Assembly (NCBI GenBank): GCA_017415775.1
Contig: JAFQFC010000022.1
Span: forward strand, 1-42,262
Length of the DNA stretch: 42,262 nt
DNA from: Oscillospiraceae bacterium
GTDB lineage: Bacteria; Bacillota; Clostridia; Oscillospirales; Oscillospiraceae
Direction: 5' to 3'
The translations under genes and the position numbers were made by a program. Of the stretch, positions 1 through 42,262 are shown one piece after another. The notes beneath the pieces were generated by a model. That model saw only the letters and a list, made by a program, of their open reading frames with translations. It was not told where the DNA came from and ran no database searches. Numbering within the stretch: the stretch's first letter is position 1; the number at the start of each line of letters is the position of its first letter.

Positions 1-141
1 AAAAATGAAAACAGCAAGACTGTAATCGTAAAAAACTCCAATCATACTTTTAATGTTCTAATGCCTAACGAATCTAAAGCAAATGATGTTATTGAGCAAA
101 CCATACAATGGATAAATAAGGTTTTAATGATGAACAGGTAA
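1..141 (+). CDS. C-terminal fragment of an unknown protein (5' end outside window)
   Basis: Frame 1 is open from the first base to a TAA at 139-141 and gives 46 residues ending in IQWINKVLMMNR. It is cut by the window edge, so no start is visible. The stretch is strikingly AT-rich beside the GC-rich genes that follow, and its codons (AAT, AAA, ATA, TTA) are unlike those of the neighbouring dcw genes. A short pattern of a hydrophobic strand followed by an acidic amphipathic end is all that can be seen. The size and composition would suit a small accessory or transposon-associated protein, but no family is recognised. It converges on spoIVB. Confidence 0.5.
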   Translation, partial: KNENSKTVIVKNSNHTFNVLMPNESKANDVIEQTIQWINKVLMMNR

Positions 142-183
142 GGAACCTACTTTGCATCTACGAGCGAAAAATAAACAATGCCG

Positions 184-212
184 AAAAATGCCAGGGGCAA
201 ACCGCCCCTGGC
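184..212 (-). terminator. Rho-independent terminator of spoIVB
   Basis: A perfect 9-bp GCCAGGGGC/GCCCCTGGC stem (190-198 with 204-212) is followed on the minus strand by A and five T. It lies just past the spoIVB stop. Four A after the stem on the plus strand give only weak terminator character for the partial gene at 1-141. Confidence 0.85.
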
Positions 213-219
213 AAAACAT

Positions 220-1248
220 TTATCCCGCTGCTTCTAACATATTCTCAATAAATATCCCATAACCCCGTGTAGGATCATTTACTAAAACATGCGTAACAGC
301 TCCAACTAACTTGCCATTTTGCACGATTGGAGAACCCGACATCCCCTGCACGATGCCGCCGGTGGTGCTGAGCAGCCGCTCATCCGTCACCCGCAGCAGC
401 AGGTTGCGAGTAGGCTGGTCGCCGCCATAGAGCCGCACGATCTCCACGGCGTATTCCTCTGTCCGGTCGCCGCTGACAGTGGAAAGAATGGTGGCCGGAC
501 CGGTGCGGATCTCCTGCCGTTTTGCCACCGGCAGCGCCCGGCTCTCATCCAAAAAAGTCCCGTCCGACACGGTACCAAAGACGCCGCTGTCCGTGTTGGC
601 CCAAAGGGTACCCACATCCCGCTGCACGGAAAAGTCGCCCTTCAGCTCGCCGGGACTGCCCGAGGTCCCTTTACGCACCGACTTGACGGTGGTCTCCATG
701 ATGGAACCGGAAGCAAGGGGCATCAGCTGCGCCGTATCCACATCATTGATGCCGTGACCCAGCGCACCGTAAGTGCCGCTTTCCGGATCGTAGTAGGTCA
801 GCGTTCCCACACCGGCCATGCTGTCCCGGATCCATGCGCCCAGGCGGCATTTGCCGTCGTCGCAGCGTACCGGAGTGACGGACACCTCCATGTGGCGGCT
901 GCCCCGCTGCACCGCCAGTACCATGGCATCTTCGCCGTTGTCCTGCAGGATGGACTGCATATGCTCCGTTGACTGGATTTTTTCGCCATTGGCTTTGAGG
1001 ATCAGGTCCCCTTCCTTCAAGCCGCAGTCCTCTGCCGGGGAAACGGCATCGCCGCCGCAGGACACCTCCGAAGTGTCCACGATCAGCACGCCATCGGCAA
1101 AGAGTTTGATGCCCACCGCCTTGCCCACGGGGATCAGGGTCTTCGTCTCTTCCACCGCCCACGCAGGCGAGATGCTAAGGCTGCAACAGAAAAGCGCTGC
1201 CAGCCATGCCGCCGCTGTGCGGCGGTATTTGTTTCGCATTTCATGCAT
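220..1248 (-). CDS. spoIVB: SpoIVB-like S55 serine peptidase with PDZ domain
   Basis: SpoIVB is the forespore-secreted signalling protease that, in Bacillus, releases the SpoIVFB/sigma-K checkpoint by cleaving SpoIVFA. The 342-residue product has an N-terminal hydrophobic signal segment (about 11-31), a PDZ domain (about 45-125, with GLKEGDLILKANGEKI) and an S55 peptidase domain. The latter carries His165 in GALGHGIND and the serine motif QGMSGSP (about 301-307), followed by the family's C-terminal TRGYGIFIENML. The start at 1248 is chosen because GAGGTG lies 6 bases upstream; an ATG two codons earlier would overlap that site. It is shorter than Bacillus SpoIVB (about 425). It follows ftsZ, separated by the ftsZ terminator, so it needs its own promoter; no clear sigma-F or sigma-G site was found. 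Confidence 0.9.
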   Translation of the reverse strand: MHEMRNKYRRTAAAWLAALFCCSLSISPAWAVEETKTLIPVGKAVGIKLFADGVLIVDTSEVSCGGDAVSPAEDCGLKEGDLILKANGEKIQSTEHMQSILQDNGEDAMVLAVQRGSRHMEVSVTPVRCDDGKCRLGAWIRDSMAGVGTLTYYDPESGTYGALGHGINDVDTAQLMPLASGSIMETTVKSVRKGTSGSPGELKGDFSVQRDVGTLWANTDSGVFGTVSDGTFLDESRALPVAKRQEIRTGPATILSTVSGDRTEEYAVEIVRLYGGDQPTRNLLLRVTDERLLSTTGGIVQGMSGSPIVQNGKLVGAVTHVLVNDPTRGYGIFIENMLEAAG

Positions 1249-1272
1249 CACCATCACCTCTCGTTTTGTTTT

Positions 1273-1286
1273 TGTCGCCGGCGACA
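1273..1286. repeat. 14-bp perfect palindrome in the spoIVB leader
   Basis: TGTCGCCGGCGACA is self-complementary over all 14 bases and sits about 25 bases upstream of the spoIVB start. It could be an operator for a dimeric protein or a small mRNA hairpin near the ribosome binding site. No factor is recognised. Confidence 0.4.
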
Positions 1287-1373
1287 GCGTTAATTTGCTC
1301 GATTTTTTGTTTCCTTTCCCCGTTAAAAAAAGGATGAAACGCCAAAAACGAAAACCCTTTTGAAAACAAGCGC

Positions 1374-1406
1374 AAAAAAGCGCCGCAGGAAAATCCCTGC
1401 GGCGCT
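1374..1406 (-). terminator. Rho-independent terminator of ftsZ
   Basis: An 11-bp stem AGCGCCGCAGG/CCTGCGGCGCT (1379-1389 with 1396-1406) is followed on the minus strand by a run of T (1374-1379). It lies 15 bases past the ftsZ stop and isolates ftsZ from spoIVB. Confidence 0.9.
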
Positions 1407-1420
1407 GCCAGTTTTTTCTT

Positions 1421-2533
<1,113 letters not shown>

Positions 2534-2609
2534 GATGGTTCCTCCTGCTACAAATTGTATGTCAAAGACAGATTATCCGACAGTAACCCCAATATAGAGT
2601 ATTTATATT

Positions 2610-2638
2610 ATTGTAGTACGCTTTGTCCGGCCCGTCAA
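2610..2638 (-). promoter_or_regulatory. Vegetative promoter of ftsZ
   Basis: On the minus strand, -35 TTGACG (2638-2633) and -10 TACAAT (2615-2610) are separated by 17 bases. This leaves a leader of about 70 nt before the ftsZ start. Confidence 0.85.
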
Positions 2639-2642
2639 GTGT

Positions 2643-2662
2643 TCCGGGGCAATTTCCCCGGA
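2643..2662 (-). terminator. Weak hairpin between ftsQ and ftsZ
   Basis: TCCGGGG/CCCCGGA (2643-2649 with 2656-2662) forms a 7-bp stem ten bases past the ftsQ stop. The minus strand lacks a U tract after it, so it may only attenuate or stabilise the 3' end of the long dcw transcript before the ftsZ promoter. Confidence 0.4.
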
Positions 2663-2672
2663 TTTCTTTGCA

Positions 2673-3428
2673 TCATTCGTTCAGCAGCCGTGCTTCACCG
2701 TCCACCATCATTTTCAGCGTGCCGGTTTCGTAATCCTCCAGCTTCGCCACCACGGCGGCCAGAAAATCCAGCTTGTAATCCAGATCCGATTCCCAGGGGA
2801 TCTCCACGTTCAGCCGATCCAGATAGCGGAAGCTGACGCAGTCCTCCCGCTCCAGATGGATCTCCTGCACATCGGCCAGCATTCCCTTGGCACGCAGGTG
2901 GTCCAGCAGGGCACGAAGCTCCGCCAGAGCCGCTTCGCTGCCCTCAGCGGCAGCCAGCGATCCGCCTACCGCAGGCTCAGCCAGCGTCACACCGGTGACC
3001 ACAGCGCTGCCTTCCGGCTTCACTTCCACAAAATCCACCACTTTGCCGGTCTGACACAGCAGCCACACGCCGCCCGCCTGCTCCAGCGCAACGTCGCACA
3101 CGCACTCCGTCACCCGGATGCGCAGGCTTTCGGGCAGCTTGCGGTTGATGCTGACCGACTCCACATAGGGCAGCGCCTGGCTGATGCGGCCCGCCACCTC
3201 ATACTTATTCATAAAGAACAGGTTGTCACCCTGCTCTACGCCGCAGACATCCACCACCTGCTGGGCGGTATAGCGGCTGTTGCCGCTGACTTCGATCTTC
3301 TCCGCCTTGAAAAAGACTGCCATGGCCGCCGCAACGGCGCCCATGATGAGCGCCAGACACAGCAGCTTATACAGGGGCGCAAAGCTGCCCCGTCTGCGTC
3401 TGCGATTGTGTTTCTTTCGACCGGCCAT
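2673..3428 (-). CDS. ftsQ: Cell division protein FtsQ/DivIB
   Basis: FtsQ/DivIB is a bitopic membrane protein that bridges the divisome and, with FtsL/DivIC, gates FtsWI activity. The 251-residue product starts with a basic cytoplasmic tail (KKHNRRRRRG), one membrane segment (about 20-41) and then a POTRA domain beginning KAEKIEVSGNSRYTAQQVVDVCG. The beta domain follows with LPYVESVSINRKLPESLRI, the typical DivIB/FtsQ motif. RBS AAAGGA lies ten bases before the ATG. It sits between murA and ftsZ where many bacteria have ftsQ-ftsA-ftsZ; here ftsA is missing, as in many Clostridia. Confidence 0.92.
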   Translation of the reverse strand: MAGRKKHNRRRRRGSFAPLYKLLCLALIMGAVAAAMAVFFKAEKIEVSGNSRYTAQQVVDVCGVEQGDNLFFMNKYEVAGRISQALPYVESVSINRKLPESLRIRVTECVCDVALEQAGGVWLLCQTGKVVDFVEVKPEGSAVVTGVTLAEPAVGGSLAAAEGSEAALAELRALLDHLRAKGMLADVQEIHLEREDCVSFRYLDRLNVEIPWESDLDYKLDFLAAVVAKLEDYETGTLKMMVDGEARLLNE

Positions 3429-3463
3429 GGCGTCTGTCCTTTCTTACGTTATTTGGCGGCGGT

Positions 3464-4714
3464 TCACGGTTCTTCCCGGACCTCCGCACCCAAACGGCGC
3501 AGGTCGCCGACAATGTCGGCGTATCCCCGCCGGATATGTGCAGTTTTTCCCACCCGGGTGATGCCCCGGGCCTGTAATCCTGCTGCAATCAACGCTGCGC
3601 CGCCCCGCAGATCGGTGGCACAGACCTGAGCGCCGTGCAGTTCCTGCACGCCGCTCACCAGCGCCACACGCCCCTCCGTGCGGATGTCGGCGCCCATGCG
3701 CCGCAGCTCCGCCACATGGCGGTAACGGCTGTCAAACATATTCTCCACGAACATGGTGGTTCCCTCAGCACGCAGCAGCGCTGCCATCAGCACCGCCTGT
3801 GCGTCCGTCGGAAAACCGGGATAGGGGCAGGTCCGCACCGGTGCGATGGCCCGCAGCTTCCCTGTGGAGCGCAGGCGGACGCAGTCCTCTTCGCAGCGTA
3901 TTTCGCACCCGGACTGCATCAGCGCCGTCGTCACCGTAGACAGATGGCGGCAGTCAATGCCCCGCAGGCAAATGTCGCCGCCGGCCCCGGCAGCGGATGC
4001 CAGATATGTAGAGGCCACGATCCGGTCACCGATGAGGCCATGGTCGCAGCCGTGGAGCGGCTTACCGCCCTCCACCACGATGGTGGAGCTGCCGGCCCCA
4101 TGGACCGATGCACCGCAGCTGCGCAAAAATGCCTGCAGGTCGCAGATCTCCGGTTCCCGGGCCGCATTGCAGATCATGGTGGTGCCTTCTGCACCGCAGG
4201 CCGCCAGCATGGCATTCTCCGTCGCCCCCACGCTGGGCAGCGACAGCACGATCTCTGCGCCCCGCAGCTTCCCGGCGCAGCGCAGCACACCGCAGCGCTC
4301 GCACACCGCAGCGCCCAGGGTCCGCAGGGCTGACAAATGCAGATCAATGGGCCGTGGCCCCAACTCGCAGCCGCCGGGATAGGATATTTCCGCCCGACCG
4401 CACCGGCTCAGGACAGCGCCCAGAAAGATCACCGATGAGCGCATGCGCCGCATCAGATGCTCCGGGATCTGACAGCCGGTGACGCAGGTGGCGTCCACCA
4501 GCAGGTCCTCCCCTTCCCACCGGGTCTCACAGCCCAGATGGCGCAAAATCTCCGTGGTGGTATCCACATCGCTCAGACGGGGACAACCACGGATCCGGCA
4601 GACGCCGCCGCTCATCACCGACGCCGCCAGAATGGGCAGAACGCTGTTTTTTGCGCCCTGCACCGTTAATTCGCCGACCAGAGGCCGGCCTCCCTCCACA
4701 GCAAAACAGCTCAT
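3464..4714 (-). CDS. murA: UDP-N-acetylglucosamine 1-carboxyvinyltransferase MurA
   Basis: MurA transfers enolpyruvate from PEP to UDP-GlcNAc, the first committed step of peptidoglycan synthesis, in the cytoplasm. The 416 residues match the family. Lys22-Asn23 (QGAKNSVLP), the catalytic/fosfomycin-binding cysteine (Cys116 in YPGGCELGPRPIDLHL) and the YPGFPTDAQA segment that carries the general base Asp are all present. Because the cysteine is intact, the enzyme is predicted to be fosfomycin-sensitive (inference). The gene follows murG with 67 bases between and precedes ftsQ by 35. Many Firmicutes keep murA elsewhere or in two copies; the second copy, if any, is not in this window. Confidence 0.95.
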   Translation of the reverse strand: MSCFAVEGGRPLVGELTVQGAKNSVLPILAASVMSGGVCRIRGCPRLSDVDTTTEILRHLGCETRWEGEDLLVDATCVTGCQIPEHLMRRMRSSVIFLGAVLSRCGRAEISYPGGCELGPRPIDLHLSALRTLGAAVCERCGVLRCAGKLRGAEIVLSLPSVGATENAMLAACGAEGTTMICNAAREPEICDLQAFLRSCGASVHGAGSSTIVVEGGKPLHGCDHGLIGDRIVASTYLASAAGAGGDICLRGIDCRHLSTVTTALMQSGCEIRCEEDCVRLRSTGKLRAIAPVRTCPYPGFPTDAQAVLMAALLRAEGTTMFVENMFDSRYRHVAELRRMGADIRTEGRVALVSGVQELHGAQVCATDLRGGAALIAAGLQARGITRVGKTAHIRRGYADIVGDLRRLGAEVREEP

Positions 4715-4781
4715 ACATGCGCCGCCTTTCCTCGCAATTCTATGCCATCTTATGGCACAGAGGGGCGCACGGTGCCTGTTC

Positions 4782-5900
4782 TTACCGGCAAAGGGCCACG
4801 ACTGTTTCGTAGATCCGCTCCGTGGCGTCCCGGATGCCCAGCGAGAGCATTCCCTCGCTCATGGCCTGACGCTTCTTGGCATCGGCCAGAATATCCCGGG
4901 CCGTGGTGTACAGTTCGTCTGCGGACAGTTCCTGCTCCAGCATCACCACAGCGCCGCCGTGGCGCTCCAGAATGCGGCAGTTCTTCTCCTGATGGTTGTT
5001 GGTCACATAGGGAGACGGTACCATCACCGCCGGCTTGCCCAGGGCCGTCAGCTCGCTGACGGTGGATGCGCCGCCGCGACACAGCACCAGATCGGCCGCC
5101 GCCATCACGGTGGCCATGTTGTGGATATACTCCCGCACATCCAGACCGGGCCGGTCGTTCAGGCCACGAGCCGCCAGTTCCGCCTGCATCTTCTGCCAGC
5201 CGGAAGAACCCACAGCGTGGATGTGGTGGAAGGGCTGGCCCTCCGCCACCTCAGCGGCGAAGAAGTCCAGCATTTTCTCGTTCATGGTACTGGCGCCCAG
5301 ACTGCCCCAGAAGGACACCAGCAGCGGGCGCTCGTCGCTCAAACCCAGTGCTGCCCGGGCTTCCTCACGGGTCAGATCAAAGAAATCGCCCCGCACCGGC
5401 GTGCCGGTGACTACGATCTTCTCCGGATTGCGGTACAGCGCACGGCAGTCTTCAAAGCCCACCATGATGCGGTCGGCAAAATTCTCCAGCATCTTGGTGG
5501 TCAGACCCGGCACCATGTTGGACTCATGCACCGCCGTGGGGATACCCTGAGCCGCCGCCTGCTTCACCATGGGGAAGCTGGCGTAGCCGCCGGTACCCAC
5601 CACCAGACCGGGCTTGAATTCCCGCAGGATGGCCTTGGCTGCCGCCGGTGCCGTCATCAGACGCTTCACCGTGCGCAGATTGTGCTTCAAACCAGCCACG
5701 CTCAGGGACCGGGAGAAGCCGGACACTTCCACGCCGCGGAAGTCGTAGCCGGCCTTGGCCACCAGTCCTTTTTCCATGCCGTCGGGCGTACCCACGAACA
5801 GCACCCTGGTGCTGCTGTCCAGCTTGCGCATGTAACCGGCCAGGGCCAGCGCAGGATTCACATGGCCCGCCGTGCCGCCGCAAGTAAAAATCACATTCAT
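4782..5900 (-). CDS. murG: UDP-GlcNAc:lipid I N-acetylglucosaminyltransferase MurG
   Basis: MurG is the GT-B glycosyltransferase that converts lipid I (made by MraY) to lipid II at the inner face of the membrane. The 372 residues begin with the glycine-rich loop TCGGTAGHVNPALALA (6-21) and include the middle GTGGYASFP loop, HESN, and the C-terminal donor-site region with RGGASTVSELTALGKPAVMVPSP. This is full length. It starts 12 bases after ftsW ends, and its ATG has GAGG upstream within that gap, so co-translation with ftsW is likely. It supplies lipid II to the FtsW/PBP pair encoded in the same operon. Confidence 0.97.
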   Translation of the reverse strand: MNVIFTCGGTAGHVNPALALAGYMRKLDSSTRVLFVGTPDGMEKGLVAKAGYDFRGVEVSGFSRSLSVAGLKHNLRTVKRLMTAPAAAKAILREFKPGLVVGTGGYASFPMVKQAAAQGIPTAVHESNMVPGLTTKMLENFADRIMVGFEDCRALYRNPEKIVVTGTPVRGDFFDLTREEARAALGLSDERPLLVSFWGSLGASTMNEKMLDFFAAEVAEGQPFHHIHAVGSSGWQKMQAELAARGLNDRPGLDVREYIHNMATVMAAADLVLCRGGASTVSELTALGKPAVMVPSPYVTNNHQEKNCRILERHGGAVVMLEQELSADELYTTARDILADAKKRQAMSEGMLSLGIRDATERIYETVVALCR

Positions 5901-5912
5901 TCGCTTTCCTCC

Positions 5913-7112
5913 TTACCCGTTCTGTGGAGCCGGGATCTGTCGTGAAACGCTCAGCACAATGCCCATTTCAAACAGCTGCAGCGCCAGTGCCGTGCCGCCG
6001 TAGCTGAAGAACGGCAGCGAAATGCCGGTAGCCGGCAAAAGGCTGGTCACCACCGCCATGTTCAGAAACGTCTGCAGGGCGATCTGCGTCATGCAGCCCA
6101 CCACCAGCAGCATGCCGAAGCGGTCACGGGCATGAAGGGCGATCCAGAAGCCGCGCAGGATCAGCAAAACAAAGATGAGGATAATGATGCTGGCGCCGAT
6201 GAGACCCAGCTCCTCACAGATAATGGCAAAGATAAAGTCGTTGTGTTCCTCAGGCAGGAAGGAGAACTTCTGCCGTCCCTTACCGAAGCCCACGCCCAGC
6301 AGGCCGCCGGAACCGATAGAGATCAAACTCTGGGCCATCTGGTAGCCGCCGTCGTAATACTGCAGCCAGGGGTCGTGCCACATAAGGATACGGTTGGCGC
6401 CGTACTTCAGGATACCGGCCTCCACCAGCTTGACATAGGTCACCGCCACGACGCCTACGCCGCCGAAGCCCAAAGCCACCAGCCAGCGCTTCATGCCGCC
6501 CACCACCATCATCAGGATACCGATACCCATGATGATAACGGTGCAGGACAGGTGGGGCTCCAGCATCAGCAGGATCGCCAGAATCAGCAGGATCACCGCA
6601 TAGGGAACCACGCCGTCACGGAAATTCTCCATCTGCTTCCCTTTGCGGGAAATGCTGTTGGCAAAATAAACGATCACTGCCAGCTTGGCGATCTCCGAGG
6701 GTTGGAAGGTGAAAACGCCCGGAATACCCAGCCAACGGGTTGAGTTATTGACGGTAATGCCCACGCCGGGAATAACAACCAACAGCAGCAGGCAGAACGA
6801 AACGATCATCAGCAGCGTCGGCGTACCGCGCAGTCGGTGATAGTCGATCTTGCCCATGGCCACCATGGAGCCCAAACCCAGCAGTGCAAAGATCGCCTGA
6901 CGCTTGACATAGTATGCAGCGTCGCCGCTTTCTGCATAGGCCGAGGGGAAGCTGGCGGAGAACAGCATCACAAGACCAATGGCCGTCAGCAGCAGCACCA
7001 ACAGCAGGAACGGCAGATCCATGGATCCCTTGTTCGCTTCTCTTGCTTTTCGTTTCTGTTCACGACGCCGCTGCTGCAGATCACGCTGGGCACGGTATTC
7101 GTCTCTCGTCAC
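5913..7112 (-). CDS. ftsW: SEDS-family peptidoglycan polymerase FtsW/SpoVE
   Basis: SEDS proteins polymerise lipid II into glycan strands together with a class B PBP. The 399-residue product has a basic cytoplasmic N-terminus (about 1-30, very rich in Arg, Gln and Lys) and about ten membrane helices. Family signatures include WLGIPGVFTFQPSEIAKLA, EPHLSCTVIIMGIGILM and LLPATGISLPFFSYGGTA near the C-terminus. The start is GTG with GGAGGGG upstream; no better ATG exists before the first helix. It is the only SEDS gene in the cluster, so it may serve both vegetative division and the spore cortex. It is followed closely by murG. Confidence 0.95.
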   Translation of the reverse strand: MTRDEYRAQRDLQQRRREQKRKAREANKGSMDLPFLLLVLLLTAIGLVMLFSASFPSAYAESGDAAYYVKRQAIFALLGLGSMVAMGKIDYHRLRGTPTLLMIVSFCLLLLVVIPGVGITVNNSTRWLGIPGVFTFQPSEIAKLAVIVYFANSISRKGKQMENFRDGVVPYAVILLILAILLMLEPHLSCTVIIMGIGILMMVVGGMKRWLVALGFGGVGVVAVTYVKLVEAGILKYGANRILMWHDPWLQYYDGGYQMAQSLISIGSGGLLGVGFGKGRQKFSFLPEEHNDFIFAIICEELGLIGASIIILIFVLLILRGFWIALHARDRFGMLLVVGCMTQIALQTFLNMAVVTSLLPATGISLPFFSYGGTALALQLFEMGIVLSVSRQIPAPQNG

Positions 7113-7152
7113 AGAGATTCCCCTCCTTTCACAAGTTTTATCCGTTGTTGCC

Positions 7153-8142
7153 TCAGGCGACGTAACGGCCCATCACGCCCAAAAAGGCCAGCACGCAGAA
7201 GATGGCGCTGACGGTGGTAAATACGGCCACCACCTTGGTTTCTTTCCAGCCGCACATCTCAAAGTGATGGTGCAGCGGCGCCATTTTGAAAAAGCGCTTG
7301 CCGTGGGTCAGCTTGAAGTAGCCCACCTGAATGATATCGGACATGGTTTCACAGATGTAAACGATACCCACCAGGATCAGCACCAGAGGCATGTCGTAGG
7401 CAAAGGCCAAAGCCGCCACGGCGCCGCCCAGAAACAGCGAGCCGGTATCGCCCATGAACACCTTGGCAGGATAGTGGTTGTAGATCAGGAAGGCGAAAAG
7501 ACCGCCCACCATGGCGCCGCCGAAGATGCCCAGCTGCTCATAGTGACCCCAGTAGCCGCCCATCACAGCAAAGAACAGCGCCACAGGCACCGTCACGCTG
7601 CTGGACAGACCGTCCAGACCGTCGGTAATGTTGACGGAGTTGACGGTACCCACGATAACGAAGGCGGCAAAAATCAGGTAGACCACCCAGTTGAGTACCA
7701 GCTCAGTCTGCAGGAAGGGGATATACAGGTTGGGGCTGAGCATGCCTTCAAAGCGCATCAGGCACAGGAAGGCCACCGCCGCAGCCAACTGCAGCAAAAA
7801 CTTCTGGCGGCTGGTCAGACCGGTGTTCTGCTTGCGCTTGACCTTCTGATAGTCGTCGATATAGCCGATGACGCCGAAGACCAGCGCAAAGCCAAAGACG
7901 TACAGATGGGAGTAATCTCCCGCCAGCATGCCCTGCCAGCCCAGCACAAAAATGGTGATGAAAATGCCGATGATAAACATCAGACCGCCCATGGTGGGCG
8001 TACCCTGCTTATTCATGTGCCAGGTGGGGCCGATCTCCTTGATGCTCTGGCCCACCTTCAGCTTTACCAGCGCCGGAAGCAGCAGCTTACCCGCCACAGC
8101 CGAAATAACGAAGCTGATCACAGCCGCCAAAATGATCTTCAT
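7153..8142 (-). CDS. mraY: Phospho-N-acetylmuramoyl-pentapeptide transferase MraY
   Basis: MraY transfers phospho-MurNAc-pentapeptide to undecaprenyl phosphate, making lipid I in the membrane. The 329 residues have about ten transmembrane segments. Signatures present are GTPTMGGLMF (about 48-57), the Asp-rich GYIDDYQK (about 92-99), NITDGLDGL and the C-terminal APLHHHFE loop, all catalytic or substrate-binding motifs in this family. RBS GAGAGGAG lies before the ATG. It lies between murE and ftsW. murF and murD, which often flank it, are absent, so the pentapeptide substrate depends on genes elsewhere. Confidence 0.97.
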   Translation of the reverse strand: MKIILAAVISFVISAVAGKLLLPALVKLKVGQSIKEIGPTWHMNKQGTPTMGGLMFIIGIFITIFVLGWQGMLAGDYSHLYVFGFALVFGVIGYIDDYQKVKRKQNTGLTSRQKFLLQLAAAVAFLCLMRFEGMLSPNLYIPFLQTELVLNWVVYLIFAAFVIVGTVNSVNITDGLDGLSSSVTVPVALFFAVMGGYWGHYEQLGIFGGAMVGGLFAFLIYNHYPAKVFMGDTGSLFLGGAVAALAFAYDMPLVLILVGIVYICETMSDIIQVGYFKLTHGKRFFKMAPLHHHFEMCGWKETKVVAVFTTVSAIFCVLAFLGVMGRYVA

Positions 8143-8199
8143 GGTGATTCTCCTCTCGCCGCCCGCAGGCGGTTTTTCGTTGGTTCTCTTTATTTTAAC

Positions 8200-9639
8200 T
8201 TACCGTTCTTTCAGATATTCTGCCACGATCTCCCGCTCGTCCAGTCGGCATCGCTGTCCCCGTACCTCCTGATACGGTTCGTGGCCTTTGCCGCACAAAA
8301 CGATGACATCGCCCGGTGCACCGTGCTCCAGCGCCCAGCGGACAGCCGCCCGCCGATCCTCGATCACCACCGGCTCCGTCTCGCCCATGCCGGCCACGAT
8401 CTCCCGGATGATGGCCATTGGCTCTTCGCTGCGGGGATTGTCGGTGGTCACCACCGCCACATCGGCCAGCTGCGCCGCAATGGCGCCCATCAGCGGACGC
8501 TTGGCCCGATCCCGGTCGCCGCCGCAGCCAAACACGGCGATCACCCGGCCTGCAGTAAAGGCACGCACCGCCGTCAGCACATTTTCCAGCGCATCGGGCG
8601 TGTGGGCGTAGTCGATCAGCACCGTATAGTCCCGCTGCGGCGTGGGTACCACTTCCATGCGGCCCCGGGCGCCCCGGTCACGGCCCAGCACTTCGGCGCA
8701 GTCCGCCAGCGACACTCCCAGCCGGGAGCATACCGCCGTGGCCGCCAGCGCATTGTACACGCTGAAGCTGCCCGGCACAGCATAGGTGAAAAGTTGCTCT
8801 TCCCACGGAGTTTTTGCCACAAAATCCACCCGATCGGGTAGATATTGTACCTCCCGGGCCTGCAGATCAGCCCCCTCCCCCATGCCAAAGGTAAAGCGGG
8901 GGCAGGTGCTGCCCTGCAGCAGCAGAGGCGTCCACGGATCATCGGCGTTGCACACAGCACCGTCGCACGAGCGCAGCAGCCGTGCCTTGGCGGCACAGTA
9001 ACGCTCCATGGTGTCGTGAAAATCCAGATGATCCTGGGTCAGGTTGGTACACAGCCCCACAGCAAAGCGGATGCCGTACACCCGATCCAACGCCAGCGCA
9101 TGGGAGGATACTTCCATCACCACATGGCTGCAGCCGTTGTCAGCCATATGGCGCAGCAGCCGCTGCAGTTCCCACGCCCCGGGGGTCGTTCGTTCACTGA
9201 GCAGAGAACGGCGGTCCACCATATTCTCCACGGTGCCCACCAGGCCCACCCGGGCGGCGGCCTTCTGCTCAAGGATATGTTTGATCAGTACGGTGGTGGT
9301 GGTTTTCCCGTTGGTGCCGGTCACACCCACCATCGTCATTTCTTCCGCTGGGCGGCCAAACCAGTTGGCGGCGATCACCGCCAACGCCCGCCGGGCGGAG
9401 GGGACCACCACATAGGGGGCATCCCCCTCGGGTGGCTGCTGACAGACAACGCAGGCTGCGCCTCTGTCCATTGCCTGTGTGATAAAGCAGCTGCCGTCGC
9501 ACTGTGCGCCGGGAACGGCGACAAAGAGGTCGCCGGGTGCGGTGGTTCGGGAATCATAGCTGACACCCAGAATCTCCGCCGCAGCATCGGCGCAGACGGT
9601 TGTGATCTGTACATCGCGAAGTAAAGCCTTCAGCTTCAA
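8200..9639 (-). CDS. murE: UDP-MurNAc-tripeptide ligase MurE (meso-DAP type)
   Basis: MurE adds the third stem-peptide residue to UDP-MurNAc-dipeptide. The ATP loop GTNGKTTTT lies at 108-116, the carbamylated-lysine region AAKARLL at about 217-223, and DNPR at 400-403. The DNPR form is the signature of enzymes that add meso-diaminopimelate, so the wall is predicted to be DAP-type. The start is taken as TTG at 9639 (MKLKALLRDV), with AAAGGAG 11 bases upstream; the longer open frame has no RBS and overlaps the upstream PBP gene. The product is 479 residues, normal for MurE. It begins 26 bases after the PBP stop. Confidence 0.95.
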   Translation of the reverse strand: MKLKALLRDVQITTVCADAAAEILGVSYDSRTTAPGDLFVAVPGAQCDGSCFITQAMDRGAACVVCQQPPEGDAPYVVVPSARRALAVIAANWFGRPAEEMTMVGVTGTNGKTTTTVLIKHILEQKAAARVGLVGTVENMVDRRSLLSERTTPGAWELQRLLRHMADNGCSHVVMEVSSHALALDRVYGIRFAVGLCTNLTQDHLDFHDTMERYCAAKARLLRSCDGAVCNADDPWTPLLLQGSTCPRFTFGMGEGADLQAREVQYLPDRVDFVAKTPWEEQLFTYAVPGSFSVYNALAATAVCSRLGVSLADCAEVLGRDRGARGRMEVVPTPQRDYTVLIDYAHTPDALENVLTAVRAFTAGRVIAVFGCGGDRDRAKRPLMGAIAAQLADVAVVTTDNPRSEEPMAIIREIVAGMGETEPVVIEDRRAAVRWALEHGAPGDVIVLCGKGHEPYQEVRGQRCRLDEREIVAEYLKER

Positions 9640-9665
9640 TCTTAGCGCTGCTCCTTTCCAAGCAC

Positions 9666-11891
9666 TTAGTCGATCACTGCGGTATCGCCCAGCTGAACGG
9701 AAATCACCGTTCCGGCTTCGACCTTGGTGCCCACTTCCACCGACTGGCTCAGCACACGGATACTGCCCGACGCACTGGCCGTGGTGCCGGTAAAGCGCAG
9801 AAGGATGCCTGCATTGGTGGCGGCTACATTTGCCTCGGCAGGCGTTTTGCCCACCAAAGCAGGAACGGTACACTTGCTGTCCGGTTTTTCCTCGCCGGCA
9901 TAGAGGATCACCGTGGATTTGCCGGGGATCACCGCACTGCCGGCCGGTGTCTGATCGGTCACTTCGTCGCCGTCACCCACCACTTTATAGGCAAATCCCT
10001 TATTTTTCAGTCGATTTTTGGCCTCGCTCACCGACAGGCCCACTACGTTGGGTACGCTGGTGTCAGCACCCAGCAGTTCCTGTGCGGAATAGGAAGGCTC
10101 AATGCCCAGATAGGGCAGGATCTCAGACATGATGGAGCTGGCCATGGGGGCCACCATGGCGCCGCCGGAAGGATAGGTGCCGGTATTGCGGCCCGGGGTA
10201 TCCACCGTCAGCAGCATGATGATCTCCGGGTCATCCGCCGGGGCAAAGCAGGCGAAAGACACCACCACTTCGCCGGTCTGGCCCTTATCGGCCGTACCGG
10301 TCTTGCCGCCGATGCGGTAGCCGGTGACCTGACCGTTGCGGCCCGTACCGTTGGACACCACGTATTCCAGGCACTGACGCACCTTCTGAGAGGTCTCCTC
10401 GCTGACCACCTGCCGGATGGGCGTGGTATCATGCTGGTAAAGCACAGTGCCGTCGTCGCCCAGCACCTGCTCCACCACGTAAGGCGTATGGAGATAGCCG
10501 CCGTTGACGCAGGCCGCCTGGGCTGCGATCAGGGCGATGGGGGTCACATTGAAGTTCTGGCCGAACGCATAGCAGGCCAGATCCAGTTGGGTAAAATGAT
10601 CCGGGGAAATGAAAATGCCGGTGGCTTCGCCATCCAGATCCACGCCGGAGCCGCTCATCAGGCCAAAGGCGTCCATGTACTCATAGAACTTCTCCGTACC
10701 CAGCTTCAGGCCGTAGCTGATGAAGGCAGGGTTGCAGGAGTTGGCCGCCGTCTGCTGCAGCGACTGATGGCGATGAGTGCCGGTACACTTGATGGTCTCG
10801 CCGGAGACCCTGATGTAGCCGGGACAATCGTAGGTGCTGTTCATGGTGATGGCACCTTCCTCCAGTGCCGCCGCCAGCGTCAGGATCTTGAAGGTGGAAC
10901 CGGGCTCGTAGGTGTCGTTGAGGGTCTTGTTGCGCCACTGACGCAGCTGCATATCGCCCAGAGAGGCGCTGCCGTTGGCCACAGCCGCTTTCAGCTTCTC
11001 ATCTCGGATCTGGGAGAAGTTGTTCAGGTCGTAGTCGGGATAGGAGGCCATGCCCAGAATGGCGCCGGTATTAACGTTCATCACAATACCGGTGGCGCCC
11101 TCCGCCGCCTCGTACTTGTCAGCCATCTCCGCCAGCGCACTTTCCAGATAGTACTGCACCGTGGTGTCCAGCGTCAGCACCAGATCGCTGCCGTTCTCGG
11201 CGCCGTAATACTGCTCGTAGGAATAGAGCATCTCGTTGGCCGTGATCACCAAGCCGGTCTCACCGGCCAGTTTTTCTTCGTAGCGGGCTTCCAGACCGTA
11301 CAGGCCCGTATTCTCCGTACCCACAAAACCCACAATGTGGGAGGCCAGCGAGCTGTAGGGATAGTAGCGCTTGGCGTCGGTCACCATGTACACGCCGTGG
11401 ATCTCGTTTTCGTTGAGGAACTTGCGCACTTCGTTAGCCACAGACTCCTCTGCCCGCAGCTTGATCACTTCATACTGGGAGTAGGTACGCTCCATCTTCT
11501 GCAGGATACTCTCGGTGTTGATGTCCAGTATCCGTCCCAAATTCTCCGCCAGAAAATCGGCCGTCCAGGTGGTGTCCTCCTTGGCCAGTTCCTCGGCCAG
11601 CTCCAGCGGGGAGAGGAAAATGGTCTCCGCCGTGGCCGAAATGGCCAGAATGTTGCCGCCACGGTCGTAAATGGTGCCGCGGGTGGCGGTGATCTCGGTG
11701 CTCTGGGTCTGCTGACTCAGAGCCTTGCCCTGCAGCTCCTCATGGCGCAGGATCTGCAGTTCAAACAGCTTGGCAAACACCAGCAGGAACACACCCACAC
11801 CCAGGGCCAGCATCAGCACAAAGGTGCGCGTCTGCATCATGCGGCTCGTATTGCGTTTTGTCTCGTTCTTTCGGTTCGGTTGGTTGGCCAC
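9666..11891 (-). CDS. Class B penicillin-binding protein with two PASTA domains (SpoVD/PBP2B type)
   Basis: This is the transpeptidase that cross-links glycan made by the SEDS partner. The 741 residues comprise a short cytoplasmic tail, one anchor helix (about 24-45), a PBP dimerisation domain (about 65-215) and a transpeptidase domain with Ser332-Thr-Phe-Lys335, Ser385-Cys-Asn387 and Lys530-Thr-Gly532. Two PASTA domains (about 608-675 and 676-741) form the C-terminus. In Bacillus both the vegetative PBP2B and the sporulation SpoVD have this type of layout, so the sequence alone does not decide between pbpB/ftsI and spoVD. Only one such gene is in the cluster. It is separated from the ftsL-like gene by a 121-base gap with a hairpin. 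Confidence 0.93.
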   Translation of the reverse strand: MANQPNRKNETKRNTSRMMQTRTFVLMLALGVGVFLLVFAKLFELQILRHEELQGKALSQQTQSTEITATRGTIYDRGGNILAISATAETIFLSPLELAEELAKEDTTWTADFLAENLGRILDINTESILQKMERTYSQYEVIKLRAEESVANEVRKFLNENEIHGVYMVTDAKRYYPYSSLASHIVGFVGTENTGLYGLEARYEEKLAGETGLVITANEMLYSYEQYYGAENGSDLVLTLDTTVQYYLESALAEMADKYEAAEGATGIVMNVNTGAILGMASYPDYDLNNFSQIRDEKLKAAVANGSASLGDMQLRQWRNKTLNDTYEPGSTFKILTLAAALEEGAITMNSTYDCPGYIRVSGETIKCTGTHRHQSLQQTAANSCNPAFISYGLKLGTEKFYEYMDAFGLMSGSGVDLDGEATGIFISPDHFTQLDLACYAFGQNFNVTPIALIAAQAACVNGGYLHTPYVVEQVLGDDGTVLYQHDTTPIRQVVSEETSQKVRQCLEYVVSNGTGRNGQVTGYRIGGKTGTADKGQTGEVVVSFACFAPADDPEIIMLLTVDTPGRNTGTYPSGGAMVAPMASSIMSEILPYLGIEPSYSAQELLGADTSVPNVVGLSVSEAKNRLKNKGFAYKVVGDGDEVTDQTPAGSAVIPGKSTVILYAGEEKPDSKCTVPALVGKTPAEANVAATNAGILLRFTGTTASASGSIRVLSQSVEVGTKVEAGTVISVQLGDTAVID

Positions 11892-11955
11892 AGCGCTCCT
11901 CCTGTTCGTATCGGTACCGGCATCCGCCGCAGGCAGTTCATCGGCCGGAAGTTAA

Positions 11956-11989
11956 GCAAGGAGCAAGAAGTCACCTTCTTACTCCTTGC
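11956..11989 (-). terminator. Long hairpin between the ftsL-like and PBP genes
   Basis: GCAAGGAG-c-AAGAAG pairs with CTTCTT-a-CTCCTTGC (11956-11970 with 11975-11989), giving 14 bp with one mismatch. After the stem the minus strand continues TTAACTT, a weak U tract. It looks like a partial terminator or processing stem that could lower PBP expression relative to the genes upstream. Confidence 0.45.
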
Positions 11990-12012
11990 GCATGTTTACT
12001 ATATGGCGGCGC

Positions 12013-12582
12013 TTACTTGAAATATTCCACCAGCGCCAGCAGACCGTTTTTGACAGAAGCAATGGTGTGATCCAGCACGCCGTCACTGCCGGCTGTATAG
12101 ACCACAGCCGTGTCGCTGCCGCCCAGATCCACGTATTCGATCTGACCGGCAGAGGGCTTGCTCATACCGGCGGCCTCAGCGGCCTCCTTCACGGTAGCCA
12201 GTTCAAAGGTCTGCTCATATTGGGTCAGCAGCTCCACCTGTTCGGTGGTCAGCTTGTCCAGTTCCGTTCTCATCTGCGACACATGCAGAGAGATCTGGCT
12301 CAGCTGCACGCAGCCCATCAGCAGGACCACCACCAGCACGGCCAGTACTGCCACGCTGCCCAGCACCAGCGGCGAGGCATGCACTTTGGGCTGTGCCGCC
12401 GGCTGCTGCTGCGGACGGGGCCGCTGCGCTTCCTGTCGGCGCTGCCGCCGCTCAATTTCCGGCTGCTGCCGTTGGGGCATCTGCCCCGCTTCTTCCAAGG
12501 CACGCTCTGTGACCAAAAAGTCCAGATCATATGCCAGATTCCCGTAGACAGGACCATCGGGTTTCTTCTTCAGTTCTGCCAT
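12013..12582 (-). CDS. FtsL-like bitopic division protein
   Basis: The 189-residue protein has a proline/glutamine/arginine-rich cytoplasmic region (about 35-70), one membrane helix (about 73-93) and an extracellular leucine/valine heptad segment (about 95-135), the architecture of FtsL/DivIC. Sequence similarity within FtsL is low, so position between rsmH and the class B PBP is the main argument. The cytoplasmic tail is longer than in Bacillus FtsL (117 residues in total), and a tail after the coiled coil (AGQIEYVDLGGSD onward) is unusual. The start at 12582 (MAELKKKPDG) has GGAG eight bases upstream. It is predicted to bridge FtsQ and the FtsW/PBP pair. Confidence 0.75.
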   Translation of the reverse strand: MAELKKKPDGPVYGNLAYDLDFLVTERALEEAGQMPQRQQPEIERRQRRQEAQRPRPQQQPAAQPKVHASPLVLGSVAVLAVLVVVLLMGCVQLSQISLHVSQMRTELDKLTTEQVELLTQYEQTFELATVKEAAEAAGMSKPSAGQIEYVDLGGSDTAVVYTAGSDGVLDHTIASVKNGLLALVEYFK

Positions 12583-12612
12583 GGCCAAGAGCTCCTTTCT
12601 CTCTCTTTTTTC

Positions 12613-13578
12613 TTACACTTTTTCCGCCACACGCAGCTTGGCACTGCGGGCACGGGGGTTATACTCCAACTCCGCCGCCGTGGAGACCACAGGCTTGCGG
12701 GTGACCAGTTTCATTTTAGGCTGTTTGCCGCACACGCACACCGGGAATTCCGGCGGGCAGGTACAGCCGGTAGCCAGCCGCTGCATGGTTTTCTTAATGA
12801 TGCGGTCCTCCAGCGAGTGGAAGGAAATGACCGCCAGTCGACCGCCGGGATTCAGCCGGTCAGCCGCCGCTTCCATCATGGGTTCCAGCTCGTCCAGCTC
12901 ACCGTTGACGGCGATGCGGATGGCCTGGAAACTGCGCTTGGCCGGATGCTGCTTCTCCCGCAGGGCGGCAGGGGGCATGGCCTTTTTGATGATCTCCGTC
13001 AGCCGGAGCGTGGTCTCGATGGGCGCTGCCTCCCGCTCCCGGACGATGTTCTTGGCGATCACCGGGGCGTAGCGCTCCTCGCCGTACTCGAAAAGGATCC
13101 GACGCAGCTCTTCATAGCTCCAGAAGTTGACCACTTCCCGGGCCGTCAGGGCAGCCGTACGGTCCATGCGCATGTCCAGCGGCGCATCATTCATATAGGA
13201 AAAGCCTCGTTCGGCGTCGTCCAGCTGCGGCGAGGACACGCCCAGATCGAAAAGCATTCCGTCAATTTTCTCCAGCCCCAGCTCATCCAGGATCTGATGG
13301 ATGCAGCTGAAGTTGCTGTGCACCAGCGTGACCCGATCCCGGAACTCCGCCAGGCGTACCTCAGCAGCCGCCAGCGCCGTTTCGTCCCGGTCTACACCGA
13401 TGAGCCGTCCGCCTTCTGTCAGGCGGCGGGCGATTTCCAGCGAATGTCCGGCACGGCCCAGCGTACCGTCCAGATAAATGCCGTCGGGCCGGATGGCCAG
13501 CGCCTCCAGGCACTCATCCAGCAAAACCGGCTTGTGGCCGTAGGACTGATCCTCGGCAGCGTTTTTATCAAATGCCAT
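12613..13578 (-). CDS. rsmH: 16S rRNA (cytosine1402-N4)-methyltransferase RsmH
   Basis: RsmH (MraW) methylates N4 of C1402 in the 16S rRNA P site using S-adenosylmethionine. The 321 residues contain HKPVLLDECLEAL, the SAM-binding DGTLGRAGHS and GVDRDE, FDLGVSSPQLDDAERGFSY, RVFR-region equivalents FQAIRIAVN and the end motif SFHSLEDRIIKK. All are family signatures and the length is normal. It follows mraZ after a 3-base gap, so the two are probably translationally linked, as in most bacteria. Confidence 0.97.
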   Translation of the reverse strand: MAFDKNAAEDQSYGHKPVLLDECLEALAIRPDGIYLDGTLGRAGHSLEIARRLTEGGRLIGVDRDETALAAAEVRLAEFRDRVTLVHSNFSCIHQILDELGLEKIDGMLFDLGVSSPQLDDAERGFSYMNDAPLDMRMDRTAALTAREVVNFWSYEELRRILFEYGEERYAPVIAKNIVREREAAPIETTLRLTEIIKKAMPPAALREKQHPAKRSFQAIRIAVNGELDELEPMMEAAADRLNPGGRLAVISFHSLEDRIIKKTMQRLATGCTCPPEFPVCVCGKQPKMKLVTRKPVVSTAAELEYNPRARSAKLRVAEKV

Positions 13579-13581
13579 CGC

Positions 13582-13998
13582 TTACAAACCCATCTCTTCC
13601 ATGGCCTGTTCCCAGTCACCGCTCTCCAGAGAGGCACTCTCAATGGCATTCCAGCGGTCAGGATTCCAGAGCTCCAGGCGGCCGAAGCTGCCGTTGATGA
13701 TCACTTCTTTTTCCAGCGCCGCATGCTGACGCAGCTTGGCAGGGATCAGGATACGGCCCTGCGCATCGGGTACGCAGTCGGCTGCGTTGGCAAACAGGGG
13801 GCGCAGACGCTTCACTTTGCTGTAGGGCTGGCTCTTCAGGTCTTCCATGAAGGCATTCCAGTCAGCGTCGGAAAACACCCACAGACAGCCGTCCTGACCG
13901 ATGGTCACATGGAACACATCGCCCAGTTCTTCGCGCAGCTTGGCAGGAATAAACAGACGGCTCTTGGCGTCAATATTGTGCGGAAACTGTCCGGTCAT
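13582..13998 (-). CDS. mraZ: Transcriptional regulator MraZ
   Basis: MraZ is a small DNA-binding protein with two SpoVT/AbrB-like halves that usually represses its own dcw operon. The 138-residue product shows NIDAKSRLFIPAKLREEL in the first half and DAQGRILIPAKLRQHA in the second, the paired D-x-x-x-R motifs. The ATG at 13998 has GGAGGTGA eight bases upstream; a longer open frame to 14097 lacks an RBS and overlaps the promoter. It is the first gene of the cluster behind the promoter at 14099-14127, and a direct-repeat MraZ box lies in its leader. Confidence 0.95.
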   Translation of the reverse strand: MTGQFPHNIDAKSRLFIPAKLREELGDVFHVTIGQDGCLWVFSDADWNAFMEDLKSQPYSKVKRLRPLFANAADCVPDAQGRILIPAKLRQHAALEKEVIINGSFGRLELWNPDRWNAIESASLESGDWEQAMEEMGL

Positions 13999-14072
13999 CC
14001 CTGTCACCTCCTTACGCGACTGCAGTCTTCGGGAAAAACCGTGGGTTGAGGCACCACCAGCAGGGGTCAAGA

Positions 14073-14087
14073 CCCCACTTTGCCCCA
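14073..14087 (-). promoter_or_regulatory. MraZ-type direct repeat operator
   Basis: On the minus strand TGGGG occurs twice with 10-bp periodicity (TGGGGCAAAGTGGGG), just downstream of the mraZ -10. MraZ proteins bind TGGGN repeats with this spacing upstream of their own gene, so self-repression is likely. Confidence 0.7.
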
Positions 14088-14098
14088 CCATGTCCATG

Positions 14099-14127
14099 AT
14101 TATATACTATTCTTTTTACTTTGGCAA
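14099..14127 (-). promoter_or_regulatory. Promoter of the mraZ/dcw operon
   Basis: On the minus strand -35 TTGCCA (14127-14122) and a perfect -10 TATAAT (14104-14099) are 17 bases apart. The remaining intergenic DNA to 14231 is AT-rich and shows no gene. Confidence 0.88.
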
Positions 14128-14231
14128 GGCGTATTTTTCCAACATTTCTCCTGTGATATGTCTAATATGCCCCTCTTTTCCCATTATTTTGAAAGTCTGC
14201 GGCACATATTTGCAGAAACAGTCAAACGCAG

Positions 14232-14269
14232 AAAAACACCGGACACAAGATATTGTGTCCGGTGTTTTT
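14232..14269. terminator. Bidirectional terminator between the coiled-coil gene and mraZ
   Basis: A 13-bp perfect stem ACACCGGACACAA/TTGTGTCCGGTGT (14236-14248 with 14253-14265) is flanked by A and T runs on both sides. It ends the 14376-19174 operon on the minus strand, about 107 bases past the last stop. Confidence 0.9.
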
Positions 14270-14294
14270 AACGTACCCAAGATATTCGATTTTT

Positions 14295-14362
14295 CCACGT
14301 AATCCTCGTCGTTTCCGCTCGTTTTTGGTCATTCCGACAAAATTTTCGAGGAAACTTCGTGG
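14295..14362. repeat. Imperfect long-range inverted repeat downstream of the coiled-coil gene
   Basis: CCACG (14295-14299) and CCTCG (14304-14308) can pair with CGAGG (14347-14351) and CGTGG (14358-14362), enclosing an AT-rich loop with several TTTT runs. It lies between the stop at 14376 and the terminator. It may be a 3'-UTR structure or a small dispersed intergenic element. Confidence 0.35.
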
Positions 14363-14375
14363 ATTTTTTACAATT

Positions 14376-14882
14376 TTATTCTTCGGTCTCTTCCTCAGGC
14401 TGCTGCTGGGCCTGCATCTTCTCGGCAGAGGCGGCACGGAAGCGGATCCGGGACTCCCGCACCTCGTCCAGGGCGGCCTGAATGGCCTCTTCCGTGCGGC
14501 GCAGAGCGTCCTCGGTGTAGGCGTTGGCCACACGGTACAGCTCCTTGGAGCGGTCCTCGGCACGGCGGGTGATCTCGCCGGCCTTGTTGCGGGCCTGCTG
14601 CAGCGTCTCGCTCTCGGAAACGATGGTCTTGGCGTCCAGCTCCGCCTGACGCAGCATCTGCTCCACCTTTTTCTTGGCGTTATCCACGAACTCGTCGCGG
14701 GCACGCAGCAGCTCCTGTGCCTTCTTCAGCTCCAGCGGCAGCTTGCCCCGGATCTCATCCAGCAGCTCCAGCGCCTCCTCCCGGTCGATCACACAGCGAT
14801 CGGCGCTGAACGCAGCACGGTTGGCCTCGCTGATCATGCTGTAGAGCATATCCAATAACCGCTGCACATCTTTCTCTTCCAT
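14376..14882 (-). CDS. Coiled-coil protein (often annotated as ATPase/V-ATPase subunit H-like)
   Basis: The 168-residue soluble protein is almost entirely charged alpha-helix rich in Glu, Arg, Ala and Leu, with no membrane segment or nucleotide-binding loop. Heptad-like patterns run from about 30 to 150 (for example KKKVEQMLRQAELDAKTIVSESETLQQARNKAG), and the C-terminus is acidic (QQPEEETEE). Proteins of this appearance downstream of coaD in Clostridia are annotated variously as ATPase or DivIVA/GpsB-like, but no enzymatic motif supports the ATPase label. It is the last gene of the operon and begins 70 bases after coaD ends. Function unknown; a scaffold or division role is only a guess. Confidence 0.7.
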   Translation of the reverse strand: MEEKDVQRLLDMLYSMISEANRAAFSADRCVIDREEALELLDEIRGKLPLELKKAQELLRARDEFVDNAKKKVEQMLRQAELDAKTIVSESETLQQARNKAGEITRRAEDRSKELYRVANAYTEDALRRTEEAIQAALDEVRESRIRFRAASAEKMQAQQQPEEETEE

Positions 14883-14952
14883 GTCGTTGCCCCATCCTTT
14901 CTTGTATTCGGTTGCGAAGTCCGCCTCTGGCAGCTCCGCCTTTCTTTTTCTT

Positions 14953-15429
14953 TTACTGACGCTTCTTCAGCTCGTCCACCACGGCGGCCGGCACGTATTT
15001 CTCCATGGGCTGGCCATAGCGGATCATCTCACGGACCATGGTGGAGCTGAAATGCTGGTAGGCCGCACTGGCGGGCAGGAACACCGTTTCCAAATCGTGG
15101 CACAGGCCCTTGTTGATGGCGGCCATCTGATACTCCTGATCGAAGTCGGTGGCATGGCGCAGACCCTTGACCAGGATCCGGGACTGGCGTTCCACCGCAT
15201 AGTCGGCCAGCAGGCCGCTCCACAGTTCCGCCTCCACATTGGGGATATCCGCCACGCTTCGGCGGATCAGTTCCAGCCGCTCCTGCGGCGTGAACATGGG
15301 GTTTTTCTTCTCGGCATTGACCATGACACAGACATAAACCTTGTCAAAGCAGGCGGCAGCACGGCGGATAATATCCAGATGGCCCAGCGTCACCGGGTCA
15401 AAGCTGCCGGGGTAAATTGCAGTTTTCAT
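14953..15429 (-). CDS. coaD: Phosphopantetheine adenylyltransferase CoaD
   Basis: CoaD makes dephospho-CoA from 4'-phosphopantetheine and ATP, the penultimate step of CoA synthesis. The 158-residue protein begins MKTAIYPGSFDPVTLGHLDI with the nucleotidyltransferase T/HxGH motif, and contains RQSRILVKGLRHATDFDQEY and the SSTMVRE loop that binds ATP. The start at 15429 is chosen because the family begins MKxAIYPGSFDP and GAGG lies upstream; the longer frame overlaps rsmD. It starts 4 bases after the rsmD stop, the common rsmD-coaD pairing. Confidence 0.97.
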   Translation of the reverse strand: MKTAIYPGSFDPVTLGHLDIIRRAAACFDKVYVCVMVNAEKKNPMFTPQERLELIRRSVADIPNVEAELWSGLLADYAVERQSRILVKGLRHATDFDQEYQMAAINKGLCHDLETVFLPASAAYQHFSSTMVREMIRYGQPMEKYVPAAVVDELKKRQ

Positions 15430-15433
15430 ATGG

Positions 15434-15985
15434 TCAGTCCTCGTTTCCGTCACGGTGGAACACCGTCAGTTTGATCTGGCCGTAGCGGTATTCCCGATAC
15501 AGCCGGTAAGGCGGCGCAAGGACAGGCAACACCTTATCCGCTGCGCTTTCTGCCACAATTATACCATGTGCACGGCAAATGTCAAACGCCGTAATGGTTT
15601 CCAGCGCCTGATCCAGCAGATCCGAGCCGTAAGGGGGATCCAAAAAGATCAGATCGAACTTTTCACCGCTGCGCAGATAGGCCATGGCGTCGCCGGCATG
15701 GACCCGGGCCCGGTCCTGCAGCTGGCACACCGCCAGATTTTCCTTCACCAGACGCACCGCATCCGGCCGCTTCTCCACAAACACTGCCTCGGCGGCACCA
15801 CGGCTCAACGCCTCGATCCCCAGCTGACCGGTACCGGCAAAGAGGTCCAGCACACGCCGCCCTTCAATATCAAACTGGATGACGGAGAACAGGCTCTCCT
15901 TCACCTTGGACGTGGTGGGGCGGGTCTCCATACCCTCCAGTTCCTTCAGCCGTCTGCCTCTGGCAGTTCCTGTAATCACTCTCAT
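15434..15985 (-). CDS. rsmD: 16S rRNA (guanine966-N2)-methyltransferase RsmD
   Basis: RsmD methylates G966 of 16S rRNA during 30S assembly. The 183 residues show MRVITGTARGRRL at the start, RPTTSKVKESLFSVI, the SAM-binding VLDLFAGTGQLGIEALSRGA and the catalytic DPPY (FLDPPYGSDL), all diagnostic of the family. It is full length. It follows the phosphodiesterase gene with a 3-base gap and precedes coaD by 4, so it lies in the middle of a tightly packed operon. Confidence 0.96.
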   Translation of the reverse strand: MRVITGTARGRRLKELEGMETRPTTSKVKESLFSVIQFDIEGRRVLDLFAGTGQLGIEALSRGAAEAVFVEKRPDAVRLVKENLAVCQLQDRARVHAGDAMAYLRSGEKFDLIFLDPPYGSDLLDQALETITAFDICRAHGIIVAESAADKVLPVLAPPYRLYREYRYGQIKLTVFHRDGNED

Positions 15986-15988
15986 CGT

Positions 15989-16816
15989 TTATCCACGGGG
16001 GTCGAACTGCTCGAAAATCACCAGATTTCCCAGCCGCTCGGCTTCCTCCATCTCCTCTTTGGATTTGATGGTCCAGTTGACTTCCTGAACCTTATAGATC
16101 TTGCGGCACAGGGCCACACTCAAGCATTTCCGGTCCTCCAGACAGTAGGCCACGAAGTCCGGGCGGGTCAGGCAGTTGAGCAGCATCATCTGCAGTACAA
16201 AGCGCATGGGCAGACTCTGGCCGCCATCCTTCCCCTTCTTCAAAAACGCATGGGACAGCTGACCACGCACCACATCGGGGCGATGCTTCTTCAGCCACAT
16301 GAGACAGCGGGGATCAAAGGACTCGATACAGTAGGTCACATCGTATCGGTCCAGCATGGCGCAGGCCGCTTCCGTCAGCGCCGCATAGTTGCCCCGGGCC
16401 GTTTTCAGCTCCACGATCAGGGGCGTCTTGCCTTCAAACAGCCGCAGCACCTCGGAAAAGAGGGGAATCTTCTCCTCCGTGCCTTCCAACCGGTAGTTCT
16501 CCAGCTCCGCCTTCGTCAGATCCTCGATCTCCACCTCGGCGCCGGCGGTGCGCTTCAGGCTGGAGTCGTGGATCACCGCCAGATCGCCGTCGGCCATCAG
16601 ATGCACATCCAGCTCCACGCCGTAATAGTTCTGCAGCGCCCGGCGAAAGGCCGCCATGGAGTTCTCCGGAATGGCGGGCTTGTCGTGGAAGCCCCGGTGT
16701 GCGTAGCGGAAAAGGCGCAGTTCCTTGAGACCGGAGTGGCCGTTGCGGCAGGAAAGCAGCAAGGCGTAGATCTCAAAAAGAACTAATATAATCACCAAAA
16801 CAAGCAGGATAATCAT
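15989..16816 (-). CDS. Membrane-anchored glycerophosphodiester phosphodiesterase
   Basis: GDPD enzymes hydrolyse glycerophosphodiesters to glycerol-3-phosphate and an alcohol, in lipid recycling or wall polymer turnover. The 275-residue protein has an N-terminal hydrophobic anchor (about 1-22), then AHRGFHDKPAIPENSMAAF with the catalytic His-Arg and the Glu-Asn metal site, VELDVHLMADGDLAVIHDSSLKRT with the second His, and LIVELKT. The start at 16816 (MIILLVLVII) has GGAGG nine bases upstream; a GTG 18 bases earlier overlaps that RBS. The anchor suggests it acts outside or at the membrane. It starts 4 bases after the MFS stop. Confidence 0.9.
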   Translation of the reverse strand: MIILLVLVIILVLFEIYALLLSCRNGHSGLKELRLFRYAHRGFHDKPAIPENSMAAFRRALQNYYGVELDVHLMADGDLAVIHDSSLKRTAGAEVEIEDLTKAELENYRLEGTEEKIPLFSEVLRLFEGKTPLIVELKTARGNYAALTEAACAMLDRYDVTYCIESFDPRCLMWLKKHRPDVVRGQLSHAFLKKGKDGGQSLPMRFVLQMMLLNCLTRPDFVAYCLEDRKCLSVALCRKIYKVQEVNWTIKSKEEMEEAERLGNLVIFEQFDPRG

Positions 16817-16820
16817 TCTT

Positions 16821-18374
16821 TTAGTCCTCCGCACCCTCCAGCGCTTCCAGACCGGTCTTGGCCTGCGGTTTGCTGTCGCCGTGCTGGACGAAGTACATGG
16901 TCACAAACGCAAGAGCCACAAACACGGTGGCATAGGGGAAGAGGGTCGTCATACCCAGCTTATCCATAATGAAGCCGGATACCATGGGCGTGGCCACCTG
17001 GGCCGCCATGGATGCGGTATAGTAGAAGCCGGTATACTTGCCCACATTGCCGCCGGAACACAGCTCCACCACCATGGGGAAGGAGTTGACGTTGATGGTG
17101 GCCCAGGCGATGCCGGCCAGGGCGAAGAGGGCATTCATCACCATGGCAGGGCTGTTGGCACGCATGAAGGAGGCCAGGCAGAAGGCCGTGGCCAGCATGA
17201 TGACACCGGCCATAATGGTCTTTTTGCGGCCCACCTTGGAGGCGATCATGCCCACAGGCAGGTAGGAGATGATGGCGGCGCCCTGAGCGATAATGAGGGT
17301 CAGGTTGTAGTCCTTGTGCAGGATGTTGCTGGCATAGACGGAGTATTTGGAGGTCACGGCGTTGTAACCGAAGAACCACAGCACGATGCTCAGCAGAATG
17401 AAGATGAGGGAGCGCTTTTCCTCCGGCGTCAGGGCACGGGATTCCTGCTCCTCCTCCGTCGTATCCTCCTCGATGCCGTACTTGATGCTGTCGGCACGCA
17501 TCTGGGCGGCCCAGTCCTTCTCCCGGACCGTCAGCAGGAAGATCACCAGAGCCGTCAGCATAATGGCGGCAATGACGGCGAAGTAGCCGGTATAGCTCAT
17601 CAGGGAATTGCGCACCGCCGAAGTGGCAAACACCATGCCCAGCACCAGCACCAGAATGCCGCCGGCGCTGCCCATCAGGTTGATGATGGCGTTGGCCTTG
17701 GAGCGCAGGGGCTTCATGGTCACGTCGGGCATCAGGGCCACCGCCGGGCTGCGGAAGGTGGCCATGGAAACCAGCACCACCAGCAGCAGCGCCACGAAGA
17801 AGATCAGCGTCGTGGGGCTCTCCGCCGTGGTCTGCCAGGCGTAAGCCTGTCGGGCAGGCACAACGTAAGACGTATAGTCGGGGTTGGTGGTCTCGGCGCC
17901 GTCCACCGTCACCTTGCTGCGGATGGCGGTAAACTCGGCGGCGCTGAACTTGTCGCTCAAAACGAACTTCTCGCCGCTGGGTGCCAGCAGCGTCTCGTCC
18001 TTCTGGCTGTCGTAGATCACCTGCAATGCGGCAGGATCGTCGATGGCAGAGACATCGGCAATGTTCTTCAGCTGGGCGTTGTCCACAAAGCTCAGGCAGA
18101 TCAAAGTCACAGCAGCCAGCACGGTGCCCACCACGATGAAGGGTGTGCGGCGGCCACGCTTGCCCATGTGCTTGTCGGAAATCGCACCGAACAGAGGCAG
18201 CAGGAACAGGGCCAGCACATTGTCCAGCGCCATGATCATGCCGGACCAGGCCTGGGACATACCAAACTTGTTGGTCAGGATCATGGGGATGGTGTTGTCG
18301 TAGGCCTGCCAGAAAGCGCTGATGAGGAAAAAGGCAAAGCCCACCAGAATGGTACGTTTGTAGTTAAGTTTCAT
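16821..18374 (-). CDS. Major facilitator superfamily transporter (SLC45/GPH-like)
   Basis: The 517-residue product has about twelve membrane helices. Motif A is recognisable as GAISDKHMGKRGRRTPF after helix 2, a form seen in SLC45 and glycoside-pentoside-hexuronide-type MFS carriers. An unusual extracytoplasmic insert of about 90 residues (roughly 110-200, with LKNIADVSAIDDPAALQVI) lies between helices 3 and 4-5. This suggests sugar or polyol transport, but the substrate cannot be read from the sequence. The start at 18374 has GGAGGG upstream and lies 5 bases after the HAD stop. The neighbours (HAD phosphatase, GDPD) fit uptake or salvage of a phosphorylated polyol or sugar (inference). Confidence 0.85.
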   Translation of the reverse strand: MKLNYKRTILVGFAFFLISAFWQAYDNTIPMILTNKFGMSQAWSGMIMALDNVLALFLLPLFGAISDKHMGKRGRRTPFIVVGTVLAAVTLICLSFVDNAQLKNIADVSAIDDPAALQVIYDSQKDETLLAPSGEKFVLSDKFSAAEFTAIRSKVTVDGAETTNPDYTSYVVPARQAYAWQTTAESPTTLIFFVALLLVVLVSMATFRSPAVALMPDVTMKPLRSKANAIINLMGSAGGILVLVLGMVFATSAVRNSLMSYTGYFAVIAAIMLTALVIFLLTVREKDWAAQMRADSIKYGIEEDTTEEEQESRALTPEEKRSLIFILLSIVLWFFGYNAVTSKYSVYASNILHKDYNLTLIIAQGAAIISYLPVGMIASKVGRKKTIMAGVIMLATAFCLASFMRANSPAMVMNALFALAGIAWATINVNSFPMVVELCSGGNVGKYTGFYYTASMAAQVATPMVSGFIMDKLGMTTLFPYATVFVALAFVTMYFVQHGDSKPQAKTGLEALEGAED

Positions 18375-18379
18375 GGATT

Positions 18380-19174
18380 TCAGCCCTCCAGTTCCCGGTA
18401 AATGTCCCGGATATGGTCCTTCACCCAAGTGGGGTGGACATCGTATTCCTCAATATCTTCCATGACGCCCTCGCCGGAGAGGACGAACACAGTGTCGATG
18501 CCGGCGTTGACGCCGCTGGCAATGTCGGTGTACAGTCGGTCACCCACCATGACGGCCTGCTCGGCGGTAAAGCCGGTGCGCTGCAGCGCCAGATACACCA
18601 TCTCCGGCTGAGGCTTGCCGATGACCTTGGGTCGGCGGCCGGTGGCACGGTGCAGCATCTCGCACACGCTGCCGCAGTCGGGGACGCTGCCGTACCAGGT
18701 GGGGCACACCCAGTCAGGGTTGGTGGCCACAAAGTCCACGCCGCGATTGAGCAGGATGCAGGCATCCTCCAGCTTTTGGAAGGTCAGCTCCGTGTCGAAG
18801 CCGCACAGCAGCACCTCCACGCCGTCCTCCCGGTCCCGGGTAACGGGGATCCCCGCTGCCACCAGCTGATCGTAGAAGGACTGGGTGCCAAACACATAGC
18901 ACTTCTTTCCCGGCAGCGTTTCCTTCAGATAGCCGATGGTGGCATCCACAGAGGTGAGGAAATCCTCACGGGTGGTGGGAATGCCCAACCGGGCCATTTT
19001 TTCGATGTAGCCCTCCACACCACGGGAGGAATTGTTGGTCAAAAAGAGGTAGCGGCCACCCAAAGCCTTGACCCGTTCCAGAAACTCCGGCACCTTGTCA
19101 AACAGGGTATCGCTCAAATAGATGGTGCCGTCCATATCCAGCAAAAAGAGACGTTTATCTTTCAGCGCAGCCAT
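18380..19174 (-). CDS. HAD-superfamily IIA phosphatase, NagD/pNPPase type
   Basis: The 264-residue enzyme has the HAD motif I FLLDMDGTIYLSD (nucleophile Asp in DMDGT), motif II FLTNNSS, a IIA cap, and motifs III/IV VIGKPQPEMV and VMVGDRLYTDI. These mark subclass IIA phosphatases such as NagD, AraL and phosphoglycolate or glycerol phosphatases. Substrates in this subclass are usually small phosphosugars or nucleotides. The start at 19174 (MAALKDKR) has GGAG upstream. It is the first gene of a six-gene operon behind the promoter at 19211-19239. Confidence 0.9.
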   Translation of the reverse strand: MAALKDKRLFLLDMDGTIYLSDTLFDKVPEFLERVKALGGRYLFLTNNSSRGVEGYIEKMARLGIPTTREDFLTSVDATIGYLKETLPGKKCYVFGTQSFYDQLVAAGIPVTRDREDGVEVLLCGFDTELTFQKLEDACILLNRGVDFVATNPDWVCPTWYGSVPDCGSVCEMLHRATGRRPKVIGKPQPEMVYLALQRTGFTAEQAVMVGDRLYTDIASGVNAGIDTVFVLSGEGVMEDIEEYDVHPTWVKDHIRDIYRELEG

Positions 19175-19210
19175 ACAGCATCGCTCCTTCGCACATAAAA
19201 ATACATAATA

Positions 19211-19239
19211 ACTATAGCATAAGGCCGCCCTGCTTTCAA
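19211..19239 (-). promoter_or_regulatory. Promoter of the HAD-MFS-GDPD-rsmD-coaD operon
   Basis: On the minus strand -35 TTGAAA (19239-19234) and -10 TATAGT (19216-19211) are spaced by 17 bases. The -35 lies in the loop of the hairpin at 19221-19252 that follows the germination gene. Confidence 0.75.
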
Positions 19240-19252
19240 GCAGAACGGCCTT
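19221..19252 (-). terminator. Hairpin at the end of the SpoVAF-like gene
   Basis: AAGGCCG and CTGCTT (19221-19227, 19230-19235) pair with AAGCAG and CGGCCTT (19238-19243, 19246-19252) around a 2-base internal loop. The U tract is poor on the minus strand. It lies 15 bases past the stop and shares its DNA with the next operon's promoter. Confidence 0.55.
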
Positions 19253-19266
19253 GCAGCTCACATTTT

Positions 19267-20676
19267 TTATGTGTTGTCCCGACTGATGGGACGGCGATGG
19301 AGCAGCGTTTTCATATCCCGGGCATTGAAAGGGATCAGCGGATAGAGGTAACCCTTCCCCACCAGCGGCTTGGTGGTGCCGATCAACAGCAGGATCCCCG
19401 CCACGCCCAGAGCAAAACCCCACCAGTCCGCCAGCCAGATGAGAACCAGCAGCGCCATGCGGCACAGTTTGAAGGCGTAGCCCATCTCATAGCTGGGCTG
19501 GGCGTAGTTGGCGATGGCCACAAAGGCCATATAAACCAGCACCTCCGGCACCAGCCAGCGGGACTGCACCGCAAAATCACCTAAAATCAGCGCCCCCAGC
19601 ATACTGAAAGAGCTGGACAATGCGTTGGGCGTGTTGAGTGACGCCAGCTTCAGCAGGTCTACGATGAGCTCCACCAGCAAAAGCTGCACGATGAGCGGCA
19701 CATAGTAGTCGTCCTGGATCAGCAGAAAATGCAGGTTCTCGTGGAGTCTCCCCGGGTCCTTCACCAGCAGGTACCAAAGAGGCGTGATGAACACCGTCAT
19801 CACCAGCACCACGATCCGCACCAGCTGCAGGTAAGAACCCACCAGCGGCGGGAAATAGTAGTCGTTGATCTCCTCGGCGAAGCGGAAAAAGGTGGTGGGC
19901 AGGATCATCACCGCCGGGGTGTTGTCGATCATCACCAGCACGTCCCCCTCCATCAGGCTGGCAGCAGCCACGTCGGGCCGCTCGGTGTAGCGGACCTTGG
20001 GAAACGGGCTGTACCACTGCCGGGGTGCGATGGCTTCCGCCACGCTCTCCTGCCCCATGGCCAGAGAACGTACATCGATGGCGTTGATCTTCTGCCGCAG
20101 CTCCTCCACCAGCGCCGCATCCGCTTTCCCTTCCAGATAGCACAGGGCAATGTCGGTCTTGGACCGCTCCCCTGCCGCCAGTCGCTCCAGCGTCAGTTCC
20201 GGAGTGCGGATACGGCGGCGCAGCAGGGCGGCATTTTTCATGATGTTCTCGCCGAATCCATCATGGCTGCCCCGCAGCACCTTACTGGTGTCCGGTTCCT
20301 CCACCGAGCGCAGCGGGAACTGCTTGGCTTCCAGCAGCAGGCCGCCGCGGCAGCCGTCGATGATCAGCAGCGTTTTCCCGGCAAACACCGCCGTTACCGC
20401 CTTGTTCCAGTCCGTTTCCACCGAAGCGTCACAGGCGGTGACATACCGCTCCAGAAAGGTCTGGAGATCCGGCACATCCAGCGTCTCTACTGCAGTCCAC
20501 GCCGAAAGGATCCGCTCCAGCAAAGCGTCCTGCGCATAGCCGTTGACCACCCAGATTTTTGCTCTTCTGCCGCCGATAGACAGCATGCGGCCCACTATGT
20601 CAAAGCTGCGGCCTACACCCAGCTTCTCGTCCAGCACAGCAATGTGCCTGTCAAAGCCCGTCTTTTCCGCTTTCAT
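19267..20676 (-). CDS. Spore germination protein, GerA-A family (SpoVAF-like)
   Basis: The 469-residue membrane protein belongs to the GerAA/SpoVAF family of the spore inner membrane. It has a soluble N-terminal half of about 280 residues ending in YTERPDVAAASLMEGDVLVM and IDNTPAVMILPTTFF, typical of the family, then about five membrane helices and a short basic tail. The segment AIAPRQWYSPFPKVRY is more like SpoVAF than nutrient receptors GerAA/GerBA. No B or C subunit gene lies next to it and no spoVA genes are present, so it is an orphan. The ATG has AGGAGG upstream. A sigma-G-like promoter (20700-20729) supports late forespore expression. Confidence 0.88.
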   Translation of the reverse strand: MKAEKTGFDRHIAVLDEKLGVGRSFDIVGRMLSIGGRRAKIWVVNGYAQDALLERILSAWTAVETLDVPDLQTFLERYVTACDASVETDWNKAVTAVFAGKTLLIIDGCRGGLLLEAKQFPLRSVEEPDTSKVLRGSHDGFGENIMKNAALLRRRIRTPELTLERLAAGERSKTDIALCYLEGKADAALVEELRQKINAIDVRSLAMGQESVAEAIAPRQWYSPFPKVRYTERPDVAAASLMEGDVLVMIDNTPAVMILPTTFFRFAEEINDYYFPPLVGSYLQLVRIVVLVMTVFITPLWYLLVKDPGRLHENLHFLLIQDDYYVPLIVQLLLVELIVDLLKLASLNTPNALSSSFSMLGALILGDFAVQSRWLVPEVLVYMAFVAIANYAQPSYEMGYAFKLCRMALLVLIWLADWWGFALGVAGILLLIGTTKPLVGKGYLYPLIPFNARDMKTLLHRRPISRDNT

Positions 20677-20699
20677 ACCCAGCCTCCTGCCTTTTTTCT

Positions 20700-20729
20700 C
20701 AGTATGGCCCAGAAATGTCGGATTTATGC
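20700..20729 (-). promoter_or_regulatory. Sigma-G-like promoter of the germination gene
   Basis: On the minus strand GCATA (20729-20725) is followed after exactly 18 bases by CATACTG (20706-20700). The Bacillus sigma-G consensus is GHATR-18-CATnHTA; only the last -10 base differs. The gene behind it is a spore germination gene, which strengthens the call. Confidence 0.7.
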
Positions 20730-20732
20730 AGC

Positions 20733-20759
20733 AAAAAACCGCCCGGTCGGGCGGTTTTT
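20733..20759. terminator. Terminator after the DUF2156-GNAT gene
   Basis: A 7-bp stem ACCGCCC/GGGCGGT (20738-20744 with 20749-20755) is flanked by A and T runs on both sides, so it can act in either direction. It ends the sdaAB-sdaAA-GNAT transcript 10 bases past the stop. Confidence 0.92.
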
Positions 20760-20768
20760 ATCGTTCGT

Positions 20769-22166
20769 TTACACCAGTTTTTCGAAGTAGAAGAAGGTGT
20801 CGTCCTCCCCCGTTTTTCGCATGCAGGAAGAAAGCATCCGGTAGGAAGCAGCGTTTTCCTTATAGCACTTGGCTACCACCCGCTCCATCAGAAGGCCGTA
20901 CAGGCCCCACTCAGCTGCGGCGGCAAAGGCCTCCGTACCATAGCCGTGTCCGGCATATTCCGGGGCAATGCGGCAGCCCAGCTCGATGCCGCCCCGCCAG
21001 TCCACGTTGTACAGCACCGCCTCGCCGATGAGCTTTCCATCCAACCGAATGGCAAAGTTCACCGCCCAGCGCCGCTCAAAATCCCGCCGCGCCACATCCA
21101 GAAAGTAGTCCTCCGTCAGCTGGCCCTGCAGATCCTGCCGGTAGTCATAGCCCCACCAGCGGTTGCGTTCATCATCCATGCACAGGGCATTGTAGGCCGC
21201 CTTGTCCTCATCCCGCAGGGCGTCCAGCGTCAGGCGCTCCGTCTGCAGCGTGGGGATCTCCTTGAGAATGTCCAGCTCACAGCCCACCGCCACACGCACC
21301 TTGCCCGCCAGCGCCGCAGGCAGATACTGCAGCTTGGAGGTGCGCAGGCCCTTGTCGTGGGCGTCATCCTGCCGGTCGATCCACGTCACATCGTCGCCAA
21401 AGCGCTGGGCAAAGGTCTGTACCATGGTGGGATACGCACCGGCATGGGAATAGAGTGCCTTTTCGATATGCACCTGCAGCGTGTCACCGCACTTTTCGCC
21501 CAGGCTCAGGGCTACCAGACGGTCATCTACCACAAGACCGCCGGCCACAAACCACCCCCGGTCCAGCAGGCGGAACACCTCTTTGGCGTAGCTCAGTTCC
21601 TTCCGGGCGCTTTCATTGTCGACCTTGCGGAACTCCTGCTCATAGTCCTGCCAGAAGCGCTCGATCAGCCCATCGTCAGCGGCCGTCAGCTCCACAAACC
21701 GGGCCTGCGGATAGTTTTTGCGAAACTTATTGATGTGGTTGCGCTGGCCGCTGTAGCGCCGGCCGGCGAAGTTGGCCAAATCCTCCGCCCGGTAGAGGTA
21801 GTCCTTCCACGCCCGCTCGTTGCGCACCGCCATATAAGGATAGCGCTGCATCAGTTCCCGGGCCTTGTCCTCCGGTACAGGCGAAAAGACCAGTCGGTGA
21901 CCGTGGTCGGTACACCACTTTTCAATGAGCCGCAGCGCCGCCTCCACATCGCCCTCCGGGCCGGGAACCGGGTAGTCAAACTGCACCCGCTCCCCGGTGC
22001 AGCTGCGAACGATCAGGCAGCCGGCCGCCTCGGTAAAGCAGCCGTTGAGATAGCCGTGCCACATCAGCTTCACGCCGGTGGAGTATTCACACAGACGATA
22101 GCTGCAGCTTTCATAATATTTCCGCACAATGGCGGCATTTTCCTTGGTAATGGGTTGAAACAGCAT
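20769..22166 (-). CDS. Fused DUF2156 (LPG-synthase-like) and GNAT acetyltransferase protein
   Basis: The 465-residue protein has two acyltransferase-like modules. Residues about 1-290 resemble DUF2156, the C-terminal domain of lysyl-phosphatidylglycerol synthase-type proteins (SGQRNHINKFRKNYPQ, then CGDTLQVHIEKALYSHAGAYPTMVQTFA). Residues about 310-465 are a RimJ/RimL-type GNAT domain (LQTERLTLDALRDEDKAAYNAL, then GIELGCRIAPEYAGHGYGTEA with the acetyl-CoA loop). No membrane segment is seen, so lipid flipping is not expected. It follows sdaAA by 29 bases and precedes a terminator. Possible roles are amino acid or peptide acetylation, or aminoacyl transfer; the substrate is unknown. Confidence 0.85.
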   Translation of the reverse strand: MLFQPITKENAAIVRKYYESCSYRLCEYSTGVKLMWHGYLNGCFTEAAGCLIVRSCTGERVQFDYPVPGPEGDVEAALRLIEKWCTDHGHRLVFSPVPEDKARELMQRYPYMAVRNERAWKDYLYRAEDLANFAGRRYSGQRNHINKFRKNYPQARFVELTAADDGLIERFWQDYEQEFRKVDNESARKELSYAKEVFRLLDRGWFVAGGLVVDDRLVALSLGEKCGDTLQVHIEKALYSHAGAYPTMVQTFAQRFGDDVTWIDRQDDAHDKGLRTSKLQYLPAALAGKVRVAVGCELDILKEIPTLQTERLTLDALRDEDKAAYNALCMDDERNRWWGYDYRQDLQGQLTEDYFLDVARRDFERRWAVNFAIRLDGKLIGEAVLYNVDWRGGIELGCRIAPEYAGHGYGTEAFAAAAEWGLYGLLMERVVAKCYKENAASYRMLSSCMRKTGEDDTFFYFEKLV

Positions 22167-22195
22167 AGTTTTTTGATGATCTCCCGATAAGTTGC

Positions 22196-23065
22196 TTATT
22201 CCTGCGCCATGCGGCGCTTGACTTCCTGCCCCGTGGGCGTGACGGCCAGACCGCCCAGCGCCGTCTCCCGGAACTCCACCGGCATCCGGCGGCCCACATC
22301 GCCCATGGCGTCGATCACCTCATCCACCGGAATACGGCTTTCGATGCCTGCCAGAGCCATGTCGGCAGCGCTGACGGCGTTCATTGCACCGATCACATTG
22401 CGCTTGACGCAGGGCACTTCCACCAGGCCCTCTACCGGATCGCAAACAAGGCCCATAAGATTTTTCAGCGTGATGGCAACTGCATGGCCGATCTGTGCTG
22501 CGCTGCCTCGGCGCAGGGCCACCAGCGCACCGGCCGCCATAGCCGAGGCCGTGCCGATCTCCGCCTGACAGCCGCCGGAGGCACCGGCAATGGAGGCACG
22601 ATGGGCCACCACGGCACCGATGCCGCTGGCCACATACAGCGCTTCCAGAATCTGCTGCTGGCTCAGCTCCTCCCGATGGCACAGAGGCAGCAGCACCGCC
22701 GGCAGCACACCGCAGGCGCCTGCCGTGGGCGCAGCCACGATGCGGCACATGCAGGCGTTGGACTCCGCCATGCTCAGTGCCTCAGCGATGACCTCGCCCA
22801 CATAGCCGCCCGCCAGATTCTTCCCCTTCAGATTGTACTGGCGCATCTTCAGTCCGTCGCCGCCCACCAGTCCGCTGACGCTGCGGCGGGCGCCGGTATA
22901 GTTATGAGAGGCGTCCTCCATGGCCTTCCAGACCGTCAGCATTTTGGCCATAGACTGCTCCCGGCTCACCTGACGCTGGTTCATGTCCTCCTCCAACACC
23001 ACTTCCCAGAAGAGGCGGTTTGTTTTTTCGGCGCAGTCAATGATCTGCTGCAGAGAATCAAGCAT
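22196..23065 (-). CDS. sdaAA: L-serine ammonia-lyase, iron-sulfur-dependent, alpha subunit
   Basis: SdaAA is the catalytic subunit that, with SdaAB, deaminates L-serine to pyruvate and ammonia using an oxygen-labile [4Fe-4S] cluster. The 289 residues show the cluster cysteines in NACMCRIVAAPTAGACGVLPA, LVCDPVEGLVEVPCVKRN and a glycine-rich ASGGCQAEIGTASAM segment. Length is normal for the two-subunit form of Clostridia and Bacilli. It overlaps sdaAB by 8 bases, so they are translated together. Confidence 0.95.
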   Translation of the reverse strand: MLDSLQQIIDCAEKTNRLFWEVVLEEDMNQRQVSREQSMAKMLTVWKAMEDASHNYTGARRSVSGLVGGDGLKMRQYNLKGKNLAGGYVGEVIAEALSMAESNACMCRIVAAPTAGACGVLPAVLLPLCHREELSQQQILEALYVASGIGAVVAHRASIAGASGGCQAEIGTASAMAAGALVALRRGSAAQIGHAVAITLKNLMGLVCDPVEGLVEVPCVKRNVIGAMNAVSAADMALAGIESRIPVDEVIDAMGDVGRRMPVEFRETALGGLAVTPTGQEVKRRMAQE

Positions 23066-23732
23066 CAGCCTCTTCCTCCTTCTCGTAATACGTCACCGAC
23101 AAGACCGGTCCCAGACGGCGCAGCGCATCCACCTGCAGGGGCCGCAGCTTGTGGTCCGTCTCGATGACCATCAGGGCCTCGCTGCCCCGGCTGCGGCGGC
23201 AAAGGCTCATATTGGCCACATTGATCCGCATCCGGCTCAACTGTCCCGTCACCGCTGCCACGGCGCCGAACTCATCCTGATTGCGGATGAGCAGCGTGTG
23301 ATAGTCGCCGGTAAAGCTGACATCAATGCCGTCCAGCCGCTGCACCAGGATCCGTCCGCCGCCCAGCGAAGCGGCCTGCAATTCCAGCCGCTTGCCCGCT
23401 GCGTCCCACACCTCCAGCAAGGCGGTATTGGGATGGGCCTCCCGCAAATCCACAGTATCGATGGTAAACGCAAGGCCCGCCTTCTGCGCCTCTTCAAAGG
23501 CCCGGGGAATCCGCAGATCATCCGGCTTCATCCCCAGAAGACCGCCCACCAGCGCCCGGTCCGTGCCGTGGCCGCTGCCGGTTTCGGCAAAAGAGCCGTG
23601 GAGATGAATGGCCGCCTTCACCGGCGCACCGCCCAGCAGAGCCCGAGCCATGCCGCCGATCCGGGCGGCACCGGCCGTGTGAGAACTGGAGGGGCCTACC
23701 ATGATGGGGCCCAAAATATCGAAAATATCCAT
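23058..23732 (-). CDS. sdaAB: L-serine ammonia-lyase, iron-sulfur-dependent, beta subunit
   Basis: SdaAB carries the serine-binding domain and a C-terminal ACT-like regulatory domain. The 224-residue protein begins MDIFDILGPIMVGPSSSHT, diagnostic of the family, with the SSSHT loop that binds substrate. The ACT domain spans about 143-215 (GDYHTLLIRNQDEFGAVAAV). The start at 23732 has AAAGGA upstream and matches homologues; the open frame runs 96 bases further without an RBS and into the promoter. It is first in the operon sdaAB-sdaAA-GNAT behind a strong promoter. Confidence 0.95.
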   Translation of the reverse strand: MDIFDILGPIMVGPSSSHTAGAARIGGMARALLGGAPVKAAIHLHGSFAETGSGHGTDRALVGGLLGMKPDDLRIPRAFEEAQKAGLAFTIDTVDLREAHPNTALLEVWDAAGKRLELQAASLGGGRILVQRLDGIDVSFTGDYHTLLIRNQDEFGAVAAVTGQLSRMRINVANMSLCRRSRGSEALMVIETDHKLRPLQVDALRRLGPVLSVTYYEKEEEADA

Positions 23733-23775
23733 AAAATGCGTTCCTTTCCGAAACCACACATTGCTTCCGTCCCGT

Positions 23776-23804
23776 ATTATCCCACAGTCCGCCGCCGCTG
23801 TCAA
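23776..23804 (-). promoter_or_regulatory. Strong promoter of the sdaAB-sdaAA operon
   Basis: On the minus strand a perfect -35 TTGACA (23804-23799) and -10 GATAAT (23781-23776) are spaced by 17 bases. The leader is about 35 nt. Confidence 0.87.
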
Positions 23805-23830
23805 ATAGTGTGTCCTCTTTTTGCGCAAAG

Positions 23831-23853
23831 AAAAAGACCCGGCCGCACGGCCG
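23831..23853 (-). terminator. Terminator of the RseC-like gene
   Basis: CGGCCG/CGGCCG (23840-23845 with 23848-23853) forms a tight stem followed on the minus strand by GTC and five T (23835-23831). It lies 13 bases past the stop at 23867. Confidence 0.75.
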
Positions 23854-23866
23854 AGCCTTCATCTGC

Positions 23867-24337
23867 TCATTTTTTCTTTTTCTTCTGGATCACACGATCT
23901 GTTTCACGCAGCACATCCACCATGCGCCAGTCGATGACACGACGCATCCGGGCCTGCTTGTTCATCAGCCATGCCAGCAGAAAGCTGAGCACCGCCATCA
24001 GTCCGCCCATCACCAGCGTATTGGCCAGATCATAGTGCATGCTTCTGCCAAAAGCGCAGCCCAGCACAAAAGCGATGGGTACCATGATGTAGGCGCTGCG
24101 GGCGTACTTAGTGTCGTAACCCTTGGCCGGCTCCACCAGCACCAGGTCACCCCGGCGCACATCGTCATAGCATTCCGCCATGGCCCGGTCACAGTTTTTA
24201 TGCACATGGGGGCAGGGATTTTCGGGGCAGACGGCGCAGTTCAGGTCGCACTCCCAGTCGGCGGGTGCCAGCAGGATCTCGGCGTAGCCCTTGGTCATAA
24301 CCTTGTGGATCTTGGCAGGTCTTTGCTTCTTAGCCAT
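23867..24337 (-). CDS. RseC/MucC-like cysteine-rich membrane protein
   Basis: The 156-residue protein has an N-terminal cysteine-rich region (WECDLNCAVCPENPCPHVHKNC, given here as Cys-rich residues about 29-50), a short beta-like stretch (GDLVLVEPAKG) and two membrane helices (about 82-99 and 107-124), ending in a poly-lysine tail. This is the layout of RseC/MucC, which in proteobacteria affects sigma-E or, with Rnf-type electron transfer, keeps SoxR reduced; in Clostridia it often travels with rnf. No rnf gene is in the window. It has AAAGGAG before the ATG. It follows the AtoE gene after a 134-base gap with a large hairpin, so it may or may not share that transcript. Confidence 0.6.
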   Translation of the reverse strand: MAKKQRPAKIHKVMTKGYAEILLAPADWECDLNCAVCPENPCPHVHKNCDRAMAECYDDVRRGDLVLVEPAKGYDTKYARSAYIMVPIAFVLGCAFGRSMHYDLANTLVMGGLMAVLSFLLAWLMNKQARMRRVIDWRMVDVLRETDRVIQKKKKK

Positions 24338-24360
24338 GGTAAATTTGCTCCTTTCCGTGG

Positions 24361-24403
24361 ACCGAAAGGGAGGCCGGAGATCCGGCCTCCCCCTTGGTTC
24401 GGT
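24361..24403. repeat. Large GC-rich hairpin between AtoE and RseC-like genes
   Basis: An 11-bp perfect stem (24368-24378 with 24381-24391) is extended by ACCGAA/TTCGGT at 24361-24366 and 24398-24403. No T run follows on either strand. It could stabilise the 3' end of the upstream mRNA or pause transcription. Confidence 0.5.
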
Positions 24404-24471
24404 GCTGTTTCAAGAAGAGTGTTAGGAAGAGTATAAAACGTTTTTAATGTACGGTTCTCTCAGATGTTCGA

Positions 24472-25860
24472 TCAGATGAACATGGGGATGAAGTACAGAC
24501 CCAGGCAGGCGATCACGAACCAGAACATGCAGATGAAGGCCATGAAGCCCCAGACATCCTTCAGCTTCATGCCGACAACGGCCAGAGCGGGGATGACATA
24601 CAGAGGCTGCAGCAGGTTGGTGCACTCGTCGCCGTACACGAAAGCGTTCAGGCAGTTGGCCATGCTGGCGCCTTCGATGCGGTTGACGGCCTCGACGATC
24701 AGGGGACCCTGAACGGTGAACTGACCGCCCTGAGAAGGAACGAACAGGTTGACCAGGCAGGCGGAGATGAAGGTGAAGATGGGCAGGGTCTGAGCGTTAG
24801 CAACAGACACGATAGCCTCGACCAGGACGGAGCCCAGGCCGCCTTCCAGGTACATCATGCCCATGATAGCACCGTAGAAGGGGAACTGCAGCATAACGTC
24901 GGTAGCCAGGTGCATGCTGTCCTTGTGAGCCTCGATCCAGGAGTGGGGCTGGGGGAACAGGAAGCAGTTGATACCAACGAACATGAAGATCACCAGGTTC
25001 ATGTTCAGGCTGGGCAGGAAGCCCTTGGTCACGAAGGAGTAGATGATGTAGAAGAAGATCATAGCGCCAACCAGCCACATGATGGGCTTGCAGGTGTTCA
25101 TCTTCTCAGCGGGAGTGGTGGTCTTCTCACGGTTCTGATAGTCCTGAGGAATGGCATCGGCCTCGGTGGCGATGGCACCCAGCTCGACCAGCTCAGCATC
25201 GGAGGGCTGAGTGAACAGCACCAGCAGGATGAAGCAAACAGCCAGGACGGAGAACAGGATGATGTTCATGGGGTTGTAGCAGGTCTCAGCCACGGTCATG
25301 GTCTGACCAACGATGGTAGCATAGGAGCTGCCCTCAGTGGCCAGAGTGGAGTACAGGGTGGCGGAGGGGCCAAGGCACTGGCCCAGGATCATGCAGGAAT
25401 AGCCGCCGGCGACCATCATGGGGAAGTGCAGGCCCTTGACGCGCTTAGCCAGCTGCATGGCCAGGATGGGGGTAACGATGGTGCAGAAAGCCCAGTTCAG
25501 CATGGAGGAAACATAGCCGAACAGCATCAGGACGATCAGAGCAGCGGTACGGCTGTTGACCAGCTTGGCCAGACCGTTCAGCAGCTTAGCAACCTGAGGG
25601 GAACGGGCGCAGGTAGCACACACGATAACCATCAGACCCATCTGGAAAGCCAGAGTGAACTGGCTGGACAGGCCGTTCCACCAACCGTTCAGCAGCTCGA
25701 TAGGAGTCTTGCCGCACAGGATCAGGGACAGAACGATAACGATGATCATCAGGATGACGCAGAAAACAAAAGAATCGGGGATGATCTTCTCAGCGGCGAA
25801 GTTGAACTTCTTGCTGAGGTTCCACAGGGGAGTACCCTTGGTTCTTGCCTTAGTAGACAT
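24472..25860 (-). CDS. AtoE-family short-chain fatty acid permease
   Basis: The 462-residue integral membrane protein has about eleven or twelve helices and the family segment NLFVPSQGGQFTVQGPLIVEA near residue 385. AtoE homologues move short-chain carboxylates such as acetoacetate or butyrate with protons. The start at 25860 (MSTKARTKG) has AAAGGAA upstream; the longer frame reads into a non-conserved leader. It is the last member of the sigma-54 operon, 120 bases after the dehydrogenase, with a small hairpin in between and no promoter of its own seen. Its codon use is strongly biased and uniform (GTG, CTG, AAC, ATC), hinting at high expression. It likely brings in the acid substrate or exports acetoacetate or a product acid. 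Confidence 0.85.
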   Translation of the reverse strand: MSTKARTKGTPLWNLSKKFNFAAEKIIPDSFVFCVILMIIVIVLSLILCGKTPIELLNGWWNGLSSQFTLAFQMGLMVIVCATCARSPQVAKLLNGLAKLVNSRTAALIVLMLFGYVSSMLNWAFCTIVTPILAMQLAKRVKGLHFPMMVAGGYSCMILGQCLGPSATLYSTLATEGSSYATIVGQTMTVAETCYNPMNIILFSVLAVCFILLVLFTQPSDAELVELGAIATEADAIPQDYQNREKTTTPAEKMNTCKPIMWLVGAMIFFYIIYSFVTKGFLPSLNMNLVIFMFVGINCFLFPQPHSWIEAHKDSMHLATDVMLQFPFYGAIMGMMYLEGGLGSVLVEAIVSVANAQTLPIFTFISACLVNLFVPSQGGQFTVQGPLIVEAVNRIEGASMANCLNAFVYGDECTNLLQPLYVIPALAVVGMKLKDVWGFMAFICMFWFVIACLGLYFIPMFI

Positions 25861-25937
25861 AGAATTTTTCCTTTCTCTCTCGGTTTTGGTTGAGTTTTGA
25901 TTGCTCACTTCTTGAAACGCAGTAGGGTTCATGAAAA

Positions 25938-25953
25938 CTGAGGGGGTCCTCAG
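25938..25953 (-). terminator. Intercistronic hairpin with short U run inside the BKACE operon
   Basis: CTGAGG/CCTCAG (25938-25943 with 25948-25953) forms a 6-bp stem with a 4-base loop, followed on the minus strand by TTTT. It is too weak for a full terminator and may set the ratio of permease to enzymes. Confidence 0.45.
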
Positions 25954-25980
25954 AATTTCAACAAAAGGGGTTCAGATGAC

Positions 25981-26910
25981 TTACTTGCCGTAGACCATAC
26001 GGATCAGGTAGTCGTTCAGGTCGGCGCTGACCTTGGCGCTGGACTCGGGAGTCCACTTGTAGAAGCCTTCGCCGGACTTGAAGCCCATCTTGCCCTCTTC
26101 CAGCATCTGAGCCAGCAGAGGAGAAGGCTTGTGGCTGTCTTCCAGAGCGGGCAGCACGTAGTCGTGGATATTCCAGGTCAGCTGGGTGCTCACCAGGTCG
26201 CTGTTCTCCATGACGCCCAGCTGGGGCAGGCGCAGGCCGAAGGAATTCTTGATGGCGATATCCACGGTCTCGGCGTCGGCGATGCCGTGCTCGACGATGG
26301 AGATGGCCTCACGCCACAGGGCGTGCTGCAGACGGTTGGCGATGAAGCCGGGGACGTCCTTCTTGCACAGAACTGCCTTCTTGCCGGCAGAGCACAGCAC
26401 ATCGATGACGGTCTGGGCAACCTCGTCGGAGGAAGCGTCGGACTTGACCACCTCCACCAGGGGGATCAGGTGGCCGGGATTCCAGAAGTGGGTACCCACG
26501 AAACGCTCACGATACTTCAGATCGCGGCTGATCTCGCTGGGGCTCATCACGGAAGAGTTGGTGCAGAAAATGCAGTCGGGACGGCAGCGTGCTTCCAGCT
26601 TGGCAAAGGTCTCACGCTTGATCTGCATATCCTCGAACACGGCCTCAATGACCAGGTCGGCACGGGACACCAGCTCGCTGTCGATGTCGTTGGTGAATTC
26701 AATGCGGCTCAGGCGCTCTTCCAGCTCGGCCTCGGTGATGACGCCGCGCTCCACCAGCTGCTTGGTGCTGGTGCGGATGCCACCGAACACGTCGGTGGGG
26801 AACAGGTCATAGACGCTGACCTGATAGGCGGGGTTCTGGGTCATGACGAAGGCAATGTTCTTGCCCATCAGACCGCCGCCGCAGATCAGGATGTTCTTAA
26901 TATTGTTCAT
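25981..26910 (-). CDS. 3-hydroxyacyl-CoA dehydrogenase-family NAD-dependent dehydrogenase
   Basis: The 309-residue enzyme has a Rossmann domain with GGGLMG at 11-16, the segment TNSSVMSPSEIS, GTHFWNPGHLIPLVEVV (the family's catalytic HFxNP-like motif) and a helical C-terminal domain with DVPGFIANRLQHALWREA and GFKSGEGFYKW. This family includes 3-hydroxybutyryl-CoA dehydrogenase and also enzymes on free acids such as L-carnitine 3-dehydrogenase. The company of a BKACE, which needs a free 3-keto acid, favours a free 3-hydroxy acid substrate (inference). The start at 26910 is preferred over an ATG 9 bases earlier that overlaps the RBS TAGGAG. It follows the zinc-ribbon gene by 17 bases. Confidence 0.88.
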   Translation of the reverse strand: MNNIKNILICGGGLMGKNIAFVMTQNPAYQVSVYDLFPTDVFGGIRTSTKQLVERGVITEAELEERLSRIEFTNDIDSELVSRADLVIEAVFEDMQIKRETFAKLEARCRPDCIFCTNSSVMSPSEISRDLKYRERFVGTHFWNPGHLIPLVEVVKSDASSDEVAQTVIDVLCSAGKKAVLCKKDVPGFIANRLQHALWREAISIVEHGIADAETVDIAIKNSFGLRLPQLGVMENSDLVSTQLTWNIHDYVLPALEDSHKPSPLLAQMLEEGKMGFKSGEGFYKWTPESSAKVSADLNDYLIRMVYGK

Positions 26911-26927
26911 TGGTTCCATCTCCTAAA

Positions 26928-27122
26928 TTAATATTCGGCAGTGTCTTCGTAATCTTCCGCATCAGCGGGATAGCCTTCCTTGCTCTCCCCGATCAGCACG
27001 CCCTCAGCGTTGCAGACGGGACAGCGTCCGAAAGTCGGCTCGGTGATCATATCAGCGCCGGACTTAAACTTTTTGCCGCAGTCCGGGCAGTGATAGAACA
27101 TCCAGTAAATGCCCCAGGTCAT
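26928..27122 (-). CDS. Small zinc-ribbon protein in the BKACE operon
   Basis: The 64-residue protein has two CPxC knuckles, Cys12-Pro-Asp-Cys15 and Cys34-Pro-Val-Cys37, spaced like a zinc ribbon, and a very acidic C-terminal tail (DAEDYEDTAEY). There are no other domains. Its ATG overlaps the BKACE stop codon as TAATG, so it is translationally coupled to the enzyme and is unlikely to be a chance frame. It is not homologous to any enzyme I recognise; roles as a metal donor, an electron carrier (rubredoxin-like) or an assembly partner are guesses. The same compact pairing with a BKACE would be worth looking for elsewhere. Confidence 0.8.
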   Translation of the reverse strand: MTWGIYWMFYHCPDCGKKFKSGADMITEPTFGRCPVCNAEGVLIGESKEGYPADAEDYEDTAEY

Positions 27123-27964
27123 TACTTCTTCAGACCCAGGATCTCACGGGCCTCGTCGGGAGTGGCGACCTCACGGCCGAACTCACGGATGGCACGGGCA
27201 GCACGCTCGACGAACTGCACGTTGCTCTCAGCCAGCTGGCCCTTGGCGTACATGACGTTGTCCTCCATACCCACACGGATATGGCCGCCCATGGCGATGG
27301 CACCGTACATGATCTCCATAGCGCTGTGGCCCACGCCGAAGGTGCTCCAGGTGGAGCCGGGGCACAGCTGATCCATGGTCTCCTTCATGAACACCAGGTT
27401 CTTCATGCTGCCGGGGATACCGTTGGCGCAGCCCATGCAGAACTGGAAGTGCAGGGGAGCCTTCAGCACGCCCTTCTTCAGATAGTAGGCGGCGTTGGCG
27501 ATCATACCGGGGTCAAAGGCCTCGATCTCGGGCTTGACGCCCCACTCCTGCATGTTCTTGCCCAGTTCCTCCAGGAACTTGGGGTGGTTGATGAACAGAC
27601 CGCTGTGCAGCCAGTTCATGGAGCCGCAGTCGTAGGAACCCATTTCGGGACGCAGTTCCTTCAGGTGCATCTGACGGGTCTCGTCGGTGGCATTCAGGTC
27701 GCCGGAGGTGGTCAGGTTCAGGATGATGTCGCACTCGGGGTGGTTCTTGCGCAGCAGCTCCACAGTCTCACGGAACTTGTCAGCGCTCATGGTGCCGTTG
27801 CCGTTGTCATCACGCATATGCAGGTGAGCCACGGCGGCGCCGGCCTTCCAGCAGGCGTAGACGTCCTCGCTGATCTCAGCGGGGGTCATGGGGACGTTGG
27901 GGTTGTTCTCCTTCTTGGGCCATGCACCGGTGGTAGCCACGGTAATGATGGTCTTCTTGCTCAT
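27122..27964 (-). CDS. Beta-keto acid cleavage enzyme (BKACE, DUF849)
   Basis: BKACE enzymes are zinc-dependent and condense a beta-keto acid with acetyl-CoA, giving acetoacetate and a new acyl-CoA; Kce in lysine fermentation is the founding member. The 280-residue protein matches the family. Zinc ligands His47 and His49 (AHLHMRD) and Glu234 (GMEDN), the nearby Asp235 and Arg230 (GGHIRVG), and the end motif TPDEAREILGL are present. At the position of Kce Glu14, which contacts the substrate amine in that enzyme, this protein has Trp15 (TTGAWP), so 3-keto-5-aminohexanoate is probably not its substrate. RBS GAGGTG precedes the ATG. It is the first gene behind a sigma-54 promoter. Confidence 0.9.
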   Translation of the reverse strand: MSKKTIITVATTGAWPKKENNPNVPMTPAEISEDVYACWKAGAAVAHLHMRDDNGNGTMSADKFRETVELLRKNHPECDIILNLTTSGDLNATDETRQMHLKELRPEMGSYDCGSMNWLHSGLFINHPKFLEELGKNMQEWGVKPEIEAFDPGMIANAAYYLKKGVLKAPLHFQFCMGCANGIPGSMKNLVFMKETMDQLCPGSTWSTFGVGHSAMEIMYGAIAMGGHIRVGMEDNVMYAKGQLAESNVQFVERAARAIREFGREVATPDEAREILGLKK

Positions 27965-28046
27965 GGGAATGCACCTCTTTCGTATATTTAAAATATGTTT
28001 TCCTTCGTCTTTCGGCGCACACAGCGCCTACTAACTCAATTTTATA

Positions 28047-28061
28047 GCAATTTTTGTGCCA
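28047..28061 (-). promoter_or_regulatory. Sigma-54 (-24/-12) promoter of the BKACE operon
   Basis: On the minus strand TGGCAC (28061-28056), five bases, then TTGC (28050-28047) is an exact match to the TGGCAC-N5-TTGC consensus. It lies about 85 bases upstream of the BKACE start, and the adjacent gene encodes a sigma-54 activator. Confidence 0.88.
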
Positions 28062-28155
28062 AGTTTTCATCTGCCCTTTCAGGAAGCAGCGCTAACCCTT
28101 GCTATCACTGGAAAAAATTTTTTTCCGCCTCCTGTTTTTCCGCTCCTTTCTTCCG

Positions 28156-28197
28156 AAAAAAATCCGCAAACGGTGAAAAAAATCACCGCTTGCGGAT
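28156..28197 (-). terminator. Terminator of the sigma-54 activator gene (contains a GGTGA-TCACC motif)
   Basis: ATCCGCAA and CGGTGA (28162-28169, 28171-28176) pair with TCACCG and TTGCGGAT (28183-28188, 28190-28197) with one mismatch, followed on the minus strand by seven T. The inner part (28172-28187) also matches the 16-bp activator-site motif, so the DNA may serve twice. Confidence 0.8.
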
Positions 28198-28292
28198 GGT
28201 ACATATTTCCAATCACTCCAAAGGAGGTTTTTTTGTCAAAATCGGCCCTTATTCCTCAGATTTTACCACAATATTTTGTGCTTCATACAATT

Positions 28293-28308
28293 GGTGAAAA
28301 ATATCACC
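28293..28308. promoter_or_regulatory. Putative upstream activator site 1
   Basis: GGTGAAAAATATCACC is a 16-bp inverted repeat with perfect 5-bp arms, 240 bases upstream of the -24 element. It matches the related sites at 28314-28329, 28172-28187 and 29723-29738. Confidence 0.65.
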
Positions 28309-28313
28309 GTGTC

Positions 28314-28329
28314 GTGGAAATATTTCACC
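28314..28329. promoter_or_regulatory. Putative upstream activator site 2
   Basis: On the minus strand GGTGAAATATTTCCAC, six of eight pairs symmetric. Its centre is 21 bp from site 1, two helical turns, so two dimers could bind on the same face. It overlaps the last codons of the activator gene. Confidence 0.55.
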
Positions 28330-29704
28330 ACTCTTCCATGCTGTATCGCTTGCATTTTTTGACCAGCGTGGAGTGGTCTACGCCCAGGGCAGCGGCAGCA
28401 CGGCGCAGGGAGCCCTCCCGGGCGACAGTGGCCCGGATGATCTCCTGCTCAAAAACAGCCACCTGTTCTTTCAGCGTCGCCCGCTCTTCTCCCTCCTGCT
28501 GCAGCTGCATGCCGGCAGGGGCCAGGGCGCGATAGACCTGCGCACGGGTAATGGTGTCGCCCACGCTGGTGACCACCAGGCGCTCCACCAGGTTCTCCAG
28601 CTCCCGGATGTTGCCGGGCCAGGAATAACCCAGCAGCAAATCGATGCCGGCAGGGGCGATGGCGGTATTTTTGCCGTACTTTTTGTTGAATTCCGTGCAG
28701 AAAACGTCAGCCAGGCGAGGGATGTCCTCCCGCCGCTCCCGCAGCGGTTTCAGGTGCAGAGGCACCACATTGAGGCGGTAGTACAGATCCTCACGGAACG
28801 TTCCCTCCCGCACCGCCTGCCGCAGGTCCTTGTTGGTGGAGGCAATGATACGGATATCCAGCCGGATGGGGTTGCTGCCGCCGATCCGCCGCAGCTCCCG
28901 CTGCTGGATGACCCGCAGCAGCTTGGTCTGCAGGGCCATGGGCATATCGCCCACCTCATCGAGGAGGATCACGCCCGTGTTGGCCAGTTCAAAGAGGCCC
29001 GCCTTGCCGGCCTTCCGTGCACCGGTAAACGCACCGTCCTCATAGCCAAACAGCTCGCTTTCCAGCAATTCTGCCGGAATGGCGGCGCAGTTGACCTTGA
29101 TAAAGGGTTTGCCGGCCCGGGGGCTCTTTTCGTAGATCTCGTTGGCAGCCAGTTCCTTGCCGGTGCCGCTTTCGCCGGTGATCAGCACCGTCACGTCGGT
29201 GCCGGCCACAGTGTCGATCAGCTCGGCCACCATGCGCATCGCCTGACTTTCACGGGTAGCTCGGCGGTCACCCATCTGACGGCGGCGCAGATAGGCCAGT
29301 TCTTCCTCCGCCTTTTTGCGCTCTTCCGTCAGGCTCTGCAGCTCCTGCTCCATGGCTTTCAGTCCGGAAATGTCACGAGTGTTGGTCATGACCAGTTCGA
29401 TCTCGCCGTTATCGCCGAAGACGGGGATACCGGTCACCAGCACATCGATGTTTTTGCCGTGGATGTGGGCGATGTCGTTGACCTGACTGCGGCGCTGCAG
29501 CACACGTTCCGTGACGGAACCCTTGTACAGCTTGCCTTCCCGCTCGATGTCAGCGATGTTGCGTCCGATGACCTGCTCCGGCGTGATGCCGGTAACGCGG
29601 GTGTAGGCCTCATTGATAAAGATGATGGTTCCCTTACCGTCTGCCACGTGAATGGGGTCGTAGCAATGCTCGCACACCTTACGAAAATCCAGTTTCTGCT
29701 CCAT
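28325..29704 (-). CDS. PAS-AAA-Fis sigma-54-dependent transcriptional activator
   Basis: This is an enhancer-binding protein that opens sigma-54 promoters by ATP hydrolysis. The 459 residues have a PAS sensor (about 10-110), a coiled coil (about 115-142), an AAA+ domain with Walker A GESGTGKE (177-184), the sigma-54 contact loop GAFTGA (224-229), Walker B LLDE (247-250) and [16 protein letters not shown], and a Fis-type helix-turn-helix (about 432-455). The start at 29704 (MEQKLDFRK) has GGAGG ten bases upstream; a longer frame has no RBS. The PAS domain suggests it senses a small molecule directly. The sigma-54 promoter and motif copies next to it point to the BKACE operon as the target. Confidence 0.93.
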
Positions 29705-29722
29705 CCTCTCTGCGCCTCCCGT

Positions 29723-29738
29723 GGTGAATTTTTTCCCC
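29723..29738. promoter_or_regulatory. Possible operator in the leader of the activator gene
   Basis: GGTGAATTTTTTCCCC resembles the sites at 28293 and 28314 and lies between the -10 and the RBS of the activator gene, a position suited to autoregulation. Confidence 0.4.
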
Positions 29739-29768
29739 ATTATAGCACACACTGTCGTAAAAGCGCAA
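29739..29768 (-). promoter_or_regulatory. Promoter of the sigma-54 activator gene
   Basis: On the minus strand a perfect -10 TATAAT (29744-29739) is preceded, 18 bases away, by TTGCGC (29768-29763). Confidence 0.65.
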
Positions 29769-29787
29769 GAAAAGTCTTGCTTCGGCG

Positions 29788-29818
29788 AAAAAAAGCAGTC
29801 CTCCTCAAGGAGAACTGC
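29788..29818 (-). terminator. Terminator of the AEC transporter gene
   Basis: A 10-bp stem (29795-29804 with 29809-29818, one G-T pair) with a 4-base loop is followed on the minus strand by seven T. Confidence 0.9.
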
Positions 29819-29825
29819 CTTTTAC

Positions 29826-30845
29826 CTATACTGCGATCAAGCCCACGCTCATCATCAGGCAAACCGCCGCAAAAATCGTGACAATGGACACCACGCTGGT
29901 CCACACCAGCAGTTGGGTCGCCAGCTGCTCGTCATTGCGCATCTCCCGGGCCATGATGGCACTGGACACCGCCACCGGCGAGCCGAACAGGGCGATCAGC
30001 GCCGGATACTCCGCCGCACCGCAGTGCAGCACACCCCACCGGCTCAGCAGGATGGCGCCGCCCACACCGATGATCGGTGCCAGAACGGTGCGCCACACGG
30101 TACCGGTAAGGATCTCCTTAAACAGGCCCCGCACCGCCGAGAAACGGAACTGTCCGCCCAGAACGATCAGCGCCAGAGGCGTGGTCATACTCTTCAGATC
30201 CCGCAGTGCATCATATACCGCTGCCAGATCCCGTTCCAGAGAAAATACGACGGCGCCGAACTGTCCGATCTGCCACTGCCGCACCAATAATGCCAGCAGA
30301 CCTGCCGCCACACCGATGATCAGAGGGTTGCGGACCACATCCCAAACGATCTCTTTCCCGTTGACACGGCCTTCCTCGTCCTTGCGGAACATGGCCAGCG
30401 CCAGCACCGCCAGCACATTGAAAAGCGGGGCCATCACCGCTACCAGGATCGCCGCCACAGCCGCAGACTCTTCACCGCCCAGCGTAGCCGCCAGGGGCAT
30501 ACCCACGATGGCGAAATTGCTGCGAAAAATGCATTGCACCAGCACACCCCGCCGCTCTACCACCGGGGTGGTCACAATGGCTGTCACAATGCCCAGCAGG
30601 AAAATCAGCACCAAAGCGCCCACACAGTACAAGCACAGGTCCCATCGGACCTGCGAAAGATTCTCGATACTGTACACGCTGACAAACAGCATCACCGGCA
30701 GGCACAGGCGGAACACCACTTTGCTGCCTACCGACAGAAAGTCGTCGGTCAAAAAGCCTTTGGCCCGCAGAAGGCAGCCCAACAGAATCAGCAGCACAAG
30801 GGGCAATACCGCCTCCAGCGCCGTGACAAAAATTTGCATGGACAT
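29826..30845 (-). CDS. AEC-family (auxin efflux carrier-like) transporter
   Basis: The 339-residue membrane protein has about ten helices in two halves, typical of the AEC family whose bacterial members carry malate, malonate or other small anions and some amino acids. Family features are VVFRLCLPVMLFVSVYS in helix 2, RSNFAIVGMPLAATLG at the first half's crossover and LIALFGSPVAVSSAIMA near the C-terminus. The substrate cannot be assigned. It follows the DeoR gene by 18 bases and shares its promoter, so the regulator may control its own transporter. It ends at a strong terminator just before the sigma-54 activator promoter. Confidence 0.88.
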   Translation of the reverse strand: MSMQIFVTALEAVLPLVLLILLGCLLRAKGFLTDDFLSVGSKVVFRLCLPVMLFVSVYSIENLSQVRWDLCLYCVGALVLIFLLGIVTAIVTTPVVERRGVLVQCIFRSNFAIVGMPLAATLGGEESAAVAAILVAVMAPLFNVLAVLALAMFRKDEEGRVNGKEIVWDVVRNPLIIGVAAGLLALLVRQWQIGQFGAVVFSLERDLAAVYDALRDLKSMTTPLALIVLGGQFRFSAVRGLFKEILTGTVWRTVLAPIIGVGGAILLSRWGVLHCGAAEYPALIALFGSPVAVSSAIMAREMRNDEQLATQLLVWTSVVSIVTIFAAVCLMMSVGLIAV

Positions 30846-30863
30846 TTTCTCGCCCCTTTTCCC

Positions 30864-31640
30864 TTACTCTGTCTGCAGCAGCTCCATCCCCCGCCTGCGC
30901 AGTCCGTCCAGCACCTTGGCCGGGGCTGCGCCGTCTGTGATGAGGGTATCCACCCGCTCCAACGGGCAGGACTTAAACGGCGCTTCCACGCCGAATTTGC
31001 TGTGATCGCACAGCAGGACGCAGCGCCGGGCCAGACCGGCCAACTGCCGCTTCACATCCACGATCCCCTCGCTGTACTCCGTCACACCCTGCCGCAGAGA
31101 AACACCGTCGGCACCCATCAAAAACAGATCCACCGCCGCCAGATCCTCCAGAAAACGTCTGGCGTAGCCGCCGCCGGTCACCGTCTCATTGGTGGTCACC
31201 TGTCCACCGATGCACAGCACCTTATGTCCGGTGGTCCGGGCCAGGTCGGCGGCAATGGGCAGCGAGTTGGTGATGATCGTCAGTCCCCGCTTCACGCCCA
31301 ACAGGCGGCTGAGCTCGTAAACGGTGGTGCCGATGTCCAGTGCGATCACCGAATCGTCCTCCACCAGTTCCAGCGCCCGGGCAGCGATACGGGCCTTCTC
31401 CTCATGGCAGCGGCTCATGCGCTCGCCCCAGCTGTCCAGCGTACTGCGGCTGCGCCCGGTGTCCTGCCGCAGGCGGATACCGCCGTACACCTTTTCCACA
31501 AGACCTTGGCGCTCCATATCCGCCACATCCCGGCGGATCGTCTCCACCGACACGCCGAACATGGCAGCCATTTCTTCCATCTTCAAAGCCTGCTCTACCA
31601 CCAGGCGCTTCATGATCTCATTTTTCCGCCGGCTTTTCAT
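30864..31640 (-). CDS. DeoR-family transcriptional regulator (GlpR-like context)
   Basis: The 258-residue protein has an N-terminal winged helix (about 1-57, with MFGVSVETIRRDVADMERQGLVEKVYGGI, the DeoR signature) and a C-terminal sugar-phosphate isomerase-like sensor domain (ALDIGTTVYELSRLL, ITNSLPIAADL, LFLMGADGV, LCDHSKFG). DeoR regulators bind sugar phosphates; GlpR binds glycerol-3-phosphate. It is divergent from the GlpA-like operon and upstream of an AEC carrier, so control of both is likely (inference). Its promoter is at 31672-31700 and the leader is short. Confidence 0.9.
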   Translation of the reverse strand: MKSRRKNEIMKRLVVEQALKMEEMAAMFGVSVETIRRDVADMERQGLVEKVYGGIRLRQDTGRSRSTLDSWGERMSRCHEEKARIAARALELVEDDSVIALDIGTTVYELSRLLGVKRGLTIITNSLPIAADLARTTGHKVLCIGGQVTTNETVTGGGYARRFLEDLAAVDLFLMGADGVSLRQGVTEYSEGIVDVKRQLAGLARRCVLLCDHSKFGVEAPFKSCPLERVDTLITDGAAPAKVLDGLRRRGMELLQTE

Positions 31641-31671
31641 GGCTCACGCCCTCCAAACAGCAGTTTTTTTC

Positions 31672-31700
31672 ATTCTACAAGCCCCTTCCCCGTTTGTCAA
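31672..31700 (-). promoter_or_regulatory. Promoter of the DeoR-AEC operon
   Basis: On the minus strand -35 TTGACA (31700-31695) and -10 TAGAAT (31677-31672), spacing 17. Its -35 is 17 bases from the -35 of the divergent glp-like promoter, so one bound repressor could cover both. Confidence 0.85.
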
Positions 31701-31717
31701 GCATCTGTAGTTGCCCC

Positions 31718-31745
31718 TTGACACCGGGCCGGGACATGCTATAAT
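31718..31745 (+). promoter_or_regulatory. Promoter of the GlpA-like operon
   Basis: -35 TTGACA (31718-31723) and -10 TATAAT (31740-31745) are both perfect, with a 16-base spacer. Confidence 0.87.
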
Positions 31746-31808
31746 CAAGGCAGAAACTTTCTCAACACTTATGCATAACTTTTGCCGTTTTCAAGGAGCG
31801 TGATCCTA

Positions 31809-33269
31809 TTGTATCAAGCGGATGTTGTGATCGTGGGCGCCGGCGTGGTGGGCTGCGCCATCGCCCGGGAGCTTTCCCGTTATGACCTGCAGGTGCTGGT
31901 GGTGGACAAGCGGGACGATGTGGGCGGCGACGCCTCCAAGTCCAACAGCTCCATCGCCATCACCGGTTTCGACTGTCCTCCCGGCAGTCTGGAGGCCCGG
32001 CTGTGCCACGAGACCCGGGCCCGGTTCGACCATGTCACGAAAGAGCTGGACGTCCCGTTCCGTGTCTGCGGCGCCCTCATGCCCGCCATTACCCCCGAGC
32101 AGATGGAGCGGCTGCCCGCCATTTACGACGAAGCCATGGCCAACGGCGTTACCGACGTGGTCTATCTGACGCCGGAGGAGATCCTGGCCAAGGAGCCGGA
32201 GATCAACCCGGCAGTGCTGGGCGGCCTGTACATCCCCCGGGAGGCAGTGATCGATCCTTTCCTCTACGTGGTGGCGCTGGCGGAAAACGCCGCCGCCAAC
32301 GGGGTAAAGTTTCTGCTGCGCTGTGAGGTCACCGGCATGACGGTGGAAAACGGTGCCATCACCGCCGTAGAGACCACGCAGGGCACCATCCGCACCAAAT
32401 ATGTCATCAACGCCGCCGGCCTTTACGGCGACGAAATCGCCCGCATGGCCGGCGAGGAGATCGACTATACCGTCAAGCCCCGGAAGGGCCAGTTCTTCAT
32501 TCTGGACCGCAGCACGCCCTGCAAGACCGAGGCAGTCATCTACCCCATCCCCACTCCCACCAGCCGGGGCAAGCTGCTGCTGCAGACGGTTCACGGCAAT
32601 ATGCTGCTGGGTCCCACCGCCGAGGACGGCGAGGATAAGACCGACCACAGCACCACCGCCGAAGAGCTGGCCGGCATCGAGCGGGACTGCAGACAGCTGG
32701 TCCCCAACATCCGGGTATCCGACACCATCACCCAGTACAGCGGCCTGCGGCCCAACCGCACCCCTGCCGGGTTCCACATTGCCTTCGGTGAAAAGACGGC
32801 GGGCTATTTCGAGGTGGGCGGCGTCCGCTCCACCGGCGTGTCCTGCTCCCTGGGCATCGCCCGGTATGTAGCCGACCAGTTCCGTGCCGCCGGGGTAGAG
32901 CTGCGGGAAAAGGAGGACTTCTCCCCCATCCGTCGGGGTATCCCCCGGTTCGCCGGCGCCGACAACGAAAAGCGTGAGCAGCTGCTGGCCGAAGATCCCC
33001 TGTACGGCCGCATCATCTGCCGCTGCGAAACCGTCACTGAGGCCGAGATCGTGCAGGCCATCCACCGTGATCCCCCTGCCACCACGGTGGACGCCGTGAA
33101 GCGCCGTCTCCGGGCCGGTATGGGCCGCTGTCAGGGCGGCTTCTGTGGGCCGAAAGTGATGGAGATCCTCAGCCGGGAGCTGGGCATCCCCATGGAGCAG
33201 GTGGAAAAGAACCTGCCCGGTTCCTACCTTACCACCGGCCCCGTCCGGGGCGGAAAGGAGGATGCATGA
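31809..33269 (+). CDS. GlpA-like FAD-dependent glycerol-3-phosphate dehydrogenase with [2Fe-2S] domain
   Basis: The 486-residue flavoprotein has the FAD loop GAGVVG (10-15), a DAO-type substrate domain, and a C-terminal BFD-like domain with Cys404, Cys406, Cys441 and Cys446 (CRCE... GRCQGGFC). This is the arrangement of anaerobic glycerol-3-phosphate dehydrogenase subunit A in Firmicutes. A role in oxidising glycerol-3-phosphate to dihydroxyacetone phosphate is the best guess, though other 2-hydroxy acids cannot be excluded. The start is TTG at 31809 with AAGGAG ten bases upstream; a GTG nearer the RBS is only one base from it. It overlaps the next gene by 4 bases. Confidence 0.85.
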   Translation: MYQADVVIVGAGVVGCAIARELSRYDLQVLVVDKRDDVGGDASKSNSSIAITGFDCPPGSLEARLCHETRARFDHVTKELDVPFRVCGALMPAITPEQMERLPAIYDEAMANGVTDVVYLTPEEILAKEPEINPAVLGGLYIPREAVIDPFLYVVALAENAAANGVKFLLRCEVTGMTVENGAITAVETTQGTIRTKYVINAAGLYGDEIARMAGEEIDYTVKPRKGQFFILDRSTPCKTEAVIYPIPTPTSRGKLLLQTVHGNMLLGPTAEDGEDKTDHSTTAEELAGIERDCRQLVPNIRVSDTITQYSGLRPNRTPAGFHIAFGEKTAGYFEVGGVRSTGVSCSLGIARYVADQFRAAGVELREKEDFSPIRRGIPRFAGADNEKREQLLAEDPLYGRIICRCETVTEAEIVQAIHRDPPATTVDAVKRRLRAGMGRCQGGFCGPKVMEILSRELGIPMEQVEKNLPGSYLTTGPVRGGKEDA

Positions 33270-34522
33270 TGCATACGGTTTTCTGTGATGTAGCCGTCAT
33301 CGGCGCAGGCCCGGCCGGTCTGGCCGCCGCCATCGCCGCCAAACAGGAAGGTGCGGCAAACGTGCTGCTCATCGAGCGGGACACCGCCCCCGGCGGCATT
33401 TTGCAGCAGTGCATCCACCCCGGTTTCGGCCTGCAGCTGTTCCGTGAGGAACTGACCGGGCCGGAGTACGCCGGCCGCTTCGTCAAAGAGGCTCGGGAGG
33501 CCGGTGTGGAGCTGCTGAGCGATACCATGGTCCTCTCCATCGGCGAGGACCATATCCTCACCTGCGCCAATCCCGAAAAGGGTCTGGTGGAGATCCACCC
33601 CGGTGCCATCGTGCTGGCCATGGGCTGCCGGGAGCGCACCCGGGCCAACATCCGCATCCCCGGCGAGCGTCCTGCCGGCGTCTACACCGCCGGTACGGCC
33701 CAGCGTCTGATCAATCGTCAGAACGCCATGGTGGGCCGCCGTGTGGTCATCCTGGGCAGCGGCGACATCGGCATGATCATGGCCCGCCGCATGACACTGG
33801 AAGGCGCCAAAGTGGAGGCAGTCGTAGAGCTGCTTCCCTATCTGGCAGGTCTTACCCGCAACCGTGTCCAGTGTCTGGACGACTTTGATATTCCGCTGCT
33901 CTTAAGCCACACCGTCACCGCCATTGAGGGCAAGCGCCGTGTGGAAGCCGTCCGCATTGCGCAGGTGGATCAACAGCGCCGCCCCATTCCCGAAACGGAG
34001 CGCACCATTCCCTGCGACACCCTGCTTCTCTCCGTGGGCCTCATCCCGGAGAATGAGCTGACCCGTGCCGCCGGCATCGAAATGGACAGCATCACCAACG
34101 GCCCCTCCGTGGATCAGCGGATGGAGACCTCCCGCCCCGGCATCTTTGCCTGCGGCAATGTGGTCCACGTCAACGATCTGGTGGATAACGTCACCGCCGA
34201 AAGCCGCACCGCAGGCGCCTGCGCCGCCCGCTATGCGCTGGGCACGCTGCCCCGTGGTCAGGCCCTCGGCGTTGCCCACGGCAGCGGCGTGCGCTATGTC
34301 TGCCCCCAGCGTCTGGACGCAGCGGCAGGCGGCAAAGCGGCCCTTTATTTCCGTGTCGCCGCCCCCGGCGGTAAAACCGTTCTCACCGCCCGCTGCGGCG
34401 AAACCATTCTGGCCCGGCGCACCGTTCCCCGGGTCAGCCCCGGCGAGATGTGCCGTCTGGACATCGACACCGCCCATTTGACCGCACCCGTCACCGTGGA
34501 AGCACAGGAGGTGGAAGCATGA
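33266..34522 (+). CDS. FAD/NAD(P)-dependent oxidoreductase (GlpA partner)
   Basis: The 418-residue protein is a pyridine nucleotide-disulfide-type flavoprotein with two Rossmann loops, GAGPAG (13-18) and GSGDIG (about 168-173), and a C-terminal GIFACGNVVHVNDLVDNV FAD motif. A cysteine in GGILQQCIHPGFG could be redox active. In Firmicutes such proteins follow a GlpA-like subunit and precede DUF1667, taking the place of GlpB/GlpC and passing electrons between the dehydrogenase and NAD or another carrier. It overlaps both neighbours by ATGA, so all three are translationally coupled. The last 80 residues form an extra beta-rich domain. Confidence 0.87.
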   Translation: MMHTVFCDVAVIGAGPAGLAAAIAAKQEGAANVLLIERDTAPGGILQQCIHPGFGLQLFREELTGPEYAGRFVKEAREAGVELLSDTMVLSIGEDHILTCANPEKGLVEIHPGAIVLAMGCRERTRANIRIPGERPAGVYTAGTAQRLINRQNAMVGRRVVILGSGDIGMIMARRMTLEGAKVEAVVELLPYLAGLTRNRVQCLDDFDIPLLLSHTVTAIEGKRRVEAVRIAQVDQQRRPIPETERTIPCDTLLLSVGLIPENELTRAAGIEMDSITNGPSVDQRMETSRPGIFACGNVVHVNDLVDNVTAESRTAGACAARYALGTLPRGQALGVAHGSGVRYVCPQRLDAAAGGKAALYFRVAAPGGKTVLTARCGETILARRTVPRVSPGEMCRLDIDTAHLTAPVTVEAQEVEA

Positions 34523-34869
34523 GCAAGAGTATCACCTGCACCCGCTGCCCCATGGGCTGCGCCCTCACCGTCGAAGAAGCAGGCGGTATCCTGGCCGTCA
34601 CCGGCAACGGCTGCCCCCAGGGCGAGGAGTACGGCCGCAGCGAGTATATCTGTCCCGTCCGCACTCTGACCACCACCGTGCTGGTCACCGGCGGCGCCGA
34701 GCCGCTGCTGCCGGTCCGCACCGACCGGCCTATCCCCAAGGCGATGCTCTTTGACTGCATGGAGCTTGTCCGCAGTATGAGCGTCGCCGCACCCGTCAGC
34801 GCCGGTCAGGTCCTGCTGGAGAACATCGCCGGCACCGGCGCCAACCTTATCGCCTGTGCTGACAGATAA
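34519..34869 (+). CDS. DUF1667 cysteine-motif protein
   Basis: The 116-residue protein begins MSKSITCTRCPMGCALTV and has further cysteines in NGCPQGEEY and YICPVRTLTTTV. The C-x2-C-x3-C...C set is typical of DUF1667 and probably binds a metal or iron-sulfur cluster. These proteins are the standard third member of the GlpA-like/FAD oxidoreductase operon, where they likely serve as a small electron-transfer or assembly subunit (inference). It overlaps the upstream stop by 4 bases and is followed by a strong terminator. No glycerol kinase or facilitator gene lies nearby. Confidence 0.88.
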   Translation: MSKSITCTRCPMGCALTVEEAGGILAVTGNGCPQGEEYGRSEYICPVRTLTTTVLVTGGAEPLLPVRTDRPIPKAMLFDCMELVRSMSVAAPVSAGQVLLENIAGTGANLIACADR

Positions 34870-34882
34870 CGCAAAATAGCGC

Positions 34883-34923
34883 AAAAACACCCGGATGATT
34901 TTTCAATCATCCGGGTGTTTTTC
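34883..34923. terminator. Bidirectional terminator between glp-like and ABC operons
   Basis: A long perfect stem (34886-34900 with 34905-34919) carries A runs on the left and T runs on the right, so it stops both the plus-strand trio and the minus-strand ABC operon. Confidence 0.93.
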
Positions 34924-34930
34924 TCACTTT

Positions 34931-35509
34931 TCACACGAATTTCCCGTCGCTGTACGTCAGCACCCGACAGTCCAGCAGCTCCGCTTCCCGCACATCGTGG
35001 GTAGCCAGCAGCAGTGTTCTGCCCGCCCAGACCTGTCCGATCAGCGCTGCCAGACGCTGCTGCGCCGCCTCGTCCAGACCCTGAAAGGGTTCGTCCAGCA
35101 GCAGCACGTCGCCGCCGTAGGCCAGCGCCCGCAGGATGGCCACCCGGCGTTTCTGTCCGCCGGAAAGCTGGCGGGGATATTTGTCGGTGCACTCTTCCAG
35201 TCCCGCCTGAGCCAGCCAGTCTTTCGCCTGCGGCAGCGTATCGGCGCTGTCACCCAGCACCACATTCACATTCTCCGCCGCCGTCAGCCACGGGAAAAGG
35301 GCGCTTTCCTGAAAGACATAGCTCACCGTCCCGCCTACCGTCACACCCGGCAGGTGCAGCACCCCCGCCACGGCGTTCAGTAAACTGGTCTTACCGCAGC
35401 CGGAGGGACCCATCAGGGCCACCCGCTCTCCCGCCGCTACGCAGAGAGAACAATCCCGCAGCACCTGCTGTTCGCCGTAGGAGAGTGCAATCTTCTCCAG
35501 TCGGATCAT
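34931..35509 (-). CDS. ABC transporter ATP-binding protein, SsuB/TauB type
   Basis: The 192-residue ATPase has Walker A GPSGCGKT (34-41), Q-loop VFQESALFPWLTAAENV, signature LSGGQ (115-119) and Walker B LLLDE (136-140). At 192 residues it lacks the C-terminal extension usual in SsuB/TauB (about 250) and is minimal but complete in motifs. It overlaps the permease gene by 4 bases. With the permease and the lipoprotein it forms a complete importer of the nitrate/sulfonate/NMT1 class; the substrate is unknown. Confidence 0.93.
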   Translation of the reverse strand: MIRLEKIALSYGEQQVLRDCSLCVAAGERVALMGPSGCGKTSLLNAVAGVLHLPGVTVGGTVSYVFQESALFPWLTAAENVNVVLGDSADTLPQAKDWLAQAGLEECTDKYPRQLSGGQKRRVAILRALAYGGDVLLLDEPFQGLDEAAQQRLAALIGQVWAGRTLLLATHDVREAELLDCRVLTYSDGKFV

Positions 35510-36273
35510 GCGTCCTCACCTCCCACAGCATAAGCCCGGCCCAGACGGCCGATGGCGCTCATCAGCACCTTTTCGATGACCAGACTGCAGACCACCACCA
35601 CCGCCGTCCATGCGAAAAGATCGGTGGTCTCCAGATAGAGCTTGGACTCATACAGCATCTTGCCGATGGACACGGCAGGCACCGTCAGCACCTCGGCAGC
35701 GATGCCCGACTTCCACGCAAGGCCCAGCGAGGTGCGGCAGGCAGAGAGGAAATAGGGCATCACGGAGGGCACATACACCCGCCGCAGCGTCCGCCACGGC
35801 GAAAACCGGAACACCCGGGCCGTCCGCAGCAGAATGGGGGCAGTGCTGCGGATGCCGGCGCACACATTGGCCCACACCACCGGCAGCACCATAAGGATCA
35901 CGATCACCGCCGGCAGAATGTCCCGCCCGATCCAGATCAGCAGCAGCAAAATGAAGGAGGCCACCGGCGTGGAGCGCACCATACCCAGCAGAGGTGAAAG
36001 CAGCGCATCTGCCAAGGGGAAGCGGCAGCACACCACCGCCAGCACCGTGCCCAGCACCACCGCCGCCACGGCGCCGCACAGAATGCGCACCAGGCTCAGC
36101 ATGGCGGAGCGCCAGAAGGCACCGGTCACGGCCAGTTCGCCCAGCCGCAGCAGCACCGCCCCCGGCCCGGGCAGCAGCAGAGGGCTGGCCACCAACAGGG
36201 CCAGGATCTGCCACACCGCCACCCAGAAAAGGGGGACTGCTATGCACTTAAAAAGTCGATTCCCGCCTTTCAT
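35506..36273 (-). CDS. ABC transporter permease, SsuC/TauC type
   Basis: The 255-residue protein has about six membrane helices and the permease EAA-like loop RVYVPSVMPYFLSACRTSLGLAWKSGIAAEVL that contacts the ATPase, typical of the BPD transport family used for sulfonates, nitrate and thiamine precursors. The family often carries aliphatic sulfonates, but nothing here fixes the substrate. It is 25 bases downstream of the binding-protein gene and 4 bases overlap the ATPase gene. Confidence 0.93.
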   Translation of the reverse strand: MKGGNRLFKCIAVPLFWVAVWQILALLVASPLLLPGPGAVLLRLGELAVTGAFWRSAMLSLVRILCGAVAAVVLGTVLAVVCCRFPLADALLSPLLGMVRSTPVASFILLLLIWIGRDILPAVIVILMVLPVVWANVCAGIRSTAPILLRTARVFRFSPWRTLRRVYVPSVMPYFLSACRTSLGLAWKSGIAAEVLTVPAVSIGKMLYESKLYLETTDLFAWTAVVVVCSLVIEKVLMSAIGRLGRAYAVGGEDA

Positions 36274-36298
36274 GGTGGTCTCCTTCCTTGGTCAAATG

Positions 36299-37282
36299 TC
36301 AGCCGACGTAATAGAAATCGCCGGCAGGCACAGCGCCGCCCACAGAGGCGGGAGCCGCACCGTGCATGGTCTGCAGGAACTTACCCAAAGCGCCCTCCAT
36401 CTCGCCGCCGGCGATGAAGCAGAGGTTGCACTTGGGGATGGCCTTCTGGGCCACGGGAGCGGCGTTGAAGATACCGCCCTCCACGATCAAAGCCGCAGCA
36501 GCGGCTGCATCGTCGTTCAGCAGCGCCACGGAGGCCTCATACTCTTCCAGGAACTTGGCGACCTCGGCGCCGTGAGCTTCGGCAAACTCCCTGCGCACCA
36601 CCACGCAGCCCTGCACCAGCGTACCCTCGCCGAAGACGCCGTCCCATTCCTCCGTCAGGTCCAGCGCCACCGTCAGCTTGTCGTTGGCGCTGCAGGCGAT
36701 GGTCACCATGGGCTCAGGCAGCACCGCCAGCGCCACCTCACCGGCCGCCACAGCGGTCCGCAGATCGGCAGGCTGGGCGTAGGTGTTGTCCACCGTCACG
36801 TTGACACCGGCCTCATCGCACAAAGCCTTGAAAATGAAGGTGGGATTCTGGGCAGGAGCGTACACCGTCTTGCCTTCCAGATCGGCCAGAGCGCTGATGC
36901 TCTCGCTGCCGTCGGACACCACGTACAGCACGCCCAGCGTATTCAGGACCAGCACCTGCACAGCGCCGCCGGTCTTGTTGTACACCACGCTGGCAGCATT
37001 GGTGGGCAGGGCAGCAATATCTACGCTGCCGCTGATGAGGGCGGCGGTGACGTTGCTGGCATCGGTCTCCACGCTGATCTGATAGTTCAGGGCAGCCTCA
37101 CCCTTGGCGGCCTTGCTGATGAGTTGGGCCATGCCAAACCCGGTGGTGCCGTTGAGTGTCATGATACGAACAGGCAGCTCGCTGTCCACCTCATCGGCGG
37201 CAGGCACATCCTGACCACAGGCGCACAGGCTCAGCACCAGTGCAGCCGTCAGCAGCAATGCAAAAATTTGACGAATCTTCAT
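36299..37282 (-). CDS. NMT1/SsuA-like substrate-binding lipoprotein
   Basis: The 327-residue protein has a signal peptide with lipobox LCAC (lipidated Cys about 22) and a type II periplasmic-binding fold: GFGMAQLISKA, a SGSVDIAALPTNAA hinge segment and AAGEVALAVLPEPMV. The fold matches the NMT1/THI5 and SsuA-type proteins. It follows the TM1266-family gene by 15 bases, so the transporter is co-expressed with that regulator. This suggests a link between a transported small molecule and hydrogenase or metal metabolism (inference). Confidence 0.9.
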   Translation of the reverse strand: MKIRQIFALLLTAALVLSLCACGQDVPAADEVDSELPVRIMTLNGTTGFGMAQLISKAAKGEAALNYQISVETDASNVTAALISGSVDIAALPTNAASVVYNKTGGAVQVLVLNTLGVLYVVSDGSESISALADLEGKTVYAPAQNPTFIFKALCDEAGVNVTVDNTYAQPADLRTAVAAGEVALAVLPEPMVTIACSANDKLTVALDLTEEWDGVFGEGTLVQGCVVVRREFAEAHGAEVAKFLEEYEASVALLNDDAAAAAALIVEGGIFNAAPVAQKAIPKCNLCFIAGGEMEGALGKFLQTMHGAAPASVGGAVPAGDFYYVG

Positions 37283-37297
37283 CCTTTTCTCCTCCTT

Positions 37298-37561
37298 TTA
37301 TGCGTCCGTTTTGGTGATGACATTGGAATAAGCAGTCTTGGCGCTGACGCCCTCCAGCCGGCCGATCTTGCCCGAGAGGGTGCTGATCACATCCTGCGGT
37401 GCGTCCACGGCAATGGAGATGATGCTGATCCCCTTCTCCCGGTAGGGCAGACCCATGCGGCCCAGGATCCAGGGCGCATAGTCATGGAGAATGGCGTTGA
37501 TCTTCTCCGCCGACTCGCTTTTTTCCACGATAATGCCAATGAGTGCCACACGGCTTTCCAT
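37298..37561 (-). CDS. TM1266-family iron-only hydrogenase system putative regulator
   Basis: The 87-residue protein matches the TM1266 family in VALIGIIVEKSESAEKIN, ILGRMGLPYREKGISIISI and VDAPQDVISTLSGKIG. It has an ACT/ferredoxin-like alpha-beta fold, and the family usually lies by hydE, hydF, hydG. Here none of these is adjacent; it leads an ABC importer instead. The ATG has a full AAAGGAGG, but the leader can pair with it (see 37562-37710). The family's DNA binding is not established, so 'regulator' is a name by context. Confidence 0.88.
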   Translation of the reverse strand: MESRVALIGIIVEKSESAEKINAILHDYAPWILGRMGLPYREKGISIISIAVDAPQDVISTLSGKIGRLEGVSAKTAYSNVITKTDA

Positions 37562-37710
37562 GAAAAAAGCCTCCTTTCGAAAAAAATAACCACATCCGAA
37601 AGATGCAGCTACTCCCCGAAAGAAGACCCAATACGGCCCATATAAAAAAGGAAAACTGTATCTTTCACCGCAATGCGTAATTTTGGTGTCAGAAACGAAG
37701 GTGGTTTGTT
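37562..37710 (-). promoter_or_regulatory. Structured leader of the TM1266-ABC operon that can mask the RBS
   Basis: From the predicted start near 37710 there is a leader of about 149 nt. UCUUCUUUCG (37626-37617) pairs with CGAAAGGAGG (37579-37570), which contains the ribosome binding site, over ten pairs with two G-U. Between them lie GGGGAGUAGC (37616-37607 with the preceding base) and a GCAUC-UUUC-GGAUG hairpin (37606-37593). This is the shape of a translational riboswitch or other RNA switch. No known class fits. Confidence 0.5.
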
Positions 37711-37716
37711 GGGGCT

Positions 37717-37745
37717 ATTATAACCGCTGCGCCGCCGTTTGGCAA
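37717..37745 (-). promoter_or_regulatory. Promoter of the TM1266-ABC operon
   Basis: On the minus strand -35 TTGCCA (37745-37740) and a perfect -10 TATAAT (37722-37717) are 17 bases apart. Confidence 0.83.
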
Positions 37746-37766
37746 GAAAAAAGTGGCTGCCCCCTG

Positions 37767-37793
37767 TTGAAACTGCGAAAAATATGATATGAT
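37767..37793 (+). promoter_or_regulatory. Possible weak promoter of the alcohol dehydrogenase
   Basis: TTGAAA (37767-37772) and TATGAT (37788-37793) are only 15 bases apart, so spacing is suboptimal. It is divergent from the TM1266 promoter. Confidence 0.45.
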
Positions 37794-37820
37794 GGCCAAA
37801 AGGAAGGGAGGCATCTGCCT

Positions 37821-38843
37821 ATGAAAGCTGCCGTTTTTCACGGAAAAGGCGATCTGCGGATCGCAGAGCTGCCCCGTCCCGTACCGGGCGAGGGCGAAGT
37901 ACTGGTGCAAGTAATGGCCTGCGGTGTGTGCGGCACCGACGTCCACATCTACCACGGTGACGAGGGCGCTGCCAGGACTCCGGCCGGCACCGTGCTGGGC
38001 CACGAGTTTGCCGGCATCATCGTGGAAGTGGGCCCCGGCGTCACCACCGCCAAGGTGGGCGACCGGGTGTGCGTAGACCCCAACAAGCTGTGCGGCAGCT
38101 GCCGCTGGTGCCTTGGCGGCAAGGGCCATTTCTGCGAAAACATGGTGGGCATCGGCACCACCGTTCACGGCGGCTTCGCCCAATATTGCGCCGTCAGCGC
38201 CTCTCAGGTCTACGAGATCGCCGAAAGCACCACCTACGAGATGGCCGCCATGACCGAGCCGCTGGCCTGCTGCCTCCACGGCATTGATCTCGCCGGCATC
38301 GTCCCCGGCGACACGGTGGCCGTCATCGGCGGCGGCATGATCGGCCAGCTGATGGTGCAGCTGGCACGGCTCAGCGGTGCTGCCCGGGTGGCCCTCATCG
38401 AACCGGTGGAGAGCAAGCGGCAGCAGGCCCTGGCGCTGGGCGCCGATCTGGCGGTAGACCCCACCGCCGAAGACGTCACCGCTGCGCTGTCCCCTCTGGG
38501 CCCGGTGCAGGTGGTCATTGAGTGCGTGGGCAAACCTGCCACCATGGCACAAGCCATGAACATCGCCGGTCCCAAGGCCACGGTGATGCTCTTCGGACTC
38601 ACCGCCCCGGACGAAGAACTGACGGTCCTGCCCTTCCGCATGTTCAAGAAGGAGCTGACCATCAAGACCTCTTACATCAACCCCTACACCCAGTCCCGGG
38701 CCCTCAGTCTCATCGACACGGGCCGGGTGGATGTGTCTGCCTGCGTGGCGGCCTGCCGGCCGCTGGAGGACCTGCCCCAAGTGTTGGCCGACCCCGCCCT
38801 CCGCCGGGACGGCAAGGTCATCATCAACCCCTGGATGGAATAA
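37821..38843 (+). CDS. Zinc-dependent medium-chain alcohol/polyol dehydrogenase
   Basis: The 340-residue MDR enzyme has catalytic zinc ligands Cys37, His61 and Glu62 (GVCGTD, LGHEFAG), the structural zinc set Cys91, Cys94, Cys97 and Cys105, and the NAD loop VIGGGMIGQL. Such enzymes oxidise or reduce polyols, threonine or secondary alcohols (sorbitol/threonine dehydrogenase group). The exact substrate is not evident. The ATG has AAGGAAGGGAGG upstream. It is monocistronic, with a terminator at 38851-38890. Confidence 0.92.
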   Translation: MKAAVFHGKGDLRIAELPRPVPGEGEVLVQVMACGVCGTDVHIYHGDEGAARTPAGTVLGHEFAGIIVEVGPGVTTAKVGDRVCVDPNKLCGSCRWCLGGKGHFCENMVGIGTTVHGGFAQYCAVSASQVYEIAESTTYEMAAMTEPLACCLHGIDLAGIVPGDTVAVIGGGMIGQLMVQLARLSGAARVALIEPVESKRQQALALGADLAVDPTAEDVTAALSPLGPVQVVIECVGKPATMAQAMNIAGPKATVMLFGLTAPDEELTVLPFRMFKKELTIKTSYINPYTQSRALSLIDTGRVDVSACVAACRPLEDLPQVLADPALRRDGKVIINPWME

Positions 38844-38850
38844 CAAAAGC

Positions 38851-38890
38851 AACCCCGGAAGTCTTCCAAAGAAGGCCTCCGGGGTTTTTT
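38851..38890 (+). terminator. Terminator of the alcohol dehydrogenase gene
   Basis: A long stem with AACCCCGGA at its base paired to TCCGGGGTT, and a CTTC/GAAG upper arm, is followed by a run of T. It lies 8 bases past the stop. Confidence 0.87.
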
Positions 38891-38954
38891 AAGAACCGCT
38901 GGGGCAAAAACGCATCTCTTTATAGAAAAACAGTTCCCGCTATATTATAATTCC

Positions 38955-38980
38955 TGTAACCACCTTCGTTCCCTTCCGTG
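38955..38980 (+). promoter_or_regulatory. ECF-type promoter of the sigma factor operon
   Basis: TGTAAC (38955-38960), 16 bases, then CGTG (38977-38980) matches the AAC/CGT pattern of ECF sigma promoters. It lies 36 bases before the sigma factor start, so the sigma factor probably activates its own gene. Confidence 0.6.
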
Positions 38981-39015
38981 TTTTATATAATAGCAGACAG
39001 AAAGAGAGACCCGCC

Positions 39016-39582
39016 ATGATACCGATCATTTACGCCGATCTCATCGACGACGCCGGCAATCTTGCCAGATTCGAGGAGATCTACGAAGCATACTATCAGC
39101 AGATGTTTCACCAAGCCAACAGCATTTTGCATGATGCATACGAGGCTGAGGACGCTGTTCACGACGCCTTTATCGGCATTGCACGGAATATGAAGACCGT
39201 CAGCACCATTTCCGATCCGGCGGATTTGTTTTATTACCTGATGCGTGCCGCAGAAAACGCAGCGTATAACCGCACCCGCCAGACCAGACACTATGCAGAT
39301 GCGCTCCCACTGGAAGAAGAACTTGTTGGTTCGAACCAATCTTTATGGGAATCACTCTGCACGAAGCTGGATTATGCGCAGGTGAAGCGGGTCATCGGCT
39401 CGCTGCCCCCCATGTATCGTGAAGTTTTATATTACCACTTCGTCTTGGGATTGACCGTTCCCGAAGTGGCAAAGGGTCTGGATCTCAAGTTGGCCACAGC
39501 TAAACAGCGTTTGGTACGTGGCAAGAAAGCCCTGTTGGATGCAATTGAGAAAGAAGGTGGACTCAACTATGGCACTGAGTAA
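39016..39582 (+). CDS. ECF (sigma-70 family) RNA polymerase sigma factor
   Basis: The 188-residue protein has a region 2 (about 18-90: YEAYYQQMFHQANSILHD, DAYEAEDAVHDAFIGIARN) and a region 4 helix-turn-helix (about 120-180: SLPPMYREVLYYHFVLGLTVPEVAKGLDLKLATAKQRLVRGKKAL). The linker is short, as in ECF sigma factors. It overlaps the next gene by 14 bases, and that gene encodes a membrane protein with the look of its anti-sigma factor. The ATG has a modest AGAGAGAC upstream. Confidence 0.92.
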   Translation: MIPIIYADLIDDAGNLARFEEIYEAYYQQMFHQANSILHDAYEAEDAVHDAFIGIARNMKTVSTISDPADLFYYLMRAAENAAYNRTRQTRHYADALPLEEELVGSNQSLWESLCTKLDYAQVKRVIGSLPPMYREVLYYHFVLGLTVPEVAKGLDLKLATAKQRLVRGKKALLDAIEKEGGLNYGTE

Positions 39583-40258
39583 AGCGGAAGTATGCCGTGC
39601 TTTTCGTGAGGTGATGGCGGCAGACTATGCCGACGTCCCCGCCAAAGAAGAAATTGACCATGTTTTTTCGCCGGAGTTTTATGCCAAAATGGCCGCCCTG
39701 ATCGCCGAGCAGAAGCGAGGCTCGTGGCGCCTGCTGTCCCGACAGACCCGCCGTGCACTGGTGGTCGCTGCCATTCTGGCAATCTCCATGCTGCTCGTCG
39801 CCTGCACGCCCAAGCTGCGGGAAGCGGTGTCGGAGTTGGTGGTGACGGTGTACGAGACGTTTGTGGAGTTTACCGGCGATTCGTTTGATGGGCAGTTAAA
39901 AACAGAAATTGAGACGGTGTATGACCTTGATCCTGTGCCAGATGGATTTGAACTGGCATCACGAGAGCAAGGAAGTCCATATTATGTGGAAACTAATTAC
40001 ATAGGTAATTTAGGAAAACGCATTGTTTTACGACAATCTGTTTCGTCTGTTTCTGCCGGTACTACGGATGCCGAAAGCTCCAGTTCATTTTCTAAGGCTA
40101 TTCTCGGAACCGATGTGTGGTTCTCTTCCGCCAACGATCTGCAAACTGCGACATTTTTCTATGGCGGTTACCAGTTTACAATTCGCTACATCGGAGAGAT
40201 AGCACAAGCTGAGCTTGAAAATCTTGTCGAATCTCTGTTGATGACAAATAGCACATGA
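39569..40258 (+). CDS. Membrane anti-sigma-like protein with DUF4367-type sensor domain
   Basis: The 229-residue protein has a cytoplasmic N-terminal part of about 60 residues, one membrane helix (about 61-79, ending MLLVACT) and an extracytoplasmic domain (about 80-229) like DUF4367 found in ECF-linked proteins. It starts at ATG 39569, with GAAGGTGG upstream, and overlaps the sigma factor end by 14 bases. The gene is odd in composition: the first half is GC-rich like the window, while from about 39890 the DNA becomes clearly AT-richer. The sensor domain may have been exchanged or is evolving fast. The signal sensed is unknown. Confidence 0.8.
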   Translation: MALSKAEVCRAFREVMAADYADVPAKEEIDHVFSPEFYAKMAALIAEQKRGSWRLLSRQTRRALVVAAILAISMLLVACTPKLREAVSELVVTVYETFVEFTGDSFDGQLKTEIETVYDLDPVPDGFELASREQGSPYYVETNYIGNLGKRIVLRQSVSSVSAGTTDAESSSSFSKAILGTDVWFSSANDLQTATFFYGGYQFTIRYIGEIAQAELENLVESLLMTNST

Positions 40259-40432
40259 TGATGTTGCATATCTGCAATCTGCTTCTTTGGTATGAAACAG
40301 TACTACTTAGGTAAGCTGTTAACCTCACCCCATCACCTTATTCTGATTTTCACCCCTCGAAAAAACGGCAGATTAAGGTAAAAATATAAAGCGAAAACCA
40401 TTCATTAGGTGAGTCCCTCCATTCAAGAGGTT

Positions 40433-40468
40433 GCCCCCAAAAGCCGCTTAATAGCGGCTTTTGGGGGC
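40433..40468. repeat. 16-bp perfect inverted repeat between the sigma and hyp regions
   Basis: GCCCCCAAAAGCCGCT (40433-40448) is exactly complementary to 40453-40468 with a 4-base TAAT loop. No U run follows, so a standard terminator is uncertain although it lies between convergent genes. The rest of 40259-40537 is AT-rich and shows no gene. Confidence 0.6.
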
Positions 40469-40537
40469 TGAAATCTTGAACGCGCTGTTCTTTTGATGCT
40501 GATCACGCATCTCATTGATTACCGGTTTTGAGCGTTA

Positions 40538-41125
40538 CTACTGTTGCCGTATTCCGCTGACAACATATTTCTCCTCATCCGACACGGCACAGTCCACGGT
40601 AAACCACGGTGCAAACATATTTGCCAACTCCTGTGCTTCCAGCATCTGTCTAGAAACGTGTTCGGCACTGCCTTCGTGATGCCGTTTCAGCGCCGCAAGG
40701 CTCATGCTGTGAGCCACAGTGAGTCTGCCTCCCGGTTTTACCCAGTTTGCAAGGCAGGCAACCAGAGCCTGTGGATCGGGAAAGTGCGGGAAGGCATTGT
40801 ATACCACGCAACAATCGCATCTGCGGTGCACGGGTAGCGCCTCGATATCTGCGCAGATGACCTCCACGCGGACATCCCGATTCTTGGCAGCAGCGATGCG
40901 CGTCATGTTGGGGGAAATATCCACACCTGTAACGTGGGATACGTTCCTGTGAAGATAATGGGGAAATAATACACCTGTACCGCAGGCCACGTCCAATACC
41001 GTACAGTTTTCCGCTATACCGGCTTTGTTCAGTATAAAGTTGATTTTTTCGTTATCCACCACAAGGTGAGAATCCCAATCCGGTGCCGCCCTGTCAAAAA
41101 AGGCTCTAATCTCTTTCTTGTTCAT
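40538..41125 (-). CDS. Class I SAM-dependent methyltransferase
   Basis: The 195-residue protein has motif I VLDVACGTGVLFP, motif II GVDISPNM, the motif III region ICADIEALP and motif IV VVYNAFPHFPDP, a small-molecule methyltransferase of the UbiE/arsenite type. The substrate is unknown. It follows hypB by 25 bases in the same direction, so it likely shares their transcript. In this context a role in nickel or metal chelator chemistry, or metalloid methylation, is a guess. Composition is less GC-rich than the rest of the window. Confidence 0.88.
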   Translation of the reverse strand: MNKKEIRAFFDRAAPDWDSHLVVDNEKINFILNKAGIAENCTVLDVACGTGVLFPHYLHRNVSHVTGVDISPNMTRIAAAKNRDVRVEVICADIEALPVHRRCDCCVVYNAFPHFPDPQALVACLANWVKPGGRLTVAHSMSLAALKRHHEGSAEHVSRQMLEAQELANMFAPWFTVDCAVSDEEKYVVSGIRQQ

Positions 41126-41150
41126 TGATTAGTGATGAATACACCTTCTC

Positions 41151-41825
41151 TCAGTCGTTGCTGTTCCACGCCATGACCTGTGTTTTCAGCCAGGTGGTCC
41201 ATGCTTCCATTCCCTCACCTGTTTTTGCGGAAAGGGGGAAAATTTCAAGTTTGGGATTGCGCAGGTGCGCATATTCCTTTACTTTATCCAGATCAAAGTC
41301 AAAATAGGGAAGTACATCTATCTTGTTGATAATCAGTGCATCGCAAACAGTGAATATAAGGGGGTACTTCAGGGGCTTGTCGTGTCCCTCGGGGACGGAA
41401 AGAATCATCACATTTTTTACGGCACCCGTGTCAAATTCCGCAGGGCAAACAAGATTGCCAACGTTTTCCAAAACCACAAGATCGAAATTCTCATAGCCGA
41501 TTTCCTTAAGTCCCTGCTCGGTCATGCCTGCGTCCAGATGACACATGCCGCCGGTGTGCAGCTGTATGCTTCGTATACCGGTTTCAGCTATCTTTTCCGC
41601 ATCTACAGCAGAATCTATATCTGCCTCCATAACACCTATGCGGATGTCATCCTTCAGCGCGCCGATGGTACGAATGAGGGTGGTGGTTTTACCGCTGCCG
41701 GGTGAGGACATGAGATTCATAAGGAATGTTTTATCCTTCTTCAGTTCTTGGCGTATGCGGTTGGCCTCGGCATCGTTATCCGCAAAAATACTCTCTTTTA
41801 CTTCTATGATTTTTATTTGATCCAT
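41151..41825 (-). CDS. hypB: Hydrogenase nickel incorporation GTPase HypB
   Basis: HypB is the GTPase that, with HypA, delivers nickel to [NiFe] hydrogenase. The 224-residue protein has the P-loop SPGSGKTTT (41-49), Cys95-His96 in GGMCHLDAG and Cys127 in GNLVCPAEFD, the metal-binding residues of the G domain, and the nucleotide-specific NKIDVLPYF. There is no N-terminal His-rich nickel store. The start at 41825 (MDQIKIIEV) has GAGGAG upstream. The gap to hypA is 55 bases. With no hydrogenase structural gene visible, the target could be another nickel enzyme. Confidence 0.95.
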   Translation of the reverse strand: MDQIKIIEVKESIFADNDAEANRIRQELKKDKTFLMNLMSSPGSGKTTTLIRTIGALKDDIRIGVMEADIDSAVDAEKIAETGIRSIQLHTGGMCHLDAGMTEQGLKEIGYENFDLVVLENVGNLVCPAEFDTGAVKNVMILSVPEGHDKPLKYPLIFTVCDALIINKIDVLPYFDFDLDKVKEYAHLRNPKLEIFPLSAKTGEGMEAWTTWLKTQVMAWNSND

Positions 41826-41880
41826 GGAATACTCCTCGATAATGTTCCCGCAGCCCTCGATCGAGAGCTGCAGGTGTTTT

Positions 41881-42234
41881 TTAATTTTCCGGGTCATAAA
41901 CCTCTATTTCCTTTATGGTCATGTCCTTGCCGGCGATGGGAGTCAGTTTTTCTCCGCTGCAGGCGGGGCAGCGCAGCACATCAGCCGCCGGGCGGAATTC
42001 ATTGCAGCAGTCTTCGCACCGTGCCAAGCCCGGAACCATTTCAAGGGCGAGTTCTGTTTCCTCAAAGGGTGTACCTGCCGCAACAGCCTCATAACATTCC
42101 TCCAGAAACCTCGGCACGACCCCCGATAGTTCGCCGACCTCAATGGTGATCTTACGTACAGGGCCAAGCTGCTGCTCCTGTCGGATGCGCTCTACCGTTC
42201 TCAGTACTGCATCCATCAAACCCATTTCATGCAT
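41881..42234 (-). CDS. hypA: Hydrogenase nickel metallochaperone HypA
   Basis: HypA carries nickel to hydrogenase or urease maturation. The 117-residue protein starts MHEMGLMDAV with the nickel-binding His2-Glu3, and has the structural zinc site Cys73, Cys76, Cys89 and Cys92. This is full length. It is the first gene of the hypA-hypB-methyltransferase group seen here, and the window ends 28 bases upstream, so any earlier genes of the operon are outside. Confidence 0.95.
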   Translation of the reverse strand: MHEMGLMDAVLRTVERIRQEQQLGPVRKITIEVGELSGVVPRFLEECYEAVAAGTPFEETELALEMVPGLARCEDCCNEFRPAADVLRCPACSGEKLTPIAGKDMTIKEIEVYDPEN

Positions 42235-42262
42235 AGGCTTATTCCTTCGAGAAAGGCTTCGC

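Follow-up and report, generated by a model that had tools for sequence, protein, structure and literature searches.

A predicted sigma-54-controlled cassette for the lower half of the anaerobic phloroglucinol pathway in an Oscillospiraceae bacterium

The window analyzed here is a 42,262-nucleotide stretch of DNA (contig JAFQFC010000022.1 of assembly GCA_017415775.1) that carries the following genes and putative control elements, all on the minus strand.

28325..29752, minus strand: activator with PAS, AAA+ (GAFTGA) and Fis-type HTH domains (Pfam PAS_9, Sigma54_activat and HTH_50); start at GTG 29752 or ATG 29704
28314..28329, minus strand: UAS1, degenerate activator palindrome with two mismatches, overlapping the activator stop codon
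28293..28308, minus strand: UAS2, putative activator palindrome GGTGA-N6-TCACC, exact match, conserved in type-B relatives (defined below)
28172..28187, minus strand: UAS3, putative activator palindrome, exact match, within the terminator stem
28162..28197, minus strand: intrinsic terminator-like hairpin 3′ of the activator gene, with a 15-bp stem and a T-run, containing UAS3 (−27 kcal/mol, z −7.8)
28046..28061, minus strand: sigma-54 promoter TGGCACAAAAATTGCT, exact match to TGGCAC-N5-TTGC
27122..27964, minus strand: BKACE, predicted triacetate:acetoacetate-lyase (TAL); PF05853, Trp15 replacing Glu14 of KCE
26928..27122, minus strand: TAL-associated zinc-ribbon protein of 64 aa, its start overlapping the TAL stop (TAATG)
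25981..26919, minus strand: 3HCDH-family dehydrogenase, predicted from profile and residues to be (S)-3-hydroxy-5-oxohexanoate dehydrogenase (TfD)
24472..25860, minus strand: AtoE/short-chain fatty acid transporter (SCFA_trans, PF02667); alternative start in an ORF extending to 25932
23867..24337, minus strand: RseC/MucC-like membrane protein (PF04246), final gene of the cassette

The first-pass annotation had read the activator, BKACE, zinc-ribbon, dehydrogenase and AtoE genes as a single one-directional operon of the sigma-54 type behind an exact TGGCAC-N5-TTGC promoter. The common strand, the TAATG overlap and the box itself agree with this, but its gene list overlooked the RseC/MucC-like gene. 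The product of this gene scores 25.4 bits with PF04246 (cut-off 24.4), and a similar gene (28–38% identical) also lies 3′ of AtoE in seven relatives; it most likely belongs to the operon, giving a predicted unit of 23867–29752. The TfD gene has a second ATG at 26910 that is better spaced behind the ribosome site than 26919. The AtoE product matches PF02667 at 278.6 bits (cut-off 27) and does not reach the narrower TIGR00366 (271 versus 575.75).

Relatives were taken as the best 80 of 350 BKACE loci, with gene maps made by tblastn; long antisense ORFs over BKACE blur ORF clustering. Within these 80, type A comprises BKACE loci beside DPGC (n = 48, of which 40 are also beside PGR), and type B comprises loci of the window type (n = 16), a definition that includes the absence of adjacent PGR and DPGC and makes no use of promoter or palindromes. 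A third operon type, C, has no TfD (L061, L065 and L071), and 13 loci that fit none of the three were excluded from the A/B comparisons. Type B itself has exceptions, with one locus (L060) without TfD and 4 of 16 where no zinc ribbon adjoins TAL. Of 300 genomes drawn from the family, 42 encode a BKACE with 75% identity or more; 33 of these have DPGC and four (G082, G172, G216 and G229) have neither DPGC nor a type-B AtoE.

The promoter is the sole exact match in the window, where 0.09 would be expected, and a match was also present in 8 of 100 shuffles, so that its weight comes from conservation. A −24/−12 box lies 5′ of TAL in 15 of 16 type-B loci, which makes a chance promoter unlikely, versus none of 48 type-A loci, an uneven comparison because TAL is mostly an inner gene in type A. 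The type-A operon heads were hence scanned too (full 450 bases present for 35 of 48), and they contain one box (in L050, which also has a 43% identical activator) and no palindrome in any of the 48. UAS1 and UAS2 are 21 bp apart, matching the relatives, and the exact palindrome with an A/T core is exclusive to this operon in all seven genomes searched. A relative of the activator (at least 57% identity) adjoins TAL in 13 of 16 type-B loci, the other three having no adjacent close activator. Judged by the sequence of its activator domains, −24/−12 promoter and upstream sites, the locus is a sigma-54 operon with an enhancer-binding protein.

That the activator, TAL, zinc ribbon, TfD, AtoE permease and RseC-like protein form a cassette is supported by comparison with a congener in which the module is absent from the equivalent site, and “self-contained”, as the first-pass annotation had put it, is apt in this genetic sense. 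The empty site comes from one genome (G333), since among the 31 other genomes of the genus the neighbor-gene search matched the gene over its full length in this one alone, and it could represent loss instead of gain. G333 also has an additional, weaker copy of the neighbor gene.

In a profile search the BKACE scores 361.9 bits with PF05853 (versus 24.8), and its His47, His49, Arg230 and Glu234 align with what we take to be the zinc and catalytic residues of KCE. It is 82–90% identical to the BKACEs of the 48 type-A operons (gut phloroglucinol operons) among the best 80 of 350 loci. Tryptophan occupies the position of KCE Glu14 in this protein and in all 48 type-A and 16 type-B copies, as does Trp16 in CsTAL of Clostridium scatologenes (PMC10470551). 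The protein agrees with the type-A majority at 16 of 16 compared positions, Glu14 among them, and types A and B are intermixed in the TAL tree, where only one change of type-B label is forced. With the NCBIfam 3,5-dioxohexanoate model NF053538 the protein scores 212.5 bits; because this misses the cut-off of 430, we place it only as probably working like TAL and not in that family. Two BKACEs within PGR-DPGC operons fail the same model (206.4 and 220.2 bits), which seems to cover a different BKACE clade.

The dehydrogenase shares 72–80% identity with 28 of 43 type-A sequences, 48–59% with 13 and 32–33% with two. Lys56 and Asn221 of HBD are replaced by Val60 and Arg230, while Ser117, His138 and Asn188 are retained as Ser123, His144 and Asn195, the pattern of losses and retentions described for CsTfD (PMC10470551); likeness to CsTAL and CsTfD was judged by such published residue descriptions and by the gut relatives. 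Among the type-A dehydrogenases, Lys is kept at position 56 in 4 of 43 and Asn at 221 in 2 of 43. Operon types are also intermixed in the TfD tree, where well supported branches force at least four changes of type-B label.

Because the TAL and TfD relatives and the diagnostic residues agree, we consider it probable that the module encodes the lower half of the anaerobic phloroglucinol pathway and has a sigma-54 switch of its own. These relatives favor the earlier expectation that the operon should oxidize a 3-hydroxy acid and cleave a 3-keto acid, and in place of an “unknown short-chain acid” they point to (S)-3-hydroxy-5-oxohexanoate (HOH) and triacetate from phloroglucinol. HOH, the most likely acid, would be imported through AtoE and, by analogy with characterized relatives, oxidized by TfD in an NAD(P)+-dependent step to 3,5-dioxohexanoate (triacetate), from which TAL would form acetoacetate and acetoacetyl-CoA with acetyl-CoA; both products would feed butyrate/acetate formation. 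The PAS-AAA-Fis activator would sense a pathway intermediate, bind the conserved GGTGA-N6-TCACC sites and open the −24/−12 promoter of this one operon. Against this reading, a search for a CoA-transferase (PF01144) gave no match in the MAG, which is 75.7% complete.

The locus does not have the PGR and DPGC beside TAL and TfD that mark a phloroglucinol gene cluster. Using a PGR query that scores 509 bits against the solved chain 5g4k, we found PGR and DPGC at a separate locus in 6 of 16 type-B genomes. No TAL or TfD lies within the surrounding 18–20 kb in any of the six, which makes the type-B operon the evident supplier of both; two of them (G004 and G015) also have a second BKACE, 80% identical, on another contig. 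In such species the module would complete a divided pathway. No close copy of PGR or DPGC was found in the other ten type-B genomes, whose completeness is mostly unstated, nor in two 99% complete genomes that have the operon (G100 and G232), nor in G264 (78%). The ten and the two 99% complete genomes suggest that HOH made by other bacteria is taken up, and in species without a detected upper half the module would most likely scavenge HOH released by neighbors. For the bacterium studied here it is possible, though we favor it less, that PGR and DPGC lie in the unassembled part of the genome and nothing is scavenged: besides the incompleteness of the MAG, the four TAL-nearest loci (L003–L006, 92–93%) belong to genomes with PGR and DPGC elsewhere. 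Against this, and apart from the type-B, G100, G232 and G264 results, the MAG, which may lack that part, has no DPGC match and a best-scoring PGR match of 28% identity, and its TfD is closest in the tree to that of L008, whose genome has no close PGR or DPGC.

It is unlikely that the substrate is a different free 3-hydroxy acid (carnitine, 3-hydroxybutyrate or a branched acid), to which an operon of phloroglucinol origin was adapted. In favor of this, short-chain acids give the AtoE family its name, CsTfD is slightly active on acetoacetate and 3-hydroxybutyrate, and type-C operons pair BKACEs that are 81–83% identical to this one, and likewise have the tryptophan, with other partners, so that neither identity nor tryptophan alone fixes the substrate. 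Yet the 16 compared residues follow type A, CsTfD is 0.02% as active on acetoacetate as on triacetate, and carnitine/dehydrocarnitine, once proposed as candidates, fall away with scores far below the cut-offs of the carnitine models (NF005716, 137.1 versus 592 bits; NF005471, 107.1 versus 414). A lysine-fermentation KCE is very improbable even though the KCE model is the best NCBIfam match (301.9 bits) and 2y7d the nearest solved sequence, given a cut-off of 382, tryptophan at Glu14 and a separate set on contig C16 of the same assembly, in which kamB, kamC and kal exceed their cut-offs and a kce start, truncated at the contig end, scores 186.2 bits while covering 115 of 267 positions and retains the Glu. 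The first-pass annotation was thus right to set the lysine route aside and right that the kam/kce genes are absent from this stretch, but not from the genome.

We give even odds to a broader proposal: that this separately regulated lower-half cassette allows gut bacteria lacking ring-opening enzymes (Intestinimonas and others) to live on HOH that flavonoid degraders lose, which would newly connect dietary polyphenols with butyrate producers through cross-feeding, and that the third activator site doubles as the terminator stem of the activator gene. Phloroglucinol is a key intermediate in flavonoid and tannin breakdown (PMC10470551). Quercetin is reported to have enriched Intestinimonas-related variants in one or two libraries. 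Under naringin treatments Intestinimonas was lower than in the control (PMC12193867), which counts against our reading. Neither the module nor the cross-feeding is described among the literature matches listed (titles and abstract openings of open-licence papers). If true, a module for the ring-opened acid only would mean a phloroglucinol pathway shared among species, with the exchanged compound named, and could bear on the published quercetin enrichment. Such BKACEs should not be annotated as lysine enzymes.

Among known systems, the kce of lysine fermentation (2y7d) belongs to the same BKACE family and has zinc and catalytic residues in common with our protein, which differs in its tryptophan for Glu14, in having no kam/kal partners and in the presence of a separate kce in the genome. 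Carnitine operons combine a BKACE with carnitine dehydrogenase, a similar logic, although the dehydrogenase described here misses the carnitine dehydrogenase models. The ato operon of E. coli, with its AtoC activator and AtoE permease, has sigma-54 control and an AtoE-family permease in common with our operon, whose activator carries a PAS sensor and not a receiver domain; AtoDA is missing from all 16 type-B loci. The C. scatologenes phloroglucinol cluster (PGR, DPGC, TfD and TAL; PMC10470551) shares the TAL and TfD families and their diagnostic residues, whereas our operon is without adjacent PGR and DPGC, has AtoE and not MFS, and adds an RseC-like gene. Finally, it has a sigma-54 activator where many phloroglucinol-operon relatives (28 of the 48 type-A operons) carry an HxlR gene.

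The one-direction set of BKACE, zinc-ribbon, 3HCDH-family and AtoE genes with a neighbouring activator, reported in the first-pass annotation, was located in full on the minus strand of the window (contig C13 of a MAG that is 75.7% complete).

28325-29704/29752, minus: activator (sigma-54 type), starting at ATG 29704 or GTG 29752
27122-27964, minus: BKACE, predicted triacetate:acetoacetate-lyase (TAL)
26928-27122, minus: zinc ribbon, 64 aa, overlapping the BKACE stop
25981-26919, minus: 3HCDH-family dehydrogenase, predicted (S)-3-hydroxy-5-oxohexanoate dehydrogenase (TfD)
24472-25860, minus: AtoE permease
23867-24337, minus: RseC/MucC-like protein, 134 bp beyond AtoE

We consider it quite probable that this module is the lower half of phloroglucinol degradation (TfD and TAL) under its own sigma-54 switch, a reading drawn from sequence evidence: the families and residues of the enzymes, the order of the genes, their control sites, and presence or absence in assemblies. 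The module is flanked in the window by a Mem_trans transporter gene and sdaB, matches to which lie 77 bp apart in G333, a genome of the same genus, with no module between them. The empty site, seen in this one genome, could reflect a gain in the window or a loss in G333. The RseC-like gene falls inside the missing segment and follows AtoE in seven relatives (L003, L004, L008, L017, L019, L129 and L130). GC content is 0.572 in the cassette, 0.592 in the window, and 0.603 and 0.632 in the flanks. A small terminator-like hairpin between the dehydrogenase and permease genes (25938-25953), of a kind for which chance matches are also expected, possibly tunes permease expression.

A scan of GTDB genomes returned 350 BKACE relatives, the best 80 of which were classed by their neighbours and underlie all counts of type-A, -B and -C loci given here. 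Type A comprises 48 loci, all with dihydrophloroglucinol cyclohydrolase (DPGC), 40 with phloroglucinol reductase (PGR) and 41 with a dehydrogenase of TfD's family; type B, the window's own arrangement, comprises 16 and is defined by the lack of PGR and DPGC (the ring-reducing and ring-opening upper half) together with the presence of either the activator or the AtoE seen in the window; type C comprises three, with symporter, CoA-transferase, thiolase and BKACE; and 13 loci fall outside these types. The relatives' genes were named PGR and DPGC because the PGR query matches chain 5g4k (509 bits), a PGR from Clostridium sp. ATCC BAA-442, and because of gene order and the presence of DPGC residues Trp20 and Tyr22 in P0006, a DPGC protein. 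In all three types a dedicated zinc-ribbon protein (62-71 aa) lies beside TAL, often with overlapping stop and start, in 30/48 type-A, 12/16 type-B and 2/3 type-C loci, which are minimum counts, given how small the protein is; its alignment keeps the pattern M-x-WG...C-x2-C...FG-x-C-x2-C.

The type-C operon (L061, L065, L071; and L098, L100, L101; also L095) holds an activator, a cyclase-family hydrolase only distantly similar to DPGC (28-33%), a sodium-solute symporter, a CoA-transferase, a thiolase and a Trp-bearing BKACE, without TfD, and could open a lactone, such as triacetic acid lactone, to triacetate. Two Flavonifractor loci (L029:8087-11759 and L052:3758-7426) carry three tandem BKACE genes behind a sigma-54-type activator, with 54%, 85-86% and 36-37% identity to the window's BKACE. 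At the type-B locus L006:10001-13300, an MFS transporter 81% identical to the phloroglucinol-operon MFS replaces AtoE, and type-B loci L003, L004 and L039 keep promoter and palindromes with no adjoining activator of at least 57% identity.

TfD would convert (S)-3-hydroxy-5-oxohexanoate (HOH) to triacetate (3,5-dioxohexanoate), which TAL would combine with acetyl-CoA to give acetoacetate and acetoacetyl-CoA. AtoE would import HOH, or possibly export acetoacetate; the latter role would fit the absence of AtoDA from all 16 type-B loci (8 of 48 type-A loci have it) and by the lack of any PF01144 protein in the window's 75.7% complete MAG.

The exact TGGCAC-N5-TTGC promoter announced by the first-pass annotation lies at 28046-28061 (minus) and is the sole exact match in the window (0.09 expected; 8 of 100 shuffles had one). 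Within 420 bp upstream of TAL, this box was found in the window, in 15/16 type-B loci (the exception, L008, is one base off), in 0/48 type-A, 0/3 type-C and 3/13 other loci. Type-A operons mostly hold TAL in an internal position, so their heads were scanned too, and yielded the box in 1/48 (L050) and the palindrome in 0/48. All 16 type-B loci have at least two GGTGA-N6-TCACC palindromes (at most one mismatch) in the gap between activator and TAL, typically a pair spaced by 21-22 bp with another closer to the promoter; the window has two exact copies and a degenerate third there. Its eight matches with at most one mismatch (1.39 expected) comprise these two exact copies, five scattered ones and one at the activator start, the latter, at 29723-29738 between GTG 29752 and ATG 29704, possibly serving self-regulation. 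Genome-wide, the exact A/T-core palindrome occurs only at the type-B operon in 7/7 type-B genomes searched. The palindrome nearest the promoter lies within a terminator-like hairpin (28162-28197), which in the window has a stem of 15 bp and a T-run. In the window and in three relatives whose hairpins were folded (-23.6 to -30.6 kcal/mol), a presumed activator-binding palindrome makes up the centre of the terminator-like stem that belongs to the activator gene itself, an overlap that might couple termination and activation. The activator itself would sense HOH or triacetate.

DPGC was sought in 27 genomes and PGR in 25. Both are present in six of the 16 type-B genomes G001-G016 (G001-G004, G013, G015); no close copy of either was found in the other ten, assemblies of unstated completeness, some of which have distant cyclase-family matches with main pieces at or below 40% identity. 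No TAL or TfD occurs in the 18-20 kb around PGR-DPGC in any of the six split genomes, and the type-B operon is therefore the evident supplier. These six PGR-DPGC stretches contain no A/T-core palindrome, only two exact palindromes with mixed cores. An HxlR-type gene adjoins PGR-DPGC in all six. It therefore seems that upper and lower half respond to separate signals. G004 and G015 have a second BKACE (80% identity) on another contig. In both it lies about 9 kb along the same contig from a second DPGC-like gene (38-39% over the longer piece). That DPGC-like gene occurs in G020, G015 and G004 (L092, L102, L103, L105, L109 and L110), has a TfD-like neighbour (43-44%) in G020 and in G004, and looks like part of a paralogous ring-opening pathway.

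Among 300 genomes drawn from the family (E <= 1e-100 for DPGC and AtoE, at least 75% identity for BKACE), DPGC occurs in 47 and BKACE in 42, 33 of them with DPGC. The nine others are the window's MAG, G100, G232, G264 and G313 (with AtoE) and G082, G172, G216 and G229 (without it). G216 has PGR and lacks DPGC and type-B AtoE; G082, G172 and G229, with BKACE 81-88% identical, lack all three. AtoE was found in six genomes: five at 78-100% identity, none with DPGC, and G104, which has copies at 39-40% only and does have DPGC. The gene order that the first-pass annotation proposed seeking in other Oscillospiraceae exists in full in G100 and G232, of the window's genus group. Both genomes are 99% complete and have the operon but no close copy of PGR or DPGC, which shows that some genomes have the lower half on its own. 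Neither gene was found in the window's MAG, about a quarter of which is missing.

G313 and G005 are apparently one Intestinimonas sp. assembly, having identical coordinates. In the available portions of PMC7710108, quercetin enriched Intestinimonas-related variants in one or two libraries, their use of its breakdown products being given as unknown; against this, Intestinimonas was lower under naringin treatments than in the control, although its level was higher with a propionate ester than with naringin by itself (PMC12193867, in part). The passages covered contain no demonstration of HOH release by gut phloroglucinol degraders, and a review mentions, in the portion covered, a different fate of HOH, its conversion to acetone and malonate semialdehyde (PMC13039779).

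The refuting case named in the first-pass annotation, a lysine cluster devoid of its own kce, is not what the genome shows. On contig C16 of the same MAG, KamB, KamC and Kal exceed NCBIfam cut-offs beside a KCE start that bears the Glu and is ended by the contig edge, so that the window's BKACE is a second paralogue. Type-A TALs are 82-90% identical to the window's own; of 43 type-A dehydrogenases, 28 are at 72-80%, 13 at 48-59% and 2 are distant (32-33%). In quick trees supported by SH-aLRT only, types A and B are intermixed, with at least four type-B label changes forced by well supported TfD branches and one forced in the TAL tree, the best version of which needs seven. It thus looks as though one set of enzymes was swapped between the two operon types or put together anew, a point in favour of shared chemistry. 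The 13 dehydrogenases at 48-59% and the type-C Trp slightly weaken the lower-half reading; another free 3-hydroxy acid as the substrate becomes marginally more probable but is still unlikely.

The lower-half reading finds its closest parallel in the characterised phloroglucinol cluster of Clostridium scatologenes, whose gene set type A matches and whose BKACE and 3HCDH-type enzyme are TAL and TfD, respectively, according to the portions of PMC10470551 covered, which also give the CsTAL and CsTfD residues named below. Where the lysine enzyme has Glu14, CsTAL has Trp16 and the window's BKACE Trp15; Trp also stands there in 48/48 type-A, 16/16 type-B and 3/3 type-C copies. The window's BKACE carries the type-A majority residue at 16/16 compared positions, which, Glu14 excepted, were picked from background knowledge of the family. 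Of the residues of 3-hydroxybutyryl-CoA dehydrogenase, Lys56 and Asn221 are missing from CsTfD, but Ser, His and Asn are retained. The window's dehydrogenase likewise has Val60 and Arg230 at the two positions along with Ser123, His144 and Asn195; Lys56 is lost in 15/15 type-B and 39/43 type-A rows, and Arg occupies the second position in 15/15 and 41/43, Asn being kept in two. This pattern makes a free acid, rather than a CoA ester, the likely substrate.
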